From Paenibacillus timonensis (GTDB lineage: Bacteria > Bacillota > Bacilli > Paenibacillales > Paenibacillaceae), in the NCBI RefSeq assembly GCF_009725205.1, contig NZ_WNZY01000019.1, positions 1 to 64,000 of the forward strand: 64,000 nucleotides of DNA. The letters are read 5' to 3'. Below, one piece after another: positions 1 to 64,000 of the stretch (positions are counted from its first letter, which is position 1; every line of letters begins with the position of its first letter). A program made the position numbers and the translations under genes. The notes beneath the pieces were generated by a model, which was given only the letters and a program-made list of their open reading frames with translations, was not told the DNA's origin and did not search any database.

Positions 1-16
1 AAGACAACAAAGTAAG

Positions 17-56
17 ATCGTCGGCCAGGAATAACCTCTCCTGGCTGACGATTTTT
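17..56 (+). terminator. Rho-independent terminator
   Basis: A 14-bp stem (arms 17-30 and 39-52, one G-T pair) is followed by a run of T. It would end a plus-strand transcript entering from before the window and lies just past the stop of the minus-strand VOC gene. Confidence 0.8.
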
Positions 57-91
57 CAAAAAACGAGGGTTTTTAAATGGAAAGCTGTCCC

Positions 92-541
92 TTAGAGTAG
101 TTTTTCAACTACTTTTGGGACAGCCCCGTCGTCATAACTAAGCTGCCATTCGATGCCATACTTGTCCTTCAAATTGCCGTAACAAGGACTCCAGAAGGTC
201 TCCTGCAATTCCATTTGAACCGAACCGCCTTCCTTGAGCCGTTCAAATGCGGAGGTGATCTCCTCCCGGTTTGGGCTGACCAGCGCCAAACTGATATGGG
301 TTCCAACGGTATAGGGGGAACCTGGGAACACGTCGGAGAACATCAGGTTGCTGCCGCTAACCTTAAGGTTGGCATGCATGACGCGGTCCTTCGCTTCTTC
401 GGGAAGCGTATAATCCGGCTCGGCGGAATGCACTTCGCCGTAGGTGAGAATTTGCGGCCGCTCCACGCCGAATGCCTGGGCATAAAATTCAACCGCCTCA
501 CGACAGTTCCCATCAAAATACAAATAAGCGTCAATAGGCAT
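92..541 (-). CDS. PhnB-like VOC family protein
   Basis: This 149-residue protein has the compact beta-alpha-beta fold signature of the PhnB/3-demethylubiquinone methyltransferase-like branch of the VOC (glyoxalase) superfamily: an opening YLYFDGNCREAVEFY segment, a central LMFSDVFPG segment and a C-terminal segment ending in YGIEWQLSYD. Family members bind small molecules or metals, but few have a proven reaction, so no substrate is assigned. The length is normal for the family. The start is supported by a GAGGAGG ribosome binding site about ten bases upstream. It appears to be a single-gene unit. It is likely cytosolic, with no signal peptide or membrane segment. Confidence 0.85.
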   Translation of the reverse strand: MPIDAYLYFDGNCREAVEFYAQAFGVERPQILTYGEVHSAEPDYTLPEEAKDRVMHANLKVSGSNLMFSDVFPGSPYTVGTHISLALVSPNREEITSAFERLKEGGSVQMELQETFWSPCYGNLKDKYGIEWQLSYDDGAVPKVVEKLL

Positions 542-789
542 GATCTCTTCCTCCTCGTCATATCTTGTCCTACACGGGTGACTCCTTCACCAGCTTAACC
601 AGAATGGGTCGTACCCAATCCATCGAGTGAATCAGATCTAAAGAAAAGTTTCAATTTCAACAAACAGCCCCAACTGCAAAAGAGCATCCCATGATCTGCC
701 AAATCCCGATTCCGAAAGGATGAACTGTTGCCGTAAAAGTTTATGGGAAAGAACAGAAGATCTGGCCAACCCTGTCCAGGTCTTGCTTG

Positions 790-1899
790 TTATTCGGTGA
801 CTTGCAGCGTTAATACCGTTTCAGCCACTTCTACACCATTCACCAACAATACGATGCGGTGTTCTCCGGGGTAATGACGGCGGGTCGACAGGTCTGCCCA
901 ACTGTGCTTCCTTGCACCGCCGATCCGCGAACCGCCAGGGATAGTTTTGTCCGATAGCAGGAACAGCTTACGCGAGGTTCGACCGCCGGCTTTGACGAAA
1001 TCGATGCCGTATTCGATACGCACCTTAGCCGGTTCACCTTCGCGGATCGTCAACTCGTAGCGAAGCTCGCTACTGTCGCCGATATGCAGTACGGTCGGCA
1101 CGATCTCAAGCGCCGCCGTGGTCGTGAGCGGATGGCCGTCCTCGACGGCCGCGTAGCCGAACAGCTCTAGCGCTTCAGGTCCGCCGCGGCGGATCAAGGT
1201 GCGGCAGCCGTGGCGCACAATCCAATCGGTGTGCGGGTGGGTACCCTTCCAACGCCGAGTGAGCTCCAAGACAAATTCCGGATGGTCCTTGGCAATATCG
1301 TTCAGGTTGTTGGCTACGCTCTTGCGGACGTACAAGCTGGGATCGGCCTTTAGCCGCTCAAGAATCGGAACGATTGGCGCAGGGTCACGTTTGAACATCG
1401 GCAGCGCTTGACCCCAAGGGAGGCGCGGCCTGCAGCCTTCGCTCGCCAAGCGGCGAACGTGCTCATTGACGTGTTCCGCCCATGTCGCCATCTGACGCAT
1501 CATCCGTTCCGGATCGCGTTCGATAAACGAACGAACGGCGAACTCGGCGGACGACCTCGGCGTAAAGCGCTCGAGCGCCTGCATGGCAAGCGGCCAGTCC
1601 GCTTCGGCATTGCCAAACACCTCAACGAAGTCAGGGAAGAACAAGTAAGGGAACCCAACGCAGGTTTCGTCAATGGCGTACAGGACTTCCAACGCCTCCG
1701 TAAAGCTTGGCGGAAGCCATGCACCCAGTTTCAATGTAATTTGCCGCATACGAGCTTTGAGTTCCAGCTTGTCCCAGGTTTCGTCCATCACTGCGGCGAC
1801 AAATGTATCCGCGTCGAACGCCGGGTAGGCGCCCTTCACTTTGCCGCCGAAGCCGCGTAGAAATGCTTCGTTATACATCGATTTTAACGTATCGGCCAT
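790..1899 (-). CDS. AlkD-like DNA alkylation repair protein (HEAT repeats) with C-terminal beta domain
   Basis: Residues about 1-255 are helical repeats typical of the AlkC/AlkD HEAT-repeat DNA glycosylases, with the characteristic stretch VRKSVANNLNDIAKDHPE and then WIVRHGCRTLIRRG. AlkC/AlkD-type enzymes remove bulky or positively charged alkylated bases from DNA. Residues about 260-369 are a beta-rich extension (PAKVRIEYGIDFVKAGG and following) that resembles the tail of larger AlkD relatives and may contact DNA or a partner. I place the start at 1899 (MADTLKSMYNEAF) because GGAGA lies about six bases before that ATG. An in-frame ATG at 1917 lacks such a site. Glycosylase activity is inferred from family alone. 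Confidence 0.8.
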   Translation of the reverse strand: MADTLKSMYNEAFLRGFGGKVKGAYPAFDADTFVAAVMDETWDKLELKARMRQITLKLGAWLPPSFTEALEVLYAIDETCVGFPYLFFPDFVEVFGNAEADWPLAMQALERFTPRSSAEFAVRSFIERDPERMMRQMATWAEHVNEHVRRLASEGCRPRLPWGQALPMFKRDPAPIVPILERLKADPSLYVRKSVANNLNDIAKDHPEFVLELTRRWKGTHPHTDWIVRHGCRTLIRRGGPEALELFGYAAVEDGHPLTTTAALEIVPTVLHIGDSSELRYELTIREGEPAKVRIEYGIDFVKAGGRTSRKLFLLSDKTIPGGSRIGGARKHSWADLSTRRHYPGEHRIVLLVNGVEVAETVLTLQVTE

Positions 1900-2048
1900 G
1901 TCTCTTCTCCGTTCCATGCCAAACTGTGATCGAGAGATTTAGGGTTCTATTTTACTATGACGGTTTTATTCAGCGCAAACACCGGAGAAACACGGCGTTA
2001 ATCCTATTCTACTATAATCTAAACATTCGTAGGGGAGGGGGCAAAAGG

Positions 2049-3359
2049 ATGAACAAATCGAAGATACGTGCCTGGATCCTGTACGATTGGGCGAATTCGG
2101 CTTACGCCACCACGGTGTTGGCGGCGGTACTTCCTATCTTTTACGCTGGCGTGGCGGCGCAAGGCTTAAGCGAAAGCACCGCGGCGTCTTATTTAGCCTA
2201 CACGCATGCCATCGGCATGGCGTTGGTGGCGCTCATCTCGCCATTGTTGGGATCCATCGCGGACTTATCGGGGCGAAAAACGTCGTTCCTATCCTGGTTT
2301 GCCCTGCTAGGCATCGCCGGGACAACCGGATTCGCGCTCGTCGGACCGGGAGATTGGCTGCTCGCCTCGGCGTTGCTTGTCATCACGACGGTTGGATTCT
2401 CTGGAAGTCTGACGTTTTACGACTCGATGCTCCCTGATCTGGTACCTTCCCGGGATCGGGATGGCGTTTCGGCTAAAGGTTATGCAGCAGGGTATGTCGG
2501 CGGAGGGATTCTGCTGGCTATCAACCTCTTGATGATTCAGCAGCCGCAGTGGTTTGACCTAAGGGATGAACTGGCGGGAACTCGGCTTTCTTTTCTCAGC
2601 GTAGGCCTTTGGTGGCTAGTTTTCTCGTTGCCGATCATGCGCAAGGTGCCGAATTTATCCAAGCAAGTGTCCGGGCTAACCACGGGGGGATATGTACGGG
2701 CTGCCGGTCAGCGAATCGGCGGTACGTTCCGGGACATCCGGCGCTATCCGCAACTATTTCGAATGATCGCTGCATTCTGGTTCTACAACGACGGGATCAA
2801 CACGATCATCCTGATGGCTACCATCTATGGAACGACGCTTGGAATCGGTACCAGCGATCTGATCTTGGCTCTGCTCATTACGCAATTCGTCGGGTTCCCC
2901 AGCACCATTCTGCTTGGCAAATCGGCTACGCGCCTTGGTCCTAAGCGGATGCTGATCGCCTCGTTAGGTATCTATGTGCTGATCGTTCTCTTGGGTTTTG
3001 GGATGAGTAGCGCCCTGCATTTTTACATTCTGGCCATAATGGTTGGGTTGGTCCAAGGGGGAAGTCAATCGATTTCCCGTTCGATCCTTAGCGATCTGAT
3101 GCCGCCGAACCGGACGGGGGAATTTTTTGGTTTCGTCAACATTACGAGTAAATTCTCTTCGATCTTTGGACCGTTTGCATTCGGACTCATCGGACAATGG
3201 ACAGGCAATCCGCGTCTAGGGATTCTATCGCTGCTGCTGTTCTTCGCTTTAGGCATCGCCGTCGTGGCGAAGCTGAACCTTGTCCAAGGCAGGGCAGACG
3301 CCTTGCGGGGAGCCGGCGGTGGTCCCGATGCCGGAGCGCAGCCGCCGGTGACGGCCTAG
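2049..3359 (+). CDS. MFS transporter, UMF1/Atg22-like
   Basis: This 436-residue protein has about twelve hydrophobic segments and opens with IRAWILYDWANSAYATTV, the hallmark of the UMF1 (Atg22-like) branch of the major facilitator superfamily. An MFS loop motif (GSIADLSGRKT) lies between the second and third segments. Atg22 itself exports amino acids from the yeast vacuole. Substrates of the bacterial members are mostly unknown. The start at 2049 follows a GGGGAGGGGG ribosome binding site. The open frame extends upstream to 1803, but that part overlaps the divergent repair gene and has no initiation signal. The stop codon overlaps the end of the convergent phospholipase-like gene by four bases, with no terminator between them. 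Confidence 0.85.
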   Translation: MNKSKIRAWILYDWANSAYATTVLAAVLPIFYAGVAAQGLSESTAASYLAYTHAIGMALVALISPLLGSIADLSGRKTSFLSWFALLGIAGTTGFALVGPGDWLLASALLVITTVGFSGSLTFYDSMLPDLVPSRDRDGVSAKGYAAGYVGGGILLAINLLMIQQPQWFDLRDELAGTRLSFLSVGLWWLVFSLPIMRKVPNLSKQVSGLTTGGYVRAAGQRIGGTFRDIRRYPQLFRMIAAFWFYNDGINTIILMATIYGTTLGIGTSDLILALLITQFVGFPSTILLGKSATRLGPKRMLIASLGIYVLIVLLGFGMSSALHFYILAIMVGLVQGGSQSISRSILSDLMPPNRTGEFFGFVNITSKFSSIFGPFAFGLIGQWTGNPRLGILSLLLFFALGIAVVAKLNLVQGRADALRGAGGGPDAGAQPPVTA

Positions 3360-4348
3360 ACCTTAACCGGTTGACGGCGACTCCAGATGGGCTCCGCGTA
3401 TCGATTGACTAAATTGCTGACGCATTCTTTTCCCGTATCATAAGAGCGATCCCCTAACGTTTGCCGGAACTGTTCTCGTTTCCGCACGGCTGCTTCGGGG
3501 ATTTCTTCATTTAGCCATTCCGCCAGGGCTCCGAGAACTCGTTCGCCGTCCGCGAGCGCCTGTTCCCAAAGCTCCCACACGCTTTCCGTTCTGACTTCGG
3601 ATAAGACGGCGGAATGCCGCCACCTCGCATACCGTTCGTTCAGATAATCCGGAGTGGAAGGGATCGAAACAGACGGGGCGGGCGGATAAAATAAGCCACG
3701 GATCGGTCTCGGCGTCAACCGCTTCTTCCAGCCCTTCGGATCGTTCAGCAGACGGAATGCGAGTCGCATGTCACGATAGGCCGCTTGCCAGCTGGTGAAT
3801 GGCAGGTTATCCATCTCGGGGTAATGGGCGAGACAAGTCTCGTGGAGGACCCGGCGAATATGCAGGGGCAACCCGGCTTCGAGATCGATTTCTTTCCAAC
3901 TGGGATGACGCGAAACGTCCAATTGCTTTAGCTTCCACAGGAATGCAGCGTCCAAGGCAATTTCGAAGCGCTGATGGTCCAGCCCTTTGTAACCGGCACT
4001 CCAATTAATGTAAGGGTGTAGATTACGGTCGAGAAGGTGGTGGGTGAGAAAACCGAGGAAATACAGCAAGGCATCCGAGCGATCGGGTTCGGGGAGCGTG
4101 AGGCTATGTGCGAAAACATCAACTAAAACAGATCCGCAGCTTCGACTGTGCATGAGGTTGCCGAGTCGAAATGCTTGACTGGGGCTACTCCTGGACAAAA
4201 AGCCATGGAAAAGTAGAACATCCGGCCCCTGGCAGCCAACATGATAGAGCTTGCGTAGAGCCGGAAGCCCGCGTAATAATGGTAAACGTTCTTGAAAATC
4301 GGTCGCAAGCCGTTCTCCATACTCCAAATGCATCCATAAGGCCGGCAT
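3356..4348 (-). CDS. Zinc-dependent phospholipase C family protein
   Basis: The 330-residue product matches the bacterial zinc-dependent phospholipase C fold in its N-terminal two thirds. Conserved metal-ligand candidates appear as MHLEYGERL, YHVGCQGPDVLLFH, VFAHSL and FLGFLTHHLLDRNLHPY, that is, several His and Asp residues spread over a helical domain. No signal peptide is visible, so unlike secreted phospholipase C enzymes it probably acts inside the cell. The true substrate is unknown. GGAGG lies seven bases before the ATG. The gene converges on the UMF1-type transporter gene with a four-base overlap. Confidence 0.8.
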   Translation of the reverse strand: MPALWMHLEYGERLATDFQERLPLLRGLPALRKLYHVGCQGPDVLLFHGFLSRSSPSQAFRLGNLMHSRSCGSVLVDVFAHSLTLPEPDRSDALLYFLGFLTHHLLDRNLHPYINWSAGYKGLDHQRFEIALDAAFLWKLKQLDVSRHPSWKEIDLEAGLPLHIRRVLHETCLAHYPEMDNLPFTSWQAAYRDMRLAFRLLNDPKGWKKRLTPRPIRGLFYPPAPSVSIPSTPDYLNERYARWRHSAVLSEVRTESVWELWEQALADGERVLGALAEWLNEEIPEAAVRKREQFRQTLGDRSYDTGKECVSNLVNRYAEPIWSRRQPVKV

Positions 4349-4455
4349 GGGAATTCCTCCTGCTGTAGTTCGCCCGCCAAGACGGAGAGCGAAGTTCTTA
4401 AGACCAGCATAAGGAGCGTTTGTTAGAGGAGCGTGAAAAGAGATCCGGGATCGTG

Positions 4456-5100
4456 TTAAGATTTATGGCGCGCTTTCACTATACGTAACGCATAAGCAAT
4501 CAGGACGAGACCCACGAGAAGGTTCAAACCTGTCGTCATCAGTGGTGGAATGTATGCATTCGCCAGACTTCCGATCCATGCGATCAGGTTCAAAAAGCCG
4601 AAGGTAGCTAGCAAAGCGCCCATCGCAAACCAGATTAGCTGTGAGCCACTTAGATCCAAACCTGGCTCGACGATTTTGGAGCCGAACACCCCCGCCCAGA
4701 ACAGGATCGTTAATGGGTTGGAGGCGGTGAGCAAAATGGCGTAGACCCCATAATTCCCGTCAAGACCGAGCCACGGCGGGCTAAGGAGCAGCGGCACCTC
4801 CATCTCCATCGGAATCGCGCTGAGCATCGTAATGACCCCGAATAAACCCACGACGACCGCACTACACCCATTCAGCATCGATCGAACGCCCTCTCTGTCG
4901 AGCAGGGTGGAGACCCCCAGCAACGCTGCCCCCATAAACATCGCGTCCACCAGGGTGACCCCGAGAACGCCAGTCGCGGCCGCACCGTATCCATGCTGAG
5001 AACCGGTTTGAAAAATAAACAGGCAGACCGGGCCAACGGCCAACTGCAGCAGCATCCCGAATTTGAAACCGCGCAGGACCAGGCTTGTGCTTCCTCTCAT
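4456..5100 (-). CDS. LysE family amino-acid exporter
   Basis: The 214-residue protein has six hydrophobic segments and the LysE/RhtB signature near the N-terminus (GMLLQLAVGPVCLFIFQTG). Members export amino acids or related metabolites across the cytoplasmic membrane. Its start codon overlaps the stop of the upstream Lrp/AsnC regulator in an ATGA arrangement, so the two are co-transcribed and probably translationally coupled. A paired Lrp-type regulator often senses the exported amino acid. The substrate here is not deducible. Confidence 0.88.
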   Translation of the reverse strand: MRGSTSLVLRGFKFGMLLQLAVGPVCLFIFQTGSQHGYGAAATGVLGVTLVDAMFMGAALLGVSTLLDREGVRSMLNGCSAVVVGLFGVITMLSAIPMEMEVPLLLSPPWLGLDGNYGVYAILLTASNPLTILFWAGVFGSKIVEPGLDLSGSQLIWFAMGALLATFGFLNLIAWIGSLANAYIPPLMTTGLNLLVGLVLIAYALRIVKARHKS

Positions 5101-5537
5101 AGGTTGATGTTTTCCTTCATGGTGGAAAGGGAAATCATAGTGTTGCTCTTCACAACACCGGGAAGCTGCTTCAACGTGTCGGACAAAAAACGCTCCAGTT
5201 GTGTGGTATCTTCGACGAGCACCTTAAGCAAATAATCGTATTCACCGGCAAGGTGATGACATTCCAGGACCGGTTCACAGGCGACGATCCTAGTGCGGAA
5301 GTTGTCTATATGCTTGGTATGCTCAATGCCGACAAACACGAAGGCGAGTAGCTTGTGGCCGGTTTTCCCCCGGTTGATCTTCACCGTATAGGCCTCGATG
5401 ACCCCGGCTTCCTCCAGCTTGCGTATGCGCTCGGATACGGCGGGGACGGACAACCCGACTCGCTTGCCAATGTCAGAGGCGGTCATGCGGCTGTTTTGCT
5501 TGAGGGATTCAAGAATTCGTTGATCGGTCACGTCCAT
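5097..5537 (-). CDS. Lrp/AsnC family transcriptional regulator
   Basis: The 146-residue product has an N-terminal winged helix-turn-helix (ILESLKQNSRMTASDIGKRVGLS, residues about 7-60) and a C-terminal RAM ligand-binding domain with the usual amino-acid-sensing core (HHLAGEYDYLLKVLVED). Length and domain order are standard. It is the first gene of a two-gene operon with the LysE exporter (ATGA overlap), so it most likely controls that exporter, and perhaps itself, in response to an amino acid. A purine-rich AGGAGA stretch precedes the ATG. Confidence 0.92.
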   Translation of the reverse strand: MDVTDQRILESLKQNSRMTASDIGKRVGLSVPAVSERIRKLEEAGVIEAYTVKINRGKTGHKLLAFVFVGIEHTKHIDNFRTRIVACEPVLECHHLAGEYDYLLKVLVEDTTQLERFLSDTLKQLPGVVKSNTMISLSTMKENINL

Positions 5538-5787
5538 GGGGATCTCTTCTCTCCTGGTTGATATTTTACCTTTATTGTAGGAAAAGAGTTTAAGAATGTA
5601 AATAAGTATTGGAGAATGCGTTAATTAATTAACTAATATAACTTAGAACATAAATATTTGAAGATAGAAGGACTAGGAAACCGTTTCAGAAAAAACATTT
5701 TAAACCGATCTGGGCCTGTCACCCACGCAACGGAAGTGCTAGGATAATTTTCATAAGGGAAACATGGATATCAAAGGAGTGGGATCA

Positions 5788-6309
5788 ATGGCAGGGACCA
5801 AAACGAATGCCATACGGATGTTGGAGAAATCCAAAACGCCATACCATATCTTCGCGTACGAGGTCGAGGACGGGCAAATTCACGGGACAGCTGTGGCGGA
5901 GAAGATTGGCAAGCCGATGGAGAAGGTGTACAAGACGCTGGTGGCTCATCAAGGCCCAGCGTTATTCGTGTTTATAATTCCGGTAGCCGAAGAGCTTGAC
6001 TTGAAGAAGGCAGCCAAAGCAGCCGGGGTCAAAAAAATCGAGATGCTCCCGCTCAAGGATTTGCTGCAGCACACCGGATATGTCCGAGGCGGCTGCTCTC
6101 CGGTCGGTATGAAGAAATTGTTCCCGACCTGGATCGACAGTCAAGCCGAAAGCTTGGATACGATTCTCGTATCTGCCGGAAGAATCGGCTTGCAGATGGA
6201 ACTAACGCCTCAGCATCTTGCCGCGCAAGTCAGGGGAAAGTTCGCCTCGCTGGTCCGTGAAAGCGCGGACGAAGGGGAGATGGAGGAAGAAGGGATTCGT
6301 TGGTTTTGA
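5788..6309 (+). CDS. ybaK: YbaK/EbsC-type aminoacyl-tRNA deacylase
   Basis: This 173-residue protein carries the YbaK fold. Features include KSKTPYHIFAYEVEDGQIHGTAVAEKIG, the lysine in EKVYKTLVAH expected at the active site, and the motif GYVRGGCSPVGMKKLFPTWID. Family members hydrolyse mischarged Cys-tRNA(Pro) or Cys-tRNA(Cys) in the cytosol. The start at 5788 is chosen for a GGAG eight bases upstream. An in-frame ATG at 5764 has no clear ribosome binding site. It is followed by an HD hydrolase gene 50 bases downstream on the same strand. Confidence 0.9.
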   Translation: MAGTKTNAIRMLEKSKTPYHIFAYEVEDGQIHGTAVAEKIGKPMEKVYKTLVAHQGPALFVFIIPVAEELDLKKAAKAAGVKKIEMLPLKDLLQHTGYVRGGCSPVGMKKLFPTWIDSQAESLDTILVSAGRIGLQMELTPQHLAAQVRGKFASLVRESADEGEMEEEGIRWF

Positions 6310-6359
6310 CGTCCCCCTAACAATCACCATCTATACTGGAGGTAAAAACCAACAGAAAG

Positions 6360-7013
6360 ATGGATGATCTGATGGGCATTCATGCTTATTTTCGCTCCTT
6401 AAATGAACTGGAACGCATCTATCGCTGTCCCGGAAGGTTTAAATTCGAAGAACATAGCGTGGCGGCGCACTCCTGGAAAGTCGTGCAGTACGCGAAAACT
6501 TTAGCCGATATCGAAGAACAACATGGCGTTGTTATCGACTGGAAGAAGTTGTATGAAATTACGAGCAGTCATGATTACGGCGAGATCTTTATTGGGGATA
6601 TCAAGACGCCGGTCAAGCACGCATCGATCGAGCTGCGGAACTTGATCCAGCAGGTTGAAGAGGGCATGGTCCACAATTTCATCGATGAGCATATCCCCGA
6701 AGCGTTTAAAGCGATCTTCCGCAACCAGCTTCGCGAAGGGAAGGACCATACCGTCGAAGGGCTCATTCTCGAGGTCGCCGACAAGATGGATCAGGTCTAC
6801 GAGGCGTTTGCCGAACTGCAGCGGGGGAATACAGAGAAGGAATTCGTCAAGATGTACCGCGATGCGTTGGTTAAAATCAAAAATATCCGTCTTCATTGCG
6901 TCGACTACTTCCTACGTGAAATTCTAACGGACATGGTCAACGAGGGGACGAGCTCGCCGATCGACATCAGGCGGATTACGCAGGAAGCGTTGGAACACGG
7001 AGAAGGCGCTTGA
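6360..7013 (+). CDS. HD-domain hydrolase, YfbR-like
   Basis: The 217-residue product has the metal-binding HD signature of YfbR-type phosphohydrolases: His in EEHSVAAHSW, the His-Asp pair in SSHDYGEIFIGD, and a later Asp in LEVADKMDQVYEAF. YfbR enzymes dephosphorylate deoxynucleoside 5'-monophosphates. That activity is inferred here. A strong GGAGG lies 17 bases before this ATG, which is long. A second in-frame ATG at 6372 is even further, so the start is somewhat uncertain. Transcription ends at the terminator at 7028-7065. Confidence 0.82.
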   Translation: MDDLMGIHAYFRSLNELERIYRCPGRFKFEEHSVAAHSWKVVQYAKTLADIEEQHGVVIDWKKLYEITSSHDYGEIFIGDIKTPVKHASIELRNLIQQVEEGMVHNFIDEHIPEAFKAIFRNQLREGKDHTVEGLILEVADKMDQVYEAFAELQRGNTEKEFVKMYRDALVKIKNIRLHCVDYFLREILTDMVNEGTSSPIDIRRITQEALEHGEGA

Positions 7014-7027
7014 ACTGGGAGATGAAG

Positions 7028-7065
7028 AAGAAGCCCATTCCAGAGCATTGGAATGGGCTTCTTTG
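7028..7065 (+). terminator. Rho-independent terminator
   Basis: A perfect 15-bp stem (7028-7042 with 7049-7063) has a six-base loop and ends in CTTCTTT. The A/G-rich 5' side means it may also serve the convergent oxidoreductase gene. Confidence 0.8.
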
Positions 7066-7087
7066 TGCTTCAAGGATAAGCGAATCG

Positions 7088-8071
7088 TTACAGCTCGGCG
7101 ACGATTTTGCCGCGGACATGGCGCTGGGATAGGCGAATCAAGGCGTCCGGTACTTGCTCCAGTTGAATCACTTCTTGGACCAAAGAGTCGACTTTGTTCT
7201 GCTGCAGCAGAGCCATAAATTCGCCAGCCATGACAGCGAGATCTTCCTCGGCTTTCCGACTCCCTGAGCCATAAGCACCGGCAATCATCAGCTTATGCAG
7301 CGTAAACGATTTGCTGGACGGCTGGAAATCGGCCACTGTCTCCGGTGCGCCGGCAATGCAGGCCAGTTGCCCGCCGAAGGCCAGGGTGTCTAAGTCCAGC
7401 TGGGCCGTTGCTCGGTTCAACGAGTTGATGATCAAATCCACGCCAACCCCGTTCGTGATAGCCATGACGCGTTCCTGAACGTTATCCGAGTTATAGTCGA
7501 TGACCTCATCCGCGCCAAGGCTTCGGACGTAGTCCGCATTCTGCGGCGAAGCCGTTGCGAGGATGGGAGAGGCACCGTAGAGCTTGGCAAGTTGAATGGC
7601 ATATCCTCCAACCCCACCGGCTCCGGCATGGACAAGGAGGGATTGCCCCGAACGGATATTCATTTTGCGCGTCAAAATCTGGTAGGCCGTTAGTCCGGCG
7701 CAAGGAAACGCCGCTGCGTCCGTAAAGGATACGCCGTCCGGGATCGCCGCCACCGTATGAGCGACGGTGACGGTGTATTCGGCGAACCCGCCAGGCCGGG
7801 TGAAATCGGCCATGTAGGCAACCCGGTCGCCCGTCTTCCAGGTAGTGACGCCTTCGCCAACAGCATCAACGACACCCGCAACGTCGATCCCAAGCACGAA
7901 CGGATACACCCAAGCTGGATTCCCGTTTGGCGATACTTTGTAATCGATCGGATTCAAGCCGGCGGCATGAACGCGAACCCGAATTTCGCCAGGGCCAGGC
8001 ACGGGCATAGGCAACTCGGCGATTTCAAGCGTATCAGGTTTTCCCGGTTTCGGGAGGATAAGTGCTTTCAT
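7088..8071 (-). CDS. Zinc-independent NADP-dependent quinone oxidoreductase-like alcohol dehydrogenase (MDR)
   Basis: The 327-residue protein is a medium-chain dehydrogenase/reductase with a GroES-like N-terminus (PVPGPGEIRVRVHAAGLNPIDYK) and a Rossmann NADPH site (LLVHAGAGGVGGYAIQLAK, about residues 148-166). It lacks the Cys-rich structural zinc lobe of classical alcohol dehydrogenases, as expected for quinone oxidoreductase (QOR) relatives. These enzymes reduce quinones or activated enones with NADPH and often answer oxidative or electrophile stress. AAGGAGA precedes the ATG. A LysR C-terminal remnant lies directly upstream. Confidence 0.88.
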   Translation of the reverse strand: MKALILPKPGKPDTLEIAELPMPVPGPGEIRVRVHAAGLNPIDYKVSPNGNPAWVYPFVLGIDVAGVVDAVGEGVTTWKTGDRVAYMADFTRPGGFAEYTVTVAHTVAAIPDGVSFTDAAAFPCAGLTAYQILTRKMNIRSGQSLLVHAGAGGVGGYAIQLAKLYGASPILATASPQNADYVRSLGADEVIDYNSDNVQERVMAITNGVGVDLIINSLNRATAQLDLDTLAFGGQLACIAGAPETVADFQPSSKSFTLHKLMIAGAYGSGSRKAEEDLAVMAGEFMALLQQNKVDSLVQEVIQLEQVPDALIRLSQRHVRGKIVAEL

Positions 8072-8104
8072 CTGTATCTCCTTTTCGTTCCTTGGATTTT
8101 CGAG

Positions 8105-8191
8105 TTAGTTGCTTTTTTTATCATAGCATAGACCATTTACATATTCGATGAACCGCTTGGCCGCTGGCGAAACGTAGCGATCTTTTCGCCA
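8105..8191 (-). pseudogene. Remnant of a LysR family regulator (C-terminal end only)
   Basis: Reading the minus strand in the frame that ends at TAA 8105-8107 gives WRKDRYVSPAAKRFIEYV followed by ten more residues. The pattern W-R-x-D-x-Y-x-S-P-A-A-x-x-F-I-E matches the usual last helix of LysR substrate-binding domains. Nothing of the preceding 250 or so residues is present; the neighbouring serine hydrolase gene begins its 3' end only ten bases away. A deletion or replacement that removed the rest of a regulator is the simplest reading. A LysR gene next to a QOR-type oxidoreductase is a common arrangement. Confidence 0.6.
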
Positions 8192-8200
8192 CCTCTTCGT

Positions 8201-9124
8201 TTAAAGATGGGGAGCGATGTTCAATCGGAATACTTCGGTCGGAGGGCGGTCTCTTTTGCGCTTATCATCGGTCAGAACGACGACGGTCTCCAGGCTTGGG
8301 ATCACGTAGATGAATTGTCCTCCGTAGCCGCGGGCATAGAAAAACTCAAAAGACGACTCCCGCTCCCCCGTGTATACGTCCGTCCACCAATGCCAGGCAT
8401 AGCAGCCGCGATGGGGGGCTTCGACGTCAATCGCGGGATGGACGGACTCCTTCAGGCGTTCCTGGCTGATCAGTTGTCGTCCGTTCCAGGCGCCTTGCTG
8501 TAAATACAATAAACCGAACTTCATCATATCCGTTGGCCGGAGCCATAATCCGAATCCGCCGGTATGAATTCCCTGCGGGTCTTGCTCCCAGCGGTAGGTT
8601 ACGATGCCGAGCGGGCCGAACAGGTTCTCTTCGGCAAAACGGGCTGTCGGCATGCCGGCTGCTTGGACCAAGATTGCCGATAGGAGCTGGGAGCCGCCCG
8701 AGTTGTATTCCATCCGGTCGCCGGGGCGATCGGCCATCGGCTGTTCCAGGGCGAACCGGACCCAATCGCGGGAGCGGGTCATCCGTGGAAACGAGTTATG
8801 CTCGCCGAATTCTGTCCAATTCCACCCTCCCGACATGGTGAGGAGATGCCGCAGGGTGATCTCCCGCTTCCGTTCGTCGGAGTCCGCATTCAATGAGGGG
8901 AAGAAGGTGCGGATTTGCGTATCGGGTGGAGGCAGCAGACCGCGGTCGAAGGCGATGCAGATCAAGGCTGATAGGAAGCTTTTTGTGCAGGAATTGGTTT
9001 TGGCGATTTGGTCAGCCACTTGCGTGTTACGATAATGCTCGAGGACAAGCTGGCCTTCCCGGTTGATGAGACAGCTTCGTAATTGAAGCGGCTGAATGGC
9101 CGCAGAAATGGCAGAGAGATTCAT
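8201..9124 (-). CDS. Serine hydrolase, beta-lactamase class C/penicillin-binding-like
   Basis: The 307-residue product has the SxxK catalytic motif (NSCTKSFLSAL, about residues 44-47), a YxN-type motif in RMEYNSGGSQLL, and a C-terminal sheet with ARGYGGQFIYVIP. This is the serine beta-lactamase/DD-peptidase fold used by esterases and peptidases as well. No signal peptide or membrane anchor is visible, which favours a cytosolic esterase-like role over cell-wall work. AAAGGA lies upstream of the ATG with a rather long spacer. The YnfA-like gene lies 16 bases upstream on the same strand, so the two may share a transcript. Confidence 0.83.
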   Translation of the reverse strand: MNLSAISAAIQPLQLRSCLINREGQLVLEHYRNTQVADQIAKTNSCTKSFLSALICIAFDRGLLPPPDTQIRTFFPSLNADSDERKREITLRHLLTMSGGWNWTEFGEHNSFPRMTRSRDWVRFALEQPMADRPGDRMEYNSGGSQLLSAILVQAAGMPTARFAEENLFGPLGIVTYRWEQDPQGIHTGGFGLWLRPTDMMKFGLLYLQQGAWNGRQLISQERLKESVHPAIDVEAPHRGCYAWHWWTDVYTGERESSFEFFYARGYGGQFIYVIPSLETVVVLTDDKRKRDRPPTEVFRLNIAPHL

Positions 9125-9140
9125 CGCTTAGATGTCCTTT

Positions 9141-9467
9141 CTAGTGTCGTGGGGCCCAAAGGATAATCGATACGCCGATCAAACAGATTGCGGCGCCAAG
9201 CCAATCGTAGAGGTCGGGCGTCTTCTTGTCTACCCACCAGCCCCATAATATCGCGAGCGCGATGAAGACGCCCCCGTAGGCTGCATATACGCGACCGAAA
9301 GAAGGGAACTTTTGCAGGGTCGGAACGATGCCGTAGACGATGAGGATCAACCCGCCAGTGATGCCATACCAGAGCGGCCTGGATTCCCGGAGCCAGAGCC
9401 AGATCAAATAGCCGCCGCCGATTTCGGCGAGTCCGGCGACAAGAAACAAGAGAATCGCGAGGAGCAT
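9141..9467 (-). CDS. YnfA/UPF0060 family small membrane protein
   Basis: This 108-residue protein has four hydrophobic helices and the family signature [15 protein letters not shown] near the N-terminus, followed by [19 protein letters not shown]. It sits in the cytoplasmic membrane. YnfA proteins resemble small multidrug-resistance transporters, and some have been linked to efflux, but the natural role is not settled. It probably leads a two-gene unit with the downstream serine hydrolase and is divergent from the thioredoxin-like gene. Confidence 0.9.
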
Positions 9468-9635
9468 GATGAAGCCAATCCTTTCGCTCTATTTTTACCC
9501 ATGATTGTACCATGGATCCGTAAAGATGAAACCTTGATGAAGACTATGGCGTCTTCGCGCGAATGCGTTATAATCGATCTAAGGTGAATATTCAAATTTA
9601 AACTATCAAATCTACAATTAAAGGAGTGGATCCGG

Positions 9636-9953
9636 ATGGAAAGAGTCCAATCGGAAACGCAATTCGAACAATTGATTCAAAGAGACCAGTATACGGTCAT
9701 TAAATTCGATACAACCTGGTGCCCGGACTGCAAGAACCTCGATCGGTTTATTGGAGATATCATCGCCGAGCATACGGACAAGGAGTTCTACGCGATGGAT
9801 GCCGAGGAATTCCAGCCGTTGGCCGAAGCTAACGAGGTGCGGGGCATTCCGAGCCTGCTCGTCTATAAAAACGGGGAGAAGCTTGCCCATCTACACAGCA
9901 AATTCGCCAAAACGCCGGGGCAGATCCGCGAATACCTCGAGAGTTTGGCTTAA
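9636..9953 (+). CDS. Thioredoxin family protein
   Basis: The 105-residue protein has the thioredoxin fold with the redox pair in TTWCPDCKNLDRF (Cys at about residues 29 and 32) and the cis-proline segment EVRGIPSLLVYKNGEK. The CPDC active site differs from the CGPC of canonical thioredoxin, which suggests a specialised disulfide partner. It is likely cytosolic. A GGAG ribosome binding site precedes the ATG. A TATAAT-like sequence at 9568-9573 could be the -10 element, without a clear -35. Confidence 0.9.
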   Translation: MERVQSETQFEQLIQRDQYTVIKFDTTWCPDCKNLDRFIGDIIAEHTDKEFYAMDAEEFQPLAEANEVRGIPSLLVYKNGEKLAHLHSKFAKTPGQIREYLESLA

Positions 9954-9997
9954 TCCGGTAGGGGGGCGTTCATCGTCCGTCATGGGGAGAGGGGAAC

Positions 9998-10669
9998 ATG
10001 AAGTTTACGGAAATGACTTTGTGGTCGGGGCAACTGCAGGAGACAGAAGCCTTCTACACGGAAATCCTGGGGTTTGCCTTAATCGAGCAAGGACTGGAGC
10101 ACTTCACGATTCAAGCCGGAACCACGCTGCTCACGTTTCGTTTGGCCCAGGAGAACGTCTCGCCGTTTTATCATTTTGCGCTGAACATACCGGAGAATAA
10201 ATTTGTTGAAGCCAAGCAGTGGTTGGCGGCGAGAGTTCCATTGATCCGTGAACAGGGGGAAGATGAGGTGTTCTTTACCTCCTGGAACGCGCATGCGGTT
10301 TATTTTGAAGATCCGTCCGGTAACATTGTCGAATGGATTGCCCGGCATCATTTACCCAGCGGGATCAGCCACGATTTTACCGTCGATGACATCATGGGGG
10401 TTAGTGAAATCGGTATCGTTACATCCGAAGTCCTCCCCTTGGTTCGTCGTTTGAACGCGGCAGGGATACCGAATTGGAGAGGGGACGATGAGGGACTGAC
10501 CCCAGTTGGCGATGAATATGGGCTGCTGATCGTCGTCAGGGACAGACGGGAATGGTATTTCTCCAACCGGAAAGCGGCCCATTTCTACCCGGTAGAACTG
10601 TCCGCAGTCGGGATCGGGCAATTGAAGTTTCGTGCGCAGGACGAGTTGTTGGTCACATCGTTCGGTTGA
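9998..10669 (+). CDS. Two-module VOC family protein (glyoxalase/dioxygenase-like)
   Basis: The 223-residue product has an N-terminal VOC module (MTLWSGQLQETEAFYTEILGF through NAHAVYFEDPSGNIVEWI, about residues 1-112) with the His and Glu positions expected of a metal site, followed by a shorter second module. This is the plan of ring-cleaving dioxygenases and some resistance proteins, but no substrate can be read from the sequence. GGAGAGGGG precedes the ATG. It lies 44 bases after the thioredoxin gene on the same strand and may be co-transcribed with it. Confidence 0.82.
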   Translation: MKFTEMTLWSGQLQETEAFYTEILGFALIEQGLEHFTIQAGTTLLTFRLAQENVSPFYHFALNIPENKFVEAKQWLAARVPLIREQGEDEVFFTSWNAHAVYFEDPSGNIVEWIARHHLPSGISHDFTVDDIMGVSEIGIVTSEVLPLVRRLNAAGIPNWRGDDEGLTPVGDEYGLLIVVRDRREWYFSNRKAAHFYPVELSAVGIGQLKFRAQDELLVTSFG

Positions 10670-10713
10670 ATTGAAGCGGATGCTTCATGTATCACGTTCA
10701 TGGATGTTGTCCC

Positions 10714-10746
10714 TTGTTTTGTGGTATATTGCTTATATAATAAGCA
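10714..10746 (+). promoter_or_regulatory. Promoter with operator for the TetR gene
   Basis: TTGTTT (10714-10719) and TATAAT (10736-10741) are 16 bases apart. A perfect dyad TGCTTAT-ATA-ATAAGCA (10730-10746) covers the -10 box, as expected for an autorepressed TetR gene. The half-site TGCTTATA recurs in the promoter of the convergent exporter operon (minus strand, 13354-13361). Confidence 0.6.
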
Positions 10747-10773
10747 GTTGAATTTTGGACAGGAGACACATGC

Positions 10774-11562
10774 ATGAACGAGAATGGAAATAAGACGGAC
10801 GATCGTAACTATACGAAGGGGCTTCCTCACGGAATTGCATTAACCTGGGGATTGATTCCGGAGCCTAAACGGGGGCCCAAACGGGAGCTAAGCATTCCGG
10901 AAATTGTCCGTACCGCAGTTGCACTTGCAGATAAGGACGGGCTCGCTGCCGTATCCATGAGCCGGGTCGCCGGAGCGCTGGGTTATACGGCCATGTCGCT
11001 GTATCGATATATTCCGAGTAAGGACGATCTGCTGTTGCTTATGCAGGAGGAGGTCGGCAATATTGCTCTCCCTGAGGAACAGGATCCGGAGGATTGGCGA
11101 GGGATGATGCGTACCTTCGTTTGGAGTACGGTGAAAGTATATAAGGAGCATCCCTGGTTTGCCGATCTCCCGATTTATGGAGCGCCAATCACACCCAACA
11201 GTTTACGGTTTGTCGATTGGGCATTGAAGGGAATGCGAGACTTCCCTACTAGCGGGTATGTCAAAATGTCAATCATCCTTCTCCTGAGCAGTTATGCGCG
11301 CGCATGCGGAATCCTGCAACGCGACATGGACCGGGCCTTCAGTTCGGGGACTAGCCTGGGTGAATTTAGCGGTAATAGCTACAGCGCTGCTTTGAAGGAG
11401 CTCGTCACCCCGGAACAGTTTCCGTATTTGCATCCATTAATTATGTCGGGAGAATATACCGGAGAAGATGAAGCTGAGGGCGACGTGGGGAATGACATTG
11501 AATTCGGTCTGGAGCGCATTCTTGACGGGATCGAGCATTATTTGAGCGCTGCGAAAAAATAA
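10774..11562 (+). CDS. TetR/AcrR family regulator with TetR-type C-terminal domain
   Basis: The 262-residue regulator has a helix-turn-helix at about residues 40-86 (AVALADKDGLAAVSMSRVAGALGYTAMSLYRYIPSKDDLL) and a long C-terminal ligand-binding domain of the tetracycline-repressor type. The start uses GGAG eight bases upstream. An overlapping ATG at 10770 is out of frame. It converges on a DrrAB-type exporter operon, and both promoters contain the TGCTTATA half-site, so it probably represses the exporter and itself until a drug-like ligand binds. The ligand is unknown. Confidence 0.9.
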   Translation: MNENGNKTDDRNYTKGLPHGIALTWGLIPEPKRGPKRELSIPEIVRTAVALADKDGLAAVSMSRVAGALGYTAMSLYRYIPSKDDLLLLMQEEVGNIALPEEQDPEDWRGMMRTFVWSTVKVYKEHPWFADLPIYGAPITPNSLRFVDWALKGMRDFPTSGYVKMSIILLLSSYARACGILQRDMDRAFSSGTSLGEFSGNSYSAALKELVTPEQFPYLHPLIMSGEYTGEDEAEGDVGNDIEFGLERILDGIEHYLSAAKK

Positions 11563-11564
11563 AC

Positions 11565-11607
11565 AAGCAGGGAAAACGAAGCGATTCGTGATTCCCTGCT
11601 TTTTTTA
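11565..11607. terminator. Bidirectional terminator between TetR gene and exporter operon
   Basis: A ten-base stem AAGCAGGGAA/TTCCCTGCTT (11565-11574 with 11592-11601) is followed by T residues. An A-rich segment on the other side allows use by the convergent operon. Confidence 0.8.
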
Positions 11608-11636
11608 TTGCGCTTTTTGCCGGATGATGGTTGCGT

Positions 11637-12422
11637 TTATCGTTGTCCTGACCGCCTTTGAAACACGACGCGACACCAGACGAAAGCACCGGCGATGAGG
11701 ATCAGGCACCACCCGACTGCCCACCAAGCATTGTCACCGAGCGGGACGTTAGTGAGCAACCCGCGGATCGTTTCGATCGCCGGGGTGATCGGCTGGTGAG
11801 CCGCGAATCCCTGCAGCCATCGCGGCATTGATTGCGTGGGCACGAAAGCGCTGGATAGATAGGGGAGGAACAGCAGGATGAACCCGTAACCGCTTGCGGC
11901 CGAGGCGCTCCCGGCGATGAGGCCGATGGCTGCGAATAACCAGGTGATGGCCAGGATAAACAAGATGATCATGCCCATAGCCCCTAGCCATTCCCAGAAA
12001 CCGGCGGCAGGGCTGAAACCGACTAGCAAAGCAACGCCAATCACGATCACTGTGGCGATAAGATTGCGGAACAAGCTGGCTACGACATGGCCGGTTATTA
12101 CGCCCAGGCTTTGAATCGGCATGGTGCGAAATCGCTCGATCACACCGTTGGAAAGGTCCTCGGCGACTTTCACCGCAGTCCCTGAAGCACCAAATCCGGC
12201 ACACAGCAGGATGATCCCGGGAACCACATACTCAACGTAATTGCCGGAGGGGTCAAGGGCACCGCCGAAAACATAGGTGAACAGCAGCATCAGCATCACC
12301 GGGAGCACGATCGCCATGACCATGGCATCCACATCTCTTAGACTATGGCGGATGCCGCGGCCGATGAATACCCAATTGGTCATCCAGGACGAAGGCACTT
12401 TGGCTGAAAATGGGGCTTCCAT
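11637..12422 (-). CDS. ABC-2 type permease of a DrrB-like drug exporter
   Basis: This 261-residue protein has about six membrane segments and the ABC-2 permease pattern: YVVPGIILLCAGFGASGTAVKVAEDLSNGVIERFRTMPI followed by FLPYLSSAFVPTQSMPRWLQGFAAHQPITPAIETIRGLL, which is typical of DrrB/daunorubicin-resistance permeases. It forms an efflux complex with the ATPase encoded just upstream. Its ATG overlaps the ATPase stop codon by one base (TAATG), which indicates translational coupling. The substrate is likely a hydrophobic drug or a self-made metabolite. No biosynthetic genes are nearby. Confidence 0.9.
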   Translation of the reverse strand: MEAPFSAKVPSSWMTNWVFIGRGIRHSLRDVDAMVMAIVLPVMLMLLFTYVFGGALDPSGNYVEYVVPGIILLCAGFGASGTAVKVAEDLSNGVIERFRTMPIQSLGVITGHVVASLFRNLIATVIVIGVALLVGFSPAAGFWEWLGAMGMIILFILAITWLFAAIGLIAGSASAASGYGFILLFLPYLSSAFVPTQSMPRWLQGFAAHQPITPAIETIRGLLTNVPLGDNAWWAVGWCLILIAGAFVWCRVVFQRRSGQR

Positions 12423-13303
12423 TAAACGGATACCTCCTTATCGCCGGAAGTCAGAGAAATGAACACCTCATCCATCGTCGGACGCTGAATGCTGACACGT
12501 ACATCCGCGGGCACCTGGGATTGAAGATCATTTAAGATCCCCAACAAATCACGGAGGGTGCCGTCCGTCGGCACCCGGGATAGCAACTGATCATCGGCGT
12601 CCCGGAGTTCGACCCGATCGCTGCGGACTTGAGCTTTCAATTGCTCCGCCGTACCGGTCGCAACGATTCGTCCATCCTTGAGAACAGCGATCGTATCGGC
12701 CAATTGATCCGCTTCCTCCAAATATTGCGTTGTTAGAAAAATCGTATGACCCTGCCGCGCTAATTCCGTGATGCTACCCCAGAGTACGCGGCGGCTCAGC
12801 GTGTCAAGACCGGTTGTCGGTTCGTCCAGGAACAGTACCGGGCGGTTGACGATCAGGCTGATCGCAAGATCAAGACGGCGACGCATGCCGCCGGAATAGG
12901 TCTTGACCCGTTTTCGGGCCGCATCGGTCAAGTCGAATTGTTCTAATAGCTCTGCAGCGCGCAAACGTGCCGCTTTGGAGGTTAGGCCTGAAAGGCGGCC
13001 CATCATCACTAAATTTTCCTCCCCGCTCAGCACTTCATCGACCGCGGTAAATTGTCCGGTAAGGCTAATTGAACGTTTGACTTCGTTTGTTTGCGCGGTC
13101 ACCTCGTACCCAGCAACCCGAACCGTTCCCGCATCGGGTGTGGTAAGGGTCGAGAGGATGCGGATTAGGGTTGTTTTACCGGCGCCATTGGGTCCCAGCA
13201 AGGCATAGACCGTGCCTTTTGACACAACAAGATCAACCCTGTTCAGCACGGTTTGGCTGCCGAAGCTTTTGTACAACCCGCTAATTTCTATCGCATGATT
13301 CAT
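12422..13303 (-). CDS. ABC transporter ATP-binding protein, DrrA-like
   Basis: The 293-residue ATPase shows Walker A GPNGAGKTTLIR, the signature YSGGMRRRLDLA, Walker B PVLFLDEPTTGLD and the switch region FLTTQYLEEADQLAD, as in DrrA-type drug exporters. The C-terminal extension after residue about 215 is the usual DUF4162-like segment. I place the start at 13303 (MNHAIEISGLYKSFG), which has GGAG upstream; the open frame runs further to 13384 but that part covers the promoter. It is the first gene of the operon with the permease. Confidence 0.93.
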   Translation of the reverse strand: MNHAIEISGLYKSFGSQTVLNRVDLVVSKGTVYALLGPNGAGKTTLIRILSTLTTPDAGTVRVAGYEVTAQTNEVKRSISLTGQFTAVDEVLSGEENLVMMGRLSGLTSKAARLRAAELLEQFDLTDAARKRVKTYSGGMRRRLDLAISLIVNRPVLFLDEPTTGLDTLSRRVLWGSITELARQGHTIFLTTQYLEEADQLADTIAVLKDGRIVATGTAEQLKAQVRSDRVELRDADDQLLSRVPTDGTLRDLLGILNDLQSQVPADVRVSIQRPTMDEVFISLTSGDKEVSV

Positions 13304-13326
13304 TCCAAGGACTCCTCTCTCCATTA

Positions 13327-13374
13327 ACTGTATATATTGTAAACAGTATATGGTATAAGCATATGTGAAGTCAA
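13327..13374 (-). promoter_or_regulatory. Promoter and dyad operator of the DrrAB-like operon
   Basis: On the minus strand TTGACT (13369-13374) and TATACT (13345-13350) are 18 bases apart. A half-site TGCTTATA lies in the spacer (13354-13361) and an imperfect dyad ACTGT-N11-ACAGT (13327-13347) covers the start-site region. These are candidate sites for the convergent TetR regulator. Confidence 0.6.
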
Positions 13375-13463
13375 TACGAAACATTCATGGCATTGGCTAA
13401 TTTTTTCGTTGTGCGACTAGAGAAATACTTCCTAAATCATACCTAGTGCTATTTTCCTGTTTT

Positions 13464-13491
13464 TTGAAACGAAGGGAATGCACTCTACACT
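13464..13491 (+). promoter_or_regulatory. Candidate promoter of the GH81 gene
   Basis: TTGAAA (13464-13469) and TACACT (13486-13491) are 16 bases apart. The 370-base stretch 13304-13673 otherwise holds the divergent exporter promoter and about 180 bases of leader before the glucanase gene, in which I see no gene or terminator. Confidence 0.4.
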
Positions 13492-13673
13492 AATAAGGTT
13501 GATCGGACGATAATCCATGGTGGAGTGGTACTTTTTTCCACAAAGGGACCGCTTTGAAGGACATCCTATCAAAGTGAGGAGACATGCGATGTAGAGAGAT
13601 TGAACTAGAGAAATGGCGATAGGAGACGGTTGTGGAGCGCTACATAGTTAAACGACAATGAAGGAGAGAAATC

Positions 13674-16600
13674 ATGGAGAGAGCGTTCGTGAGCAAACGC
13701 AAAGCCCGGATCTGGGCGCATTTATTGACCGCTATCATTTTATGGATCAGCAGCGTGCAAGTGATACCGGCACCGGAGGCGCGTGCAGCTGAGGGAAATT
13801 ATTTACTCTCACTATATAGACCGGTCTACAGTTCTTCGTCGCTAGGCGGGAATACGCCGGATATGGCGGTGGATGGCAACGAGAATACCCGATGGGAAAG
13901 CGTATGGAAAAAAGATCCGCAATGGATGTACGTCGACTTAGGCGCCAGTGCTACGATATCGAAGATATCCGTCCATTGGGAGAACGCCTATGCCAGCGCT
14001 TTTGTGTTTGAGGTGTCCGACGATGAAGTTCATTGGGAGCCCGTCTATTCCACGACGGAAGGTATAGGTGGATGGACGGAGGTCGACGTGGATGTCAAAG
14101 CCCGTTATGTCCGTGTGTTAAGCACGAAACGGGCACAGGAAGCCTACGGCGTATCGATTTACGAATTTAACGTTTATGGCACCGGCGGTGTCAGCTTGCC
14201 TCCAAAGCCAGCTGCAGCAAATCTGGCGCTTGGCAAGCCGGTAACAGCCTCTTCGCTGGAAATCGATGAGCCTAGCAAATCGGCGGAAGATAAAGCCAAA
14301 ATGGAAGAGAAAAACTATTTAGCGATCCATGCGACCGACGGCAGCAACGATACACGCTGGTCTTCAGTTTACAAGGACAACGAATGGATTTACGTCGACT
14401 TGGGTGAAACCCGGGAAATCGGCAGCGTATCCTTTAACTGGGAGACGGCTTACGGGCGCGCTTACGATATTCAGGTATCCGAGGATGCCAGCCACTGGAC
14501 AACCGTATACCGCGAGTTAAACGGATCGGGCGGACGGGAAACCATCCCGGTCTACGCGAATGCCCGTTACGTGAAGATGGCCGGTCTCGGCCGCGGCTCC
14601 ACAAACGGCTATTCGCTGTTTGAATTCGGCGTCTACGCTTACCGGGAAGGCGATCCGAAATCAACCTATGACATCCCGGAAATTCCGGTCGCTTCCGCCG
14701 TTCAGGTTGGCGCGGGCAGTTATGAAATCAACGATGTGACGATGCTGGAACCCAAAAATCCGAAGTATCGCACCTCTAACGTCGAAGCGCCGATTCCTTC
14801 GAATGACTGGTGGCAGTCGATTCTGATCACCAATTTAGGCGACGGTAACAGCCTGGTGACACTTCCGCTGAAGAATCGGTACACCAAGCAGGGGCTGAAC
14901 ATTTTGAACCCAGGAGCCGGGTATGCTTCCGCTGACGGAGGTTCGATGGACGCTGACGGCGAACCGGATTTGATCCTGTCGACGAATAACATCAACCCTG
15001 CCGAGCTTGTCACTAAGATCTCCGGATATGGCGATTACTCCGCCACGGTCATGATGAGCGACGACGATACGGCGAAAATGAGCACAACATTCGTCAAAGG
15101 CTCGCCGTTCCTCTACAACACGTTCGAGAATCCGGATGCGGCGATTTTGCAATCGCAGTACATCACCCGGCTGTATGATGATCACAACCAACCGATTCTG
15201 CTCAATGACGGCGATGTCCTGACGGCCGATCATATCGGGATCGAGGTAACCAACCAGGACAAGGCACCGCAGCCGCAAACCTTCGTGCGCCAGTACGGGG
15301 TGTTCGCACCAGAAGGCACGGTATTTATGAAGCTGGGCAACACGATCAAGATCAAGTTTGGCCCAGGAGGAAACTACCTCTCCCTGGCGGCGCTGCCGTC
15401 TGCGGACGAGCTGAGCGGCTACTATCAGCATGCCTATGCGTTCGTCACGGATACGCAAGTCGACTATCGTTACGATGAAGCGGCTTCGCTCGTAACGACG
15501 GACTTCCACTCGATCACGGAGCTGAAACGCCCGGGCTTCTCTTCAGAGACGTTCATGGCGCTGCTGCCGCATCAATGGAAGATCGCCACCACGCCTTTAA
15601 CCGATCTGAGCTACCCTTCGATTCGCGGGCTGTTGAAGGTGAGCGAAGGGAATTCTTTTACGACCCAAGATCGTTTCTATGGCATCATTCCGCAGTTTGT
15701 TGAACCCGATGATCCGACCTATTCCCGGGCACAGATGATGGCGTATCTGGATCAACTGGATGCGGACGTAGTGGGCAACATCATGAGCGAAGACCCTTAT
15801 TGGCAAGGCAAAAAGCTTCATCCATTGTCATTAGGTGTCTTGATCAGCGATCAGCTTGGCGATACGGAACGGAGAGATCATTATCTGTCCAAGCTGAAAG
15901 ACATTTTGACGGACTGGTACACCTATTCGCCGGAAGAACGGCTGCACTCGTATTATTTCCATTACTCGGACGAGTGGGGGTCCATCTTCCCGTACGGCAG
16001 CGGCTTCGGCGTGAATACCGGCTTGACGGACCACCATTTCACCTATGGCTATTACATCTTTGCTTCCGCCGTGCTGGCGACGTACGATAAGCAGTTCCTC
16101 CAGGATTATCGCGAGATGGTGGAAGTGCTGATTCGAGATTATGCGAATCCGTCGAAGACGGACAGCCAGTTCCCTTGGCTCCGCAACTTTGACCCTTACG
16201 AAGGTCATTCCTGGGCGGGCGGCTATGCGGACAATCGCAGCGGGAACAACCAGGAAGCGGCCGGGGAAGCTCTGTTCAGCTGGGTCGGCGAATATATGTG
16301 GGGCCTGGTAACGGGCAATGACGCATATCGCGATACCGGCATTTGGGGCTTTACGACCGAGGAAAAAGCAGCAGAGCAGTATTGGTTCAATTATGATCAC
16401 GACAATTGGGTAGAAGGCTACAAGCACGCTACCGTAGGTCATGTCTACGGAAGTGCCTATTTGTACGGCACGTATTTCTCCGGCGATCCGGAGCAGATAT
16501 ACGGCATTCACTGGCTCCCGCCTGCGGAATGGATGACGTATTATGGACGGGATCCGCAAAAAACAAACGAGCTGTATGCCGGATTGATCAAGGACCTTGG

Positions 16601-18647
16601 CGGCCAGCCGGAACGTTCGTGGCAGCATATCATCTGGCCATTCCAATCGATTGGCGATCCGGAAGGCGCGCTGGCGAAGTGGGATACCCGACAAATGCAA
16701 CAGAACGAAGTATTCAACGCATATTGGTTCATTCACAGCATGGTGTCGACGGGAACCCGTTCCATGGAGATTTGGGCGGACGATCCGGCCGTTACCGTAT
16801 ATGAAAAAGACGGCGTCTACACGGCGCAAATCTGGAATCCGTCGGATAACGCCAAGACCGTGCATTTCTTCGGCGCGAATGGGCCATTGGGATCGGCAAC
16901 GGTATATGCTAAAGCCCAAGTGAAAGTAAACCCGCTAGAAGAGACCGTGTTGGAAGGACCAGATCCTTCGCAAGGCGTGAAATATCTGGATCGCAGCGGA
17001 TGGACGATCACGGCTTCGTCCAGCTCGGAAGGCGTTGAACGCTTGGTGGACGGCGACTTGTCGACCCGCTGGTCTTCGGGACGTTTGCAAGCTCCCGGCG
17101 ACTGGCTGCAAATCGATTTGGGATCGGAGCAAACGTTTGACACCTTATTTATGAACTCCGGCACGAACTGGGGAGATTACGCGCATGGTTATGAGGTTTA
17201 CGTCTCGGCTGACGGTGAAAGCTGGAACGATCCGGTGGCAACAGACACAGGTACATCGCCAAGCCTAGCCGTATCCTTAAATAAGCAGCAGGCCCGTTAT
17301 GTGAAAATGGTGCTGACAGCGCCTGCGGACAGCTGGTGGTCGATTTCCGAGCTAAAGCTGGCCGAGTTCGGCGCTGCTGCGCCGCCTGTAACACCGCAAC
17401 CGGCAGATGGCTCGTTGGATGATCGCTCCGGCTGGGTCGTAACCGCATCCTCCACCCAGGGGAAGGATGTAACGGTAAACATGTTGGACGGTAACCGCGA
17501 CACGCTCTGGACGAACGGAAGAGAACAAGCAAGCGGCCAATGGGTGAAGGTGGATTTAGGCGCGGTCCATCGCTTCGATTCCATCGTGCTTGATCCGGGC
17601 AATGCGGGGGAAGTTTACCCGCGCTCGTATCGACTATATGTTTCAAACGATGGAGAGAACTGGGGGGATCCGGTCATCGGAGGCCCAGGACAGGCGGGCC
17701 GCTTGTCGGTCACTTTCCCGACGCAAACCGCCCGTTACCTGAAGCTGGTGCAAACCGGCGAAGCGAACCGGTGGTGGTCGATCGCCGAGCTCTATGTCAA
17801 TGATTACGGCATCGGCAAGCAGAAAGAAGTGACGCCCGACAACTGGATCGTTACCTCCTCCTCCGGTGATATTGCGGGGGCGATCGTAGACGGCGTGGAA
17901 AGTTCCCGCTGGACGAGCGGCCGCGAACAAACCGGCGGTGAATGGTTCCAACTTGATTTGGGTATGGCGCAGCCGGTAGACCAAATGGTGATGGACAGCG
18001 CACACAGCCATGAGGATTACGCACATGGCTATGAAGTGTACGTATCGCTGGACGGTGAATCTTGGGGAAGTCCCGTCGCATCGGGGACGGGCAAAGGTCC
18101 GATTGTGACTGCTGCCTTCCCGTTGCAGACGGCTCGGTTCCTCAAAGTCGTACAGACGGGAAGCGATCCCCACTGGTGGTCGATTCATGAAGTGAAGGTA
18201 TACACAGCAGATTCGACCCCATGGATTCCGGAACCGCAGGATGGGGAGGAAGTACTCTTGAATACGTTGGACCGCTCGGGCTGGACGGTTACGGCATCGA
18301 CTTACGCCGATCTCTCGGCGCTGTTCGATGATAACTTAGGCAGCCGCTGGACCTCCGGCGCGGGGCAATCCCCGGACCAATGGATACAGATCGATCTAGG
18401 CGGCGAGCGGCATTTCAGCCGATTAAGTATGGATTCGGGAGGCAGCGATAACGATTATGCCCGCAGCTTCCAGGTACTCCTCTCAGAGGACGGCGAGAGC
18501 TGGACAACGGTCTCGGAGGACGTCGGAACAAGCAAGCAAATCGTGACGACATTCCCACAGCAATCCGCCCGGTACGTAAAGATCCTGCAAACTTCCACGA
18601 CACCGGAGTGGTGGTGGTCGATTGCCGAAATAAATCTATATCGTTAA
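13674..18647 (+). CDS. Secreted GH81 endo-beta-1,3-glucanase with six discoidin (F5/8 type C) domains
   Basis: This 1657-residue protein begins with a signal peptide (basic start, hydrophobic core LLTAIILWISSVQV, cleavage near ARAA at about residue 39). Two discoidin domains follow (about 42-170 and 183-325), then a GH81 catalytic region (about 345-1080) that begins with EAPIPSNDWWQSIL. GH81 hallmarks are TDHHFTYGYYIFA (candidate acid Asp near 785) and FDPYEGHSWAGG with NNQEAAGEALFSW (candidate catalytic Glu residues near 860-864). Four more discoidin domains fill the C-terminus, starting near 1104, 1248, 1389 and 1531. GH81 enzymes cut beta-1,3-glucans such as fungal wall glucan, laminarin or callose. 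The discoidin units would hold the enzyme on carbohydrate. It is a monocistronic gene between a long leader and the terminator at 18671. No sortase or S-layer anchor is visible, so it is probably released. Confidence 0.92.
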   Translation: MERAFVSKRKARIWAHLLTAIILWISSVQVIPAPEARAAEGNYLLSLYRPVYSSSSLGGNTPDMAVDGNENTRWESVWKKDPQWMYVDLGASATISKISVHWENAYASAFVFEVSDDEVHWEPVYSTTEGIGGWTEVDVDVKARYVRVLSTKRAQEAYGVSIYEFNVYGTGGVSLPPKPAAANLALGKPVTASSLEIDEPSKSAEDKAKMEEKNYLAIHATDGSNDTRWSSVYKDNEWIYVDLGETREIGSVSFNWETAYGRAYDIQVSEDASHWTTVYRELNGSGGRETIPVYANARYVKMAGLGRGSTNGYSLFEFGVYAYREGDPKSTYDIPEIPVASAVQVGAGSYEINDVTMLEPKNPKYRTSNVEAPIPSNDWWQSILITNLGDGNSLVTLPLKNRYTKQGLNILNPGAGYASADGGSMDADGEPDLILSTNNINPAELVTKISGYGDYSATVMMSDDDTAKMSTTFVKGSPFLYNTFENPDAAILQSQYITRLYDDHNQPILLNDGDVLTADHIGIEVTNQDKAPQPQTFVRQYGVFAPEGTVFMKLGNTIKIKFGPGGNYLSLAALPSADELSGYYQHAYAFVTDTQVDYRYDEAASLVTTDFHSITELKRPGFSSETFMALLPHQWKIATTPLTDLSYPSIRGLLKVSEGNSFTTQDRFYGIIPQFVEPDDPTYSRAQMMAYLDQLDADVVGNIMSEDPYWQGKKLHPLSLGVLISDQLGDTERRDHYLSKLKDILTDWYTYSPEERLHSYYFHYSDEWGSIFPYGSGFGVNTGLTDHHFTYGYYIFASAVLATYDKQFLQDYREMVEVLIRDYANPSKTDSQFPWLRNFDPYEGHSWAGGYADNRSGNNQEAAGEALFSWVGEYMWGLVTGNDAYRDTGIWGFTTEEKAAEQYWFNYDHDNWVEGYKHATVGHVYGSAYLYGTYFSGDPEQIYGIHWLPPAEWMTYYGRDPQKTNELYAGLIKDLGGQPERSWQHIIWPFQSIGDPEGALAKWDTRQMQQNEVFNAYWFIHSMVSTGTRSMEIWADDPAVTVYEKDGVYTAQIWNPSDNAKTVHFFGANGPLGSATVYAKAQVKVNPLEETVLEGPDPSQGVKYLDRSGWTITASSSSEGVERLVDGDLSTRWSSGRLQAPGDWLQIDLGSEQTFDTLFMNSGTNWGDYAHGYEVYVSADGESWNDPVATDTGTSPSLAVSLNKQQARYVKMVLTAPADSWWSISELKLAEFGAAAPPVTPQPADGSLDDRSGWVVTASSTQGKDVTVNMLDGNRDTLWTNGREQASGQWVKVDLGAVHRFDSIVLDPGNAGEVYPRSYRLYVSNDGENWGDPVIGGPGQAGRLSVTFPTQTARYLKLVQTGEANRWWSIAELYVNDYGIGKQKEVTPDNWIVTSSSGDIAGAIVDGVESSRWTSGREQTGGEWFQLDLGMAQPVDQMVMDSAHSHEDYAHGYEVYVSLDGESWGSPVASGTGKGPIVTAAFPLQTARFLKVVQTGSDPHWWSIHEVKVYTADSTPWIPEPQDGEEVLLNTLDRSGWTVTASTYADLSALFDDNLGSRWTSGAGQSPDQWIQIDLGGERHFSRLSMDSGGSDNDYARSFQVLLSEDGESWTTVSEDVGTSKQIVTTFPQQSARYVKILQTSTTPEWWWSIAEINLYR

Positions 18648-18670
18648 GAAGCGGCAAGATCAGATAGTTG

Positions 18671-18716
18671 AAAGCAGCTCCCGGACGGAATTTTCCGTTG
18701 CAGGGAGCTGCTTTTT
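18671..18716 (+). terminator. Rho-independent terminator of the GH81 gene
   Basis: Arms AAAGCAGCTCCC (18671-18682) and GGGAGCTGCTTT (18703-18714) enclose a smaller nested hairpin and are followed by T residues. Confidence 0.85.
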
Positions 18717-18807
18717 AATTAAATAATTGGAGAACGGAAATTCTAAAATTATTCTTTACCAAACGTTCTCAATATAATAAACTCAAGATGAAAGGAGGGA
18801 CCGCCCA

Positions 18808-19383
18808 TTGGCCAGAGCCAAACAATTTGACGAGGATACGGTGTTGCTGAAAGCGATGAAGCTATTTTGGGAACAAGGCTATGAGAGAACGTCGATGCAG
18901 GATTTGGTCGAGCAAATGGGCGTTCATAAGCGCAGCATGTATGACACATTCGGCGATAAGCATTCTCTGTATGTCCGAGCGCTGAACCGGTATCAGGAAG
19001 TGATTGCGAAACGGATGGCGGAGGCGATGAACGGAGCCCGTTCCACAAAGGAAGCGATCCGCGCCTTATTCGAAATGGTGATCTATCCGGAAACGGGATT
19101 CCCGGCGGGCTGCCTGATGGTGAACACGGCGGTTGAGCTCGCAACGATCGACGCGGATGCCAGAGCTTTCGTGACCGAGGGTTGGGCGCATTCCGAGATC
19201 GTGATCCGTGGGCTGATCGAAGCCGGACAACGATCAGATGAGTTAGATCCGTCGCTGAACGCGGAGGAGCTCGCGTCCTACTTCAATAATGCCTTGGCTG
19301 GCCTGAGGGTAATGGTGAAGACAGTTGAAGATAAAGAGAAGCTCGTCCGGATCGTCGATACGACGTTGTCTTTATTGAAGTAG
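18808..19383 (+). CDS. TetR/AcrR family regulator (TTG start)
   Basis: The 191-residue protein has a TetR helix-turn-helix at about residues 10-55 (LLKAMKLFWEQGYERTSMQDLVEQMGVHKRSMYDTFGDKHSLY). Its C-terminal domain resembles those of the YcdC/AcuR type. The start is TTG at 18808, fixed by AAAGGAGGGA nine bases before it. An SDR gene follows 64 bases downstream with a palindrome in the gap, so the regulator probably controls that oxidoreductase in response to a reactive or toxic compound. Confidence 0.88.
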   Translation: MARAKQFDEDTVLLKAMKLFWEQGYERTSMQDLVEQMGVHKRSMYDTFGDKHSLYVRALNRYQEVIAKRMAEAMNGARSTKEAIRALFEMVIYPETGFPAGCLMVNTAVELATIDADARAFVTEGWAHSEIVIRGLIEAGQRSDELDPSLNAEELASYFNNALAGLRVMVKTVEDKEKLVRIVDTTLSLLK

Positions 19384-19391
19384 TCTTTTTT

Positions 19392-19420
19392 TTGCACAAA
19401 AGAGAATGATCATTCTCAAT
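19392..19420 (+). promoter_or_regulatory. Palindromic operator and weak promoter before the SDR gene
   Basis: A perfect 16-bp palindrome GAGAATGATCATTCTC lies at 19402-19417 between a possible -35 TTGCAC (19392-19397) and a weak -10 near 19415-19420. It suits a homodimeric repressor, most simply the adjacent TetR protein. It also resembles a Fur box, so Fur control is an alternative. Confidence 0.5.
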
Positions 19421-19447
19421 AAACATCTATCTAAAGGAGCGAGTACG

Positions 19448-20224
19448 ATGGGAAAACTAGCAGGTAAAGTAGCGTTGATTACTGGAGGGAGCAGCGGGAT
19501 TGGATTCTCCACGGCCCAATTGTTTGTAGCCGAAGGGGCGAAAGTTGTCATAACGGGAAGGAACCCGGACAATTTGAAGAAAGCGGTGGATACGCTGGGC
19601 AAATCCAATAGCATTGGCGTGGTATCGGACGCGGCTGATCCGGAGAGCGCCGAGAAGGCCGTCACGGCAGCAGTGGAAGCATTTGGCGGATTAGACATCG
19701 TGTTTGCCAATGCCGGGATCAGCGGAAGTACGCCACTCGGCAGTACGGACCCGTCCCTGTTTAAGCGCATTCTCGATATCAACGTCGCCGGTGTATTCTT
19801 CACGGTTCAAGCGGCTTCGCCCCATTTGAGAGAGGGGGGCTCGGTGATCCTGAACGGTTCTGTTCTGGCCAAAGCCGGCAGTCCGGGGTATGCCGCCTAT
19901 GCTGCAAGCAAAGGGGCGGTCACAAGCATGGCGCGGGTTCTGGTTTCGGAATTGGCACCGCGCGGGATCCGCGTCAATACCGTCGTGCCGGGCGCCACGA
20001 AAACGCCGATTTGGGGAGATACTGCTGCGCCGGCTTTTAATCAGCTGGAAGATTATTTGAAACGCAGCATCCCGCTGAACCGAATGGGCGAACCTATAGA
20101 ACTGGCAAATACCGTGTTATTTCTGGCTTCAGACGATGCATCCTTCGTCAACGGGGCGGAAATCAGCGTAGATGGGGGCTCAGGCTCTTCACCAATGGGA
20201 ACACCGCTCCATACCCAACGTTAA
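19448..20224 (+). CDS. Short-chain dehydrogenase/reductase (SDR)
   Basis: The 258-residue enzyme has the classical SDR cofactor motif TGGSSGIG (residues 12-19), NAG in FANAGISG, a serine in ILNGSVLAK and the catalytic YxxxK in YAAYAASKGA, then the VNTVVPGATKTPIW loop. It oxidises or reduces an alcohol/carbonyl with NAD(P)(H). The substrate is not predictable. Residues after the cofactor motif lack the acidic residue that would enforce NAD, and an Arg in ITGRNPDN suggests NADP. The start at 19448 is preceded by AAAGGAG. An upstream in-frame ATG at 19406 falls inside the operator. It is probably controlled by the preceding TetR gene. Confidence 0.92.
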   Translation: MGKLAGKVALITGGSSGIGFSTAQLFVAEGAKVVITGRNPDNLKKAVDTLGKSNSIGVVSDAADPESAEKAVTAAVEAFGGLDIVFANAGISGSTPLGSTDPSLFKRILDINVAGVFFTVQAASPHLREGGSVILNGSVLAKAGSPGYAAYAASKGAVTSMARVLVSELAPRGIRVNTVVPGATKTPIWGDTAAPAFNQLEDYLKRSIPLNRMGEPIELANTVLFLASDDASFVNGAEISVDGGSGSSPMGTPLHTQR

Positions 20225-20258
20225 CAACTCCTCCCGTCAGGGGGTTCATATACATCAG

Positions 20259-20286
20259 AGCCGGTCGGTTTCCGATCGGCTTGTTC
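20259..20286 (+). terminator. Possible terminator after the SDR gene
   Basis: A ten-base stem AGCCGGTCGG/CCGATCGGCT (20259-20268 with 20272-20281) is followed only by TGTTC, so termination would be weak. Confidence 0.4.
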
Positions 20287-20311
20287 ACTCGAACAGGAGG
20301 AAGGTGGAAAA

Positions 20312-20329
20312 ATGATGAACAAGCTGTGA
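20312..20329 (+). other. Five-codon mini-ORF with strong ribosome binding site
   Basis: GGAGGAAGGTGG is followed by ATG ATG AAC AAG CTG TGA (MMNKL). It sits about 105 bases before the lipoprotein start and about 25 bases before a hairpin with a T-run. It may be a leader peptide or the stub of a lost gene. Confidence 0.35.
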
Positions 20330-20354
20330 CTTGTTATGTGAAAAAAAGCACATT

Positions 20355-20405
20355 AAAAGTGAAATAAATCACATTATATGATTCCACTTTTTTTTATAAT
20401 TCAAA
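20355..20405 (+). promoter_or_regulatory. Hairpin with T-run overlapping a Crp/Fnr-like dyad
   Basis: An 11-bp stem with one mismatch (20355-20365 with 20391-20401) is followed by eight T residues (20398-20405), as in an attenuator. The 5' part also contains AGTGA-N6-TCACA (20358-20373), the spacing of Crp/Fnr family operators. Which of the two roles is real cannot be told from sequence. Confidence 0.45.
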
Positions 20406-20433
20406 CTGAAGATAAAAACAGGAGGGAAATCAA

Positions 20434-20976
20434 ATGAAAATGGTCAAAGGTTTGGTAGTAGCAGGGATTGCAGCGGCGTTGCTGGCAGGTTGCGGTTCGA
20501 ATAACGGGAATACGGCGGAAAACACAAATAAACCCGCTGAACAAACCGACGTAACGACGACGGCATCGATCGTAAACCAAGCGGATGCGTTCACGAATGC
20601 AGTCAGCGAAAAAGGGACTTGGATCGTCGCGATTCTGGACGACTTGACAGTCGATAAGGATGTTGTAGTTGCTGGTGAATTCCATGACAAAAACGATGCT
20701 GCAAAAGACATCTATCGTAAAATCGCGCTGTACACCCAAGACGAAGATCACAACATCACCGCTTCGTTTACATTGACGGTTCCTAAACTGACGGTACAAA
20801 GTGAAAACCTGAGAATTCAAGGCGGTACCGTGAAAGGTGACGTCTATGTAGAAGCAAACGGGTTCAACTTGGATAAAACCGCTACGATCGACGGCAACCT
20901 GTACTTCGCCAACGCGGACGTGCAAGCTAGCGCGAAAATCGACGGTAAAGTAACGGGCGCAACAGAAGTGAAGTAA
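20434..20976 (+). CDS. Lipoprotein, beta-solenoid-like (bactofilin/polymer-forming-like)
   Basis: The 180-residue protein has a lipoprotein signal peptide ending in LLAGC at about residue 21, then a low-complexity Asn/Thr linker. The body has repeated short beta units (LTVQSENLRIQGGTVKGDVYVEANGFNLDKTATIDGNLYFA), the pattern of right-handed beta-solenoid polymer-forming proteins. It should be anchored to the outer face of the cytoplasmic membrane. I do not recognise a defined function. It is translated from ACAGGAGGG and ends at a strong terminator. The structured leader upstream suggests regulated expression. Confidence 0.75.
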   Translation: MKMVKGLVVAGIAAALLAGCGSNNGNTAENTNKPAEQTDVTTTASIVNQADAFTNAVSEKGTWIVAILDDLTVDKDVVVAGEFHDKNDAAKDIYRKIALYTQDEDHNITASFTLTVPKLTVQSENLRIQGGTVKGDVYVEANGFNLDKTATIDGNLYFANADVQASAKIDGKVTGATEVK

Positions 20977-20996
20977 GTTTAGTCCTAATCATAACG

Positions 20997-21027
20997 AAGG
21001 CCAACCAATCAGGTTGGCCTTGTTTTT
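20997..21027 (+). terminator. Rho-independent terminator of the lipoprotein gene
   Basis: A perfect ten-base stem AAGGCCAACC/GGTTGGCCTT with a five-base loop is followed by GTTTTT. Confidence 0.9.
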
Positions 21028-21189
21028 ATATCAAAAATGATTTTACGAATACATAGATCCGTTTATCCTCCCACATTCAGATCATAGCTCTACGTCTTCA
21101 GAGGGCGGGAGGTTGCGGTTTGCCCGGCCGTATGTTCTAATCGCAGTAGCTGCGTTCCGCAGCGGAAGACCCGGTGGAGGCGATCGGTT

Positions 21190-22020
21190 ATGAACTTGAA
21201 TAATCTCTATTTTCATATCCATTACTGCAATAGTAAGCAACCAAACGATGGCAAGAAGATCAGGACCCAAATTAGCAGAACGCTTCAGCATCATGAGCTG
21301 CTGCTTGTAACCGGAGGTAAGGGCAGCTTAACGCTGAGCGGCAAGAAGCATCTCGTTCAGGAGGGGTTGATCTTTTACTTGCGTGCGGGGTTACCGCATA
21401 TGATTGAAATGGATGAAGAGGAGCCGATTTGTTTCTATTCGGTCCACTTCAGCTATACGAGCATCGGATATGACGAAGGCGCTTGGTCTATCGGAAAGGA
21501 ACATGAAAGGCTACCGTTGCCGCCGATGCGCATACTGCAAAATGGATACTTGGTCGTGGACGCCTTTCAAAGGCTGACGGCCGCCTGGTCCGCCAAACTG
21601 CCGGGTTATGAGCTGTTGGCAAGAGCCAGATTGCAGCAGCTGCTATATGAAATCTTCTTACAGGTAAAGAGACAAAATCAGAATCACGCGGTTGCGCTTA
21701 AAGTCGAAAAGGTGATCCAACATATGCGTGAGCATCTTACTGAGCGGCTCACATTGGCGGAGTTGTCTGATTTGGTGCAACTGTCAACGTATTATCTGAC
21801 GCGAGTGTTCAAGCAGGCTACCGGCTATACGGTCATCGAGTACTTCAACAAACTTAAAATGGATAAAGCCAAAGAACTCATCTTGGACGGTGACAAAAAA
21901 ATCAAGGACGTTGCATTAGAGCTCGGTTTCGCCGACGAATTTTACTTCAGCCGAATTTTCAAGCGTACGGAAGGGATCAGTCCATCTGAATTTTACAGCA
22001 ATATCGTCCATGGAGTTTAG
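21190..22020 (+). CDS. AraC family transcriptional regulator
   Basis: The 276-residue regulator has an N-terminal cupin-like sensing domain (HHELLLVTGGKGSLTLSGKKHLVQEGLIFYL) and two C-terminal helix-turn-helix units at about residues 175-270 (LTLAELSDLVQLSTYYLTRVFKQATGYTVIEYF; IKDVALELGFADEFYFSRIFKRTEGISPSEF). Such proteins usually activate sugar-use genes. GGAGG lies about ten bases upstream of the ATG. The next gene, 109 bases downstream, is an MFS carrier and is its most likely target. Confidence 0.9.
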   Translation: MNLNNLYFHIHYCNSKQPNDGKKIRTQISRTLQHHELLLVTGGKGSLTLSGKKHLVQEGLIFYLRAGLPHMIEMDEEEPICFYSVHFSYTSIGYDEGAWSIGKEHERLPLPPMRILQNGYLVVDAFQRLTAAWSAKLPGYELLARARLQQLLYEIFLQVKRQNQNHAVALKVEKVIQHMREHLTERLTLAELSDLVQLSTYYLTRVFKQATGYTVIEYFNKLKMDKAKELILDGDKKIKDVALELGFADEFYFSRIFKRTEGISPSEFYSNIVHGV

Positions 22021-22129
22021 GATAATGCATGGTACATAGCTGTTTTTCGCGTTAAGATCATTCTGCAAGAATGTTCAATTGTCGCGCAGTGGACAGCGAG
22101 CTCTTACAGAAGGAAGAAGGCTTTGGGTT

Positions 22130-23344
22130 ATGCCGATTTGGAAAAGAAATTTGATCGTCTGCTGGTTTGGCATGTTCGTGACAGGGGTAGGCATGAGTCA
22201 GATCGCTCCGATTTTGCCGCTCTACATCAAGCAGCTGGGGGTTGATCAGGCCGATGCGGTAGCCCGTTATTCCGGACTCGCATTTGGCATTACGTTTATC
22301 GTCTCGGCGATTTTCTCCCCGATTTGGGGGCTCGCGGCCGATAAATATGGGCGGAAACCAATGCTCCTCCGGGCTAGCCTCGGAATGGCGATCATTATCG
22401 GATGTATGGGGTTCGCTACCCATGTGTATGTGTTGATCGCCCTTCGTCTGTTGCAAGGCATCATTACTGGCTACGGCACAGCATGCACAACGCTGATCGC
22501 GACGCAAACGGACAAGGCTCATGCGGGTTGGGCGTTAGGTCTGTTATCCACGTCTAATATCGCGGGATCGCTGTTAGGTCCAACGATCGGCGGGTTCATT
22601 GCCGAAAACGCCGGGATTCCAAACACCTTTTTCCTGACCGGTGTGTTGATGCTGATCGCTTTCATAACGACATGGCTATTCGTTAAGGAAACGTTCGTGC
22701 GGACGGATGAGAAAGTGGCGGGAATGAAAGAGGTATGGGCGGCAGTTCCTGAAAAAAGCTTAACCTTGACGCTGTTCGCCACCTTTTTTATGCTGAGTGT
22801 CGCCATGTATTCGGTGGAACCGGTGCTAACGGTGTATGTAAATGATATTTCTCGGAACAGCGGCCATGTGGCGCTGTTGGCCGGGGTCATTTTCTCGGCA
22901 TCGGGTTTGGCTAATATTTTGGCCGCGCCAAGGCTTGGGAAGTTGTCCGACCGGATTGGCGCTCATAAGGTGATGCTGGCTGCGCTGCTGGTGGCCGGGA
23001 TCTTGTTTATCCCGCAGGCACTCGCACGGAATCCTTGGGAGCTGATGGGGCTGCGTTTTTTGCTGGGATTGGCTGCGGGCGGACTCAGTCCCTCGGTCAA
23101 CACACTCATCAAGAAGATTACTCCAGAGCATCTTACAGGGCGGGTGTATGGATTTAGCATGGCAGCCGGGTATCTGGGGGTATTTGCCGGTTCCGTGCTG
23201 GGCGGTCAAGTCGCAGCTTGGCTCGGTGTTCCATACGTATTCTTGACGACCGGCGTTTTGCTGCTAATCAATGCGGTCTGGGTTTATACGAAGGTGTATA
23301 AGAAGTTGAAGGAACCTGGTCGATTGGCGCTTATCCAAAGATGA
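22130..23344 (+). CDS. MFS transporter, drug/metabolite efflux type
   Basis: The 404-residue protein has twelve hydrophobic segments and the MFS motif [14 protein letters not shown] in the first cytoplasmic loop, with a second copy [14 protein letters not shown] in the centre. The layout resembles DHA1-type efflux pumps (YfmO/MdtG-like). The start at 22130 is chosen because GAAGGAAGAAGG precedes it. A TTG at 22079 in the same frame lacks a site. It lies in one direction with the preceding AraC gene and the following cysteine hydrolase gene. Confidence 0.87.
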
Positions 23345-23372
23345 CCAAGAATGGAGTGAAGGAGAGATGATG

Positions 23373-23969
23373 ATGGAAATGGATCCATCTGACATGAAGA
23401 CGAGGATCATAGCGGAAAAGACAGCGCTGGTTGTGATCGATTTGCAGCAAGGAATTGCGCATCCCTCCCGCAAAGGGGCTCCTCACGAGAGCACTGTAGT
23501 GGTAGGAAACGCAAGCCGGCTGGCACAGGCATTTGCCGAAGAAGGCGGGTTCGTGGTGCTTGTCCGCGTATCCTCCTTTGATGGAAAGGACATGTTGAAG
23601 CCAGAAACGGACATGCATCCGAGCCCAACGGCGTACCCTGCAGGTTGGGATGAAATCGTGCCTGAATTGGCGGAGGTTAAAGGGGCACACATGGTGACGA
23701 AACGCCAGTGGGGAGCTTTCTTCGGCACGGACCTCGATCTGCAGCTGCGGCGGCGCGGCATCGATACGATCGTGCTCTGCGGCATCTCCACCTCCATCGG
23801 GGTTGACATGACTGCGCGTGAAGCGTTCCAGCATGGGTACCAACAGATATTCGTCGAGGATGCCATGTCTGCTTCGACGACGGAGGAGCACGAGTACGTA
23901 TGCCGATTCATCTTCCCGCGCATCGGCAAGATACGATCGACGGAAGAGGTTTTGGCGGCGCTGCGGTAA
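23373..23969 (+). CDS. Isochorismatase-like cysteine hydrolase
   Basis: The product of about 199 residues has the catalytic triad of the isochorismatase superfamily: Asp in [10 protein letters not shown], Lys in [15 protein letters not shown] and Cys in [20 protein letters not shown]. Members hydrolyse amides or vinyl ethers, such as nicotinamide or isochorismate. The reaction here is unknown. Three ATG codons occur in a row at 23367, 23370 and 23373. The third has the best spacing (eight bases) from AAGGAG. The gene begins 28 bases after the MFS gene and may be co-transcribed with it. Confidence 0.88.
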
Positions 23970-23986
23970 ACGGTCGTTTTGATGTG

Positions 23987-24020
23987 AAAGAGCCTTGGAC
24001 CTTTGGGTTCAAGGCTCTTT
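23987..24020. terminator. Possible terminator hairpin
   Basis: An 11-base stem AAAGAGCCTTG/CAAGGCTCTTT has a 12-base loop but no long T-run after it. It lies between convergent genes and may serve both. Confidence 0.5.
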
Positions 24021-24159
24021 GGGTATGCGCCCAGCATGGGGACATCGATAGGGTGAAAATCCCGAGCGGGGGTTGTGAGCGCCTGCCGACAGGCCATGGA
24101 ACAGGAAACGGCTTGGCCGAGTAATCCGGGGTATCCGCTTCTACCCGATTGATCGTGTA

Positions 24160-26118
24160 CTAAAACTGCAGCACAACCATCTGATGGCAGGACCAAGAGG
24201 GAAGAGTGTACGTGATGCTCCCTTTCTCTTGGCGGAATGGAATCGCTGTCCGCTGAGGCGCCAGATAAACTTCCCGAACCGGTGCCGGTACAGCGATCGT
24301 GGATTCGATGCCGCTAAGGATCGGGAGGTCTTCGATGACCTCAACGTTTTGGCCCCGGCGTACCGGAGAGGCATACAACAGATGGTGAATCCAGCGGTTG
24401 CTGGCTGGTTGTGCCTGAAGCGTTGTTACCCCTTGTGCAGGGAGATTTGAGCTCATCGTCTTACGTTGCAGCAAACGGTCCAAGGCGTAGTGCAGAATCT
24501 CCTTGACGGGCAAGCTGCCCTTCAAGGCGTAGTCCTCGAACAGATTCCAGGCTGCGTAGATACCGGAAGGGCCCTCCACCATGCCGGGGCCGGCGTCCTG
24601 CAAATTGGACGGTGTGTGCTGATGCGAGCAAAAGGTGAACAGATCGCGGTTGAAGTAGGAATTTTCCCGGTTGCCCAACTTGTAACCGTTTGTATCCAGC
24701 TCGATGTCCTGACCATCGGCGTAAATGACGAAGGAAGCGTTGCTTAAGGAAGGCAGTTCAAAGTCCGGCCGAAAATAGGACGGCTTGAACGCGGAGGCCT
24801 TGAGCGGTTTCGCACCGAAATCAAATTCGAACCGCGTACCGTCCGACGACAGGCCGGAGCGTCCGGTGGCCAGGATTTTGCCGCCTTTGGCGACAAATGC
24901 TTCAAGCTTCGTCTTGAGCGGTTCGTCGAGGGTAATGACGTCCGGCAGAATGACGACTTGATAAGAAGTTAGGTCGGTTTCCGTGTCCACGACATCAAAC
25001 AGGTAATTCCCTTCCAGCAGGATCCGTACGGCCCCCGAATCGGCTTCTTGCACCGAAGCGCCCGGAACCCCCGATACCTCGGCAGACAGCAGCGCTACGT
25101 CGGCGACGGAGGTTACGTTCCGGCACCATTCCTCCCTCGCTTCGACTTCCCTATAAGCTTCGCCGATTAGCGCATAAGTTGCTGGGTCCATCAACCCGGT
25201 CGGATGTAGTTGGTCGCCGATCGAGATCCGTGCCCCGTTCGCCAAGCTAAGCGCCGTCTCGTACTTCAGTGCGTTTGGATGCTTGTAACCGCCAAATTCG
25301 CCCCACGAGGTGTGAAATTTTCCCGTCATCCCCAGGAAGTTCATCCCCAGCCCTTGAGCGTATCGCGCGGAAAGCGGAAAGTGGTCATACCCCCAACCGC
25401 CCGTCGGCAGGGACTCCAGCTCCAGATGGGTGTTCAGCTTTGCGAGGTCACGCCGACCGCGCTTAACATGTCCCCCGTTGTGGAAGATCGGCAGGCCAGG
25501 CTTCACGGCATGCACGGCATCATCCATCACTTTGGCGTAGCGGAGATAGGTCTCTTCCCAAAAGCGTCTCATCTCTTCCAGGTTGCGTGGATCCGAGCCG
25601 CGTTTACGGATTTCAGCAACGCAAGATTGGCAATAACATTCGCGGACCCCAACGATATCGAGGAAGATTCCGTCCGCATCATAATGGGTTACGACCTCAC
25701 GGACTTGAGCAGCCAGGATGTCAAGGTAAGGGGTGTTCATGCAAAACTGATGATATCCCGGCGTCATAAAATCGGGCGACCAGCTAAGCTTCTCGTGCGG
25801 ATCGCGGATCAGCCATTCCGGATGTTGGCGAGCGAGCTTCTCATCCAGACCAGCGGAGAGATAAACCGGCGTTTTGACGCCGATTTCGTGAGCCGCTTCG
25901 ATTTGTGCGCCGAGCAAGTCGAACGATAGATGCGGGTGCATTTCGTTGGCGGTTGTCGGATGGTAAGCCCAGCCATGATGGCATTTGGAGAACACCGTAA
26001 TCGAATCGACATGGCCCAGTTGGAGCATCTCCTGGAATTGCTGCTTGGAGAATCGGCTGCCGATGCCTTCGATCGCTTCGGAAGTATGGAAATCGAGATG
26101 AACCTGTCGGAATCTCAT
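24160..26118 (-). CDS. TIM-barrel glycoside hydrolase with beta-galactosidase-trimerisation-like domain
   Basis: The 652-residue protein opens with a (beta/alpha)8-type region: FRQVHLDFHTSEAIEGIG, KCHHGWAYHP, and FLDIVGVRECYCQSC at about residue 150-165, as in the hypothetical glycosyl hydrolase 6/alpha-amylase-like family. Residues about 340-460 form a flavodoxin-like domain (LTSYQVVILPDVITLDEPLKTKLEAFVAKGGKILATGRSG) as in beta-galactosidase trimerisation domains, followed by a beta domain. There is no signal peptide, so it acts on imported oligosaccharides. The substrate is unknown. GGGAGG precedes the ATG. It is divergent from an AraC regulator gene 130 bases away, which probably controls it. 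Confidence 0.82.
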   Translation of the reverse strand: MRFRQVHLDFHTSEAIEGIGSRFSKQQFQEMLQLGHVDSITVFSKCHHGWAYHPTTANEMHPHLSFDLLGAQIEAAHEIGVKTPVYLSAGLDEKLARQHPEWLIRDPHEKLSWSPDFMTPGYHQFCMNTPYLDILAAQVREVVTHYDADGIFLDIVGVRECYCQSCVAEIRKRGSDPRNLEEMRRFWEETYLRYAKVMDDAVHAVKPGLPIFHNGGHVKRGRRDLAKLNTHLELESLPTGGWGYDHFPLSARYAQGLGMNFLGMTGKFHTSWGEFGGYKHPNALKYETALSLANGARISIGDQLHPTGLMDPATYALIGEAYREVEAREEWCRNVTSVADVALLSAEVSGVPGASVQEADSGAVRILLEGNYLFDVVDTETDLTSYQVVILPDVITLDEPLKTKLEAFVAKGGKILATGRSGLSSDGTRFEFDFGAKPLKASAFKPSYFRPDFELPSLSNASFVIYADGQDIELDTNGYKLGNRENSYFNRDLFTFCSHQHTPSNLQDAGPGMVEGPSGIYAAWNLFEDYALKGSLPVKEILHYALDRLLQRKTMSSNLPAQGVTTLQAQPASNRWIHHLLYASPVRRGQNVEVIEDLPILSGIESTIAVPAPVREVYLAPQRTAIPFRQEKGSITYTLPSWSCHQMVVLQF

Positions 26119-26248
26119 GGGTATTCCTCCCGTAATGGATTGTTATCATCGTACGATACCTACCATTCTAAAGAGATTAATCGCTTGATACAGCTGCTAA
26201 TTGCGACTAAATATAGTACAATTTCTACATAACATGGGGGGCGATAAC

Positions 26249-27127
26249 ATGCTCATGCTGGAGTTTGAGGCACCGCCTTTGCCGTTGCTGGCAACGGTAG
26301 GCTACGCGTTATGGAAACCGGGAGTGACGCATGCCGAACGGGTCTTCGAGGCGTACGATCTGATTATTTGCGCGAAAGGGTCTTTATATATGGAAGAGGA
26401 GGGGACCGCTTACGAGATAGGGCCCGGGAAGCTTCTGGTGCTGGAACCGGGATTAAGGCATCGCGGTTACCGTCCGACCGAGGAAGAAACCGAGGTGTAC
26501 TGGATCCATTTCCGACACCCTGCCGCGTCCCCGCTCAAGCTGGCGGAGAAGCAAGGGTGGCAGCAGCAGCCGCTCGCACGAACCGATCAGGACACGGAGC
26601 CGCGACCGGCGATGATTGACGTCCCGAAATTTGCCGATGTGGATCTCCGAATGATACGGCCTTTGCTGGATGAGATGATCGCGCTGCATCGGTCGCTTAC
26701 GCCCTATCGTTCCTTCGAGCTGCAGCTTCGGTTCAGTCAGTTGCTTTTGCAGCTGCAGCATGGGATGAGACAAGGAGGTCCGCAGTCGCGGTCGTACGAG
26801 CTCAGCGAGCGAGTTGCTTCTTATCTGGAAGATCGATTGGACACCGCTTTTGATGCGGGGCAAATGGAACGTGATTTGCATTATCATTTCGATTATTTGG
26901 CGCGGTGTTTGAAGCAGCATACGGGAATGAGCCCGCTGCAATACCGCCATCATCAACAAATCGAGAGGGCCAAGCGGTTGCTCGCGCATACTGACGAGCC
27001 GTTGAAACAGATTGGGGAGCAATGCGGGTTCCCGGATCCGAATTATTTCGCCCGGTTGTTCAAACGGGAGACCACATTCACACCGGGGGCTTACCGGAGA
27101 AGATACCGCGTCATCCGGATGGACTAA
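26249..27127 (+). CDS. AraC family transcriptional regulator
   Basis: The 292-residue regulator has a cupin-like N-terminal domain (DLIICAKGSLYMEEEGTAYEIGPGKLLVLEPGLRHRGY) and AraC helix-turn-helix pairs at about residues 190-285 (FDYLARCLKQHTGMSPLQYRHHQQIERAKRLL; IGEQCGFPDPNYFARLFKRETTFTPGAYRRRY). The start at 26249 follows GGGGGG with suitable spacing. An earlier TTG at 26201 is in frame without a site. It is divergent from the TIM-barrel hydrolase gene, the probable target. Confidence 0.9.
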   Translation: MLMLEFEAPPLPLLATVGYALWKPGVTHAERVFEAYDLIICAKGSLYMEEEGTAYEIGPGKLLVLEPGLRHRGYRPTEEETEVYWIHFRHPAASPLKLAEKQGWQQQPLARTDQDTEPRPAMIDVPKFADVDLRMIRPLLDEMIALHRSLTPYRSFELQLRFSQLLLQLQHGMRQGGPQSRSYELSERVASYLEDRLDTAFDAGQMERDLHYHFDYLARCLKQHTGMSPLQYRHHQQIERAKRLLAHTDEPLKQIGEQCGFPDPNYFARLFKRETTFTPGAYRRRYRVIRMD

Positions 27128-27163
27128 GGGAACATTTGGGCTCTGAAAATTTCTTCAAACCGG

Positions 27164-27192
27164 TTTACGTTCTGGCGCGAATCTGGTAATAT
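27164..27192 (+). promoter_or_regulatory. Promoter of the T-box/asd unit
   Basis: TTTACG (27164-27169) and TAATAT (27187-27192) are 17 bases apart, just upstream of the T-box leader. Confidence 0.5.
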
Positions 27193-27203
27193 TATCGCAA
27201 CAT

Positions 27204-27500
27204 GAAATGCGATGACGAGATGAGTAGGTAAATGGAACCTTTCCCAGAGAGCTCCGGTAAGCTGCAAAGGAGCAAAGCGTTTCTTTATCGAATAAAGCCT
27301 CTGAGCAGCGCATCGGAACGCAAAGTCGGCGGGATGGTGTGACAGGAGCTCCTGTTATAGAGCTAGGGTATACGCTTGGCTGGGCCAGGCTGTACTTGAA
27401 GAGGTTAATATGGCGACATATTAACGAATCTGGGGTGGTACCGCGGGCATACCAATCTCGCCCCCAAGACGGAAGACTCGTCTTGGAGGTGGGATTTTTT
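27204..27500 (+). promoter_or_regulatory. T-box riboswitch with terminator, probable lysine specificity
   Basis: Stem I is recognisable from GAGTAG (27222-27227) and AGAGAG (27246-27251), with an apical helix GCTCC/GGAGC (27251-27255 with 27269-27273). The helix above the specifier loop pairs GGTAAA (27227-27232) with TTTATC (27284-27289). The loop strand then reads GAA-T-AAA-G, which puts AAA (27294-27296), a lysine codon, in the specifier position. A one-base shift to AAG is also lysine, and the other shift gives a stop. The conserved T-box GGGTGGTACCGCGG is at 27433-27446. The terminator stem (27454-27471 with 27479-27496) is followed by T residues. Uncharged tRNA would favour the antiterminator and switch on the asd gene. 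Confidence 0.92.
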
Positions 27501-27549
27501 ATTTTGGCGATGGTTAGAACACTTATATGGAAAGGACAGGATCAAACAA

Positions 27550-28635
27550 ATGGGTGAGAGATTGAAAGTAGGCATCGTCGGTGGGACGGGAATGGTGGGC
27601 CAGCGCTTCGTACAGCTGCTGGATCAGCACCCTTGGTTCGAGGTCACAGGCATAGCGGCCAGCGCGAATTCGGCAGGCAAAACGTATGAGGAGTCCGTGC
27701 AGGGACGTTGGAAAATGGCCACGCCGATCCCGGAAGCCGTTAAATCTATCGTAGTTCAGGACGCGGCCAAGGTTGAAGAAGTGACGGCAGATGTGGACTT
27801 CGTCTTCTGTGCGGTTGATATGAAAAAGGCTGAAATTCAAGCGTTGGAGGAAGCGTACGCGAAAACCGGTACCCCGGTCATCTCCAACAACTCGGCTCAC
27901 CGCTGGACGCCGGATGTTCCGATGGTGATCCCGGAAGTCAACCCGCAGCATATCGAAGTGATTGCCGCACAGCGCAAACGCCTCGGAACGAGCACAGGGT
28001 TCATTGCCGTGAAGCCGAACTGCTCGATTCAAAGTTACGTACCCGCATTAAATGCGCTGCTGGATTTTGAACCTACTACGGTGGTTGCTTCGACGTATCA
28101 GGCGATTTCCGGTGCCGGGAAGAACTTTACCGATTGGCCGGATATGCTGGATAACGTGATCCCGTATATCGGCGGCGAGGAAGAGAAGAGTGAGCAGGAA
28201 CCGCTGCGGATTTGGGGCCATGTGGATGGCGGGCAGATCGTCAAAGCAAGCTCCCCTTTAATTACGACGCAGTGCATCCGCGTTCCCGTGACAGACGGTC
28301 ACTTGGCAACCGTGTTCGTGTCGTTTAAGAACAAACCGTCGAAGGATGAAATCATTGGGCGCTGGCGCGGGTTCCAGGGCAGACCGCAAGAGCTGGGACT
28401 GCCAAGCGCACCAAAGCAGTTTATCACTTATTTTGAGGAAGAAAACCGTCCGCAGACAAAACTCGACCGTGATATTGAACATGGGATGGGGGTTTCGGTG
28501 GGTCGGTTGCGCGAGGATTCGCTGTACGACTATAAATTCGTTGGACTTTCGCATAATACATTGCGCGGAGCTGCAGGCGGAGCGGTACTCATTGCCGAAC
28601 TGCTGAAGGCGGAAGGGTATATCCAAGCGAAGTAA
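27550..28635 (+). CDS. asd: Aspartate-semialdehyde dehydrogenase, archaeal/fungal type
   Basis: The 361-residue enzyme has the NADP motif GGTGMVGQRFVQLL (residues about 11-24), the active-site cysteine in KPNCSIQSYVPAL (about residue 158) and the Asd pattern STYQAISGAG. Overall it fits the archaeal/fungal branch of Asd rather than the usual bacterial one. Asd makes aspartate semialdehyde, the branch point to lysine, diaminopimelate, threonine and methionine. It is preceded by a T-box leader that appears to sense tRNA(Lys), which suggests a role in lysine/DAP supply. AAGGACAGG lies near the start. Confidence 0.92.
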   Translation: MGERLKVGIVGGTGMVGQRFVQLLDQHPWFEVTGIAASANSAGKTYEESVQGRWKMATPIPEAVKSIVVQDAAKVEEVTADVDFVFCAVDMKKAEIQALEEAYAKTGTPVISNNSAHRWTPDVPMVIPEVNPQHIEVIAAQRKRLGTSTGFIAVKPNCSIQSYVPALNALLDFEPTTVVASTYQAISGAGKNFTDWPDMLDNVIPYIGGEEEKSEQEPLRIWGHVDGGQIVKASSPLITTQCIRVPVTDGHLATVFVSFKNKPSKDEIIGRWRGFQGRPQELGLPSAPKQFITYFEEENRPQTKLDRDIEHGMGVSVGRLREDSLYDYKFVGLSHNTLRGAAGGAVLIAELLKAEGYIQAK

Positions 28636-28667
28636 ATGAGGTTATGAAGGGATAGGGAGGGAGCCGG

Positions 28668-29126
28668 TTGTTAACGATCAAATTGGATGATTTGAGCGGA
28701 CCTGAGATTGCAGCTTTAATTGGTGAACATTTGGCGAATATGGCCGAGAACTCCCCGCCTGAGAGTATTCATGCGCTGAATCTGGACGGTTTGAAAAGGC
28801 CGGACGTTACGTTCTGGAGTGCCTGGATCGACGACGAGCTCGCAGGATGCGGTGCCCTTAAGGAGCTGGATGACCAGCATGGCGAGGTGAAATCGATGCG
28901 TACCGCCATTTCTTATCGGGGAAAGGGCGTCGCGAAGCAAGTGCTGGCGCATCTCCTCGAGGAGGCGGCACGGCGAGGGTACCGGCAGGTCAGCCTAGAG
29001 ACAGGTTCTATGGAGGCTTTCACCCCGGCTCGTCGGTTGTATGAAGGCTTCGGGTTTACGTATTGCGGGCCCTTTGCGGATTATGTAGAGGACCCCAACA
29101 GTGTGTTTATGACCAAGAGGATCTAA
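28668..29126 (+). CDS. GNAT family N-acetyltransferase (TTG start)
   Basis: The 152-residue protein has the acetyl-CoA-binding motif in SMRTAISYRGKGVAKQVLAHLL and the C-terminal pattern ARRLYEGFGFTYCGPFADY, close to YsnE/PhnO-like acetyltransferases. The substrate is unknown. The start is TTG at 28668, supported by GGGAGGGAG eight bases upstream. It lies 32 bases after asd and may be read through from it, and it ends at the terminator at 29152-29187. Confidence 0.88.
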   Translation: MLTIKLDDLSGPEIAALIGEHLANMAENSPPESIHALNLDGLKRPDVTFWSAWIDDELAGCGALKELDDQHGEVKSMRTAISYRGKGVAKQVLAHLLEEAARRGYRQVSLETGSMEAFTPARRLYEGFGFTYCGPFADYVEDPNSVFMTKRI

Positions 29127-29151
29127 TGGGGATGTATCATCCCGAAGAGCC

Positions 29152-29187
29152 CCAAAAAACCCGCGAATCCGCGGGTTTTTGGTTTTT
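29152..29187 (+). terminator. Rho-independent terminator
   Basis: A long stem CCAAAAAACCCGCG/CGCGGGTTTTTGG with a four-base loop is followed by TTTTT. Confidence 0.9.
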
Positions 29188-29207
29188 CTTTAGGGTGAAA
29201 CTAGTGA

Positions 29208-29519
29208 TTAAACGATGACGGCCGTTCCGCTGACCGAAACCATCAGCATCCCTTCGCGAATCACCTCATAATCGATGTCGACGCCGATGATGGCGTTCGC
29301 CCCGAGACGCGAAGCTTTCTCGTGCATTTCTGCGAACGCAGTGTCCCTGGCCTCTTGGAGCTTGTTCTCATAAGCGCCCGAACGTCCGCCAACGATATCG
29401 GTAATCGATGCCAGAAAATCGCGCACAACGTTGGCGCCCATGATGACTTCGCCCGTGACGATGCCGATGTATTGTCTTACCGGTGAGCCTTCAATGGTTG
29501 TGGTTGTTGTCATAATCAT
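29208..29519 (-). CDS. YbjQ/UPF0145 family protein
   Basis: The 103-residue product matches the YbjQ family: [35 protein letters not shown], then [19 protein letters not shown]. The family is described as heavy-metal-binding-like and forms pentamers in structures, but the physiological role is unsettled. The start at 29519 follows GAGGAGG by eight bases; the frame is open to 29585 without a better site. Confidence 0.92.
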
Positions 29520-29620
29520 TCGAGAGTCCTCCTCATTTTTTGAAGCGTTACTGGATGTTACGCAGGTTTGCCTTGCGGGTTTCAACTTAAACGATTTGGT
29601 TTGAAAAGGGGGCTTCTCAT

Positions 29621-30745
29621 TTGCAAAATTTTATCGTGATCGGCTCCGGAATTCTTGGCGCATCGACGGCTTATCATTTAGCCAAGCTTGGGGCGAACGT
29701 GACGGTCGTCGATCACGGCGTTCCGGGACAAGCTACCGATGCGGCGGCGGGAATCATCTGCCCGTGGATCTCGCAACGGCGTAACCAAGCCTGGTATCGG
29801 CTGGCTATAGCCGGGGCACGATACTACGGCCCGTTGATCGAGGAACTGGAAAGGGAAGGAGAGCGCGATACCGGCTATGCCCGAGTAGGAGCGATTCGTC
29901 TTCACCGGGAACGCGAGAAGCTCGTCGCTTTGGAGAAGCTAGCCCTTGAGCGAAAACGAGAAGCTCCGGAAATGGGGGAACTCACTTTGCTCGAACCGGA
30001 CGAAGTTAAGCGACGGTTTCCTCCGCTTGATGAGGGGTACTATGCGCTCTATGTGAGCGGTGCCGCCCGCGTTGACGGGCGCGCGCTCCGCGAGTCTCTC
30101 CTAAGGGCGGCGGTCCGGCACGGCGCGACCTTGGTGCGCGGCGAAGCTGTGCTCCTGCACGACGACTCGACTGTGACCGGGGTGAACGTTGGTGGGGAAA
30201 AAGTGAGCGCCGATGCCGTTGTCCTTTGCGCAGGTGCATGGGCCCGCCAGTTGCTCGCCCCGTTGGGAATGGAATTTATGGTGACCTTCCAGAAAGCGCA
30301 GATTGTTCATTTGGCGCTGCCGGGCGTATCGACAGAACACTGGCCTGTCGTCATGCCGCCGGGGGATCAGTACATCCTGGCGTTTGACGATCGTCGCATC
30401 GTGATCGGCGCAACTCACGAGAACGACCCTTCCGGCTACGATGCCCGTGTGACGGCAGGCGGTCTACAAGAAGTGACCTACAAGGCACTGGCCGTTGCAC
30501 CGGGTTTGGCAGATGCCAGTTTCCTGGAAGCGAGGGTCGGCTTTCGTCCTTTTACTCCGGGCTTTCTTCCGGTTATCGGGGCTGTACCCGGATGGAGTGG
30601 GATTTTTGCAGCTAATGGCTTAGGGGCTTCGGGACTGACGATGGGACCGTTTATCGGAGCGCAGTTGGCCAAACTGATGTTAGGGCAGGAAACTGATGTA
30701 CGGTTGGAGGATTATAAGCTTGAGAAGGCGCTTGTTCCAATGTAA
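29621..30745 (+). CDS. FAD-dependent oxidoreductase, D-amino-acid oxidase (DAO) family
   Basis: The 374-residue protein has an N-terminal FAD-binding motif [25 protein letters not shown], and the DAO-family C-terminus [38 protein letters not shown]. These flavoenzymes oxidise amines such as glycine, sarcosine or D-amino acids. The substrate is unknown. The start is TTG at 29621, which follows AAAAGGGGG. No partner gene is evident. Confidence 0.9.
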
Positions 30746-30863
30746 TGAGAATAGATGTGAACAGTAATGCACAAATGTTTCCACCAGGAGGACAGGTGTC
30801 CATGAAGCGTGATATACTATCGCTATGCTTCTAAGCGACATCATAAGAAAACGGGGGAGAAAC

Positions 30864-32105
30864 ATGAAGGCAATCCTACACAAATGGAATCGTATTAGCC
30901 TTGTAAAACGCATCTTAGCAGGATTGGTGGTTGGCATCCTCTTGGCGATAATCGTGCCAAAAGCCAGTGGGATCGCGTTGCTCGGCACGTTGTTCGTATC
31001 GGCACTAAAGGCAGTTGCACCGCTCCTGGTGCTGCTGTTGGTGATGGCAGCGATCGCGAATCATCAAAAAGGGCGCCAAACCAATATGAAATCGATTCTG
31101 ATTCTATATGGGATCAGTACGTTCCTGGCTGGGGCAACCGCCGTGGCATTCAGTTATCTGTTCCCCGTCCGCTTATCCTTGGCTGGGGCAACCGAAGGTT
31201 TGACTCCGCCTGGAGGGATCGTCGAAGTTCTCAAAGGGCTACTGCTTAATATCGTGGACAATCCGGTTAGTGCATTGATGAATGCCAATTATATCGGCAT
31301 TTTGGCCTGGGCGATCCTGCTTGGGTTTGCCTTGAAAGGGGCAGGCGATCACACGAAAAGCCTGCTCACTCAAGCGTCCGACGCCGTATCGCAAATCGTC
31401 AAGTGGGTCATTCAACTAGCGCCGTTTGGGATCCTTGGGCTGGTGTATGAATCGATTACGGCCAGCGGCTTAGCCTCCTTGCTGAGTTACGGAAAGCTGC
31501 TGCTCGTATTGGTTGGGTGCATGTTGTTTATCGGTTTGGTTGTGAACCCCTTGATCGTTTACATGAACCTTCGACGTAATCCGTATCCGCTGGTGTTTAC
31601 TTGCTTGCGAGAGAGCGGGATTACGGCGTTCTTCACGCGAAGCTCGGCGGCGAATATCCCCGTGAATATGCGTTTGTGCGAAAAATTAGAGTTGAACAAG
31701 GATACTTACTCGGTCTCCATTCCATTAGGTGCGACGATCAATATGGCAGGGGCTGCCGTGACGATTTCGGTCCTCACGCTGGCAGCCGTGAATACACTAG
31801 GGATTCAAGTGGACTTCGGTACGGCGCTGATGCTGAGCGTGCTGTCGGCGATTTCCGCGGCAGGCGCTTCCGGGGTGGCCGGCGGTTCGCTCTTGCTCAT
31901 CCCTTTGGCTTGCAGCTTGTTCGGAATTTCTAATGATATCGCCATGCAGGTCGTCGGAGTAGGGTTTATTATCGGGGTTGTGCAGGATTCATGCGAAACA
32001 GCGCTGAACTCCTCCTCCGATGTGCTGTTTACAGCCACGGCGGATTACGCCAAGCAACGCAGGGGAGAGGAGCTCCCTCTCTTGAACACAGCAAGTTTGG
32101 ATTAA
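30864..32105 (+). CDS. sstT: Serine/threonine:sodium symporter SstT
   Basis: The 413-residue carrier is near the usual SstT length and shows its hallmark segments: [25 protein letters not shown] at the N-terminus, [17 protein letters not shown], and the C-terminal [22 protein letters not shown] with [17 protein letters not shown]. It belongs to the dicarboxylate/amino acid:cation symporter family and imports serine and threonine with sodium. The start at 30864 has GGGGGAG upstream. The frame is open from 30825 without a site. It ends at the terminator at 32111-32141. Confidence 0.93.
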
Positions 32106-32110
32106 AAATG

Positions 32111-32141
32111 AAAGGCTGGCGATTATTCGCCAGCCTTTTTT
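32111..32141 (+). terminator. Rho-independent terminator of sstT
   Basis: A 12-base stem AAAGGCTGGCGA/TCGCCAGCCTTT is followed by T residues. Its 3' arm overlaps the last codons of the convergent ketopantoate reductase gene. Confidence 0.88.
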
Positions 32142-33055
32142 AAGCGTAGCTTACTGTTCAGTTCATCCCAATGAGGGGTATTGACCTTGGCTTGCGCCGA
32201 CCATTCGTGGAACTTCTCGGCCAAAGCTTCGATTTCGGCAAAGTTTCCATCGATCATCCGGCTGACCGGAAGCAGGTGATAGAGTTTCAGGAATCCTTGA
32301 ACAAGACGTCTGTGCTTGCGAATGACCGAAGCTTGAACGGCAGGGGTCAGAGGATAACCAAGCGTCTCCAGTACGTGGAAGCCTTCACCCATGGCAGTTA
32401 CCGCATGGTGTATGAGCTTGCCGTCACGGGCAACCTTATTCATTTGGCCGTCGTGGATTTGCGGTAGATAATTAAGCATCAGAATCGGTACGATATGACT
32501 TTTTAACCAGGCGTCCATGTTCTCGTGGGTGGTAATTTTGTATTTGGTTTTGGCGAAGGCTTGCCTAAGCTCCGCTTGAAAAGAAATGGGTCCGTCCAAC
32601 CCGCCAAGCACCATCTGGCCTCGACTGCGGATAATCAAGGTTCTGCTCGGATCCCGGCGACCGCCGGATAATTGGAAACCGAAAGCGATGTTTTTCTCCG
32701 TCTCACTTTGCTCGATCAGCTCCGTTTGCATTTCCCTTGCTTCTGCATTATTGCCGACCAGCACGAGGTTACGGCTGAGGTTGCCGGCTAGGATCGGCAG
32801 CACCGCTCGGAAATCCGTATATTTCATTACGACAAAGATCAGGTCATAGAGTTCGTCCTTCTCCAGCGTCCGAATGACGTGAACCGGATCTACCGTTGTT
32901 TTTCGTTGAAAATAATGGCGCAGAACGATTCCATCCCGCTCAATTTCATCCGCTCGAGCACCCCGGGCCATTACAGAAACGTCATTGCCTCCTCGAATCA
33001 AAACATGAGCCAGGTAGCTGCCTAATACTCCTGCTCCATAGACTAATACCTTCAT
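32123..33055 (-). CDS. Ketopantoate reductase family protein (ApbA/PanE-like)
   Basis: The 310-residue protein has the NADP-binding start VLVYGAGVLGSYLAHVLIRGGNDVSVMARG and the mid-region VLVGNNAE and GFQLSGGRRD segments of ApbA/PanE proteins. The C-terminal helical domain is divergent (MDAWLKSHIVPILMLNY), so it may reduce another 2-oxo acid rather than ketopantoate. It is divergent from a TetR gene, and the shared 180-base region holds inverted repeats. It is therefore probably the target of that regulator and not the housekeeping panE. Confidence 0.83.
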   Translation of the reverse strand: MKVLVYGAGVLGSYLAHVLIRGGNDVSVMARGARADEIERDGIVLRHYFQRKTTVDPVHVIRTLEKDELYDLIFVVMKYTDFRAVLPILAGNLSRNLVLVGNNAEAREMQTELIEQSETEKNIAFGFQLSGGRRDPSRTLIIRSRGQMVLGGLDGPISFQAELRQAFAKTKYKITTHENMDAWLKSHIVPILMLNYLPQIHDGQMNKVARDGKLIHHAVTAMGEGFHVLETLGYPLTPAVQASVIRKHRRLVQGFLKLYHLLPVSRMIDGNFAEIEALAEKFHEWSAQAKVNTPHWDELNSKLRLKKAGE

Positions 33056-33074
33056 GTTGTGATCTCACCCTCTC

Positions 33075-33187
33075 TTGTTAATCAACAATCGTTGAATAAT
33101 CAACGATGATTTAATAGAATAACCTTAGCATTGTCGTTAGTTAGGCATCAATCGTTAATTTGCTTCGGTTTTGTTGATAAATCAACA
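33075..33187. promoter_or_regulatory. Dyad operators between the reductase and TetR genes
   Basis: Two dyads share the core TTGA-N4-TCAA: ATCGTTGA-ATAA-TCAACGAT at 33088-33107 and TGTTGAT-AA-ATCAACA at 33172-33187. A third, weaker one (TTGTT-AATC-AACAA) is at 33075-33088. They flank the divergent start regions and are candidate sites for the TetR protein at 33238. Confidence 0.6.
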
Positions 33188-33237
33188 GATGGGCGAGGTT
33201 TTGTTCATTTGGAGGAATTAGGAGGAAAGAGAATCAC

Positions 33238-33846
33238 ATGGATCGTAGAATTATGAAATCGCGGCAGGCGATTATGGAAGCATTCGTCGCATTGCTCGGC
33301 GAGAAGGGTTTTGACAAAGTGACGATTAACGATATCGCCGAACGTGCGAATGTGAATCGGGGTACGGTGTATCTGCATTTTACGGATAAATTCGACCTGC
33401 AGGAGCAATGTATTGAGACCTATTTACAGCAACTGATCGAGAGCTGTCAGCCGGCAGGGGAGATGACTCCGGGATCAGCTAGAGAACTGCTGCTTCAAAC
33501 GTTCGAATTTTTGGGGGCCCATGCGCCGATTTATTCCATTTTGATGACCGGCAAAGGGAACCCTGTGTTCCGCGAACGGATGATGGTTTTCATGCGGCAA
33601 GGAATCACGGATTATCTGAGCACCAATGGCATCCCTTCTGGTATAAGCAGAGAGGTCGAGGTACAGTTTCTAGCCTCCGGCGCTGTAAGTCTGATGGAAT
33701 GGTGGATCGAGGAGGGGATGCCGTATTCTCCGACTGAAATGGTAGATCAGCTCTTCGCGTTGCTCCTTCGCCATTTTCAGATGCCGGAGGGGGAGAAGGA
33801 GAAAGGATCGAAGGTGAAGGTCAGTGAGGAATTCGCCCGAGGGTAA
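33238..33846 (+). CDS. TetR/AcrR family regulator
   Basis: The 202-residue regulator has a helix-turn-helix at about residues 8-55 (ALLGEKGFDKVTINDIAERANVNRGTVYLHFTDKFDLQEQ) and a TetR C-terminal domain of the YxaF/DhaS-like kind (TetR_C_7-like). AGGAGG precedes the ATG with normal spacing. It is divergent from the PanE-like reductase gene with shared dyads between them. Its last 26 bases overlap the end of the convergent 2H-like gene. Confidence 0.9.
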   Translation: MDRRIMKSRQAIMEAFVALLGEKGFDKVTINDIAERANVNRGTVYLHFTDKFDLQEQCIETYLQQLIESCQPAGEMTPGSARELLLQTFEFLGAHAPIYSILMTGKGNPVFRERMMVFMRQGITDYLSTNGIPSGISREVEVQFLASGAVSLMEWWIEEGMPYSPTEMVDQLFALLLRHFQMPEGEKEKGSKVKVSEEFARG

Positions 33847-34198
33847 GATGGAACCCAAACGGAGGGTCCTTGGGCAAGCCAAGTTCGGTCCGTAATCGCT
33901 CCATTTCGCGAGAGCAGACCGGAAGCCAATAATGCTCGGCATTATGGCCCATTTCGTTGGAGTAAGCAAAGGTGAGGGGCTGATGGGCGTATTTGCCCCA
34001 GAACCTTATTTTTCGTTCGGGATCCACGTCTTCACCGCGAATAATCGAAATGTGGCTGCCAAACTTAGGCTTGTTCAACTTCATATGATGGGTCCGATAC
34101 ACCCAATGCCCATAATAATTCATAATGTCCTTCGGGCATTCGGCGATGGCCCAAGTCTCAAAGTAGGTAATGGTTCCCGTCGTTTCAAACCATGTCAT
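33821..34198 (-). CDS. Hypothetical protein with 2H phosphoesterase-like motifs
   Basis: This protein of about 125 residues has two His-x-Ser/Thr motifs, SHISIIRG (middle) and FHLTLGRI (near the C-terminus). This is the spacing pattern of the 2H phosphoesterase/2'-5' RNA ligase superfamily, whose paired histidines cleave cyclic phosphodiesters. Family membership is an inference from these motifs. The start at 34198 (MTWFETTGTITYFE) is chosen for GGGAG ten bases upstream. Its 3' end overlaps the convergent TetR gene by 26 bases. It appears monocistronic. Confidence 0.6.
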   Translation of the reverse strand: MTWFETTGTITYFETWAIAECPKDIMNYYGHWVYRTHHMKLNKPKFGSHISIIRGEDVDPERKIRFWGKYAHQPLTFAYSNEMGHNAEHYWLPVCSREMERLRTELGLPKDPPFGFHLTLGRIPH

Positions 34199-34319
34199 GG
34201 TGCTCGATCTCCCGTTTACCGCCATCCGGCGTAGTCGTCGTGGTTATAGCTTATGCAAATCGCGTGGATCGCAAACGGGAGGGGATTTCGGTGGAGAACT
34301 ATCGACTTGGGCTATCCTA

Positions 34320-35045
34320 TTAAGCGAATAAGTCTTGGATCGATACTTGTAAACCCGGGTATAGCTGGGAGGTTACATACACATCTGCATGGTTTGAAAA
34401 TACGGTCATGTCCGTAATATTGCTGTCCTCCAGTGAGTAGACGAATACGTGTGCTTTCATCGGATCCACAATCCAATATTCCTTCACGCCACATACGCTG
34501 TACAAGTCGAGTTTCTTGACCAGGTCTTTGCTCCGCGTGGAGGGGGACAATACTTCAACGACCAATTGTGGAGTTCCCATGTATTTGCCTTTCGTGTCGA
34601 TTCGATCCTTATCGCAAATGACTACAAGATCGGGTTGTACGACGCAAGTGTTGTTTTCCTCCTTCTCTAGTGTGATATCCAATGGAGAAGTTAGGGGTAT
34701 ACATGGCTTTCCCTTAAACCAAGCGTAAAAAGTGCCCAGCAGTTCTTGAACGGCAAGTTGGTGGTTGAAGGAAGGAGAAGCCAAATTATACACGACACCA
34801 TCGATCAACTCGTAACGTTGCTCCGATGTCTCCGTCAACTCGAGGAAATCTTGGTACGATACCCATTCGCTCCCGGCATGATAGCTCGCTGCTCTCTCTC
34901 TTAGCACGGATTCACTGGCCTCAGAGAGTGCGTCTAGCTTAGCGACGTCCTTCCCATTTCGCGTAACGATAATTTCCTCCCCGGCTTCCGCAAACTTTAA
35001 ATATTTCCCAAAGTTATTTTGCATATCCGTCGAAGATACTCTCAT
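34320..35045 (-). CDS. Fusion of Phd/YefM-like antitoxin and Uma2 family nuclease-like domain
   Basis: Residues about 1-50 (MRVSSTDMQNNFGKYLKFAEAGEEIIVTRNGKDVAKL) match the DNA-binding Phd/YefM antitoxin family. Residues about 60-241 are a Uma2 (DUF820) domain of the PD-(D/E)xK nuclease fold, with VVQPDLVVICDK, PQLVVEVLSPSTRSKDLVKKLDLY and VKEYWIVDP. The usual antitoxin and a possible effector are thus on one chain. The start at 35045 has AAGGTGG upstream. An ATG at 35060 is in frame but covers that site. The promoter carries three TTAGCTAA palindromes, which suggests autoregulation by the Phd part. Nuclease activity is not proven for Uma2. Confidence 0.85.
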   Translation of the reverse strand: MRVSSTDMQNNFGKYLKFAEAGEEIIVTRNGKDVAKLDALSEASESVLRERAASYHAGSEWVSYQDFLELTETSEQRYELIDGVVYNLASPSFNHQLAVQELLGTFYAWFKGKPCIPLTSPLDITLEKEENNTCVVQPDLVVICDKDRIDTKGKYMGTPQLVVEVLSPSTRSKDLVKKLDLYSVCGVKEYWIVDPMKAHVFVYSLEDSNITDMTVFSNHADVYVTSQLYPGLQVSIQDLFA

Positions 35046-35060
35046 GATTCCCACCTTCAA

Positions 35061-35122
35061 TTAGCTAATTATAGTTTTATTTTAGCTAAATATTACGTTG
35101 GAATCAATATGGAATTAGCTAA
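35061..35122 (-). promoter_or_regulatory. Promoter with three TTAGCTAA operators
   Basis: Perfect eight-base palindromes TTAGCTAA lie at 35061-35068, 35082-35089 and 35115-35122, spaced 21 and 33 bases, that is, close to two and three helical turns. On the minus strand a -35 TTGATT (35102-35107) and -10 TAAAAT (35079-35084) are 17 bases apart. The middle palindrome overlaps the -10 box. Confidence 0.7.
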
Positions 35123-35164
35123 GATGTATCGTCGCTGATGCTGGGATCGCTTCAGTAAATTACC

Positions 35165-35659
35165 TCATGAATCAAGTGAGGGGATATCGATGGTCATGGT
35201 CCAGGAAGTACCTGAAATGCCGTAATAGGAAAATCCTAAATGTTGATATAGCTTGACGGCTGAAGTATTCTGGGGATCGACGCTCAGGGAAAGGGATCGG
35301 TATCCGTCGCTCGCTGCCTGCTTGATGATTTCATTCATCAAGGTTCGCCCGATCCCCATCCCACGAAAATCCGGATGGATGGCAATGCCTAACTCCGGCG
35401 TCTCGCTGTCGACATAACCATAACCAGTATTCGTCTCGTCGAACAATCTGTACCATGCCGCCCCCGCAAGATGATCCTCCTTCAGGGCCACTAACGCTCG
35501 ATCTCCTTTTCGCCCCCAATCCTCGTGATACTTCTTAAGATGCGGAGCATTCAAAAGCTCATGCTTTGGTGGTTTCCCCTGCGGGATGTGGATAGACTCA
35601 TAGTGCATATCCGTGAAAAAGTCGAACTCATGGGGTTCGAGCGGTTTAATTGTAATCAT
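35165..35659 (-). CDS. GNAT family N-acetyltransferase
   Basis: The 164-residue protein has the GNAT motif A segment ELGIAIHPDFRGMGIGRTLMNEIIKQA and motif B VDPQNTSAVKLYQHLGF. It acetylates an amine using acetyl-CoA; the substrate is unknown. GAGGT lies six bases before the ATG. It stands alone at the border of the AT-rich island that begins downstream. Confidence 0.9.
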   Translation of the reverse strand: MITIKPLEPHEFDFFTDMHYESIHIPQGKPPKHELLNAPHLKKYHEDWGRKGDRALVALKEDHLAGAAWYRLFDETNTGYGYVDSETPELGIAIHPDFRGMGIGRTLMNEIIKQAASDGYRSLSLSVDPQNTSAVKLYQHLGFSYYGISGTSWTMTIDIPSLDS

Positions 35660-35805
35660 TTCAATACCTCATTATGTAGGGATATAGGGTTTATTTTACC
35701 ATGGGGGATAGGGGTTAAGAGTGCAAAGATGTTTTTTTACACGATAATATTGAGTTCTCTATTTAATGACAGGGAGCGTCTGATTAGCCTTAGAAAAATG
35801 CTAAA

Positions 35806-35833
35806 GTCCCTACTTTTTTGAAAAAGTAGGGAC
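35806..35833. terminator. Hairpin terminator near the XRE gene end
   Basis: A 13-base stem GTCCCTACTTTTT/AAAAAGTAGGGAC has T-rich and A-rich inner arms and lies 18 bases past the stop of the minus-strand XRE gene. It may work in both directions. Confidence 0.6.
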
Positions 35834-35851
35834 CAGCTAAAACTCATGTCT

Positions 35852-36076
35852 TTATGGTTGTTTTCCATTGATACGTTTTGAGTTGTTTGTCTGTCCAAGG
35901 ATATAATCAATACTTACATTGTAGAATTCGGATAACTTAATCAATACAGAGCTTGGAACATCCAAATTCCCGTTTTCGTACCGCGAATAAGTTGCTTGCG
36001 AAATATTTAAATACTCAGCTAATTGTTGCTGCGTCAAATCTCTATCAACTCTTAAATCTCTTATTCTCTTGTACAT
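35852..36076 (-). CDS. XRE family helix-turn-helix regulator
   Basis: The 74-residue protein is almost entirely an HTH_3 domain (IRDLRVDRDLTQQQLAEYLNISQATYSRYENGNLDVPSSVLIKLSEFYNVSIDYILG). It is small, like phage-type or antitoxin-type repressors. It is divergent from a DUF6809-like gene, and the gap holds two related dyads that could be its operators. AT content is higher than in the flanking host genes. Confidence 0.92.
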   Translation of the reverse strand: MYKRIRDLRVDRDLTQQQLAEYLNISQATYSRYENGNLDVPSSVLIKLSEFYNVSIDYILGQTNNSKRINGKQP

Positions 36077-36105
36077 TCATTTATCACCCAAGCTAATTTT
36101 AATCT

Positions 36106-36145
36106 ATGCGAAAATTGCATATTGAGTTTTATGCATTTTTCGCAT
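36106..36145. promoter_or_regulatory. Paired dyad operators in the XRE/DUF6809-like divergent promoter
   Basis: ATGCGAAAATTGCAT (36106-36120) and ATGCATTTTTCGCAT (36131-36145) are near-exact reverse complements of each other (one mismatch). Each has ATGC/GCAT arms seven bases apart, and their centres are 25 bases apart. They suit an HTH_3 dimer such as the XRE product. Confidence 0.6.
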
Positions 36146-36221
36146 AAAATTTAATCATACAGATACCAAATATTTCAAGAGTCATTGATTATATGGACAA
36201 CATTATTAAAGGGGGAGAGGC

Positions 36222-36503
36222 ATGAAAAGTATTGTAGAAGAAATATTTAGTGGCAACTTAAAACCTGAGGAACGAATGGTTCCTAAGGATCCCGACTATC
36301 GCTCACTAAATAATCAAATTTCTGAATTAATGCAAGCAGCTAAAGAAAGATTTTCGGAGAACCACTTCGCTACCCTTGAACAAATCTTAGATTTAAACGG
36401 TGAATCCAATTCTAAGGTTATAAGAGAGGCTTTTGTACAGGGTTACAGGATGGGTACATTGGTAATGGTAGAGGTATTTTGTGGGGGTGAAGAGAAGGTG
36501 TAA
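36222..36503 (+). CDS. Small acidic protein, DUF6809-like
   Basis: The 93-residue protein (MKSIVEEIFSGNLKPEERMVPKDPDYRSL at the start) resembles the DUF6809 proteins that I recall from Paenibacillus and other Firmicutes, often found beside small XRE regulators. It looks fully helical, with no signal peptide. Function is unknown. GGGGGAGAGG precedes the ATG. It is divergent from the XRE gene, with probable operators in the gap, and is followed by a terminator at 36579-36612. Confidence 0.7.
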   Translation: MKSIVEEIFSGNLKPEERMVPKDPDYRSLNNQISELMQAAKERFSENHFATLEQILDLNGESNSKVIREAFVQGYRMGTLVMVEVFCGGEEKV

Positions 36504-36578
36504 GTGTAGTGAAATCTAAGTGATGACTATAATCGGTAGGTTGTTACCGTACCGTAAATATTCAAATAGCCAGTCAAG

Positions 36579-36612
36579 CTTCCGCTACATCTATTAGAGC
36601 GGGAGTTTTTTT
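36579..36612 (+). terminator. Rho-independent terminator
   Basis: An eight-base stem CTTCCGCT/AGCGGGAG with an 11-base loop is followed by seven T residues. The 300-base stretch 36504-36803 otherwise holds a lone cassette-end sequence at 36754 and AT-rich DNA, with no gene that I can support. Confidence 0.75.
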
Positions 36613-36753
36613 ATTTTCGAGCAATTTATATTTCATTCGTCATAATCTTCCATTTTAAGGTTGGATATGATATAGGTAAATTATACTAGTTAGTCATGGG
36701 GCTGTTCGAATATTTCTATGTATTGTCGAATATATGAAGCACAGAGACATGGT

Positions 36754-36765
36754 GTTATCGGAAAT
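36754..36765 (+). repeat. Lone right-end sequence of the cassette-like spacer family
   Basis: GTTATCGGAAAT matches the right ends of the spacers at 37637-37648 (GTTATCAGAAAT) and 38393-38404 (GTTATAGGAAAT). It lies 38 bases before the RES gene, as the other right ends lie shortly before their genes (32 and 69 bases). I find no matching left half upstream. Confidence 0.6.
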
Positions 36766-36803
36766 ACTCAGTACTGCAAATAGAATAAGAGGAGAAAAGA
36801 GAA

Positions 36804-37472
36804 ATGGAATTATATATATCCAATAATGATGATGCTATGGACAAGTACGTACACTTTACCGAACTGTTCCAAAGCAACAGATTTTTGATTAATCAGGATC
36901 ATGATTTTATCAAGCATTATCTTTCCAGTCTTGCAAAAAAAACATATGAAGTGAAAAAAGGACAAAAATTTTATAGAGCAAGGGTTAACGGACTGACTCC
37001 TTTCAAAGAAGATAAGGACTTGGAGGCTCCACCAGACGGAAAAGCTACTTATGGCAGGGTAAATCTAAAAGGTATTTCCTATCTCTATGTAGCAGAATCT
37101 AAGGAAACTGTCATTGCAGAAGTTCAACCATGGTTAGGCGCAAGCATTACAATAGCTGAATGTACTGCACTAGAATCATTAGAAGTAGTAGATTTATTAC
37201 CTTCACAACAAGAAATTTCAGCAGAACATAGTCATCGTAGAGTTATAAGCGGGGAGTTCTCGAAACCCGTTAGACCTGAAACTAAAGAGTTAGATTATAT
37301 CCCCACGCAATATATAGCTGAATGGTTCAAAAACAAAGGATTTGATGGAATTAGGTATGGAAGTGCTTTACACTTTGGAGGAATTAATGTAGCGTTCTTC
37401 GATCCTGCTAAACTACAAGTTAGAAGGATTGAAGAAGTTAATGTAAAAGAAATAACTTATAGAGCTGATTGA
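36804..37472 (+). CDS. RES domain protein (NAD+-degrading toxin family)
   Basis: The 222-residue protein has the RES domain in residues about 50-215: KFYRARV (the Arg), PPDGKATYGRVNLKGISYLYVAESKETVIAEVQPW (the Glu) and GGINVAFFDPA. RES proteins have an ADP-ribosyltransferase-like fold, and the characterised ones destroy NAD+ as toxins, normally neutralised by an Xre/DUF2384 antitoxin. No such antitoxin lies next to this gene. GAGGAGAAAAGAG precedes the ATG. It is AT-rich compared with the host genes and is bounded by spacer sequences of the cassette-like family. Confidence 0.85.
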   Translation: MELYISNNDDAMDKYVHFTELFQSNRFLINQDHDFIKHYLSSLAKKTYEVKKGQKFYRARVNGLTPFKEDKDLEAPPDGKATYGRVNLKGISYLYVAESKETVIAEVQPWLGASITIAECTALESLEVVDLLPSQQEISAEHSHRRVISGEFSKPVRPETKELDYIPTQYIAEWFKNKGFDGIRYGSALHFGGINVAFFDPAKLQVRRIEEVNVKEITYRAD

Positions 37473-37526
37473 ATTTTATAGCTAAGATAAAAGAGTTTTT
37501 TGAGTAAATCAATGAAGTTGAGTACA

Positions 37527-37648
37527 TCCGATAACATAATATTCACGCTGCGGCTCCGTTGGAGCCTTGGTCTGCGAGTTGGATTTCGAGGAGGCATTTC
37601 AGCAGATAACCCCTCGGGGTTCGTGAATACAACAACGTTATCAGAAAT
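37527..37648 (+). repeat. Cassette-like imperfect palindrome, copy A
   Basis: The 122-base element begins TCCGATAAC, then TATTCACGCTGCGG. It ends TTCGTGAATAC, three bases, AACGTTAT, two bases, GAAAT, so its ends are inverted repeats (TATTCACG/CGTGAATA and GATAAC/GTTATC). Inside are a hairpin GGCTCC-GTT-GGAGCC followed by CTTGGTCTGC, and a second hairpin ACCCCTCGGGGT. It is notably GC-richer than the flanking genes. It lies between the RES and HEPN-like genes. Confidence 0.75.
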
Positions 37649-37680
37649 CATATGCAAAATAAATTCAGGAGACAAAACAT

Positions 37681-38241
37681 ATGAATAACTTTTCTGAACA
37701 GGAAATAATTGAGTTAGATAAACTATCAAAACTAATTTCAGATCATTTTGATAAATTCTTAAATGATACGAAGTCCGAGAATTACTTCCAAATAGTTCTA
37801 AGATCTCACTTGTATATTGAAAATGAGCTAAATAAAATGTTGATTAGTTCTTTACAACATCCAGAAATTATTGGTACCAAATTGAGATTCATGGATAAAT
37901 TAAGACTAGTCGTTGCGATGGGGATTTTACCCATAGAAGAAATGGAACCTATTAAAAAAATAAATAATTTAAGGAATTCAATTGCACATAATCTTGATTT
38001 TGAGATAAACGACAAAATTTTGGACGAGATTATCATATCATTTTCGGCAAGACAAAGATTTAAAGTCACTCAAAGATTAGAAAGAGCAACAACAGATTCA
38101 TTAAATAAACTAAGAGCAATATTGTTTGAGATATGGTTGTTGGTTTTTGAGGGTAATCGAATACCTTTAGAAAAAGGAAAGAGATTAGTTGAATATGAGC
38201 TTTGGTTACTAGAGAAGAAATCGAAAAGTGTTGAACAATGA
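37681..38241 (+). CDS. HEPN-like protein with R-x4-H motif
   Basis: This 186-residue, mainly helical protein has NLRNSIAHNL at about residue 103-112. The R-x4-H motif is the catalytic signature of HEPN ribonucleases, and MDKLRLVVAMGIL just before it fits the preceding helix of that fold. Many HEPN proteins are toxins or defence effectors that cut RNA. No nucleotidyltransferase (MNT) partner is adjacent. The ATG is preceded by AGGAGA with nine-base spacing. It is a lone AT-rich gene between spacer copies A and B. The assignment rests on the motif and helical pattern only. Confidence 0.65.
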   Translation: MNNFSEQEIIELDKLSKLISDHFDKFLNDTKSENYFQIVLRSHLYIENELNKMLISSLQHPEIIGTKLRFMDKLRLVVAMGILPIEEMEPIKKINNLRNSIAHNLDFEINDKILDEIIISFSARQRFKVTQRLERATTDSLNKLRAILFEIWLLVFEGNRIPLEKGKRLVEYELWLLEKKSKSVEQ

Positions 38242-38252
38242 AACCATATGAC

Positions 38253-38404
38253 TTCTGATAACACCGTATTCACGCTGCGGGACTAGGTTCCTTGGTTGCC
38301 AGATGAATAATCAAAGAAGAAGCTCAGACAACAAACGGCCCATCCTAAGATAAGAGCTATCTAAGGCTGGGGCGTTTCGTGAATACATGAACGTTATAGG
38401 AAAT
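38253..38404 (+). repeat. Cassette-like imperfect palindrome, copy B
   Basis: The 152-base element begins TTCTGATAACACCG then TATTCACGCTGCGG, identical to copy A over the last 14 bases. It ends TTCGTGAATAC, three bases, AACGTTAT, two bases, GAAAT, as copy A. The first internal hairpin is GGGAC-TAG-GTTCC, with different bases from copy A but kept pairing, followed by CTTGGTTGCCAGA. The middle is longer and unrelated. Confidence 0.75.
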
Positions 38405-38473
38405 ATCACAAAATACTACAAAGAAATCGAAATATGATATTCATTTATATAAATATTGGGAGGCAGAGCAAGT

Positions 38474-39271
38474 ATGGGAAGGCCAAAACAATGGGTCGAA
38501 AAGTGTATTTCTCCTGGAATATATGAAGTGGAAATCTCTAGTTGGAAATATTTTAGTGCATATATCTTAAATGAAATGCTCGATTATAGAGGATACATAT
38601 GGCGTGGACACTTGTGTCATGATTGGAAGCTTGAACCGACACTAGATAGGATATTAAGAAAAAACAATAAACCACTTAATAACTTGTCAATTAGGAATAA
38701 GCATTTAGAAAACTTCAAATATGCAGCAAGAGGTAGGAGAGGAATTAATCCACCGATTTTAAAGAATGATAACGATTGGTGGGCACTTGGACAACATAAT
38801 GGGCTTGCAACTCCGCTTTTGGATTGGTCAGCGTCTCCGTTTGTTGCTGCTTATTTTGCTTATGCTGATGAATGTATTGAACAAGGGAATCGTAGGGCAA
38901 TTTATGCGTTGACTACGTATGAGATCTCTAAGAAATGTAGAGAAATATTAAAAAATCATAAAGGCGAATCACGTGCTGATATAGTTGAGTTTATCAAACC
39001 GCTTTCTGATGAGAATCATCGATTGGTGAATCAGGGTGGAATGTTTACTAGATCACCTGACGGAGAGGACGTTGAATCTTGGATTAAAAGACATTTCGAT
39101 TCGAAAGAAATTGATATATATATTTTAATTAAATTAATTCTTCCTGAATCGGATAGAGAACTTGCTCTAAAGACGTTGAATAGAATGAATATTAATCACT
39201 TAACTCTTTTTCCTGATTTATATGGTGCATCAAAATATTGCAATACTGATTTGAAAATTAAGTCGTATTAG
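38474..39271 (+). CDS. FRG domain-containing protein
   Basis: The protein of about 265 residues has the FRG domain: YIWRGHLCHDWKLEPTLDRIL (about residues 40-60), then WWALGQHNGLATPLLDWSASPFVAAYFAYAD, the standard second block. FRG proteins are common in defence islands and mobile elements, but I know of no settled biochemical function. I place the start at 38474 (MGRPKQW), with GGGAGG ten bases upstream, and not at the in-frame TTG at 38456, which overlaps that site. It is AT-rich, follows spacer copy B, and ends at a terminator before copy C. Confidence 0.87.
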   Translation: MGRPKQWVEKCISPGIYEVEISSWKYFSAYILNEMLDYRGYIWRGHLCHDWKLEPTLDRILRKNNKPLNNLSIRNKHLENFKYAARGRRGINPPILKNDNDWWALGQHNGLATPLLDWSASPFVAAYFAYADECIEQGNRRAIYALTTYEISKKCREILKNHKGESRADIVEFIKPLSDENHRLVNQGGMFTRSPDGEDVESWIKRHFDSKEIDIYILIKLILPESDRELALKTLNRMNINHLTLFPDLYGASKYCNTDLKIKSY

Positions 39272-39291
39272 AATATATGTCAAGTTGAGAC

Positions 39292-39325
39292 CCACTGAGA
39301 TATATTACATCTGGTGGTTTTTTTT
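39292..39325 (+). terminator. Rho-independent terminator of the FRG gene
   Basis: A stem of CCAC and AGAT with GTGG and ATCT, with a small internal mismatch, is followed by eight T residues. Confidence 0.7.
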
Positions 39326-39359
39326 AAAATGTGATTGTTATATCAATGATGTGCGATAC

Positions 39360-39414
39360 TTCCGATAACACCATATTGAAGCTTCAGGCCATTCGGCCTT
39401 CGGTCCGCCAGAGG
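39360..39414 (+). repeat. Cassette-like spacer, left module copy C
   Basis: TTCCGATAACACCATATTGAAGCTTC is followed by the hairpin AGGCC-ATTC-GGCCT and CGGTCCGCCAGAGG, matching the left modules of copies A and B. No right end is seen. The segment 39415-39548 holds no gene that I can support; it contains a further large hairpin (CCGGTTC near 39473 with GAACCGG near 39532) enclosing a smaller one. Confidence 0.6.
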
Positions 39415-39548
39415 TTTTTCGATGAAGAAGATTCACGTGGACACAGCTGCGAGGATAATCACGCTTCGCGCACCGGTTCGATATGGAGGCTGCGCTTCTC
39501 TTGGATATGCACCTTAAGCCTCTTGGCTTACTGAACCGGGGGCCCCTT

Positions 39549-39608
39549 CTACAGATAACAAAACATTCATGCTTCGGCGTTCGCCTTGGTCTTCAGAAGA
39601 GTTTTTTT
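39549..39608 (+). repeat. Cassette-like spacer, left module copy D
   Basis: CTACAGATAACAAAACATTCATGCTTC is followed by the hairpin GGCG-TT-CGCC and CTTGGTCTTCAGAAGAG, then a run of T. It marks the right border of the AT-rich island; the promoter of the next host gene starts immediately after. Confidence 0.6.
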
Positions 39609-39609
39609 G

Positions 39610-39637
39610 TTGTGTAAAGTAACCATTTAGCTATAAT
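39610..39637 (+). promoter_or_regulatory. Promoter of the isomerase gene
   Basis: TTGTGT (39610-39615) and TATAAT (39632-39637) are 16 bases apart, 25 bases upstream of the start codon. Confidence 0.55.
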
Positions 39638-39661
39638 AATCTCGAGAAAGGAGGAGATTCA

Positions 39662-40417
39662 ATGAAACCCCAAATTGCGTTGCAACTGTGGAGTATTCAG
39701 GATGCATGCAAAGACAATTTCTATGAGGCGTTAAAAGAAGTGAAGCGGAGCGGCTATGATGGCGTCGAATTTGCCGGTTATCATGGGAGAAGTGCTGCGG
39801 AAGTAAAAAGTTACCTGGAGGAAGTGGGACTGCAGGTTGCAGCTTCTCATCTATCTTTCGAGGCTCTGCAAAATGAGTTCGAGAAAACGCTGGCTTACGA
39901 GAAGGAGATCGGAAACTCTCGGATTGTCATTCCGTATGCGACCTTCCAAACCTTTGAAGCATGGCAAGCCTTCATTGCTGAGATGGAGGAGATTGCGAAG
40001 AAGGCGGCTGAGGAAGGCTTTGAGTTTTACTATCATAATCACGCCAATGAGTTTACGGAGATCCCCGGTCGAGACATCCTGCATGAGATGGTGAATCAGA
40101 CGAAACAGATCAACCTGGAGGTGGATCTTTATTGGCTGGCCGATTCCGGTGTGGACGCGATTCCTTGGTTGGAGGCGCATAAGGATCGGATTGGTCTTTT
40201 TCACATGAAAGATATGCAGGATTCTCCTCGAGAAAGCACGGAGATTGGCTCCGGCGTTCTGCCGATGAAAGAGTATGTCCAAATGGCGAAACGATTGGAT
40301 ATCCCATGGTTAATTGTGGAACAAGAGGAGTTTCAGAACTATCCGCCGCTGGAAGCAACAGCGATCGATTGCCAGCAACTTCGAGCGATGGTTGACGAGG
40401 TTTATTCGAAGTCATGA
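39662..40417 (+). CDS. Sugar phosphate isomerase/epimerase family protein
   Basis: The 251-residue protein is an AP-endonuclease-2-like TIM barrel: IALQLWSIQDACKDNFYEALKEVKRSGYDGVEFAG, FYYHNHANEF with metal-ligand His and Glu, LEVDLYWLADSGVDAI and RIGLFHMKDM. Such proteins isomerise or epimerise sugars, inososes or hydroxypyruvate. The substrate is unknown. AGGAGGAG precedes the ATG. It is a single-gene unit with its own promoter and terminator. Confidence 0.9.
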   Translation: MKPQIALQLWSIQDACKDNFYEALKEVKRSGYDGVEFAGYHGRSAAEVKSYLEEVGLQVAASHLSFEALQNEFEKTLAYEKEIGNSRIVIPYATFQTFEAWQAFIAEMEEIAKKAAEEGFEFYYHNHANEFTEIPGRDILHEMVNQTKQINLEVDLYWLADSGVDAIPWLEAHKDRIGLFHMKDMQDSPRESTEIGSGVLPMKEYVQMAKRLDIPWLIVEQEEFQNYPPLEATAIDCQQLRAMVDEVYSKS

Positions 40418-40430
40418 ATCAGGAGAAAGT

Positions 40431-40470
40431 AAAAACCCACCCCAAGGTTAGAGCCGAAGGTGGGTTTTTC
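40431..40470 (+). terminator. Rho-independent terminator
   Basis: An 11-base stem AAAAACCCACC/GGTGGGTTTTT (40431-40441 with 40459-40469) ends in T residues and could also work in reverse. Confidence 0.85.
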
Positions 40471-40608
40471 CGTATTATAGACTTAGAAGGGATCCCATCC
40501 AAGCCAATTGTCGAGGCCAAGTGTTAGCCGCACTTGGTCTTGTTACATAAATAATACTATACAAAGAACTGATCGACAAGAATATGGAAAATCGTCATAA
40601 AATACCGA

Positions 40609-41100
40609 GTGAAAAATGATATGGTAGATGCTGGAACGATAGGCTACGATCAGGAGAAGCAAGATGAGCTATCGATGAGTCAGTCCCAAAGCACTTGCTC
40701 AAGTAGAGGAGGGCTTATTCTGAAAATCAGTTCACAGGTCTATGTTAAAGGCAGCTTGGATGCGGTCGAACGGTATTGTCGAGCGTTTGGGTTAGAGAAA
40801 GTTCTTGAAATCAAGAATGAAGCGGGAAATGAGTACATGCACTGCGAATTGATGCAAGACGGTCAGCTGTTCATGGCCGTCAGCGAAGCGCCGAAGGAAT
40901 GCGACACCAGCCCCAAAACGTCCTGGCAGACCATGGCTTTCAATGTCAACGACATGGGGAGCGAGAACGCGGTCCGGCAGGCGTTTGACATTCTACAAGA
41001 AGGTGGTACGGTCATCGACCCACCGGGGCCGTGCGATTGGAACGCCTATTGCTCGAATGTAATCGATCGATTTGGCGTATTTTGGTGGATTGCAATATGA
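40609..41100 (+). CDS. VOC family protein (start uncertain)
   Basis: The recognisable part begins at ILKISSQVYVKGSLDAVERYCRAFGLEKV and ends RFGVFWWIAI, a PhnB-like VOC protein of about 125 residues. The open frame begins with GTG at 40609 but no convincing ribosome binding site precedes it or the ATG codons at 40621 and 40675. A strong GAGGAGG (40706-40712) lies inside the frame, seven bases before CTG at 40720, where homologous proteins would be expected to start. The first 37 codons may therefore be untranslated. I give the full frame. Function is unknown; the next gene follows 28 bases later. Confidence 0.7.
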   Translation: MKNDMVDAGTIGYDQEKQDELSMSQSQSTCSSRGGLILKISSQVYVKGSLDAVERYCRAFGLEKVLEIKNEAGNEYMHCELMQDGQLFMAVSEAPKECDTSPKTSWQTMAFNVNDMGSENAVRQAFDILQEGGTVIDPPGPCDWNAYCSNVIDRFGVFWWIAI

Positions 41101-41128
41101 GCATCTATTAAGTTAAGGAGGGCGAACG

Positions 41129-41605
41129 ATGCAATTTCGAATCATTTCGATCCCACCGTTTAAGGCGGTATCTTCCGGGGTGGATAAGAACGCTGATTTT
41201 TCGGAAAATGGAGTCCTCGGAAAGTTCAATGCTTACTTCTCCAAACTGAAACCCGGGCCGCGGGATGGTTTCATGCCAAGAGACTTCTTGTATTATGACG
41301 CGGAGAAGGAAGGCCTCGTGTGGATGTACGCTTTGACCGATGAGATGGACGCCGAAGGTTTTGAAGTGATGGACTTTGAAGGCGGTTCCTACCTCACCTA
41401 TCATTACAAAGACGGTGACCACGAAGCAAATGACCGGTTGTATCATGAGGCTTTGGCCTGGATTGAGGAATCCGAACATTTCGTTCTGGACCAAAGGACG
41501 AATCACTATGCGATGGGACATATCATTACGCCTCCGGAAGTGATTAAGGTGACGGGGACGGCTCAAATGGAAGCCTTCATTCCGGTCAGGCTCAAGACCA
41601 ACTAA
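41129..41605 (+). CDS. GyrI-like/AraC effector-binding domain protein
   Basis: The 158-residue protein matches the GyrI-like small-molecule-binding domain: QFRIISIPPFKAVSSGVD at the start, then YYDAEKEGLVWMYALTD and GGSYLTYHYKDGDHEANDRLYHEALAWIEES. Stand-alone members bind or hydrolyse hydrophobic or cationic compounds; no DNA-binding domain is present. AAGGAGGG precedes the ATG. It probably forms a two-gene unit with the preceding VOC gene. Confidence 0.82.
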   Translation: MQFRIISIPPFKAVSSGVDKNADFSENGVLGKFNAYFSKLKPGPRDGFMPRDFLYYDAEKEGLVWMYALTDEMDAEGFEVMDFEGGSYLTYHYKDGDHEANDRLYHEALAWIEESEHFVLDQRTNHYAMGHIITPPEVIKVTGTAQMEAFIPVRLKTN

Positions 41606-41610
41606 GAACA

Positions 41611-41647
41611 AGCCGATTCCTCTGAGATCAGAGCGAGTCGGCCTTTT
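41611..41647 (+). terminator. Rho-independent terminator
   Basis: A stem formed by AGCCGA with TCGGCC and an inner CTCTGA/TCAGAG is followed by TTTTT. Confidence 0.7.
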
Positions 41648-41696
41648 TGCTTTAGCAATAGTGGATGGATCGTCACAATCCGTACATGAACTTGGT

Positions 41697-41883
41697 GCTA
41701 ACGCTGGTGAGCGATGCTGTTATGGCAAAATTCGTTCTCCCGAATATTTAACGACGCTGAAACACGCTATTTGAGCATAAACCGAGTGAAATGGCAGCAA
41801 AGTAGGGGGATAAGCCTTGTAGTAAGCGTTAGAATCGTAAAGCAGTAGTTTTAGGCGATATAAGAACTGTGGCAAGCGTTAGC
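41697..41883. repeat. Non-coding element bounded by GCTAACGCT inverted repeats
   Basis: GCTAACGCT (41697-41705) and its reverse complement AGCGTTAGC (41875-41883) bound 187 bases, with another AGCGTTAG at 41825-41832. No reading frame in 41606-42068 looks like a gene, and no transposase or target duplication is obvious. It may be a small non-autonomous element or a regulatory region of the AraC gene. Confidence 0.4.
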
Positions 41884-42068
41884 CGCTTGGTGGAAGCAAA
41901 TGACAACAGCCTCCGTGAAGAACCAGGCGTATCCGCAAATCCAGGTCTTCTTGCCTGTTGACGCCGCAGCACGTCAGATATTCAAGGAATGAGGTTGTCC
42001 CGTGGAGTGCTCTCCCTTATAATCAATCTGAATATGTAAAATACAACGCATGGGGAGTCAACGGGTGT

Positions 42069-42935
42069 ATGAGCGACTATTTGGAAATCCCGGAATTCGA
42101 GGATTCCATTCCGTTTCGAACGTTTTTGAATGACGGGATGACGATTGTCTATCCGCATTGGCATAAAGAAATCGAAATCATTTATTCGCGCAAAGGCAAG
42201 GTGAACATCGGCGTTGATGAAGATATCGTTCAGTTGGAGGAAGGGGAGATCTTCTTCTTTCCCAGCGGAAAAGCCCACTATTTCTTGGCTTCGCCGGATA
42301 GTGAACGATATGTTTATCAGTTTAACCTGATGCTGTTCGATGAGAGGATCTTGCGGGTTTCCGAAGATTCTTTGTTGAGTCTCTTTGAATCGGGAGAGCC
42401 GCTGAGCCGTAACTGGCCGCAGTCGCTTGCTCAGAAAGCTACGGAGCTGCTGGTTCACCTGTATGAGGTCGAAGAGAGTAAACCCGTGGGGATGAATTAT
42501 TTGACACTCGGGTATCTGTATCAATTGATAGGGGAATTCTATTTGCATCTGCCAAGGCGATCGACCCCTGCAGTGCCTACGAAACGTTCCGCCATTCAAC
42601 ACAAAGAAACGTTGGATATGCTAAATCAGGTTTTTGAATATGTGGAGAATCGTTATCGGGAAATCATTACGCTGGAAGACGTTGCGAAATTCGTGGGCTT
42701 CAGCCCGTATTATTTCACGCGTTTCTTCAAGACCAATACGGGACAAACGTTCATGCAGTTCCTGACGGAGTATCGGGTAAATCAAGCAAAATTCATTTTG
42801 GCCAACGAAAATATTCCGATGATCGAGGTCGCCGAGAAAGCCGGGTTTGCCAGCGTGAAAACCTTTCATCATGTGTTTAAGGATGAGGTAGGGCAATCGC
42901 CGCTGCAGTATCGAAAAAATCTGAATAAGCCTTGA
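42069..42935 (+). CDS. AraC family transcriptional regulator
   Basis: The regulator of about 288 residues has a cupin domain (MTIVYPHWHKEIEIIYSRKGKVNIGVDEDIVQLEEGEIFFFPSGKAHYF) and two C-terminal helix-turn-helix units (LEDVAKFVGFSPYYFTRFFKTNTGQTFMQFL; IEVAEKAGFASVKTFHHVFKDEVGQSPLQYRK). I prefer the start at 42069, with GGGGAG 11 bases upstream, over a TTG at 41958 that lies in a non-coding-looking region. It sits just upstream of the four-gene sugar operon and is its most likely activator. Confidence 0.85.
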   Translation: MSDYLEIPEFEDSIPFRTFLNDGMTIVYPHWHKEIEIIYSRKGKVNIGVDEDIVQLEEGEIFFFPSGKAHYFLASPDSERYVYQFNLMLFDERILRVSEDSLLSLFESGEPLSRNWPQSLAQKATELLVHLYEVEESKPVGMNYLTLGYLYQLIGEFYLHLPRRSTPAVPTKRSAIQHKETLDMLNQVFEYVENRYREIITLEDVAKFVGFSPYYFTRFFKTNTGQTFMQFLTEYRVNQAKFILANENIPMIEVAEKAGFASVKTFHHVFKDEVGQSPLQYRKNLNKP

Positions 42936-42983
42936 AAACAAAGGGTTTGAACGAGTGGATCTCGTTTAAGCCCTTTGTTTTTT
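42935..42983 (+). terminator. Rho-independent terminator
   Basis: A long stem pairs 42935-42954 with 42961-42981 and is followed by T residues, which separates the AraC gene from the operon downstream. Confidence 0.85.
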
Positions 42984-43053
42984 GGGCAGAGGCAGCGCAA
43001 TATTCAGGAGTTTTTTGCGAGAAAAGCGGGAAGAAAGCGGCTTCAGATTTGGC

Positions 43054-43084
43054 TATAATGAATTCAACAATAGAAACGCTTTCA
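43054..43084 (+). promoter_or_regulatory. -10 box and cre-like site before the Gfo/Idh operon
   Basis: TATAAT lies at 43054-43059. AATAGAAACGCTTTCA at 43069-43084 matches the CcpA cre pattern WWTGNAANCGNWNNCW except for one base. It lies just after the expected start of transcription, where CcpA would block elongation or initiation. No good -35 is seen, as expected for an activator-dependent promoter. Confidence 0.5.
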
Positions 43085-43095
43085 GGAGGTAAATG

Positions 43096-44169
43096 ATGAA
43101 ATTAAAAGTTGGAATTATCGGATGTGGCGGGATCGCAGGCGGCAAGCATATGCCAGCTCTTTCTAAGGTTGAAGAAGTGGAAATGGTGGCTTTTTGCGAT
43201 ATCATCGTTGAACGCGCCGAAGAAGCAAAAGCGAAATTCGGAACCCCGGATGCCAAGGTGTTTGAGGATTACAAGACCATGTTAGCCAATACGGATTTGG
43301 ATGTCGTACACGTATGTACGCCAAACTCCTCGCATGCCGTCCTTTCGATTGCAGCGATGGAAGCAGGCTGTCACGTCATGTGCGAAAAGCCGATGGCGAA
43401 AACGTCTGAAGAAGCCAGAAGCATGATTGAAGCGTCCAAGCGTACCGGCAAGAAGCTAACGATCGGTTATCAAAACCGTTTCCGGACCGATTCGAGATAT
43501 CTGCATCAATTTTGCGAAGAAGGCGGTTTGGGAGAGATTTATTTTGGAAAAGCCCATGCGATTCGCCGTCGTGCCGTTCCAACCTGGGGCGTGTTCTTGG
43601 ATGAGGAAGCTCAAGGCGGGGGGCCATTGATCGATATCGGCACGCACGCGTTGGACCTGACACTCTGGATGATGAACAACTACAAGCCGAAATACGTGGT
43701 TGGGAAAACGTATCATGCTTTATCCCAAACGCCTAATGCTGCGAATGCTTGGGGACCTTGGGATCCTGAGAAATTCACCGTGGAAGACTCCGCGTTTGGA
43801 TTTGTGGTGATGGAGAACGGGGCAACGATCTTCCTGGAATCCAGTTGGGCCCTGAACAGCCTGGATGTGAAAGAAGCCAAAACGACGCTCTGCGGAACCA
43901 AAGCGGGCGCCGATATGAACAACGGCTTGACCATCAACGGCGAAGATCACAGCTTGTTGTATGAGAAGAAAATTGAACTGCAAACCGGGGGCGTTGCCTT
44001 CTACGATGGCGCAGGGGAGAGACCGGAAGTTCTTGAAGCCCATTCTTGGATTCAAGCCATCCTAAATGATACCGAACCTGTCGTGAAGCCGGAGGAAGCC
44101 TTAGTGGTTACGGAAATCCTAGAAGCGATTTATAAATCCTCGAAAACCGGCGAACCCGTGTACCTATAA
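43096..44169 (+). CDS. Gfo/Idh/MocA family oxidoreductase
   Basis: The 357-residue protein has an N-terminal Rossmann fold (VGIIGCGGIAGGKHMPAL) and the family motif MCEKPMAKT, followed by the C-terminal alpha/beta domain with FGKAHAIRRRAVPTWG and DIGTHALDL. These enzymes oxidise or reduce sugars and cyclitols with NAD(P). It is the first gene of the operon. GGAGG precedes two adjacent ATG codons (43093 and 43096). The second has the better spacing. The partner genes suggest a role in catabolism of an oxidised sugar or inositol-like compound. Confidence 0.92.
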   Translation: MKLKVGIIGCGGIAGGKHMPALSKVEEVEMVAFCDIIVERAEEAKAKFGTPDAKVFEDYKTMLANTDLDVVHVCTPNSSHAVLSIAAMEAGCHVMCEKPMAKTSEEARSMIEASKRTGKKLTIGYQNRFRTDSRYLHQFCEEGGLGEIYFGKAHAIRRRAVPTWGVFLDEEAQGGGPLIDIGTHALDLTLWMMNNYKPKYVVGKTYHALSQTPNAANAWGPWDPEKFTVEDSAFGFVVMENGATIFLESSWALNSLDVKEAKTTLCGTKAGADMNNGLTINGEDHSLLYEKKIELQTGGVAFYDGAGERPEVLEAHSWIQAILNDTEPVVKPEEALVVTEILEAIYKSSKTGEPVYL

Positions 44170-44187
44170 GATCAAGGAGAGATATCC

Positions 44188-44898
44188 ATGATTCAAGTAA
44201 CCGTATGGAACGAATTTCGGCATGAGAAAACAGACCAGGCCGTTCAGGACATGTATCCGGAGGGCATTCATGGGCAATTGGCGAAGTTCTTGAGCGAAGA
44301 CCAGTTCAAGGTGAAGACAGCGACTTTGGACGAACCGGAGCATGGCTTGACGGAAGAAGTATTGGAGGACACCGATGTCTTGATCTGGTGGGGACATATG
44401 GCGCATGATGAAGTGCGGGATGAAATCGTGGATCGCGTGCATAAACGGGTTCTTGAAGGCATGGGTCTTGTTGTGCTGCATTCGGGACATTTCTCGAAAA
44501 TATTCAAGAAACTCATGGGCACTTCCTGTGATCTCAAATGGCGGGAAGACGGCAAACACTGCCGCATTTGGAACGTGAACCCGAGCCACCCAATCGCGGA
44601 AGGAATTGGCGATTTCATTGAATTGGATAAAGAAGAGATGTACGGAGAGCATTTCGATATTCCGGCACCGGATGAATTGGTCTTTATCAGTTGGTTCCCT
44701 GGGGGCGAAGTCTTCCGCAGCGGTTGTACTTACCGCCGTGGAAACGGGAAGATCTTCTACTTCCAACCTGGACATGAAACCTATCCAAGTTATTATCACG
44801 AGAAAGTGCAGAAGGTCATCAAGAATGGGATTCGTTGGTGCGCTCCAACCCAAAATGGGTATCCTGTCTATGGTCACTATGAAGCACGCGAAAAATAA
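44188..44898 (+). CDS. ThuA-like domain protein
   Basis: The 236-residue protein is a ThuA-type class I glutamine amidotransferase-like fold: [42 protein letters not shown] and [40 protein letters not shown]. ThuA proteins take part in trehalose and related sugar catabolism (3-keto-disaccharide routes), but their exact reaction is not clear. It follows the first Gfo/Idh gene by 18 bases. AAGGAGAG precedes the ATG. Confidence 0.92.
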
Positions 44899-44911
44899 GG
44901 AGTGATTGTCG

Positions 44912-45880
44912 ATGAAACTGGGAGTATTTACGCCATTGTTTAACGCATTAAGCTTTGATGAGATGATCGAGGAGGTTGCCAAGAAGGGATTGCAGACGGT
45001 GGAAATTGGCACCGGCGGCTATCCGGGCAACGCGCACTTGGATATCGATAAGTTATTGGCAAGCAGTGAAGCAAGAACAGAATATCTCGCTAAATTAGCC
45101 GATAAGGGCTTGGAGATCTCCGCGCTCAGCTGCCATAACAACCCGATCTCTCCGGTTAAAGAAGTGGCTGCAGAAGCGGACGAATTACTGCGTAAGACAA
45201 TCAAGCTGGCAAGCTTACTGAACGTTCCGGTTGTCAATGGATTCTCCGGCGTATCGGGTGGGAACGCGGCGGATACCCAAGTCAACTGGCCGGTATTGCC
45301 TTGGCCAACCGAATATGATGACAGCTACACGTACCAATGGGAACATAAATTGATTCCGTATTGGAAAGGGATCAACACGGAGGCCGAAGCGGCGGGCGTG
45401 AAGATCGGGATTGAGCTCCATGGCGGCTTCCTGGCGCATACGCCTTACACCATGTTGAAGTTGCGGGAAGCGACCGGCAAAGCCATCGGCTGCAATTTGG
45501 ATCCAAGCCATTTGTGGTGGCAGGGGATCGATCCGGTCGCTGCCGTCAAGATTCTTGGGGAGGCCGGAGCGATCCACCATTTCCACGCGAAGGATACTTA
45601 TTTGGATCAGGATAACATCAATATGTACGGCTTAACCGACATGCAGCCCTACGGGAATGTGAAGAGTCGGGCCTGGACCTTCCGTTCGGTAGGTTGCGGC
45701 CATGACTTGAAGGTATGGTCGGATATCATCTCCGCCTTGCGCGTATATGGTTACGATTATGTGTTAAGCATTGAGCATGAGGATCCAATTATGTCGGTTG
45801 ACGAAGGTTTAACCCGTGCCATTACCAACTTGAAATCGATCATGATTCATGAACAACCCTCAGCCATGTGGTGGGCGTAA
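44912..45880 (+). CDS. Sugar phosphate isomerase/epimerase family protein
   Basis: The 323-residue TIM-barrel protein has KLGVFTPLFNALSFDEMIEEV at the start and metal-site segments LSCHNNPISP, GIELHGGFLAHTP, GCNLDPSHLWWQGIDPV and IHHFHAKDTY, typical of the IolE/YcjR-type branch. YcjR-like enzymes act on 3-keto sugars, and this fits the Gfo/Idh and ThuA neighbours. The start at 44912 follows AAGGAG by nine bases. An in-frame TTG at 44906 is closer to that site. It is 13 bases after thuA and overlaps only the untranslated leader of the next gene. Confidence 0.92.
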   Translation: MKLGVFTPLFNALSFDEMIEEVAKKGLQTVEIGTGGYPGNAHLDIDKLLASSEARTEYLAKLADKGLEISALSCHNNPISPVKEVAAEADELLRKTIKLASLLNVPVVNGFSGVSGGNAADTQVNWPVLPWPTEYDDSYTYQWEHKLIPYWKGINTEAEAAGVKIGIELHGGFLAHTPYTMLKLREATGKAIGCNLDPSHLWWQGIDPVAAVKILGEAGAIHHFHAKDTYLDQDNINMYGLTDMQPYGNVKSRAWTFRSVGCGHDLKVWSDIISALRVYGYDYVLSIEHEDPIMSVDEGLTRAITNLKSIMIHEQPSAMWWA

Positions 45881-45893
45881 AGGAGCTAACGCG

Positions 45894-46931
45894 ATGTCAA
45901 TCATCAATTTCGCCGTAATCGGCTATGGCGGTATGGGTTCTTACCATGCCCACAACTTGATCCCTGCGGAGAGCACTCGTATCCATGTGGTGGGGACCTA
46001 TGATATCTCCGGAGAAAGACAGCAAATCTCCAAAGGGAAAGGCCTTCATATTTATGAAAGCCTGGATGAAGTCTTAAAGGATGGCAACATCGAAGCGATT
46101 CTGATTGCGACACCTAATGATTCGCATAAAGAAATCGCGATCCGAGCTCTGCGGGCGGGTAAGCATGTGGTCTGCGAAAAGCCTGTAGCGATGAATACCG
46201 ATGAGCTCGACGAGATTCTGGCGGTTGCCAAAGAGACCGGAAACGTCTTTATGGTTCACCAGAATCGTCGGTGGGACCCGGATTTCCTGATCATTCGTCA
46301 GTTGTATCAGAACAAGACGATCGGGGACATCTTCCAAATTGAAACCCGTGTTCAAGGAGCCAATGGCATCCCAGGCGATTGGCGTCATTTGGAGAAACAC
46401 GGCGGCGGCATGCTGCTCGATTGGGGTGTCCATTTGCTGGATCAACTGCTTTGGCTGGTCGATAGTCCCGTTCAAAGCGTGCACTCGGATTTGAGTTATA
46501 TCTTGGGCGATGAAGTGGATGACGGATTCATGAGCTACATCACCTTCGAAAATGGCGTGAGAGCACTAGTCGAGGTAGGGACCACCAACTATACCAAGCT
46601 CCCTCGTTGGTATGTGAAGGGTCTTGAAGGAACCGCGAAGATTAACGATTGGGATTTGTCCGGCGAGATCATCGCGGCTACCGGTCGCAAGGATGTAGCG
46701 GCTCCGACACCAATTCAAGCGGGTGTGGGACTCACCAAAACGATGGCGCCTCCTTCGGAAGAAGCCACCGAGAAATTGGCCTTCCCGGAAGCCAAAGCGG
46801 ATTTCGTCCCGTTCTATCAAAACTTCTATGAGGTCGTTCGCGAAGGGGCGGAGCCGATCGTGAAGAATGAGGAAGTTCGCAAGGTCTTGAAGCTGATTGA
46901 TGATATTTTTGAATCTTGCCACAAGGGTTGA
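45894..46931 (+). CDS. Gfo/Idh/MocA family oxidoreductase
   Basis: The 345-residue enzyme has the NAD(P) motif IGYGGMGSYHAHNL, the CEKPVAMN motif and MVHQNRRWDPDFLIIRQL. It closes the four-gene operon. A pair of Gfo/Idh dehydrogenases with ThuA and an isomerase matches the layout of pathways that oxidise and later reduce C3 of a glycoside or sugar. AAAGGAG precedes the ATG, 13 bases after the isomerase gene. Its sequence differs clearly from the first Gfo/Idh protein, so it is not a recent duplicate. Confidence 0.92.
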   Translation: MSIINFAVIGYGGMGSYHAHNLIPAESTRIHVVGTYDISGERQQISKGKGLHIYESLDEVLKDGNIEAILIATPNDSHKEIAIRALRAGKHVVCEKPVAMNTDELDEILAVAKETGNVFMVHQNRRWDPDFLIIRQLYQNKTIGDIFQIETRVQGANGIPGDWRHLEKHGGGMLLDWGVHLLDQLLWLVDSPVQSVHSDLSYILGDEVDDGFMSYITFENGVRALVEVGTTNYTKLPRWYVKGLEGTAKINDWDLSGEIIAATGRKDVAAPTPIQAGVGLTKTMAPPSEEATEKLAFPEAKADFVPFYQNFYEVVREGAEPIVKNEEVRKVLKLIDDIFESCHKG

Positions 46932-46953
46932 ACATAGAAACCACTCCACAAGA

Positions 46954-46980
46954 AGGCTAACCAAACGGTTAGCCTTTTTT
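46954..46980 (+). terminator. Rho-independent terminator of the operon
   Basis: A perfect ten-base stem AAGGCTAACC/GGTTAGCCTT with a four-base loop is followed by T residues. Confidence 0.9.
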
Positions 46981-47012
46981 GTGTTGTATTGCTCTTCAAA
47001 TTGAAAAACCAC

Positions 47013-47069
47013 TTGACATAGACAACCTAGTTGACTATATTGGAAACAAACAAGACAACTTGGTTGTCT
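47013..47069 (+). promoter_or_regulatory. Promoter with two MarR-type operators
   Basis: TTGACA (47013-47018) and TATATT (47036-47041) are 17 bases apart. The spacer is filled by TAGACAACCTAGTTGACTA (47019-47037), and a second copy AGACAACTTGGTTGTCT lies at 47053-47069. The dyad centres are 33 bases, about three turns, apart. The likely binder is the MarR protein of the same operon. Confidence 0.75.
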
Positions 47070-47087
47070 AAATGAGGAGGAAGAATG

Positions 47088-47975
47088 ATGAACAGTACAA
47101 CATCAAACACATCGATTCCTGGGATTACGCATCACACCGCGCACGTTAACGGTGCCACGATTCATTACGTGTCCGCTGGGACTACCGGATCCCCGATCCT
47201 TTTGATCCACGGGTTCCCGGAGACCTGGTGGACGTTTCACAAACTCATTCCTTTACTTGCCTTAAACCATCGGGTATTCGCGGTCGATTTACGCGGTTTC
47301 GGTGATTCAAGCCATGACGAGGGGGATTATGACAGCGCGACTTCTGCTGAGGATTTGCATCAACTCATCGGGCAGCTCGGCATAGGTCCGGTGCACCTCA
47401 CGGGGCAAGATATTAGCGGATCAACGGTCTTCCGACTCGCTGCCATGCATCCGGAAGATGTTCGCAGTTTCACCGCCATCGAGATGGGGCTTGCCGGATT
47501 CGGCCTTGAAAGCTTGGGCGACATCACGCATGGCGGCTCATGGCATATTGGCGTTTTGGCAGCACCCGGTATCGCCGAAATGCTCCTTGTCAACCACGAA
47601 AGGGAGTTCCTGGGGGAGTGGGCCTTTCCTTCCATGATCGCAGTTCAGGGAGCGATCACGGATGCGGACATTGACGAGTTCGTCCGTACTTACTCTCGTC
47701 CGGGCGGCTGGCGTGGAGCGATCGGTCTCTACCAGTCCATGCTCACGGAAGGCGACAGCATTAAGGCAATCGCCCAAACACATCCACTGACCATGCCGGT
47801 TCTGGCTGTAGGTGCTGGCGGTGGAACGTTTACCGAGAGTACCGTAAGGCAGATCACGACCGGGATGATCCAATCTGTGCAACTTGAAGGCGTTGGTCAT
47901 TACGTTGCTATGGAGGCCCCGACGGCTCTATCGACGACGATCCTCGACTTCCTTGAGAGTGTCGACAGAGCTTGA
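47088..47975 (+). CDS. Alpha/beta hydrolase, epoxide hydrolase/haloalkane dehalogenase-like
   Basis: The 295-residue enzyme has the alpha/beta hydrolase core: ILLIHGFPETWWTFHKLIP (oxyanion HGFP), the DLRGFGDS strand, the nucleophile elbow TGQDISGSTVF (candidate Asp) and a C-terminal His in EGVGHYVAMEAP. The nucleophile being Asp and not Ser points to epoxide hydrolase or dehalogenase chemistry. Two ATG codons (47085 and 47088) follow GAGGAGG. The second has better spacing. It is co-transcribed with a MarR gene from a promoter with two operators, and so is probably induced by its substrate. Confidence 0.88.
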   Translation: MNSTTSNTSIPGITHHTAHVNGATIHYVSAGTTGSPILLIHGFPETWWTFHKLIPLLALNHRVFAVDLRGFGDSSHDEGDYDSATSAEDLHQLIGQLGIGPVHLTGQDISGSTVFRLAAMHPEDVRSFTAIEMGLAGFGLESLGDITHGGSWHIGVLAAPGIAEMLLVNHEREFLGEWAFPSMIAVQGAITDADIDEFVRTYSRPGGWRGAIGLYQSMLTEGDSIKAIAQTHPLTMPVLAVGAGGGTFTESTVRQITTGMIQSVQLEGVGHYVAMEAPTALSTTILDFLESVDRA

Positions 47976-48067
47976 GCTTGGCTTGGTAAATAAGCAAAAA
48001 ATGCTGGAAAAGGAGGGTGCGATGGGGTAAAGTAAATAGAAACACGCTTACAAAGGAAGGATCCCTT

Positions 48068-48538
48068 ATGTCTCGATCTGGAGCTGATCTTGCCCTCCTC
48101 CTCCTAGGAGGCTACCGTACGCTTGTTGATGCTGCTATGGTTGAACTGGCCGCTCGCGGGTATGACGATTTTCGTCCTGTTCATGACTTCGCGATGCGAG
48201 CGATTGGAGCAGGTGCCGATAGCGCCTCGGATTTGGGTCGTCGAATGTCGGTCTCGAAGCAGGCGGCATCGAAGACCATCGCCGTTCTTCTCGACCGAGG
48301 TTACATCTCGCGGGAATCGGACCCGCATGATGCACGACGCAAACGGCTGCAAGTGACCCCTCTCGGCTTTGAAGTGATGCGACAGGGGGAAGCGATCTTC
48401 GATGACCTGCGTAAGAATTGGGAAGAGCAAATCGGCGTTGCTGAACTCGCAACGCTAGAGGCAAGGTTAAAGACGCTCATTGGAGACGGGGCCATTCGCA
48501 TAGATGAGCCTGGATGGGCCGCGCAAGACCTCGGGTGA
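48068..48538 (+). CDS. MarR family transcriptional regulator
   Basis: The 156-residue regulator has a winged helix-turn-helix (GADSASDLGRRMSVSKQAASKTIAVLLDRGYISRESDPHDARRKRLQVTPLG, about residues 47-100) with the DxRxxR wing motif, flanked by dimerisation helices. The start at 48068 follows AAGGAAGG; the frame is open to 48017 without a better start. It is about 90 bases downstream of the hydrolase gene and probably represses both through the paired operators at 47019-47069. Confidence 0.9.
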   Translation: MSRSGADLALLLLGGYRTLVDAAMVELAARGYDDFRPVHDFAMRAIGAGADSASDLGRRMSVSKQAASKTIAVLLDRGYISRESDPHDARRKRLQVTPLGFEVMRQGEAIFDDLRKNWEEQIGVAELATLEARLKTLIGDGAIRIDEPGWAAQDLG

Positions 48539-48607
48539 ACCCAAATGTGTTCGGAAGAAAACCGGTTGCTGGAGTGCAAAAAGGGTTAAACATAGGAAGT
48601 TCCACAC

Positions 48608-48639
48608 CAAAGAGGCTAACCAAGCGGTTGGCCTCTTTG
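48608..48639. terminator. Bidirectional terminator
   Basis: A 14-base stem with G-T pairing (CAAAGAGGCTAACC with GGTTGGCCTCTTTG) lies between the convergent MarR and epoxide hydrolase genes. Confidence 0.75.
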
Positions 48640-48647
48640 AATTTGGA

Positions 48648-49820
48648 TTATCCATGGGATTGGGCAGGACGTATTGTTCGGAACGACCTAAAGAATGCGC
48701 GGATATCCTCAGCCATCAGCTCCGGTTCTTCCATGGCGGTAAAGTGACCGCCTCGGGGCATGGAAGTCCAACGGGTTACATTCAAATGGCGCGTAGCCCA
48801 TTCTCTGGGCGGGGGTAAGATATCCGCCTTGAACAAAGCAAGCGCGGTCGGAACTGTGATATAACCTAGGGGCGGCAGCGTATGAGCATTTTCATAATAC
48901 ATCTCGGCAGCCGATCCAACCGTGTTCGTGACCCAATAAATCATGATATGTGTGAGTAGTTCGTCCTCCGTGAATCGCTGCCGGAGATCTCCGTTGCAAT
49001 CGCTCCAGGCACGGAGCTTCTCAAGGATCCAGCTGGCTAATCCGACGGGAGAGTCGGACAGGCCATAAGCTAACGTCTGAGGGCGTGTCGATTGGATGGA
49101 CATATAGCCGCCCTCTTGCGCTACCCATGCCGTAGCCGCTTGTTGATATCGCCGTTCTTCTTCGGAAAGTCCTGACTCATCCGCTGCATTCATGAGTGCT
49201 CGTATAATCCCGATGTCCGTGAGATGGATGCCGTACAACAGCTCGGGATGGTTTGCGGCCAGATATCGGGTCACTCCGGAGCCAATATCCCCGCCGGCAG
49301 CTGCAAACTTCTCGTAACCTAACTCCTCGGTCATGAGCTTCGCCCATATGTCTGAGACACGGGAGTTGTTGATACCTGGACGAGCAGGGCGGCTGGAGAA
49401 CCCGAATCCGGGCACGGAGGGGACGATGACATCAAAAGCGTCCTCCGCGCGGCCGCCGTAACTGACCGGATCGGTAAGCAGCGGGATGATTTTCTCATAA
49501 CGAAGGTAACTGTCGGGCCACCCGTGGGTGAGAATCAGGGGCAGGGGGTTCGGTCCTTTCCCGCGCTCATACACGAAGTGGATGTCGATCTCATCGATGC
49601 GAGTGCGGAACTGGGAGAAACGGTTTAGCTTGGCTTCTTGGGCTCGCCAGTCATATTGATCCTTCCAGTAGGACACCAAGGATTGCAAATACGATCGTTC
49701 CGTGCCCCGGTCCCATCCGGTGTTATGGGGTTGATCGGGCCAACGTACGCGATGGAGCCGGTTCTTCAAATCGTCCAAGATTTCTTCGGAAACGTGAATG
49801 TGAAAGGGCTCTAGTGCCAT
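48648..49820 (-). CDS. Epoxide hydrolase with EHN N-terminal domain
   Basis: The 390-residue enzyme starts with the epoxide hydrolase N-terminal segment (PFHIHVSEEILDDLKNRLHRVRWPDQP) and has HGWPDSYLRYEKIIPLL (oxyanion region), the nucleophile elbow AAGGDIGSGVTRYLA with Asp, and a C-terminal His in MPRGGHFTAMEEP. It matches microsomal-type epoxide hydrolases, which open epoxides to diols. It probably acts in the cytosol, with no export signal. AAGGAGG lies upstream. It is divergent from an AraC gene about 105 bases away, probably its regulator. Confidence 0.9.
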   Translation of the reverse strand: MALEPFHIHVSEEILDDLKNRLHRVRWPDQPHNTGWDRGTERSYLQSLVSYWKDQYDWRAQEAKLNRFSQFRTRIDEIDIHFVYERGKGPNPLPLILTHGWPDSYLRYEKIIPLLTDPVSYGGRAEDAFDVIVPSVPGFGFSSRPARPGINNSRVSDIWAKLMTEELGYEKFAAAGGDIGSGVTRYLAANHPELLYGIHLTDIGIIRALMNAADESGLSEEERRYQQAATAWVAQEGGYMSIQSTRPQTLAYGLSDSPVGLASWILEKLRAWSDCNGDLRQRFTEDELLTHIMIYWVTNTVGSAAEMYYENAHTLPPLGYITVPTALALFKADILPPPREWATRHLNVTRWTSMPRGGHFTAMEEPELMAEDIRAFFRSFRTIRPAQSHG

Positions 49821-49926
49821 AGGGTTTTCCTCCTTCTCTTGCTACATCGTTCATTATATCCCCCCAAAAGATGTGATACACTGGCATATATGAAGGATCT
49901 GACTATACGATTTGATAGGTGAGGCC

Positions 49927-50781
49927 ATGCCGTTATTAGACCGATACAAGAACCGAACCGTTAACATTGAATTTGTCCCGAAAGAGGATTTAAGGCGACT
50001 TCCTTGTCCAGAGCGGCGGGCACTGGTCTTGATTACTTCCGGAAGCATGCACGGGACCTTAAACGAACATCCCATCTCTCTCGTTGCTCCAGCTGTCCTA
50101 TGCTTGGCTGAACACGATGAGCTGAACGTGACAGACATGCACCAGGTGGCTGCTCAAGCCTTTCATTTTCATCCTGATTTCCTGAACAGCGTTAGGTTAT
50201 CCGAAACGGAGATGTATTTTCCGTCGGCCCCCAGCATCCAAACCGGGCTTTCGCTGTTTCGAAGAGAGGATCCTTATCCAGGCATCCCCCGACTCACCGC
50301 AAGCGCCTATCCGCATATCTTTGAATGGTTTTTTGTGCTTGGCATGGAAGTAATGGCGCAAAGCGATGAGCGGTGGGCGTGTCGCATTAAGAAATATCTC
50401 ATTCAGATACTAGGCTTGCTGGAGGAGTTGAATCAATATCGCGAACCCTCCCCAGTGGACCAAGTGTTAGAGTATATCCACACGAATTATTCCAGGAAGA
50501 TAACGCTGGAGGACTTGACGGAGACCGCCCATTTGAACCGCGTAACGTTAAATAAGCTGTTTCAGGAGAGATGCGGTTCGACCGCGATGGTCTACTTGCT
50601 CTCTTATCGATTGAAGGTGGCATGTGAGCTCTTAACCCACACCGATATGAACCTCAACGATATTGCGCGCGCGACCGGGTTTGAATATGACACCTATTTC
50701 ATCAAACAGTTCACGTCCAAGAAGGGGATATCCCCGACGACGTATCGGAACAACTCTCGCAAGTTTTCTAACGTTCAATAA
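49927..50781 (+). CDS. AraC family transcriptional regulator
   Basis: The 284-residue regulator has a divergent cupin-type N-terminus (VLITSGSMHGTLNEHPISLVAPAVLCLAEHDELNV) and C-terminal helix-turn-helix pairs (LEDLTETAHLNRVTLNKLFQERCGSTAMVYLLSYRL; LNDIARATGFEYDTYFIKQFTSKKGISPTTYR). The start at 49927 follows AGGTGAGG closely. A TTG at 49912 is also in frame. It is divergent from the epoxide hydrolase gene, the likely target. Confidence 0.88.
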   Translation: MPLLDRYKNRTVNIEFVPKEDLRRLPCPERRALVLITSGSMHGTLNEHPISLVAPAVLCLAEHDELNVTDMHQVAAQAFHFHPDFLNSVRLSETEMYFPSAPSIQTGLSLFRREDPYPGIPRLTASAYPHIFEWFFVLGMEVMAQSDERWACRIKKYLIQILGLLEELNQYREPSPVDQVLEYIHTNYSRKITLEDLTETAHLNRVTLNKLFQERCGSTAMVYLLSYRLKVACELLTHTDMNLNDIARATGFEYDTYFIKQFTSKKGISPTTYRNNSRKFSNVQ

Positions 50782-50913
50782 GAGTTCAGGTCTTTTTCAG
50801 GGAGGATAGAATGAGGCGCTTAAGCAAAGTAAGCGGTTGTCTAACTGCGATGGGATAACCCAGCAGCAAGAAATCCTTAAGGTGACTTCTGAGTGAATCG
50901 TTAGTCGAATCCG

Positions 50914-51483
50914 CTAGTCCTCCAGCAACCGCCCATGATCATGCCATTGCCCATACATTTGATTAGTTCTTGTATGGCTTATGAATTTATCCAGTCTGCT
51001 TTGAAATAATTCGGGCTGGTGGATGACGCTTTGGATCGTGTCGATGCGAATGCGCTGATAAAGCGCCGGGAAAGCCAGGAAGTTCTCGTATCCTTGCGGA
51101 TCTTCTTGCAACCGTTGTTCGATCACGCTGTCGATCTGAAAGGAATCGAGATCCATCTCAGGAAGAACCCTTCGTCCTTCATCCGTCATGAGCCCCAGCT
51201 TCTCCAGGCGACGAACTCGCGCTTTATTTAATTCCGTCCATGAACTCTTCAACCTACGAGGAGACAGCCGTTGGGCTGTCTCTGTTGGGTTGATTTTCTT
51301 CTTGGTACTGTCGATCCAGCCGAAGCACAACGCTTCTTCGACCGCATCCAAATATAACAAGGTATCCGGAGCCCGCTTCATACTCACTACGACCCAACAT
51401 GAATTCGCAGTCCGGCTATTCTCCTGCAGCCATACCCTCAGTTCTTCTCTTGATTTCACCGGAAGCAAATGATGGATGTCCAT
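50914..51483 (-). CDS. YdeI/OmpD-associated family protein
   Basis: The 189-residue product matches the YdeI family: SREELRVWLQENSRTANSCWVVVSMK, then YLDAVEEALCFGWIDSTKKKIN and QRLSPRRLKSSWTELNKARVRRLEKLGLM. The family is linked to stress or antimicrobial-peptide tolerance in some bacteria, with no known reaction. The start at 51483 lies four bases after the DinB stop. Upstream codons of the same frame overlap the DinB gene. It is the last gene of a four-gene minus-strand cluster. Confidence 0.87.
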   Translation of the reverse strand: MDIHHLLPVKSREELRVWLQENSRTANSCWVVVSMKRAPDTLLYLDAVEEALCFGWIDSTKKKINPTETAQRLSPRRLKSSWTELNKARVRRLEKLGLMTDEGRRVLPEMDLDSFQIDSVIEQRLQEDPQGYENFLAFPALYQRIRIDTIQSVIHQPELFQSRLDKFISHTRTNQMYGQWHDHGRLLED

Positions 51484-51487
51484 CGTT

Positions 51488-52006
51488 TTAACCCCGAGTT
51501 GCCGCTGGTTCCTGATACCAATACAGCGCATAGTCGTTCATGGTGGAAGCGTGGCCGAGCTGACGCAGCATGGTCGATAGGTTCCCCCTGTGATACGACC
51601 CGTGATTGACGAGATGCAGCACCATTTCCGACAGGCGGGTTTGGCGGGGACCGGCGAACGGATTATTTAACAGCACGCTTTGCTCCAAATCGGGTTGGCC
51701 TTGGAACCAGGTGCTGAACTGTTCGGCTAACTCGTTATAAGCATGGGCGTAATCATCCAGGGATTCCAGGACACGTTCGTTTAACGGACGAGTGGCTTGA
51801 AAGGCCTCCGGCATCTCCATTCCGGTTAGCACCAGATACCACATTTGATCCACGGCATAGATATGGCTCAGGGCATGGGCCAAAGTGGGGAACGAGGTGT
51901 TGACTTCTTGGCTTAATACGGAGGCAGGGAGCTCCCGGATTCTTCCCAGGATCGTTTGGTTCGCCCAAGTGTGATATTTGTACATCTCTTCTGGAATCGT
52001 TGTCAT
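51488..52006 (-). CDS. DinB family protein
   Basis: The 172-residue, four-helix-bundle protein has the metal-binding His residues of the DinB/YfiT fold: HALSHIYAVDQMWY (residue about 48) and LVNHGSYHRGNLSTMLRQLG. DinB proteins are putative thiol-dependent transferases; in Bacillus some are DNA-damage inducible. The reaction here is unknown. It is followed after four bases by the YdeI gene, and the WYL regulator gene lies 64 bases upstream on the same strand. Confidence 0.9.
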   Translation of the reverse strand: MTTIPEEMYKYHTWANQTILGRIRELPASVLSQEVNTSFPTLAHALSHIYAVDQMWYLVLTGMEMPEAFQATRPLNERVLESLDDYAHAYNELAEQFSTWFQGQPDLEQSVLLNNPFAGPRQTRLSEMVLHLVNHGSYHRGNLSTMLRQLGHASTMNDYALYWYQEPAATRG

Positions 52007-52070
52007 TTTTGAATCTCTCCTTTAGTTGTTGATGTCCTGATTATAAGAAAAGAAGTATGACAACAGACTG

Positions 52071-52994
52071 TCATACTTCTTCATAAAGTTGAAGCGCCTT
52101 CTGAAGTTGTTCTTTGACGATGTCGCGAAGCCCCAAGGGTTCAAGGACCTCGGCGCCGCTGCCGAAGCTAAGCAAAATGGACCAAAGCCAGCGCGCGTTA
52201 AGGGGCTGATGCACGGATATGCGTACCGTCATACTCCCATCGTCGTGAAATTGCTTCTCCGCCAACTGAAAATGATCCATCACATCCGCCAACGCCTCGG
52301 GACGGACCCGGATCACGACGTCTTCCATCTGATCCTTATCCTCCCCAGTCTTCTGACCGATATCGTTCTGTTCCAAGGCTTCAAGATGCGGCCCAAACGT
52401 ATCCTGCGTCAGCATCACATTCAACATTCGCGATAAGCGGAATTCCCGATAATCCTGACGTGAACGGCAATATCCGTAGACGTACCAATTGCCGAATTTG
52501 AAATGAAGGCGCAGCGGCTCCAGTTCGCGAGTCCGGCGTTCATTTTGAGCATTGATGTACTCGAAGCGAACGAGGTTTCGCTGGGTAATGGCCGAGCGCA
52601 GAAGAGGGAGCACGCCGAAAGCCGTCCGACGAGTCTCCAAATCCACGGACAGGCTTGGCATCCGATATTCCGGTTCAATGGTTTGCAAACGCTCGATGGT
52701 TCCTTGCGCGCGTTCGTCTTCAAATACGGAGGAGAGACTGTTCAACACGGTAATGAGGGAGGCCACATCATAGGTACCGAGCAGGCTTTTGTCCATCTTA
52801 TAACCGTCCATCATGCCGTATCCGCCTTTAGTTCCCTGGTACGCAACAACCGGGAAACCTGCCGCGCAGAGCACATCGATATCCCGATAGATCGTTCTTT
52901 GGGAAACCTGAAACTCTTCAGCTAGCAAGGCTGCAGACAAAACGTCATGATTTAGCAGTTTGTAGACAATGGAGATCAATCGCTCCAATTTCAT
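52071..52994 (-). CDS. YafY-type regulator (HTH_11 plus WYL domain)
   Basis: The 307-residue protein has an N-terminal HTH_11 (LERLISIVYKLLNHDVLSAALLAEEFQVSQRTIYRDIDVLCAAGFPV) and a WYL ligand-binding domain at about residues 135-230 (LVRFEYINAQNERRTRELEPLRLHFKFGNWYVYGYCR, FRLSRM). WYL regulators often sense nucleic-acid fragments or DNA damage. The start at 52994 follows AAGGAG. Its ATG overlaps the stop of the HxlR gene (ATGA), so the two regulators are translationally coupled. The DinB and YdeI genes downstream are probable targets or co-transcribed partners. Confidence 0.92.
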   Translation of the reverse strand: MKLERLISIVYKLLNHDVLSAALLAEEFQVSQRTIYRDIDVLCAAGFPVVAYQGTKGGYGMMDGYKMDKSLLGTYDVASLITVLNSLSSVFEDERAQGTIERLQTIEPEYRMPSLSVDLETRRTAFGVLPLLRSAITQRNLVRFEYINAQNERRTRELEPLRLHFKFGNWYVYGYCRSRQDYREFRLSRMLNVMLTQDTFGPHLEALEQNDIGQKTGEDKDQMEDVVIRVRPEALADVMDHFQLAEKQFHDDGSMTVRISVHQPLNARWLWSILLSFGSGAEVLEPLGLRDIVKEQLQKALQLYEEV

Positions 52995-53323
52995 AAATTG
53001 CTCCTTCCCCAATCGCATAACTGTTCCATCACGGGGATAAGGGTTTCTGCTTTCGGGGTTAGCCGGTACTCAACCTTAGGAGGGACTTGCGGATATTCCT
53101 TCCGATCCACCAGACCATCCGCTTCCAGTTCTTTAAGTTGGGAGCTGAGCATCTTATAAGTAATTGGGCCAATCCGTCTTTTTAGCTCATTGAAGCGAAC
53201 CGGCTGGTTTTCCGCCAGGAGGTATATAATCAACATTTTCCACTTCCCGCCGATGACTGACAGGGTATACCCAAACGGTGTTTCGTGAATGTTACCTTCG
53301 CCTTGGTAATCCGCCGTTCCCAT
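52991..53323 (-). CDS. HxlR family transcriptional regulator
   Basis: The 110-residue protein is a standard HxlR winged helix: TLSVIGGKWKMLIIYLLAENQPVRFNELKRRIGPITYKMLSSQLKELEADGLVDRKEYPQVPPKVEYRLT. It lacks the usual N-terminal cysteine that marks redox or formaldehyde-sensing HxlR types, so its signal is unknown. GAAAGGA precedes the ATG. It is divergent from a RidA-like gene, and the shared gap contains inverted repeats. It leads the minus-strand cluster through an ATGA overlap with the WYL gene. Confidence 0.92.
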   Translation of the reverse strand: MGTADYQGEGNIHETPFGYTLSVIGGKWKMLIIYLLAENQPVRFNELKRRIGPITYKMLSSQLKELEADGLVDRKEYPQVPPKVEYRLTPKAETLIPVMEQLCDWGRSNL

Positions 53324-53329
53324 CTTTAC

Positions 53330-53401
53330 ACTATCCTTTCGGGTAGTACCTATCTAAATAGTGCGTACTACTTATTATTTTGTGCCCAGTTTATACTATC
53401 C
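53330..53401. promoter_or_regulatory. Inverted repeats between the HxlR and RidA-like genes
   Basis: GTAGTAC (53343-53349) and GTACTAC (53365-53371) form a dyad 15 bases apart. ACTATCC with GGGTAGT (53330-53347) forms a second, and another ACTATCC lies at 53395-53401. They are candidate HxlR sites for the divergent promoters. Confidence 0.5.
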
Positions 53402-53428
53402 TTACTTTGATGTAAAGGAGAGAAAACA

Positions 53429-53812
53429 ATGGCACATATCCAAACGTACAATCATGATTTGTGGGATCACGGTATTTCCCAGGGCTACGCGGTGAACGGG
53501 ACACTCTACATTTCAGGACAATTCTCCCACGATGCGCAAGGCGCATTTGTTGGCGCGGGGGATATCGAAGCCCAAACCCGACAGACGCTCGACAATCTGG
53601 ATCGCGTGCTCGAGAGCTTTGGGGCCAAGAGAGCGAACCTTGCTTATCTGGAGATTTATTTGACCCACCCACAGGAGCATTTTGAAGCTGTCCTTGGGTT
53701 GTTTAAGGACTATGTAGGAGAACATCGGCCGGCCGGCAGCTTGCTAGGCGTGACCTACCTGGCGTCGCCGGAGCAACTGATCGAAATCAGCGCCGTTGCT
53801 CATCTAGATTAA
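53429..53812 (+). CDS. RidA-like protein lacking the key arginine
   Basis: The 127-residue protein has the YjgF/YER057c/UK114 (Rid) fold: GYAVNGTLYISGQFSHDAQGAFVGAGDIEAQTRQTLDNLDRVLESFGAK and a C-terminal LIEISAVAHLD. The substrate-binding Arg of true RidA imine deaminases (in a PAR motif) is replaced: the segment reads RPAGSLLGV. It thus resembles Rid subfamilies without known deaminase activity. AAAGGAG precedes the ATG. It is divergent from the HxlR gene and is its probable target. Confidence 0.88.
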   Translation: MAHIQTYNHDLWDHGISQGYAVNGTLYISGQFSHDAQGAFVGAGDIEAQTRQTLDNLDRVLESFGAKRANLAYLEIYLTHPQEHFEAVLGLFKDYVGEHRPAGSLLGVTYLASPEQLIEISAVAHLD

Positions 53813-53831
53813 CCCCGATCTGGTCCCCCAT

Positions 53832-53868
53832 ATGCTCACTGAACCTAAGCGTTCGGTGGGCATTTTTT
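53832..53868 (+). terminator. Rho-independent terminator
   Basis: A 13-base stem ATGCTCACTGAAC/GTTCGGTGGGCAT with G-T pairs is followed by six T residues. Confidence 0.85.
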
Positions 53869-53892
53869 ACATATCATCAACCCCATTAGATC

Positions 53893-53909
53893 AATGATCA
53901 ATTGACCCC
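53893..53909 (+). promoter_or_regulatory. Shared motif upstream of the first binding-protein gene
   Basis: AATGATCAATTGACCCC recurs in reverse orientation at 63026-63042, one base longer, before the secreted protein at the window edge. The shared word within one locus may be a regulator site, for example for the AraC-type sensor between them. Confidence 0.35.
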
Positions 53910-54019
53910 GAACGAAATCAACATTCCATTGGAGGTTTTGCCCATAGGCTCGCCCTGATCACCACCCTTATGCTGGGGATGGGTTAATGATTATCACACA
54001 TTATGGAGGGGGAAGGTTC

Positions 54020-55672
54020 ATGAACACAAGATCGATCACCCGATGGGTATCAACCGGTCTGGCCATCGGCTTGCTTGGAACCACGCTGCTGGCTTGCTCA
54101 AATGGAGGGCAGGCGAATCGTGGAACTCAGAACGAAGAAGGAGTCAATTCAGGAGGGAATACGTCGGTGACGGAGGCGACGACCTATCCCATTCAAACCG
54201 ATAAGTCGCTAACGTATTGGGGGGATCTGACAGGAAACCTGATCGGAGTGGTGAACTCGCTTAACGACGTGCCTTTCTTTCAGAAGTGGCAGGAGAAAAC
54301 CGGGGTTCAACTCGAATTTACGTCACCGCCAGCCGGTCAGGCTAAAGAGGCGCTAAATGTTATGTTGGCTTCGGGTGATTTGCCGGATATGATCGAATAC
54401 AATTTCATGAGTTTTCCCGGAGGACCCGAGAAAGCGATCAGTGATGGATACATTCTTCGCCTGAACGATCTCATCGATAAGCACGCGCCAAATCTGAAGA
54501 AGTATCTGGAGGAGAATCCGGACATCGATAAAATGGTAAAAACCGATAGCGGCAGCTACTACGTGTTCCCGTTTATCCGGGGGGATGAGTACCTGCGGGT
54601 ATTCCAGGGACCCATCATCCGTAAGGACTGGCTGGATGACTTAGGACTACCGGTGCCGGAAACCATCGATGAGTGGACCGCAACGCTAAGAGCGTTCAAA
54701 GAGAAGAAGGGGGCCGCTGCTCCGCTTTCGATGGTCAGCAAGCCACGATTCTTTAATGAATCTTACAACGGGGCGTTCCTTGGCACTTATGGAGTAACGC
54801 TTGGCTTCTACCAAGAAGACGGCGCGATAAAGTTCGGACCTGCGGAATCCGGTTTCAAAGAATACTTAAGATTGTTCCAGGGCTGGTACAAGGAAGGGTT
54901 ACTTGATAAAAATATCGCCACGGTTGACTCCAAAGCGATGGACAGTAACCTTGCTGCCGGCGCCACGGGTGCCACGATCGGCAACGCCGGCGGCGGGATC
55001 GGAAAGTGGCAGCCGCTAGTGGAAGCGAACGATCCGAAGGCGGTGCTGGTGGCTGCCCCTTATCCGGTGCTGAACAAAGGCGACAAGCCGAAATTCGGAC
55101 AGCGGAATCAGGCGTACTCGTCCGAAGGAACGGTCGCGATAACGACGGCGTCCAAGGATCCGGAGCTCGCGGTACGACTGCTGGATTACGGTTACAGCGA
55201 GGAAGGGCATATGTTCTTCAACTTCGGGGAAGAAGGCGTAAGCTACGAGATGGTGGACGGGTATCCGAAATACACGGACTTGCTCCTGAAGAACCCCGAC
55301 AAACTCGCACCGGCGCAAGCGATCTCGTTACACGCCCGCGGCAGCTATAACGGACCGTTCGTGCAAGACAAACGTTACGCGGAGCAGTTCTTCGCTCTGC
55401 AAACGCAGCGGGATGCCATCGAAATCTGGAAGAATACCGATGCCGCGAAATACCAGCTGCCTCCGATCACGCCAACGCCTGAAGAAAGCTCGGAATATGC
55501 GGCGATTATGAACGATATCAACACGCTGGTGGATGAGATGACGATCAAGATCATTTTGGGTGAAGAGTCTGTCGACCAATTCGAAAGCTACGTGGAGAAG
55601 ATGAAGTCGCTTCGCCTAGACCGGGCGATCGAGATCCAGACGGCGGCACTGGAGCGTTACAACAGCCGGTAA
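54020..55672 (+). CDS. Extracellular solute-binding lipoprotein (LplA-like)
   Basis: The 550-residue protein has a lipoprotein signal ending in TTLLACS (Cys about residue 28) and a family 1-type binding-protein body: LTYWGDLTGN, EALNVMLASGDLPDMIEY, PGGPEKAISDGYILRLNDLIDKHAPNLK, and PIIRKDWLDDLGLPVPETIDEW. These large proteins capture oligosaccharides for the two permeases encoded next. The start at 54020 follows GGAGGGGGAAGG; the frame opens at 53987 without a site. A second, clearly paralogous binding protein is encoded at 61302. Confidence 0.93.
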   Translation: MNTRSITRWVSTGLAIGLLGTTLLACSNGGQANRGTQNEEGVNSGGNTSVTEATTYPIQTDKSLTYWGDLTGNLIGVVNSLNDVPFFQKWQEKTGVQLEFTSPPAGQAKEALNVMLASGDLPDMIEYNFMSFPGGPEKAISDGYILRLNDLIDKHAPNLKKYLEENPDIDKMVKTDSGSYYVFPFIRGDEYLRVFQGPIIRKDWLDDLGLPVPETIDEWTATLRAFKEKKGAAAPLSMVSKPRFFNESYNGAFLGTYGVTLGFYQEDGAIKFGPAESGFKEYLRLFQGWYKEGLLDKNIATVDSKAMDSNLAAGATGATIGNAGGGIGKWQPLVEANDPKAVLVAAPYPVLNKGDKPKFGQRNQAYSSEGTVAITTASKDPELAVRLLDYGYSEEGHMFFNFGEEGVSYEMVDGYPKYTDLLLKNPDKLAPAQAISLHARGSYNGPFVQDKRYAEQFFALQTQRDAIEIWKNTDAAKYQLPPITPTPEESSEYAAIMNDINTLVDEMTIKIILGEESVDQFESYVEKMKSLRLDRAIEIQTAALERYNSR

Positions 55673-55680
55673 TCGCAATT

Positions 55681-55702
55681 CGGGAGGGCGCGTACGCCCT
55701 CC
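55681..55702 (+). other. Strong intercistronic hairpin
   Basis: CGGGAGGGCG-TA-CGCCCTCCCG is a perfect palindrome nine bases after the binding-protein stop, without a T-run. It is placed like the stabilising hairpins that let binding-protein mRNA outlast the permease part of the transcript. Confidence 0.6.
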
Positions 55703-55732
55703 CGAATAGAAATGAGGTGTATCCGAACACGC

Positions 55733-56656
55733 ATGAGCAAACCAACCTCCTTCAAACGACGGTTTGTCCGCGACTTCCGGATGAACAAATACTTGTATTT
55801 GATGATGATTCCCGTCATCGCTTATTATGTTATTTTCCATTACGGCCCGATGTACGGCGCGATCATCGCATTTAAGGACTTCACCCCGATCAAGGGGATT
55901 CTCGGGAGCGACTGGGTTGGACTGAAGCATTTCGAGGACTTCTTCGGAAGCTACTATTTCCTGCGGGTGCTCAAAAACACGATACTCATCAGTTTATATA
56001 CGTTGGTGTTTGAGTTTCCGGCACCGATTCTCTTGGCCTTGCTGATCAACGAGGTGCGCCGCCGCTACTTTAAACGGGTCGTACAAACGATTACGTACAT
56101 GCCGTATTTTATCTCCCTGGTGGTGATCTGCGGCATCATTACGGATTTTACCAATGCAGACGGCTTGATAAACCGCTTGTTCATGCTGCTGGGGTACGAT
56201 GGGCAAGCGATGCTGCAGAAGCCGGAGCTGTTCCGGCCGATTTATGTGTTGTCTGAGATCTGGCAGCGCATCGGATGGGAATCGATTATTTATATCGCGG
56301 CTTTGATGAGCATCGATCTGGAGCAATACGAGGCGGCGCGAATGGACGGAGCGAGTCGGCTTAAGCAGATGATCTATATCACGCTACCGGGGCTGCTGCC
56401 TGTCATCACCATCATGTTCATCCTGCGGATGGGGAATCTGCTTAATGTTGGTTTCGAAAAAATCATTCTGCTCTACAACCCGGTCACGTACGAGACGGCG
56501 GATGTCATTTCGTCGTTCGTGTACCGCAAGGGTCTGCTGGAATTCGGCTGGAGCTACAGCTCCGCCGTTGGGTTATTTAATTCGGTGATCAATCTCGCGC
56601 TGCTCGTCTCCGCGAACTACATCAGCCGCAAAGTGAATGAAAACAGCTTATGGTGA
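55733..56656 (+). CDS. Sugar ABC transporter permease (LplB-like)
   Basis: The protein of about 307 residues has six membrane segments and the EAA loop EQYEAARMDGASRLKQMIYITLPGLLPVI, which contacts the ATPase. The start MNKYLYLMMIPVIAYYVIFHYGPMYGAIIAFKDF is typical of LplB-type permeases for complex sugars. Start choice is uncertain: ATG at 55733 has GAGGTG 13 bases upstream, and ATG at 55712 has no site. It is the first of two permeases; no ATPase gene is in the locus, so a shared MsmX-like ATPase is expected elsewhere. Confidence 0.92.
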   Translation: MSKPTSFKRRFVRDFRMNKYLYLMMIPVIAYYVIFHYGPMYGAIIAFKDFTPIKGILGSDWVGLKHFEDFFGSYYFLRVLKNTILISLYTLVFEFPAPILLALLINEVRRRYFKRVVQTITYMPYFISLVVICGIITDFTNADGLINRLFMLLGYDGQAMLQKPELFRPIYVLSEIWQRIGWESIIYIAALMSIDLEQYEAARMDGASRLKQMIYITLPGLLPVITIMFILRMGNLLNVGFEKIILLYNPVTYETADVISSFVYRKGLLEFGWSYSSAVGLFNSVINLALLVSANYISRKVNENSLW

Positions 56657-56666
56657 GGTGAAAGCG

Positions 56667-57548
56667 ATGAAGACGGAAAGCAGTTGGTTGGATCGGTTAT
56701 TTAATCTCGTGAATTATACGCTGTTACTGTTACTCGTCATAGCTACCTTATATCCGCTGTTGTATGTCTTGTTTGCCTCCTTCAGTGATCCGGCGCGTCT
56801 ATTGGCCTACAAAGGGCTGTTATGGAGGCCGGTTGGCTTCAGTCTGGAAGCTTATCGGAGCGTGCTGGCTAACCCGGGGATCGGGGTCGGGTTTCGCAAT
56901 ACGTTGTTTATCGTCGTGTTTGGGGTGACCGTCAACATTTTTATGACCGCTTTAGGGGCTTATGTGTTATCCCGCAAAAACGTGATGTGGAACAAGGTCT
57001 TTATGTTCCTCATCGTGTTCACAATGTTCTTCGGCGGCGGTCTGATCCCCATGTACTTGGTCGTCAAGGGCGTTGGCCTCCTGGACTCGCTATGGTCGAC
57101 GATTATCCCGTTTGCGATTGGCACTTTTAATTTAATCATCATGCGAACCTCGTTTATGGGAATTCCGGACAGTTTGGAGGAATCGGCGAAGATCGATGGG
57201 GCGAATCATTTTACGATTCTGTTTCGGATCATTTTGCCGCTCTCGATGCCCGTGATCGCCGTGATGATTTTGTATTATGCGGTGGATAAATGGAATGGTT
57301 GGTTTTATGCCTCGGTGTTCATCAAAAGTCGGGAGCTGTTCCCGCTGCAGCTCGTGCTTCGCGAGATCCTGATCTCCAACTCGACGGATAGCATGTCCAT
57401 CGGCGCCTCGGCCGGCGATCGGTTCCAGATCGGGGAGACGATCAAGTACGCGACGATTATTGTGGCTACCTTCCCGATCATGTGCGTGTATCCCTTTTTA
57501 CAGCGTTATTTTGTGAAAGGCGTTATGGTGGGATCGTTGAAGGGGTAA
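56667..57548 (+). CDS. Sugar ABC transporter permease (YtcP/LplC-like)
   Basis: The 293-residue protein has six membrane segments, with LLLLLVIATLYPLLYVLFASFSDP at the start and the EAA loop PDSLEESAKIDGANHFTILFRIILPLSMPVIAV. It pairs with the preceding LplB-like permease. It ends in the usual QRYFVKGVMVGSLKG. The start at 56667 follows GAGGTGAAAG, ten bases after the previous stop. The frame opens earlier at 56637, within the upstream gene. Confidence 0.93.
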   Translation: MKTESSWLDRLFNLVNYTLLLLLVIATLYPLLYVLFASFSDPARLLAYKGLLWRPVGFSLEAYRSVLANPGIGVGFRNTLFIVVFGVTVNIFMTALGAYVLSRKNVMWNKVFMFLIVFTMFFGGGLIPMYLVVKGVGLLDSLWSTIIPFAIGTFNLIIMRTSFMGIPDSLEESAKIDGANHFTILFRIILPLSMPVIAVMILYYAVDKWNGWFYASVFIKSRELFPLQLVLREILISNSTDSMSIGASAGDRFQIGETIKYATIIVATFPIMCVYPFLQRYFVKGVMVGSLKG

Positions 57549-57600
57549 GGTTAAATGGATGGGAAGACAAATCGACTAGAAATCGTGTAGGAGGAGAAGC

Positions 57601-58731
57601 ATGACAACGACCATGGAAACGATCAGTGAAGAGGTTTGGTCGCGGCTGGAAGCGAAGGTACCCCGCATGCTGGCATCTCTGGGGAATAAGTGCCCCCATG
57701 TTGCGGGATCGGACGGAATCTATGACGATACAAGGCTGGATTGGTGGACCTCGGGGTTCTGGCCGGGCATCCTGTGGCTGATGCATGACATGACGGGGGA
57801 ACAATCCCTAAAGGACGCCGCCTGGTCTTGGGATGAACGCTTGTTTAAGTTGTTCCAGGAGGAGAACGCTTTTGATCATGACGTAGGTTTCCACTACTTG
57901 CCAACGGCGGTCTTCAAATATAAGCTGACAGGCGACAAAGAAGCTCTTCGCCGGGGGTTATTTGCGGCGAATTACCTGGCCGGGCGCTTCAACCCGCGGG
58001 GCGGTTATATTCGGGCATGGAACGGCGGCGATAAGGCCGGCTGGTCCATTATCGATACGATGATGAACGTATCGCTGTTATTCTGGGCTTCCGAGGAAAG
58101 CGGGGATCCGCGGTTTGCCCATATCGCCAGAGCTCATGCGGATAGGGTCATGATAGAGTTCGTGCGAGCGGACGGTTCTACCCATCATATCGTTGCTTTC
58201 GATCCGGAAACGGGTGAACGCATAGAGGGGCTTGGCGGGCAAGGTGCGGGTCCCGACTCCGCCTGGAGCCGGGGAAACGCTTGGGCGCTTTACGGACTGG
58301 CGAATACGTACCGCTACACCGGCGACTCTGCGTACTTAAGCGCGGCCCAGCGCGTGGCGAACTTCTTTATCGCCGGATTGCCGGAGGACGGTGTTCCGCC
58401 GTGGGATTTCCGGGCATCGCAAGTAGAGGAGGGAGAAGAAGTCCCTCGCGACACCTCGGCTGGAGCGATCGCCGCATCCGGCTTGCTGGAGCTGGCGGGC
58501 TTGCTGGATGAGCCGATTGGCCGACCTTACCGGGCAGCGGCCGAGCGCATCCTCGGCTCGCTGGCAGCAAAGTACGCCACCTGGGATGATCCGCAGCATG
58601 AGGCGATCCTGCTGCAGGGAACCGGCCACAAGCCGGCCAATCAGAACGTGAACGTTTCGTTGATCTACGGCGATTATTTCTTTGTCGAGGCATTCGCCAA
58701 GCTTAGAGGCTGGAGCCGGCGTATTTTCTAA
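57601..58731 (+). CDS. GH88 unsaturated glucuronyl/galacturonyl hydrolase
   Basis: The 376-residue enzyme has the (alpha/alpha)6 pattern of GH88: LDWWTSGFWPGILWLMHD, the two candidate catalytic Asp segments AFDHDVGFHYL and SIIDTMMNVSLLFWA, and WSRGNAWALYGLANTYRYTG. GH88 enzymes remove the unsaturated uronic acid left by polysaccharide lyases, by a hydration mechanism. With no signal peptide it acts in the cytosol on oligosaccharides brought in by the upstream importer. GGAGGAG precedes the ATG. No lyase gene is in the window. Confidence 0.93.
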   Translation: MTTTMETISEEVWSRLEAKVPRMLASLGNKCPHVAGSDGIYDDTRLDWWTSGFWPGILWLMHDMTGEQSLKDAAWSWDERLFKLFQEENAFDHDVGFHYLPTAVFKYKLTGDKEALRRGLFAANYLAGRFNPRGGYIRAWNGGDKAGWSIIDTMMNVSLLFWASEESGDPRFAHIARAHADRVMIEFVRADGSTHHIVAFDPETGERIEGLGGQGAGPDSAWSRGNAWALYGLANTYRYTGDSAYLSAAQRVANFFIAGLPEDGVPPWDFRASQVEEGEEVPRDTSAGAIAASGLLELAGLLDEPIGRPYRAAAERILGSLAAKYATWDDPQHEAILLQGTGHKPANQNVNVSLIYGDYFFVEAFAKLRGWSRRIF

Positions 58732-58751
58732 AGTTCAGCCCAATAGAATCA

Positions 58752-58784
58752 GCCCGAAGAACCGCAAGGATTCTTCGGGTTATT
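58752..58784 (+). terminator. Terminator hairpin after GH88
   Basis: A nine-base stem CCCGAAGAA/TTCTTCGGG is followed by TTATT, a weak T-run. Confidence 0.6.
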
Positions 58785-58932
58785 GGCGTTGGTAAGGGTG
58801 AAGTCCCACTTGCGTGCCGTAATTGTCAATCGAATTGAACTTTTTATCTATAGGCTTTTGCCTAGGGACCACGTTATAATTAGGACTTGATCCGATGCAC
58901 CGACAAACCGGAAAGATACGGGGGAGAAACGG

Positions 58933-61305
58933 ATGCTGAACATTCAATCCTTGTGGCGGAAGCGGGAAAGCGTGATTGTGACCTGGCTCGTTTCGTATAG
59001 TGCAGTGTTGTTCGTGCCGATTCTGATCAGCCTCGTCATTTATGCTCAAGCCAATGCGGCTCTCAAGAGCGAAATTCACCGGGCGAACGATTCACTGCTG
59101 AAGCAAATGCGCTATACGATCGATACGCAGATCGATCTAATGAAGCGGCTGAATATGGAGATGACCTGGAGTCCGAACCTGCAGACGCTCATGTACTCGA
59201 CCCAGTCCGAGGCTGAAGCTCCTTATACCGCTTATCAGTTGGTCAAAGAATTTCGCTTGTTCAAGACGTCGTATGCAACGATTGATGAATTTTACGTGGT
59301 TTGGAAGAAGGGCGATGCGATCCTCCGGGCGGGCAATATCCGGGATTTGCCAACCGCTTTTCATACGATCCACCAGACGGGTGCGATGAGTATGGAGGCC
59401 TGGGAACGCCTCGTTTTGGAAGCGGATACAAACCGATTTGTGGTGCTTCCTCATCTGAATGCAGGGCCGGCGGAATCCTCCATCGCTTATGTTACGCAGT
59501 TGCCGCCGAATCTGAATGGTCAAGAGACGGGGGCCGTCGTGGTCATGACGGATACAAGCCGGTTCCAGCAAGCGATCGAGGGGATCTCGGGCTTCAGTGA
59601 GGGTCTGCTGCTGATTCTAAATCAGAATAACGAAGTCTTGATGACGAATCGAAATAATGCCGATGTACTGCTCCCGTTTATGGACGGGAACCGCGTCAGG
59701 CTGGATCAAGCACAAACAGGCGAATCCGAATTGTTCTACATGGATTCCGCGATATCAGATCTTAAATATGCCTTGATTATCCCAAGCGGATTGTATTGGG
59801 AAAAGGCCGTCAACGTCCGTAACTTCACGTATGTCAGTATCCTGGTTAGCTTGGTTGGCGCCGGCGTGCTGACGTGGTTCTTCATGCGGCGCAACTACTC
59901 GCCGATTCAACAGCTGGTGGAATCGCTGACGGATAAGACTACACAAACCTTACCGGGGGAGACCAACGAATTGCGCTTCATCCAGAACATGATCCTGCGT
60001 ACGCGGACGGAGAAGAACGAGATTGCGCAGCAGCTCCAGAAGCATCAGCAGGTGTTACGGTCCAACCTGATTTACCGGCTGCTCAAAGGTAAAACCGATC
60101 CCCTGGTTCCTTATGAAGAGTCGTTTCGTTCGTTTCAGATGTCGCTGCATTCCCTGGATTTTGCTGTCATCTTGTTTGTCATCGAAAATGAGGATCATCT
60201 CTACGACAAGCTGCCGGGCGTGGGCCTGAACGAACGGAGCAAGCTGATTCAGCTTATCATCTCCAACGTAGTGGAGGAGCTGGTCGAAAGTCGCGGGCAC
60301 GCCGGATACGTCGCGGAGGCGGATGAGATGATGGTATGCCTGGTGAATCTGCGGACGGATTCCTCCCTTTGGAGTCAGGAACTGAGCGAGATCGCGGTGG
60401 ACGCGCAGCGGTTCTTGGAACGGTATGACATGGAGTTGACCATCTCGATCAGCGGACGTCATTCATCCTGGATCGGCATTCACGAAGCGTATCAAGAAGC
60501 GGTGGACGCGATGGAGTACAAGATGGTTTTGGGCAAGAAAGGCATCATCGCTTACGGGGATATCCGTCAGGAGTCAGTGGTAGGTCCATACGGGTACGAT
60601 TATCCGCTGCAAGCCGAGCAGCAGCTCATCAACTTGATGAAGGCCGGCGATGCCGAGCAGGCCGGCAGTTATATGAATGAGATTATGAAGCGGAATTTGG
60701 AACAGCCGGTGATGTCGCTCAACGTTGCGAAATGCCTCATGTTCAATCTGGTGAGCACCATGATCAAGGTCATTCATGAAATAGGCGGCCACGATGACGA
60801 TGAGAGGCTGGCCGGCTATCCGCTCTGGATCGACGATGTTCTGGCCTGCGATACCGTTCAGGAAATGCAAAGCGCATTACATGGCTTGTTGGAAGAGGTT
60901 TGTACGTTTGCCGCTGCGAAACGCGTAAGTCATCTCTCGAGGGAGCGAGAGGATTCGCTTCGCAGCCTGTCGGAGCAAGTGACTGCTTATATAGCGGCTC
61001 GTTACAGCGACGTGAATTTGAATGTAAATGCGATCGGTGACCATTTTGGCATGAAGGGCAGTTATCTGTCCAAGCTTTACAAGAATCAGACCGGTGAAGG
61101 GTTGCTGGACAGCATCCATCGAAGCCGAATCGAGAAGGCGAAGGAGCTGATGCGGTTCCAAACCGATTCGATCAGCGAGCTCTCCAAGATCGTGGGGTAT
61201 AACGATGCGGCCACATTTATTCGGGTGTTCAAAAAATATGAAGGGATCACGCCTGGCAGATATAAAGAGATCAGCGGAATGAACGGGAAGGAGGCTACGG
61301 GATGA
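58933..61305 (+). CDS. Membrane-anchored AraC family sensor-regulator
   Basis: The 790-residue protein has a membrane segment at about residues 18-38 (TWLVSYSAVLFVPILISLVIYAQ), a large extracellular sensing region, a second segment at about 297-318 (FTYVSILVSLVGAGVLTWFFM), a long cytoplasmic linker and a C-terminal AraC domain at about 690-785 (VNAIGDHFGMKGSYLSKLYKNQTGEGLLDSI; ISELSKIVGYNDAATFIRVFKKYEGITPGRY). Such one-component regulators are common in Paenibacillaceae beside LplA/B/C importers and answer extracellular oligosaccharides. GGGGGAG precedes the ATG. Its stop overlaps the next ATG by four bases (ATGA), which couples it to the second binding-protein gene. Confidence 0.92.
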   Translation: MLNIQSLWRKRESVIVTWLVSYSAVLFVPILISLVIYAQANAALKSEIHRANDSLLKQMRYTIDTQIDLMKRLNMEMTWSPNLQTLMYSTQSEAEAPYTAYQLVKEFRLFKTSYATIDEFYVVWKKGDAILRAGNIRDLPTAFHTIHQTGAMSMEAWERLVLEADTNRFVVLPHLNAGPAESSIAYVTQLPPNLNGQETGAVVVMTDTSRFQQAIEGISGFSEGLLLILNQNNEVLMTNRNNADVLLPFMDGNRVRLDQAQTGESELFYMDSAISDLKYALIIPSGLYWEKAVNVRNFTYVSILVSLVGAGVLTWFFMRRNYSPIQQLVESLTDKTTQTLPGETNELRFIQNMILRTRTEKNEIAQQLQKHQQVLRSNLIYRLLKGKTDPLVPYEESFRSFQMSLHSLDFAVILFVIENEDHLYDKLPGVGLNERSKLIQLIISNVVEELVESRGHAGYVAEADEMMVCLVNLRTDSSLWSQELSEIAVDAQRFLERYDMELTISISGRHSSWIGIHEAYQEAVDAMEYKMVLGKKGIIAYGDIRQESVVGPYGYDYPLQAEQQLINLMKAGDAEQAGSYMNEIMKRNLEQPVMSLNVAKCLMFNLVSTMIKVIHEIGGHDDDERLAGYPLWIDDVLACDTVQEMQSALHGLLEEVCTFAAAKRVSHLSREREDSLRSLSEQVTAYIAARYSDVNLNVNAIGDHFGMKGSYLSKLYKNQTGEGLLDSIHRSRIEKAKELMRFQTDSISELSKIVGYNDAATFIRVFKKYEGITPGRYKEISGMNGKEATG

Positions 61306-62981
61306 ATCGAACGGGTAAGCGGAAGGGGCGGCTTCCGATGATAGACCGGGGATGGGCAGTGACGCTGATGCTGGCGCTGCTGGTCGTTTTGCTGGGAGCA
61401 TGCGATCCTTCTGAAGGGTTACCTCGCGTGAACTCGGCGGCCTCCGCGGGAAAGTCGCAGATGTTGGGGTCAGGTGAGGACAATGCCCTCGATACACCGC
61501 TTACGTTAACTTACTGGGCAGAACTGAACGGAAATGCGGCCAGCATTAAATCCAACTTCAATGAGGTCCCCTTCTTCCAGGAATGGCAGCGGAGAACCGG
61601 GGTCGATTTGAATTTCATCCAGCCCCCCGCCAATCAAGGGAAGGAGGCGCTTAGCGTTCTGTTGGCTTCCGGCGAGCTGCCGGATTTAATCGAATATGAA
61701 TGGATCCATTATCCGGGTGGTCCTGAGAAAGCGATCAACGATGGATATATCCTGAGACTAAATGAGATCATTGATCAATACGCTCCTCATCTGAAAGAGT
61801 ACCTCAGCAAGCATCCCGACATCGATCTGCAGGTTCGCACGGCCAACGGGAGTTATTACGCTTTCCCCTTCATTCAGGGCGACAAGCGACTCCGCACGTA
61901 CCAAGGGCCTATCATTCGCAAGGATTGGCTTGATGAACTTGGGCTCGAGGTGCCGGAGACGATCGCAGAATGGCATGATGTGCTAATAGCATTCAAGGAA
62001 CACAAGGGGGCTAAAGCGCCGCTGACGTTTCTTGGCGTACCGAATCCGCTGTTCGGCATAGAAGGTGGCGGATTCGTTGGCGCTTTTGGAATCAAGAAAG
62101 ACTTCTATCAGGAGCAGGGAAAGGTGAAGTTCGGCGCGATCGAACCGGAGTATAAAGCGTTTCTTGCCTTGTTCCGCGACTGGTTCAAGGAAGGGCTGAT
62201 CGATCCCAATCTTGCGGCCGTGGATTCGGAAACCCAGGACACCAGCATGATTCTTGGACGCAGCGGCGCAAGCATTTGGAATGCCGGGGCGGGGATCGGG
62301 ACCTGGCTACCACTAATGCAGGCGAAGGACCCCTCCGTGGAACTGGCGCCGGCACCATATCCAGTGTTGAACAAAGGCGATCGTCCGAAATTCGGCCAGT
62401 TCGCCCCAGCCGTTGGCGCCAGCGGCGGCGTTGCGATCTCGACAAGCAATCCGCATGTGGAGGAAGCGGCCCGAATGCTGGATTACGGGTATAGCCCGGA
62501 AGGTCATTTGTTGTTCAACTTCGGGATGGAAGGAGTCAGCTACGAAATGAAGGACGGGGATCCCACCTATACGGACCTCATCTTGAAAAATCCGAACCAA
62601 TGGGCTCCGTCGCAAGCCCTGGCGATGTACACCCGAGCCAGCTATTTCGGTCCGTTTGTGCAGGATGTGCGTTATATGGAACAGTATTACACGCTGCGGG
62701 AACAGCAAGAGGCAACCCGGCTCTGGTCCGATACGGATGCCGCGCTCCACACTTTGCCATCCCTGCCTAAAACCGAGGAGGAGAGCACGGAATTCTCCAT
62801 GATTATGCAAGACGTCAACCGGATCGTGGATGAGATGTCGCTTAAAATCATCTACGGAATCGAACCGCTCGATGCGTTTGAAGGCTATGTGGAGCAAATT
62901 CATACCATGGGGATTGACCGTGCGCTCCAAATCCAGCAGCGGTCCTTGGACCGGTTCAATCAAGGGCTGTCGGCTAAGTGA
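61302..62981 (+). CDS. Second extracellular solute-binding lipoprotein, paralogue of the first
   Basis: The 559-residue protein has a lipoprotein signal with a long basic start and LLGAC (Cys about residue 34). Its body parallels the protein at 54020 segment by segment: LTYWAELNGN, EALSVLLASGELPDLIEY, PGGPEKAINDGYILRLNEIIDQYAPHLK, PIIRKDWLDELGLEVPETIAEW. It is translationally coupled to the membrane AraC regulator (ATGA overlap). No second permease pair follows in the window. It may deliver a related sugar to the same permeases or serve as a co-sensor for the regulator. Confidence 0.92.
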   Translation: MNRTGKRKGRLPMIDRGWAVTLMLALLVVLLGACDPSEGLPRVNSAASAGKSQMLGSGEDNALDTPLTLTYWAELNGNAASIKSNFNEVPFFQEWQRRTGVDLNFIQPPANQGKEALSVLLASGELPDLIEYEWIHYPGGPEKAINDGYILRLNEIIDQYAPHLKEYLSKHPDIDLQVRTANGSYYAFPFIQGDKRLRTYQGPIIRKDWLDELGLEVPETIAEWHDVLIAFKEHKGAKAPLTFLGVPNPLFGIEGGGFVGAFGIKKDFYQEQGKVKFGAIEPEYKAFLALFRDWFKEGLIDPNLAAVDSETQDTSMILGRSGASIWNAGAGIGTWLPLMQAKDPSVELAPAPYPVLNKGDRPKFGQFAPAVGASGGVAISTSNPHVEEAARMLDYGYSPEGHLLFNFGMEGVSYEMKDGDPTYTDLILKNPNQWAPSQALAMYTRASYFGPFVQDVRYMEQYYTLREQQEATRLWSDTDAALHTLPSLPKTEEESTEFSMIMQDVNRIVDEMSLKIIYGIEPLDAFEGYVEQIHTMGIDRALQIQQRSLDRFNQGLSAK

Positions 62982-63025
62982 ATGGCAGAATAGCCCAATA
63001 ATCAGGCCCCGACGCCCTGCACTTT

Positions 63026-63042
63026 GGGTCAAATTGATCATT
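63026..63042 (-). promoter_or_regulatory. Shared motif upstream of the last gene
   Basis: On the minus strand this reads AATGATCAATTTGACCC, nearly identical to 53893-53909. It lies about 120 bases before the secreted-protein gene. Confidence 0.35.
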
Positions 63043-63162
63043 CGTTGACCATCCTTTTTGTGTTAATCTCATTCTGAATCGAATAACCCTGTGATAGGGG
63101 AAGTGAACCCCTTATCCAGAGCGAGGAGAAATACGAGAAGGATTGGAGCGTAGAGAAACGAG

Positions 63163-64000
63163 ATGAACCGAGTGAAGAATAAGGCGATACTTCTGTTATT
63201 GGCGATTTGTTTGACTTTAGCATGCGGAGTTACCTCTCCAGTCCAAGCGAAGGAGCCGCAAACCAAGGCGATTTGGGCGTGGGATTTTTATGAAGCCGCT
63301 TCGAACTCGAACAAAATCACGGCGTTATTGAAGTTTTTGAAAGAACAGGACATCAACCTGTTGTTTATCGGAACGAGCAAGACTTTACCAGATCAACCCG
63401 CTACTTACGAAGAGTTGATCCTTAGAGCACATGAGGAGGGGATTCGTGTCTTTGCGCTGGTTGGAAGAGCGGAATGGGCCTTGGAGGGCCGCCATCGCGA
63501 GGCGTTAGCCGAACTGCAACAGGTGCTTTCGTTTAATGGATCTCACCCGGCCAGTGTCTTTGACGGGATTCAATATGATATCGAACCGCACACTTTAGCG
63601 GAATACAAAACCAAGCGGGGTTCCGTCAATTATCAGTACATCCAAGTATTGAAGAAAATCGCTGGAGAAATCAAAGCAAGCGGCGACTCACTAGAGTTCA
63701 ACGCGGCGATTCCCTGTTGGTATGCCTCGGGGGAGAATCCCGTGATGGTCGATACGGGTGGACAACGGAAGCCCTTAAGTTACTTTGTATTGGATATTGT
63801 GGATACCGCATCCCTGATGGCGTATCGTGACACGGCCGAACGGCAAATTCGTGCGTCTCTGGTGGAAGCGAATTACGCAGCCAAACTGGGCAAAAAGGTG
63901 TACATTGGCGCAGAGACCAGTGCGCCGAATGGTTCTAAGATTCCAAACGAAATCACGTACTACAACAAAGGTTCGGTCTACTTGGACAAACAGATTAAGG
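63163..64000 (+). CDS. Secreted or lipid-anchored TIM-barrel-like protein, partial (runs off the window)
   Basis: Starting at ATG 63163 the frame stays open for 279 codons to the window end. It begins MNRVKNKAILLLLAICLTLACG with a signal peptide (lipobox-like LTLAC or an ordinary cleavage near VQAKEP). The body has TKAIWAWDFYEAASNS, INLLFIGTSK, GIRVFALVGRAEWAL, FDGIQYDIEPH and ASLMAYRDTAERQI, a strand-helix alternation with acidic residues at strand ends that resembles TIM-barrel glycoside hydrolases. No family is named with confidence. Its place after the GH88/importer locus suggests a role on extracellular polysaccharide. The upstream ribosome binding site is weak. Confidence 0.7.
   Translation, partial: MNRVKNKAILLLLAICLTLACGVTSPVQAKEPQTKAIWAWDFYEAASNSNKITALLKFLKEQDINLLFIGTSKTLPDQPATYEELILRAHEEGIRVFALVGRAEWALEGRHREALAELQQVLSFNGSHPASVFDGIQYDIEPHTLAEYKTKRGSVNYQYIQVLKKIAGEIKASGDSLEFNAAIPCWYASGENPVMVDTGGQRKPLSYFVLDIVDTASLMAYRDTAERQIRASLVEANYAAKLGKKVYIGAETSAPNGSKIPNEITYYNKGSVYLDKQIK

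Follow-up and report, generated by a model that had tools for sequence, protein, structure and literature searches.

The T-box leader and the asd gene

The window, that is, the whole 64 kb stretch of DNA analysed, contains a single Rfam match above the gathering score, which is a T-box (RF00230) located at 27203-27468 on the forward strand. It was found by cmscan with 105.2 bits (the gathering cut-off of this family is 93 bits) and an E value of 3.5e-22, covering the full model (1–219). The gene downstream is asd (27550..28635, +), encoding aspartate-semialdehyde dehydrogenase of the archaeal/eukaryotic type: the protein scores 352.7 bits against TIGR00978 (asd_EA), above the curated cut-off of 301.2, and only 97 bits against the asd_B model, below the cut-off of 324, so that the archaeal type assigned to it in the earlier note is upheld. 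The closest solved structures by sequence are the ASADHs 5jw6, 3hsk and 1ys4. The Asd proteins of Paenibacillus mellifer and P. rubinfantis are 98% identical to this one, which places the genome in Paenibacillus. A GNAT acetyltransferase gene (PF00583; 28668..29126, +) begins 32 nt 3′ of asd and is possibly co-transcribed with it; it was not seen 3′ of asd in the two relatives inspected. In these two relatives asd is followed by a ThiO-like oxidase gene and a transporter gene, and the same pair is located further downstream in the window.

The leader, running from stem I to the antiterminator (27203..27468, +), is preceded by a probable sigma-A promoter (27164..27192, +), read from the sequence as TTTACG and TAATAT separated by 17 nt, with TGG before the −10 element. 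A simple consensus promoter scan did not list this block, and a promoter-like GTTTAC...TAATAT block is also present upstream of the T-box in the aligned orthologs. Stem I (27208..27307, +), assigned by the Rfam alignment and covariation, includes the specifier loop, with AGUA at 27223-27226 and GAA at 27290-27292, and the distal AG-bulge region. It is followed in the Rfam alignment by the stem III hairpin GGUUAAUAUGGCGACAUAUUAAC (27403..27425, +) and by the antiterminator (27431..27466, +), which carries the T-box bulge with UGGU at 27436-27439. By folding, an intrinsic terminator with its U run is placed at 27454..27503 (+); the hairpin itself (27454-27496) folds with −33.3 kcal/mol (z −3.65), overlaps the 3′ arm of the antiterminator, with which it would compete, and the terminator ends about 50 nt upstream of the asd start.

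In 26 orthologous leaders, 95.8% of the cells in the stem I pairing are paired, and two-sided changes occur in 11 of the 21 pairs, a level equalled by none of 500 shuffles. When stem I was folded alone from the single sequence, the minimum free energy structure differed from the T-box fold (z +0.5); the fold is therefore accepted on the covariance model and the comparative covariation, not on single-sequence folding of stem I. The T-box leader proposed in the earlier note at 27204-27500 is thus borne out by the Rfam match, the terminator fold and the covariation of stem I, and, as far as sequence can tell, the leader before asd is an ordinary, canonical T-box in which all the testable family features are present.

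The lysine specifier and its tRNA

In the Rfam alignment, the specifier loop GAA-U-AAA-G is matched to the consensus GAA-a-uuc-a, with GAA at 27290-27292, U27293, the specifier AAA (lysine) at 27294-27296 (+) and then the purine G27297. These are the same coordinates at which the lysine specifier had been placed earlier, and the covariance alignment, which could have put another codon (e.g., Thr or Met) in this position, gives AAA. The orthologous leaders, whose comparison had been proposed at the same time, agree. A T-box lies upstream in 80 of the 80 closest asd loci of other genomes; the loop reads GAA-N-AAA-R in 81 asd leaders, in which AAA is constant and any base can stand at N; and AAA is found in 138/138 T-box-bearing asd leaders, a set in which some genomes, being present in both collections, are counted twice. 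The flanking bases are variable and the next base is a purine; four of the 138 leaders were unmatched by the pattern and read GAA-N-AAA-G by eye. The one-base shift, said earlier to encode lysine as well, gives AAR across the orthologs, which is again lysine.

The reading of the specifier was also calibrated within the genome (5.1 Mb), in which 20 T-boxes were found and the genes downstream of the calibrating ones were named by NCBIfam. In 13 leaders the triplet starting nine bases before the GAG of stem I encodes the amino acid with which the gene that follows is concerned: CUC (Leu) for leuA, leuS and ilvB, AGC for serA, UGG for trpS, GUC for valS, UAC for tyrS, AUC for ileS, CCU for proB, CCG for proS, UUC for pheS, AUG for metG and UGC for cysE. 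The same rule applied to the asd leader also gives AAA. Among the other T-boxes, the alaS and glyQ leaders are off by one, the thrS leader has UAG instead of GAG, no specifier was obtained for the hisS and serS leaders, and one T-box is without a gene. The deviations of spacing or GAG in the thrS, alaS and glyQ leaders are a caution for the automated reading of specifiers. The T-box without a gene (107.7 bits; contig C22, 41659-41879, minus strand) has no recognisable gene downstream and points at ABC-type genes on the opposite strand; it is possibly an orphan or relic.

As for the tRNA, the anticodon-arm pattern of tRNA-Lys, TGACTYTTAATCA, occurs at four places in the genome, with TTT in all of them; tRNA-Lys(UUU) was called by ARAGORN at three of the four, and there is no gene call for the fourth. 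The discriminator is A in the three called genes, which end in ...GGCTCA(CCA), and G in the tRNA-Ser and tRNA-Asn of this genome. The UGGU at 27436-27439 is complementary to the tRNA-Lys end ACCA, which contains the discriminator A. That is to say, both predicted contacts of the T-box, the specifier and UGGU, are matched by tRNA-Lys, through its UUU anticodon and its discriminator A, and three independent sequence-based tests (in-genome calibration, orthologs and tRNA) agree on a lysine specifier.

Copy number, L-boxes and distribution

Only one other PF02774 match exists in the genome; considered as a second asd (contig C15, 49172), it was rejected, being argC among the arg genes, and the T-box-bearing gene is therefore the only asd detectable in this genome. 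The dpaA-dpaB-dapG-dapA cluster, the usual one for sporulation and DAP, is present, and the asd slot between dpaB and dapG is empty. In the same genus, this slot is occupied by asd_B in 14 of 41 genomes, where neither a T-box nor an L-box was found at the slot (0/14), and just one of the 14 also has a T-box-bearing asd_EA. Asd is the branch-point enzyme leading towards lysine, the cell wall (DAP), threonine and methionine. As the gene is the sole asd found, threonine, methionine and the peptidoglycan precursors depend on it as well. The earlier suggestion that control of asd ties DAP/lysine supply to tRNA charging appears, from the gene content, to be understated, since the sole asd would serve threonine, methionine and peptidoglycan too.

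No L-box (RF00168) was matched by cmscan in the 64 kb window. Two L-boxes are present elsewhere in the genome, both away from asd and both before transporters: one gene codes for a LysP-like amino acid permease, and the other, named from its sequence, for a protein resembling the substrate-binding component of ABC transporters for amino acids; NCBIfam gave no match for the latter at the threshold applied. The same two types of gene were read downstream of 29 further L-box loci in the genus. Neither an L-box nor a T-box was found at lysC or dapG-dapA, and L-box control of asd, lysC or dapG-dapA was rejected, as none of them has an L-box. With L-boxes on the transporters and a T-box on asd, lysine import would follow the level of free lysine, and asd expression the charging of tRNA-Lys.

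In a scan of 41 genomes of the genus, the lysine leader motif was matched in 25 of the 28 asd_EA genomes; it is slightly altered in two others (G023 and G030), and asd_EA is without a T-box in G034. The motif is otherwise confined to asd_EA genomes of the genus: the matches in an asd_B-only genome (G017) and a second one in G035 lie inside apparent coding sequence and were rejected as chance. In a family sample of 101 genomes, 63 have asd_EA and 50 of these have the T-box before it. The 63 are made up of 34 with a sole asd and a T-box, 13 with a sole asd lacking it, and 16 that have both asd_EA and asd_B, the T-box being present in each of these. Elsewhere in the class, the asd_EA cut-off was passed in two of about 180 sampled genomes. 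The first, G069, belongs to another family and has two asd_EA copies, one of them with a T-box (83 bits), and also an asd_B-like match; its copies were possibly acquired by horizontal transfer. The second, G209, has a distant asd_EA sequence without a T-box.

The absence of the T-box in 13 of the 63 family genomes and in G034 means that T-box control is dispensable. In the protein tree, T-box-less asd_EA sequences are scattered over several positions, some of them branching within groups that carry the T-box, which fits repeated loss; the tree is unrooted, and gain versus loss is not proven by it. Ten asd_EA loci without a T-box were noted; the sequences upstream of them are of several dissimilar kinds, which points to the T-box having been lost or relocated more than once. 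The T-box is present in all the genomes that have both enzymes, which suggests that asd_EA started as a copy for times of lysine starvation and took the place of asd_B afterwards.

Proposed control of asd and its relation to known systems

The most probable reading, to which a probability of about 0.9 is given, is that asd, the sole copy found, is under the control of a canonical class I T-box, one that acts by transcription antitermination and is specific for tRNA-Lys(UUU). This reading is carried by the identity of the T-box, the specifier, the match with the tRNA, the sole-copy status and the conservation in the lineage, all of which are read from the sequences; that asd answers to a lack of lysine, and how strongly it does so in the cell, is inferred. 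When tRNA-Lys is charged, transcription of the leader would end at the terminator, at 27454-27500. When lysine is short, uncharged tRNA-Lys would pair by its UUU anticodon with AAA at 27294-27296 and by its ACCA end with UGGU at 27436-27439, so that the antiterminator would form and asd would be transcribed. Lysyl-tRNA charging would then govern how much aspartate semialdehyde is available for lysine/DAP, threonine and methionine, since asd_EA stands in place of asd_B as the sole copy found; the basal need for asd would be covered by leaky read-through.

Control by lysine only is physiologically awkward for a branch-point enzyme, which counts against this reading. Two other readings were weighed. 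One of them holds that the T-box is a decayed or little-used remnant, with asd expressed mostly by read-through and lysine control minor; the T-box is indeed missing from several lineages, and a sole asd is needed for threonine, methionine and DAP even under abundant lysine. It is considered unlikely, as the functional parts are all intact and covary across the family, and the invariance of AAA implies selection. The other is that specificity is relaxed, the T-box answering tRNA-Asn as well as tRNA-Lys, for which there is a precedent in Bacillus cereus, where the lysK T-box, with its Lys specifier, shows partial induction by uncharged tRNA-Asn (PMC2916919). The discriminator G of tRNA-Asn might form a wobble pair with the U of UGGU, and asparagine is likewise a product of aspartate; however, UGGU is better matched by the discriminator A of tRNA-Lys, and the 138 leaders have AAA and never AAC or AAU, which a dual Lys/Asn element might tolerate, so this reading is judged rather improbable.

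A shifted register in which another amino acid is read, such as serine from AGC at 27296-27298, deserves hardly any credence. The loop is long enough to allow several triplets, and TBDB weighs the −1 and +1 specifier frames beside the main one, but in the orthologs the +2 triplet is variable (AGA, AGC, AGG, AGU, AAC and others), the −1 triplet has any base before AA (NAA), so that a stop codon would be among its readings, and the +1 triplet is AAR, lysine in any case. Moreover, tRNA-Ser has discriminator G, and both the Rfam alignment and the in-genome calibration give AAA.

Lysine is among the least common T-box specificities in TBDB (PMC7778990). The earlier remark that tRNA-Lys control of asd would be uncommon therefore holds for the rarity of Lys T-boxes, and not within Paenibacillaceae having asd_EA, where it is the rule (50/63). 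Among the Lys T-boxes on record are those of lysK (class I LysRS) of Bacillus cereus/thuringiensis and of lysS of C. beijerinckii and Symbiobacterium; LysRS under T-box control has been reported in four species only, each with an unregulated second copy (PMC2916919). The asd leader shares with them the tRNA-Lys specificity, and the B. cereus target is likewise an archaeal-type gene, whereas asd is a biosynthetic enzyme and often the sole copy, theirs being an auxiliary synthetase. A Lys T-box is also predicted for the Lys-specific permease BH0807 of Bacillus halodurans (PMC2494555), which is again a non-synthetase gene, but a transporter. In other words, the Lys T-boxes recorded in the literature searched belong to auxiliary synthetase copies or a transporter; no report of a Lys T-box before asd was found there, and the major T-box surveys, TBDB or RegPrecise may list one.

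In anatomy, the leader resembles the Ser T-box of serA in Paenibacillus polymyxa, which was tested experimentally (PMC8002221), both having a complete stem I, stem III, a UGGN antiterminator and an intrinsic terminator; it differs in its lysine specifier and in its target, a branch-point gene and not one of a dedicated pathway. In many Firmicutes, the L-box (RF00168) governs lysC, asd and dapA, asd in some species (PMC5584792). The two systems would share one task, which is to make genes of the aspartate pathway, in some species asd as well, answer to lysine, but free lysine is sensed by the L-box and tRNA charging would be sensed by the asd T-box.

It may be, and this is put forward tentatively as somewhat short of an even chance, that over much of Paenibacillaceae the flux into the whole aspartate family is regulated, at the level of RNA, by lysyl-tRNA charging, the Lys T-box asd_EA having displaced the asd of the dpa-dap cluster and the L-box having been left on lysine import. 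If so, an excess of lysine would also limit the supply of threonine, methionine and DAP. What distinguishes the case is a rare Lys specificity on a branch-point gene, often the sole copy, throughout a lineage in which L-boxes control import only. The family also offers a natural comparison of tRNA-charging with free-lysine sensing, in genomes having asd_EA with the T-box, asd_EA without it, or a standard asd without an RNA switch.
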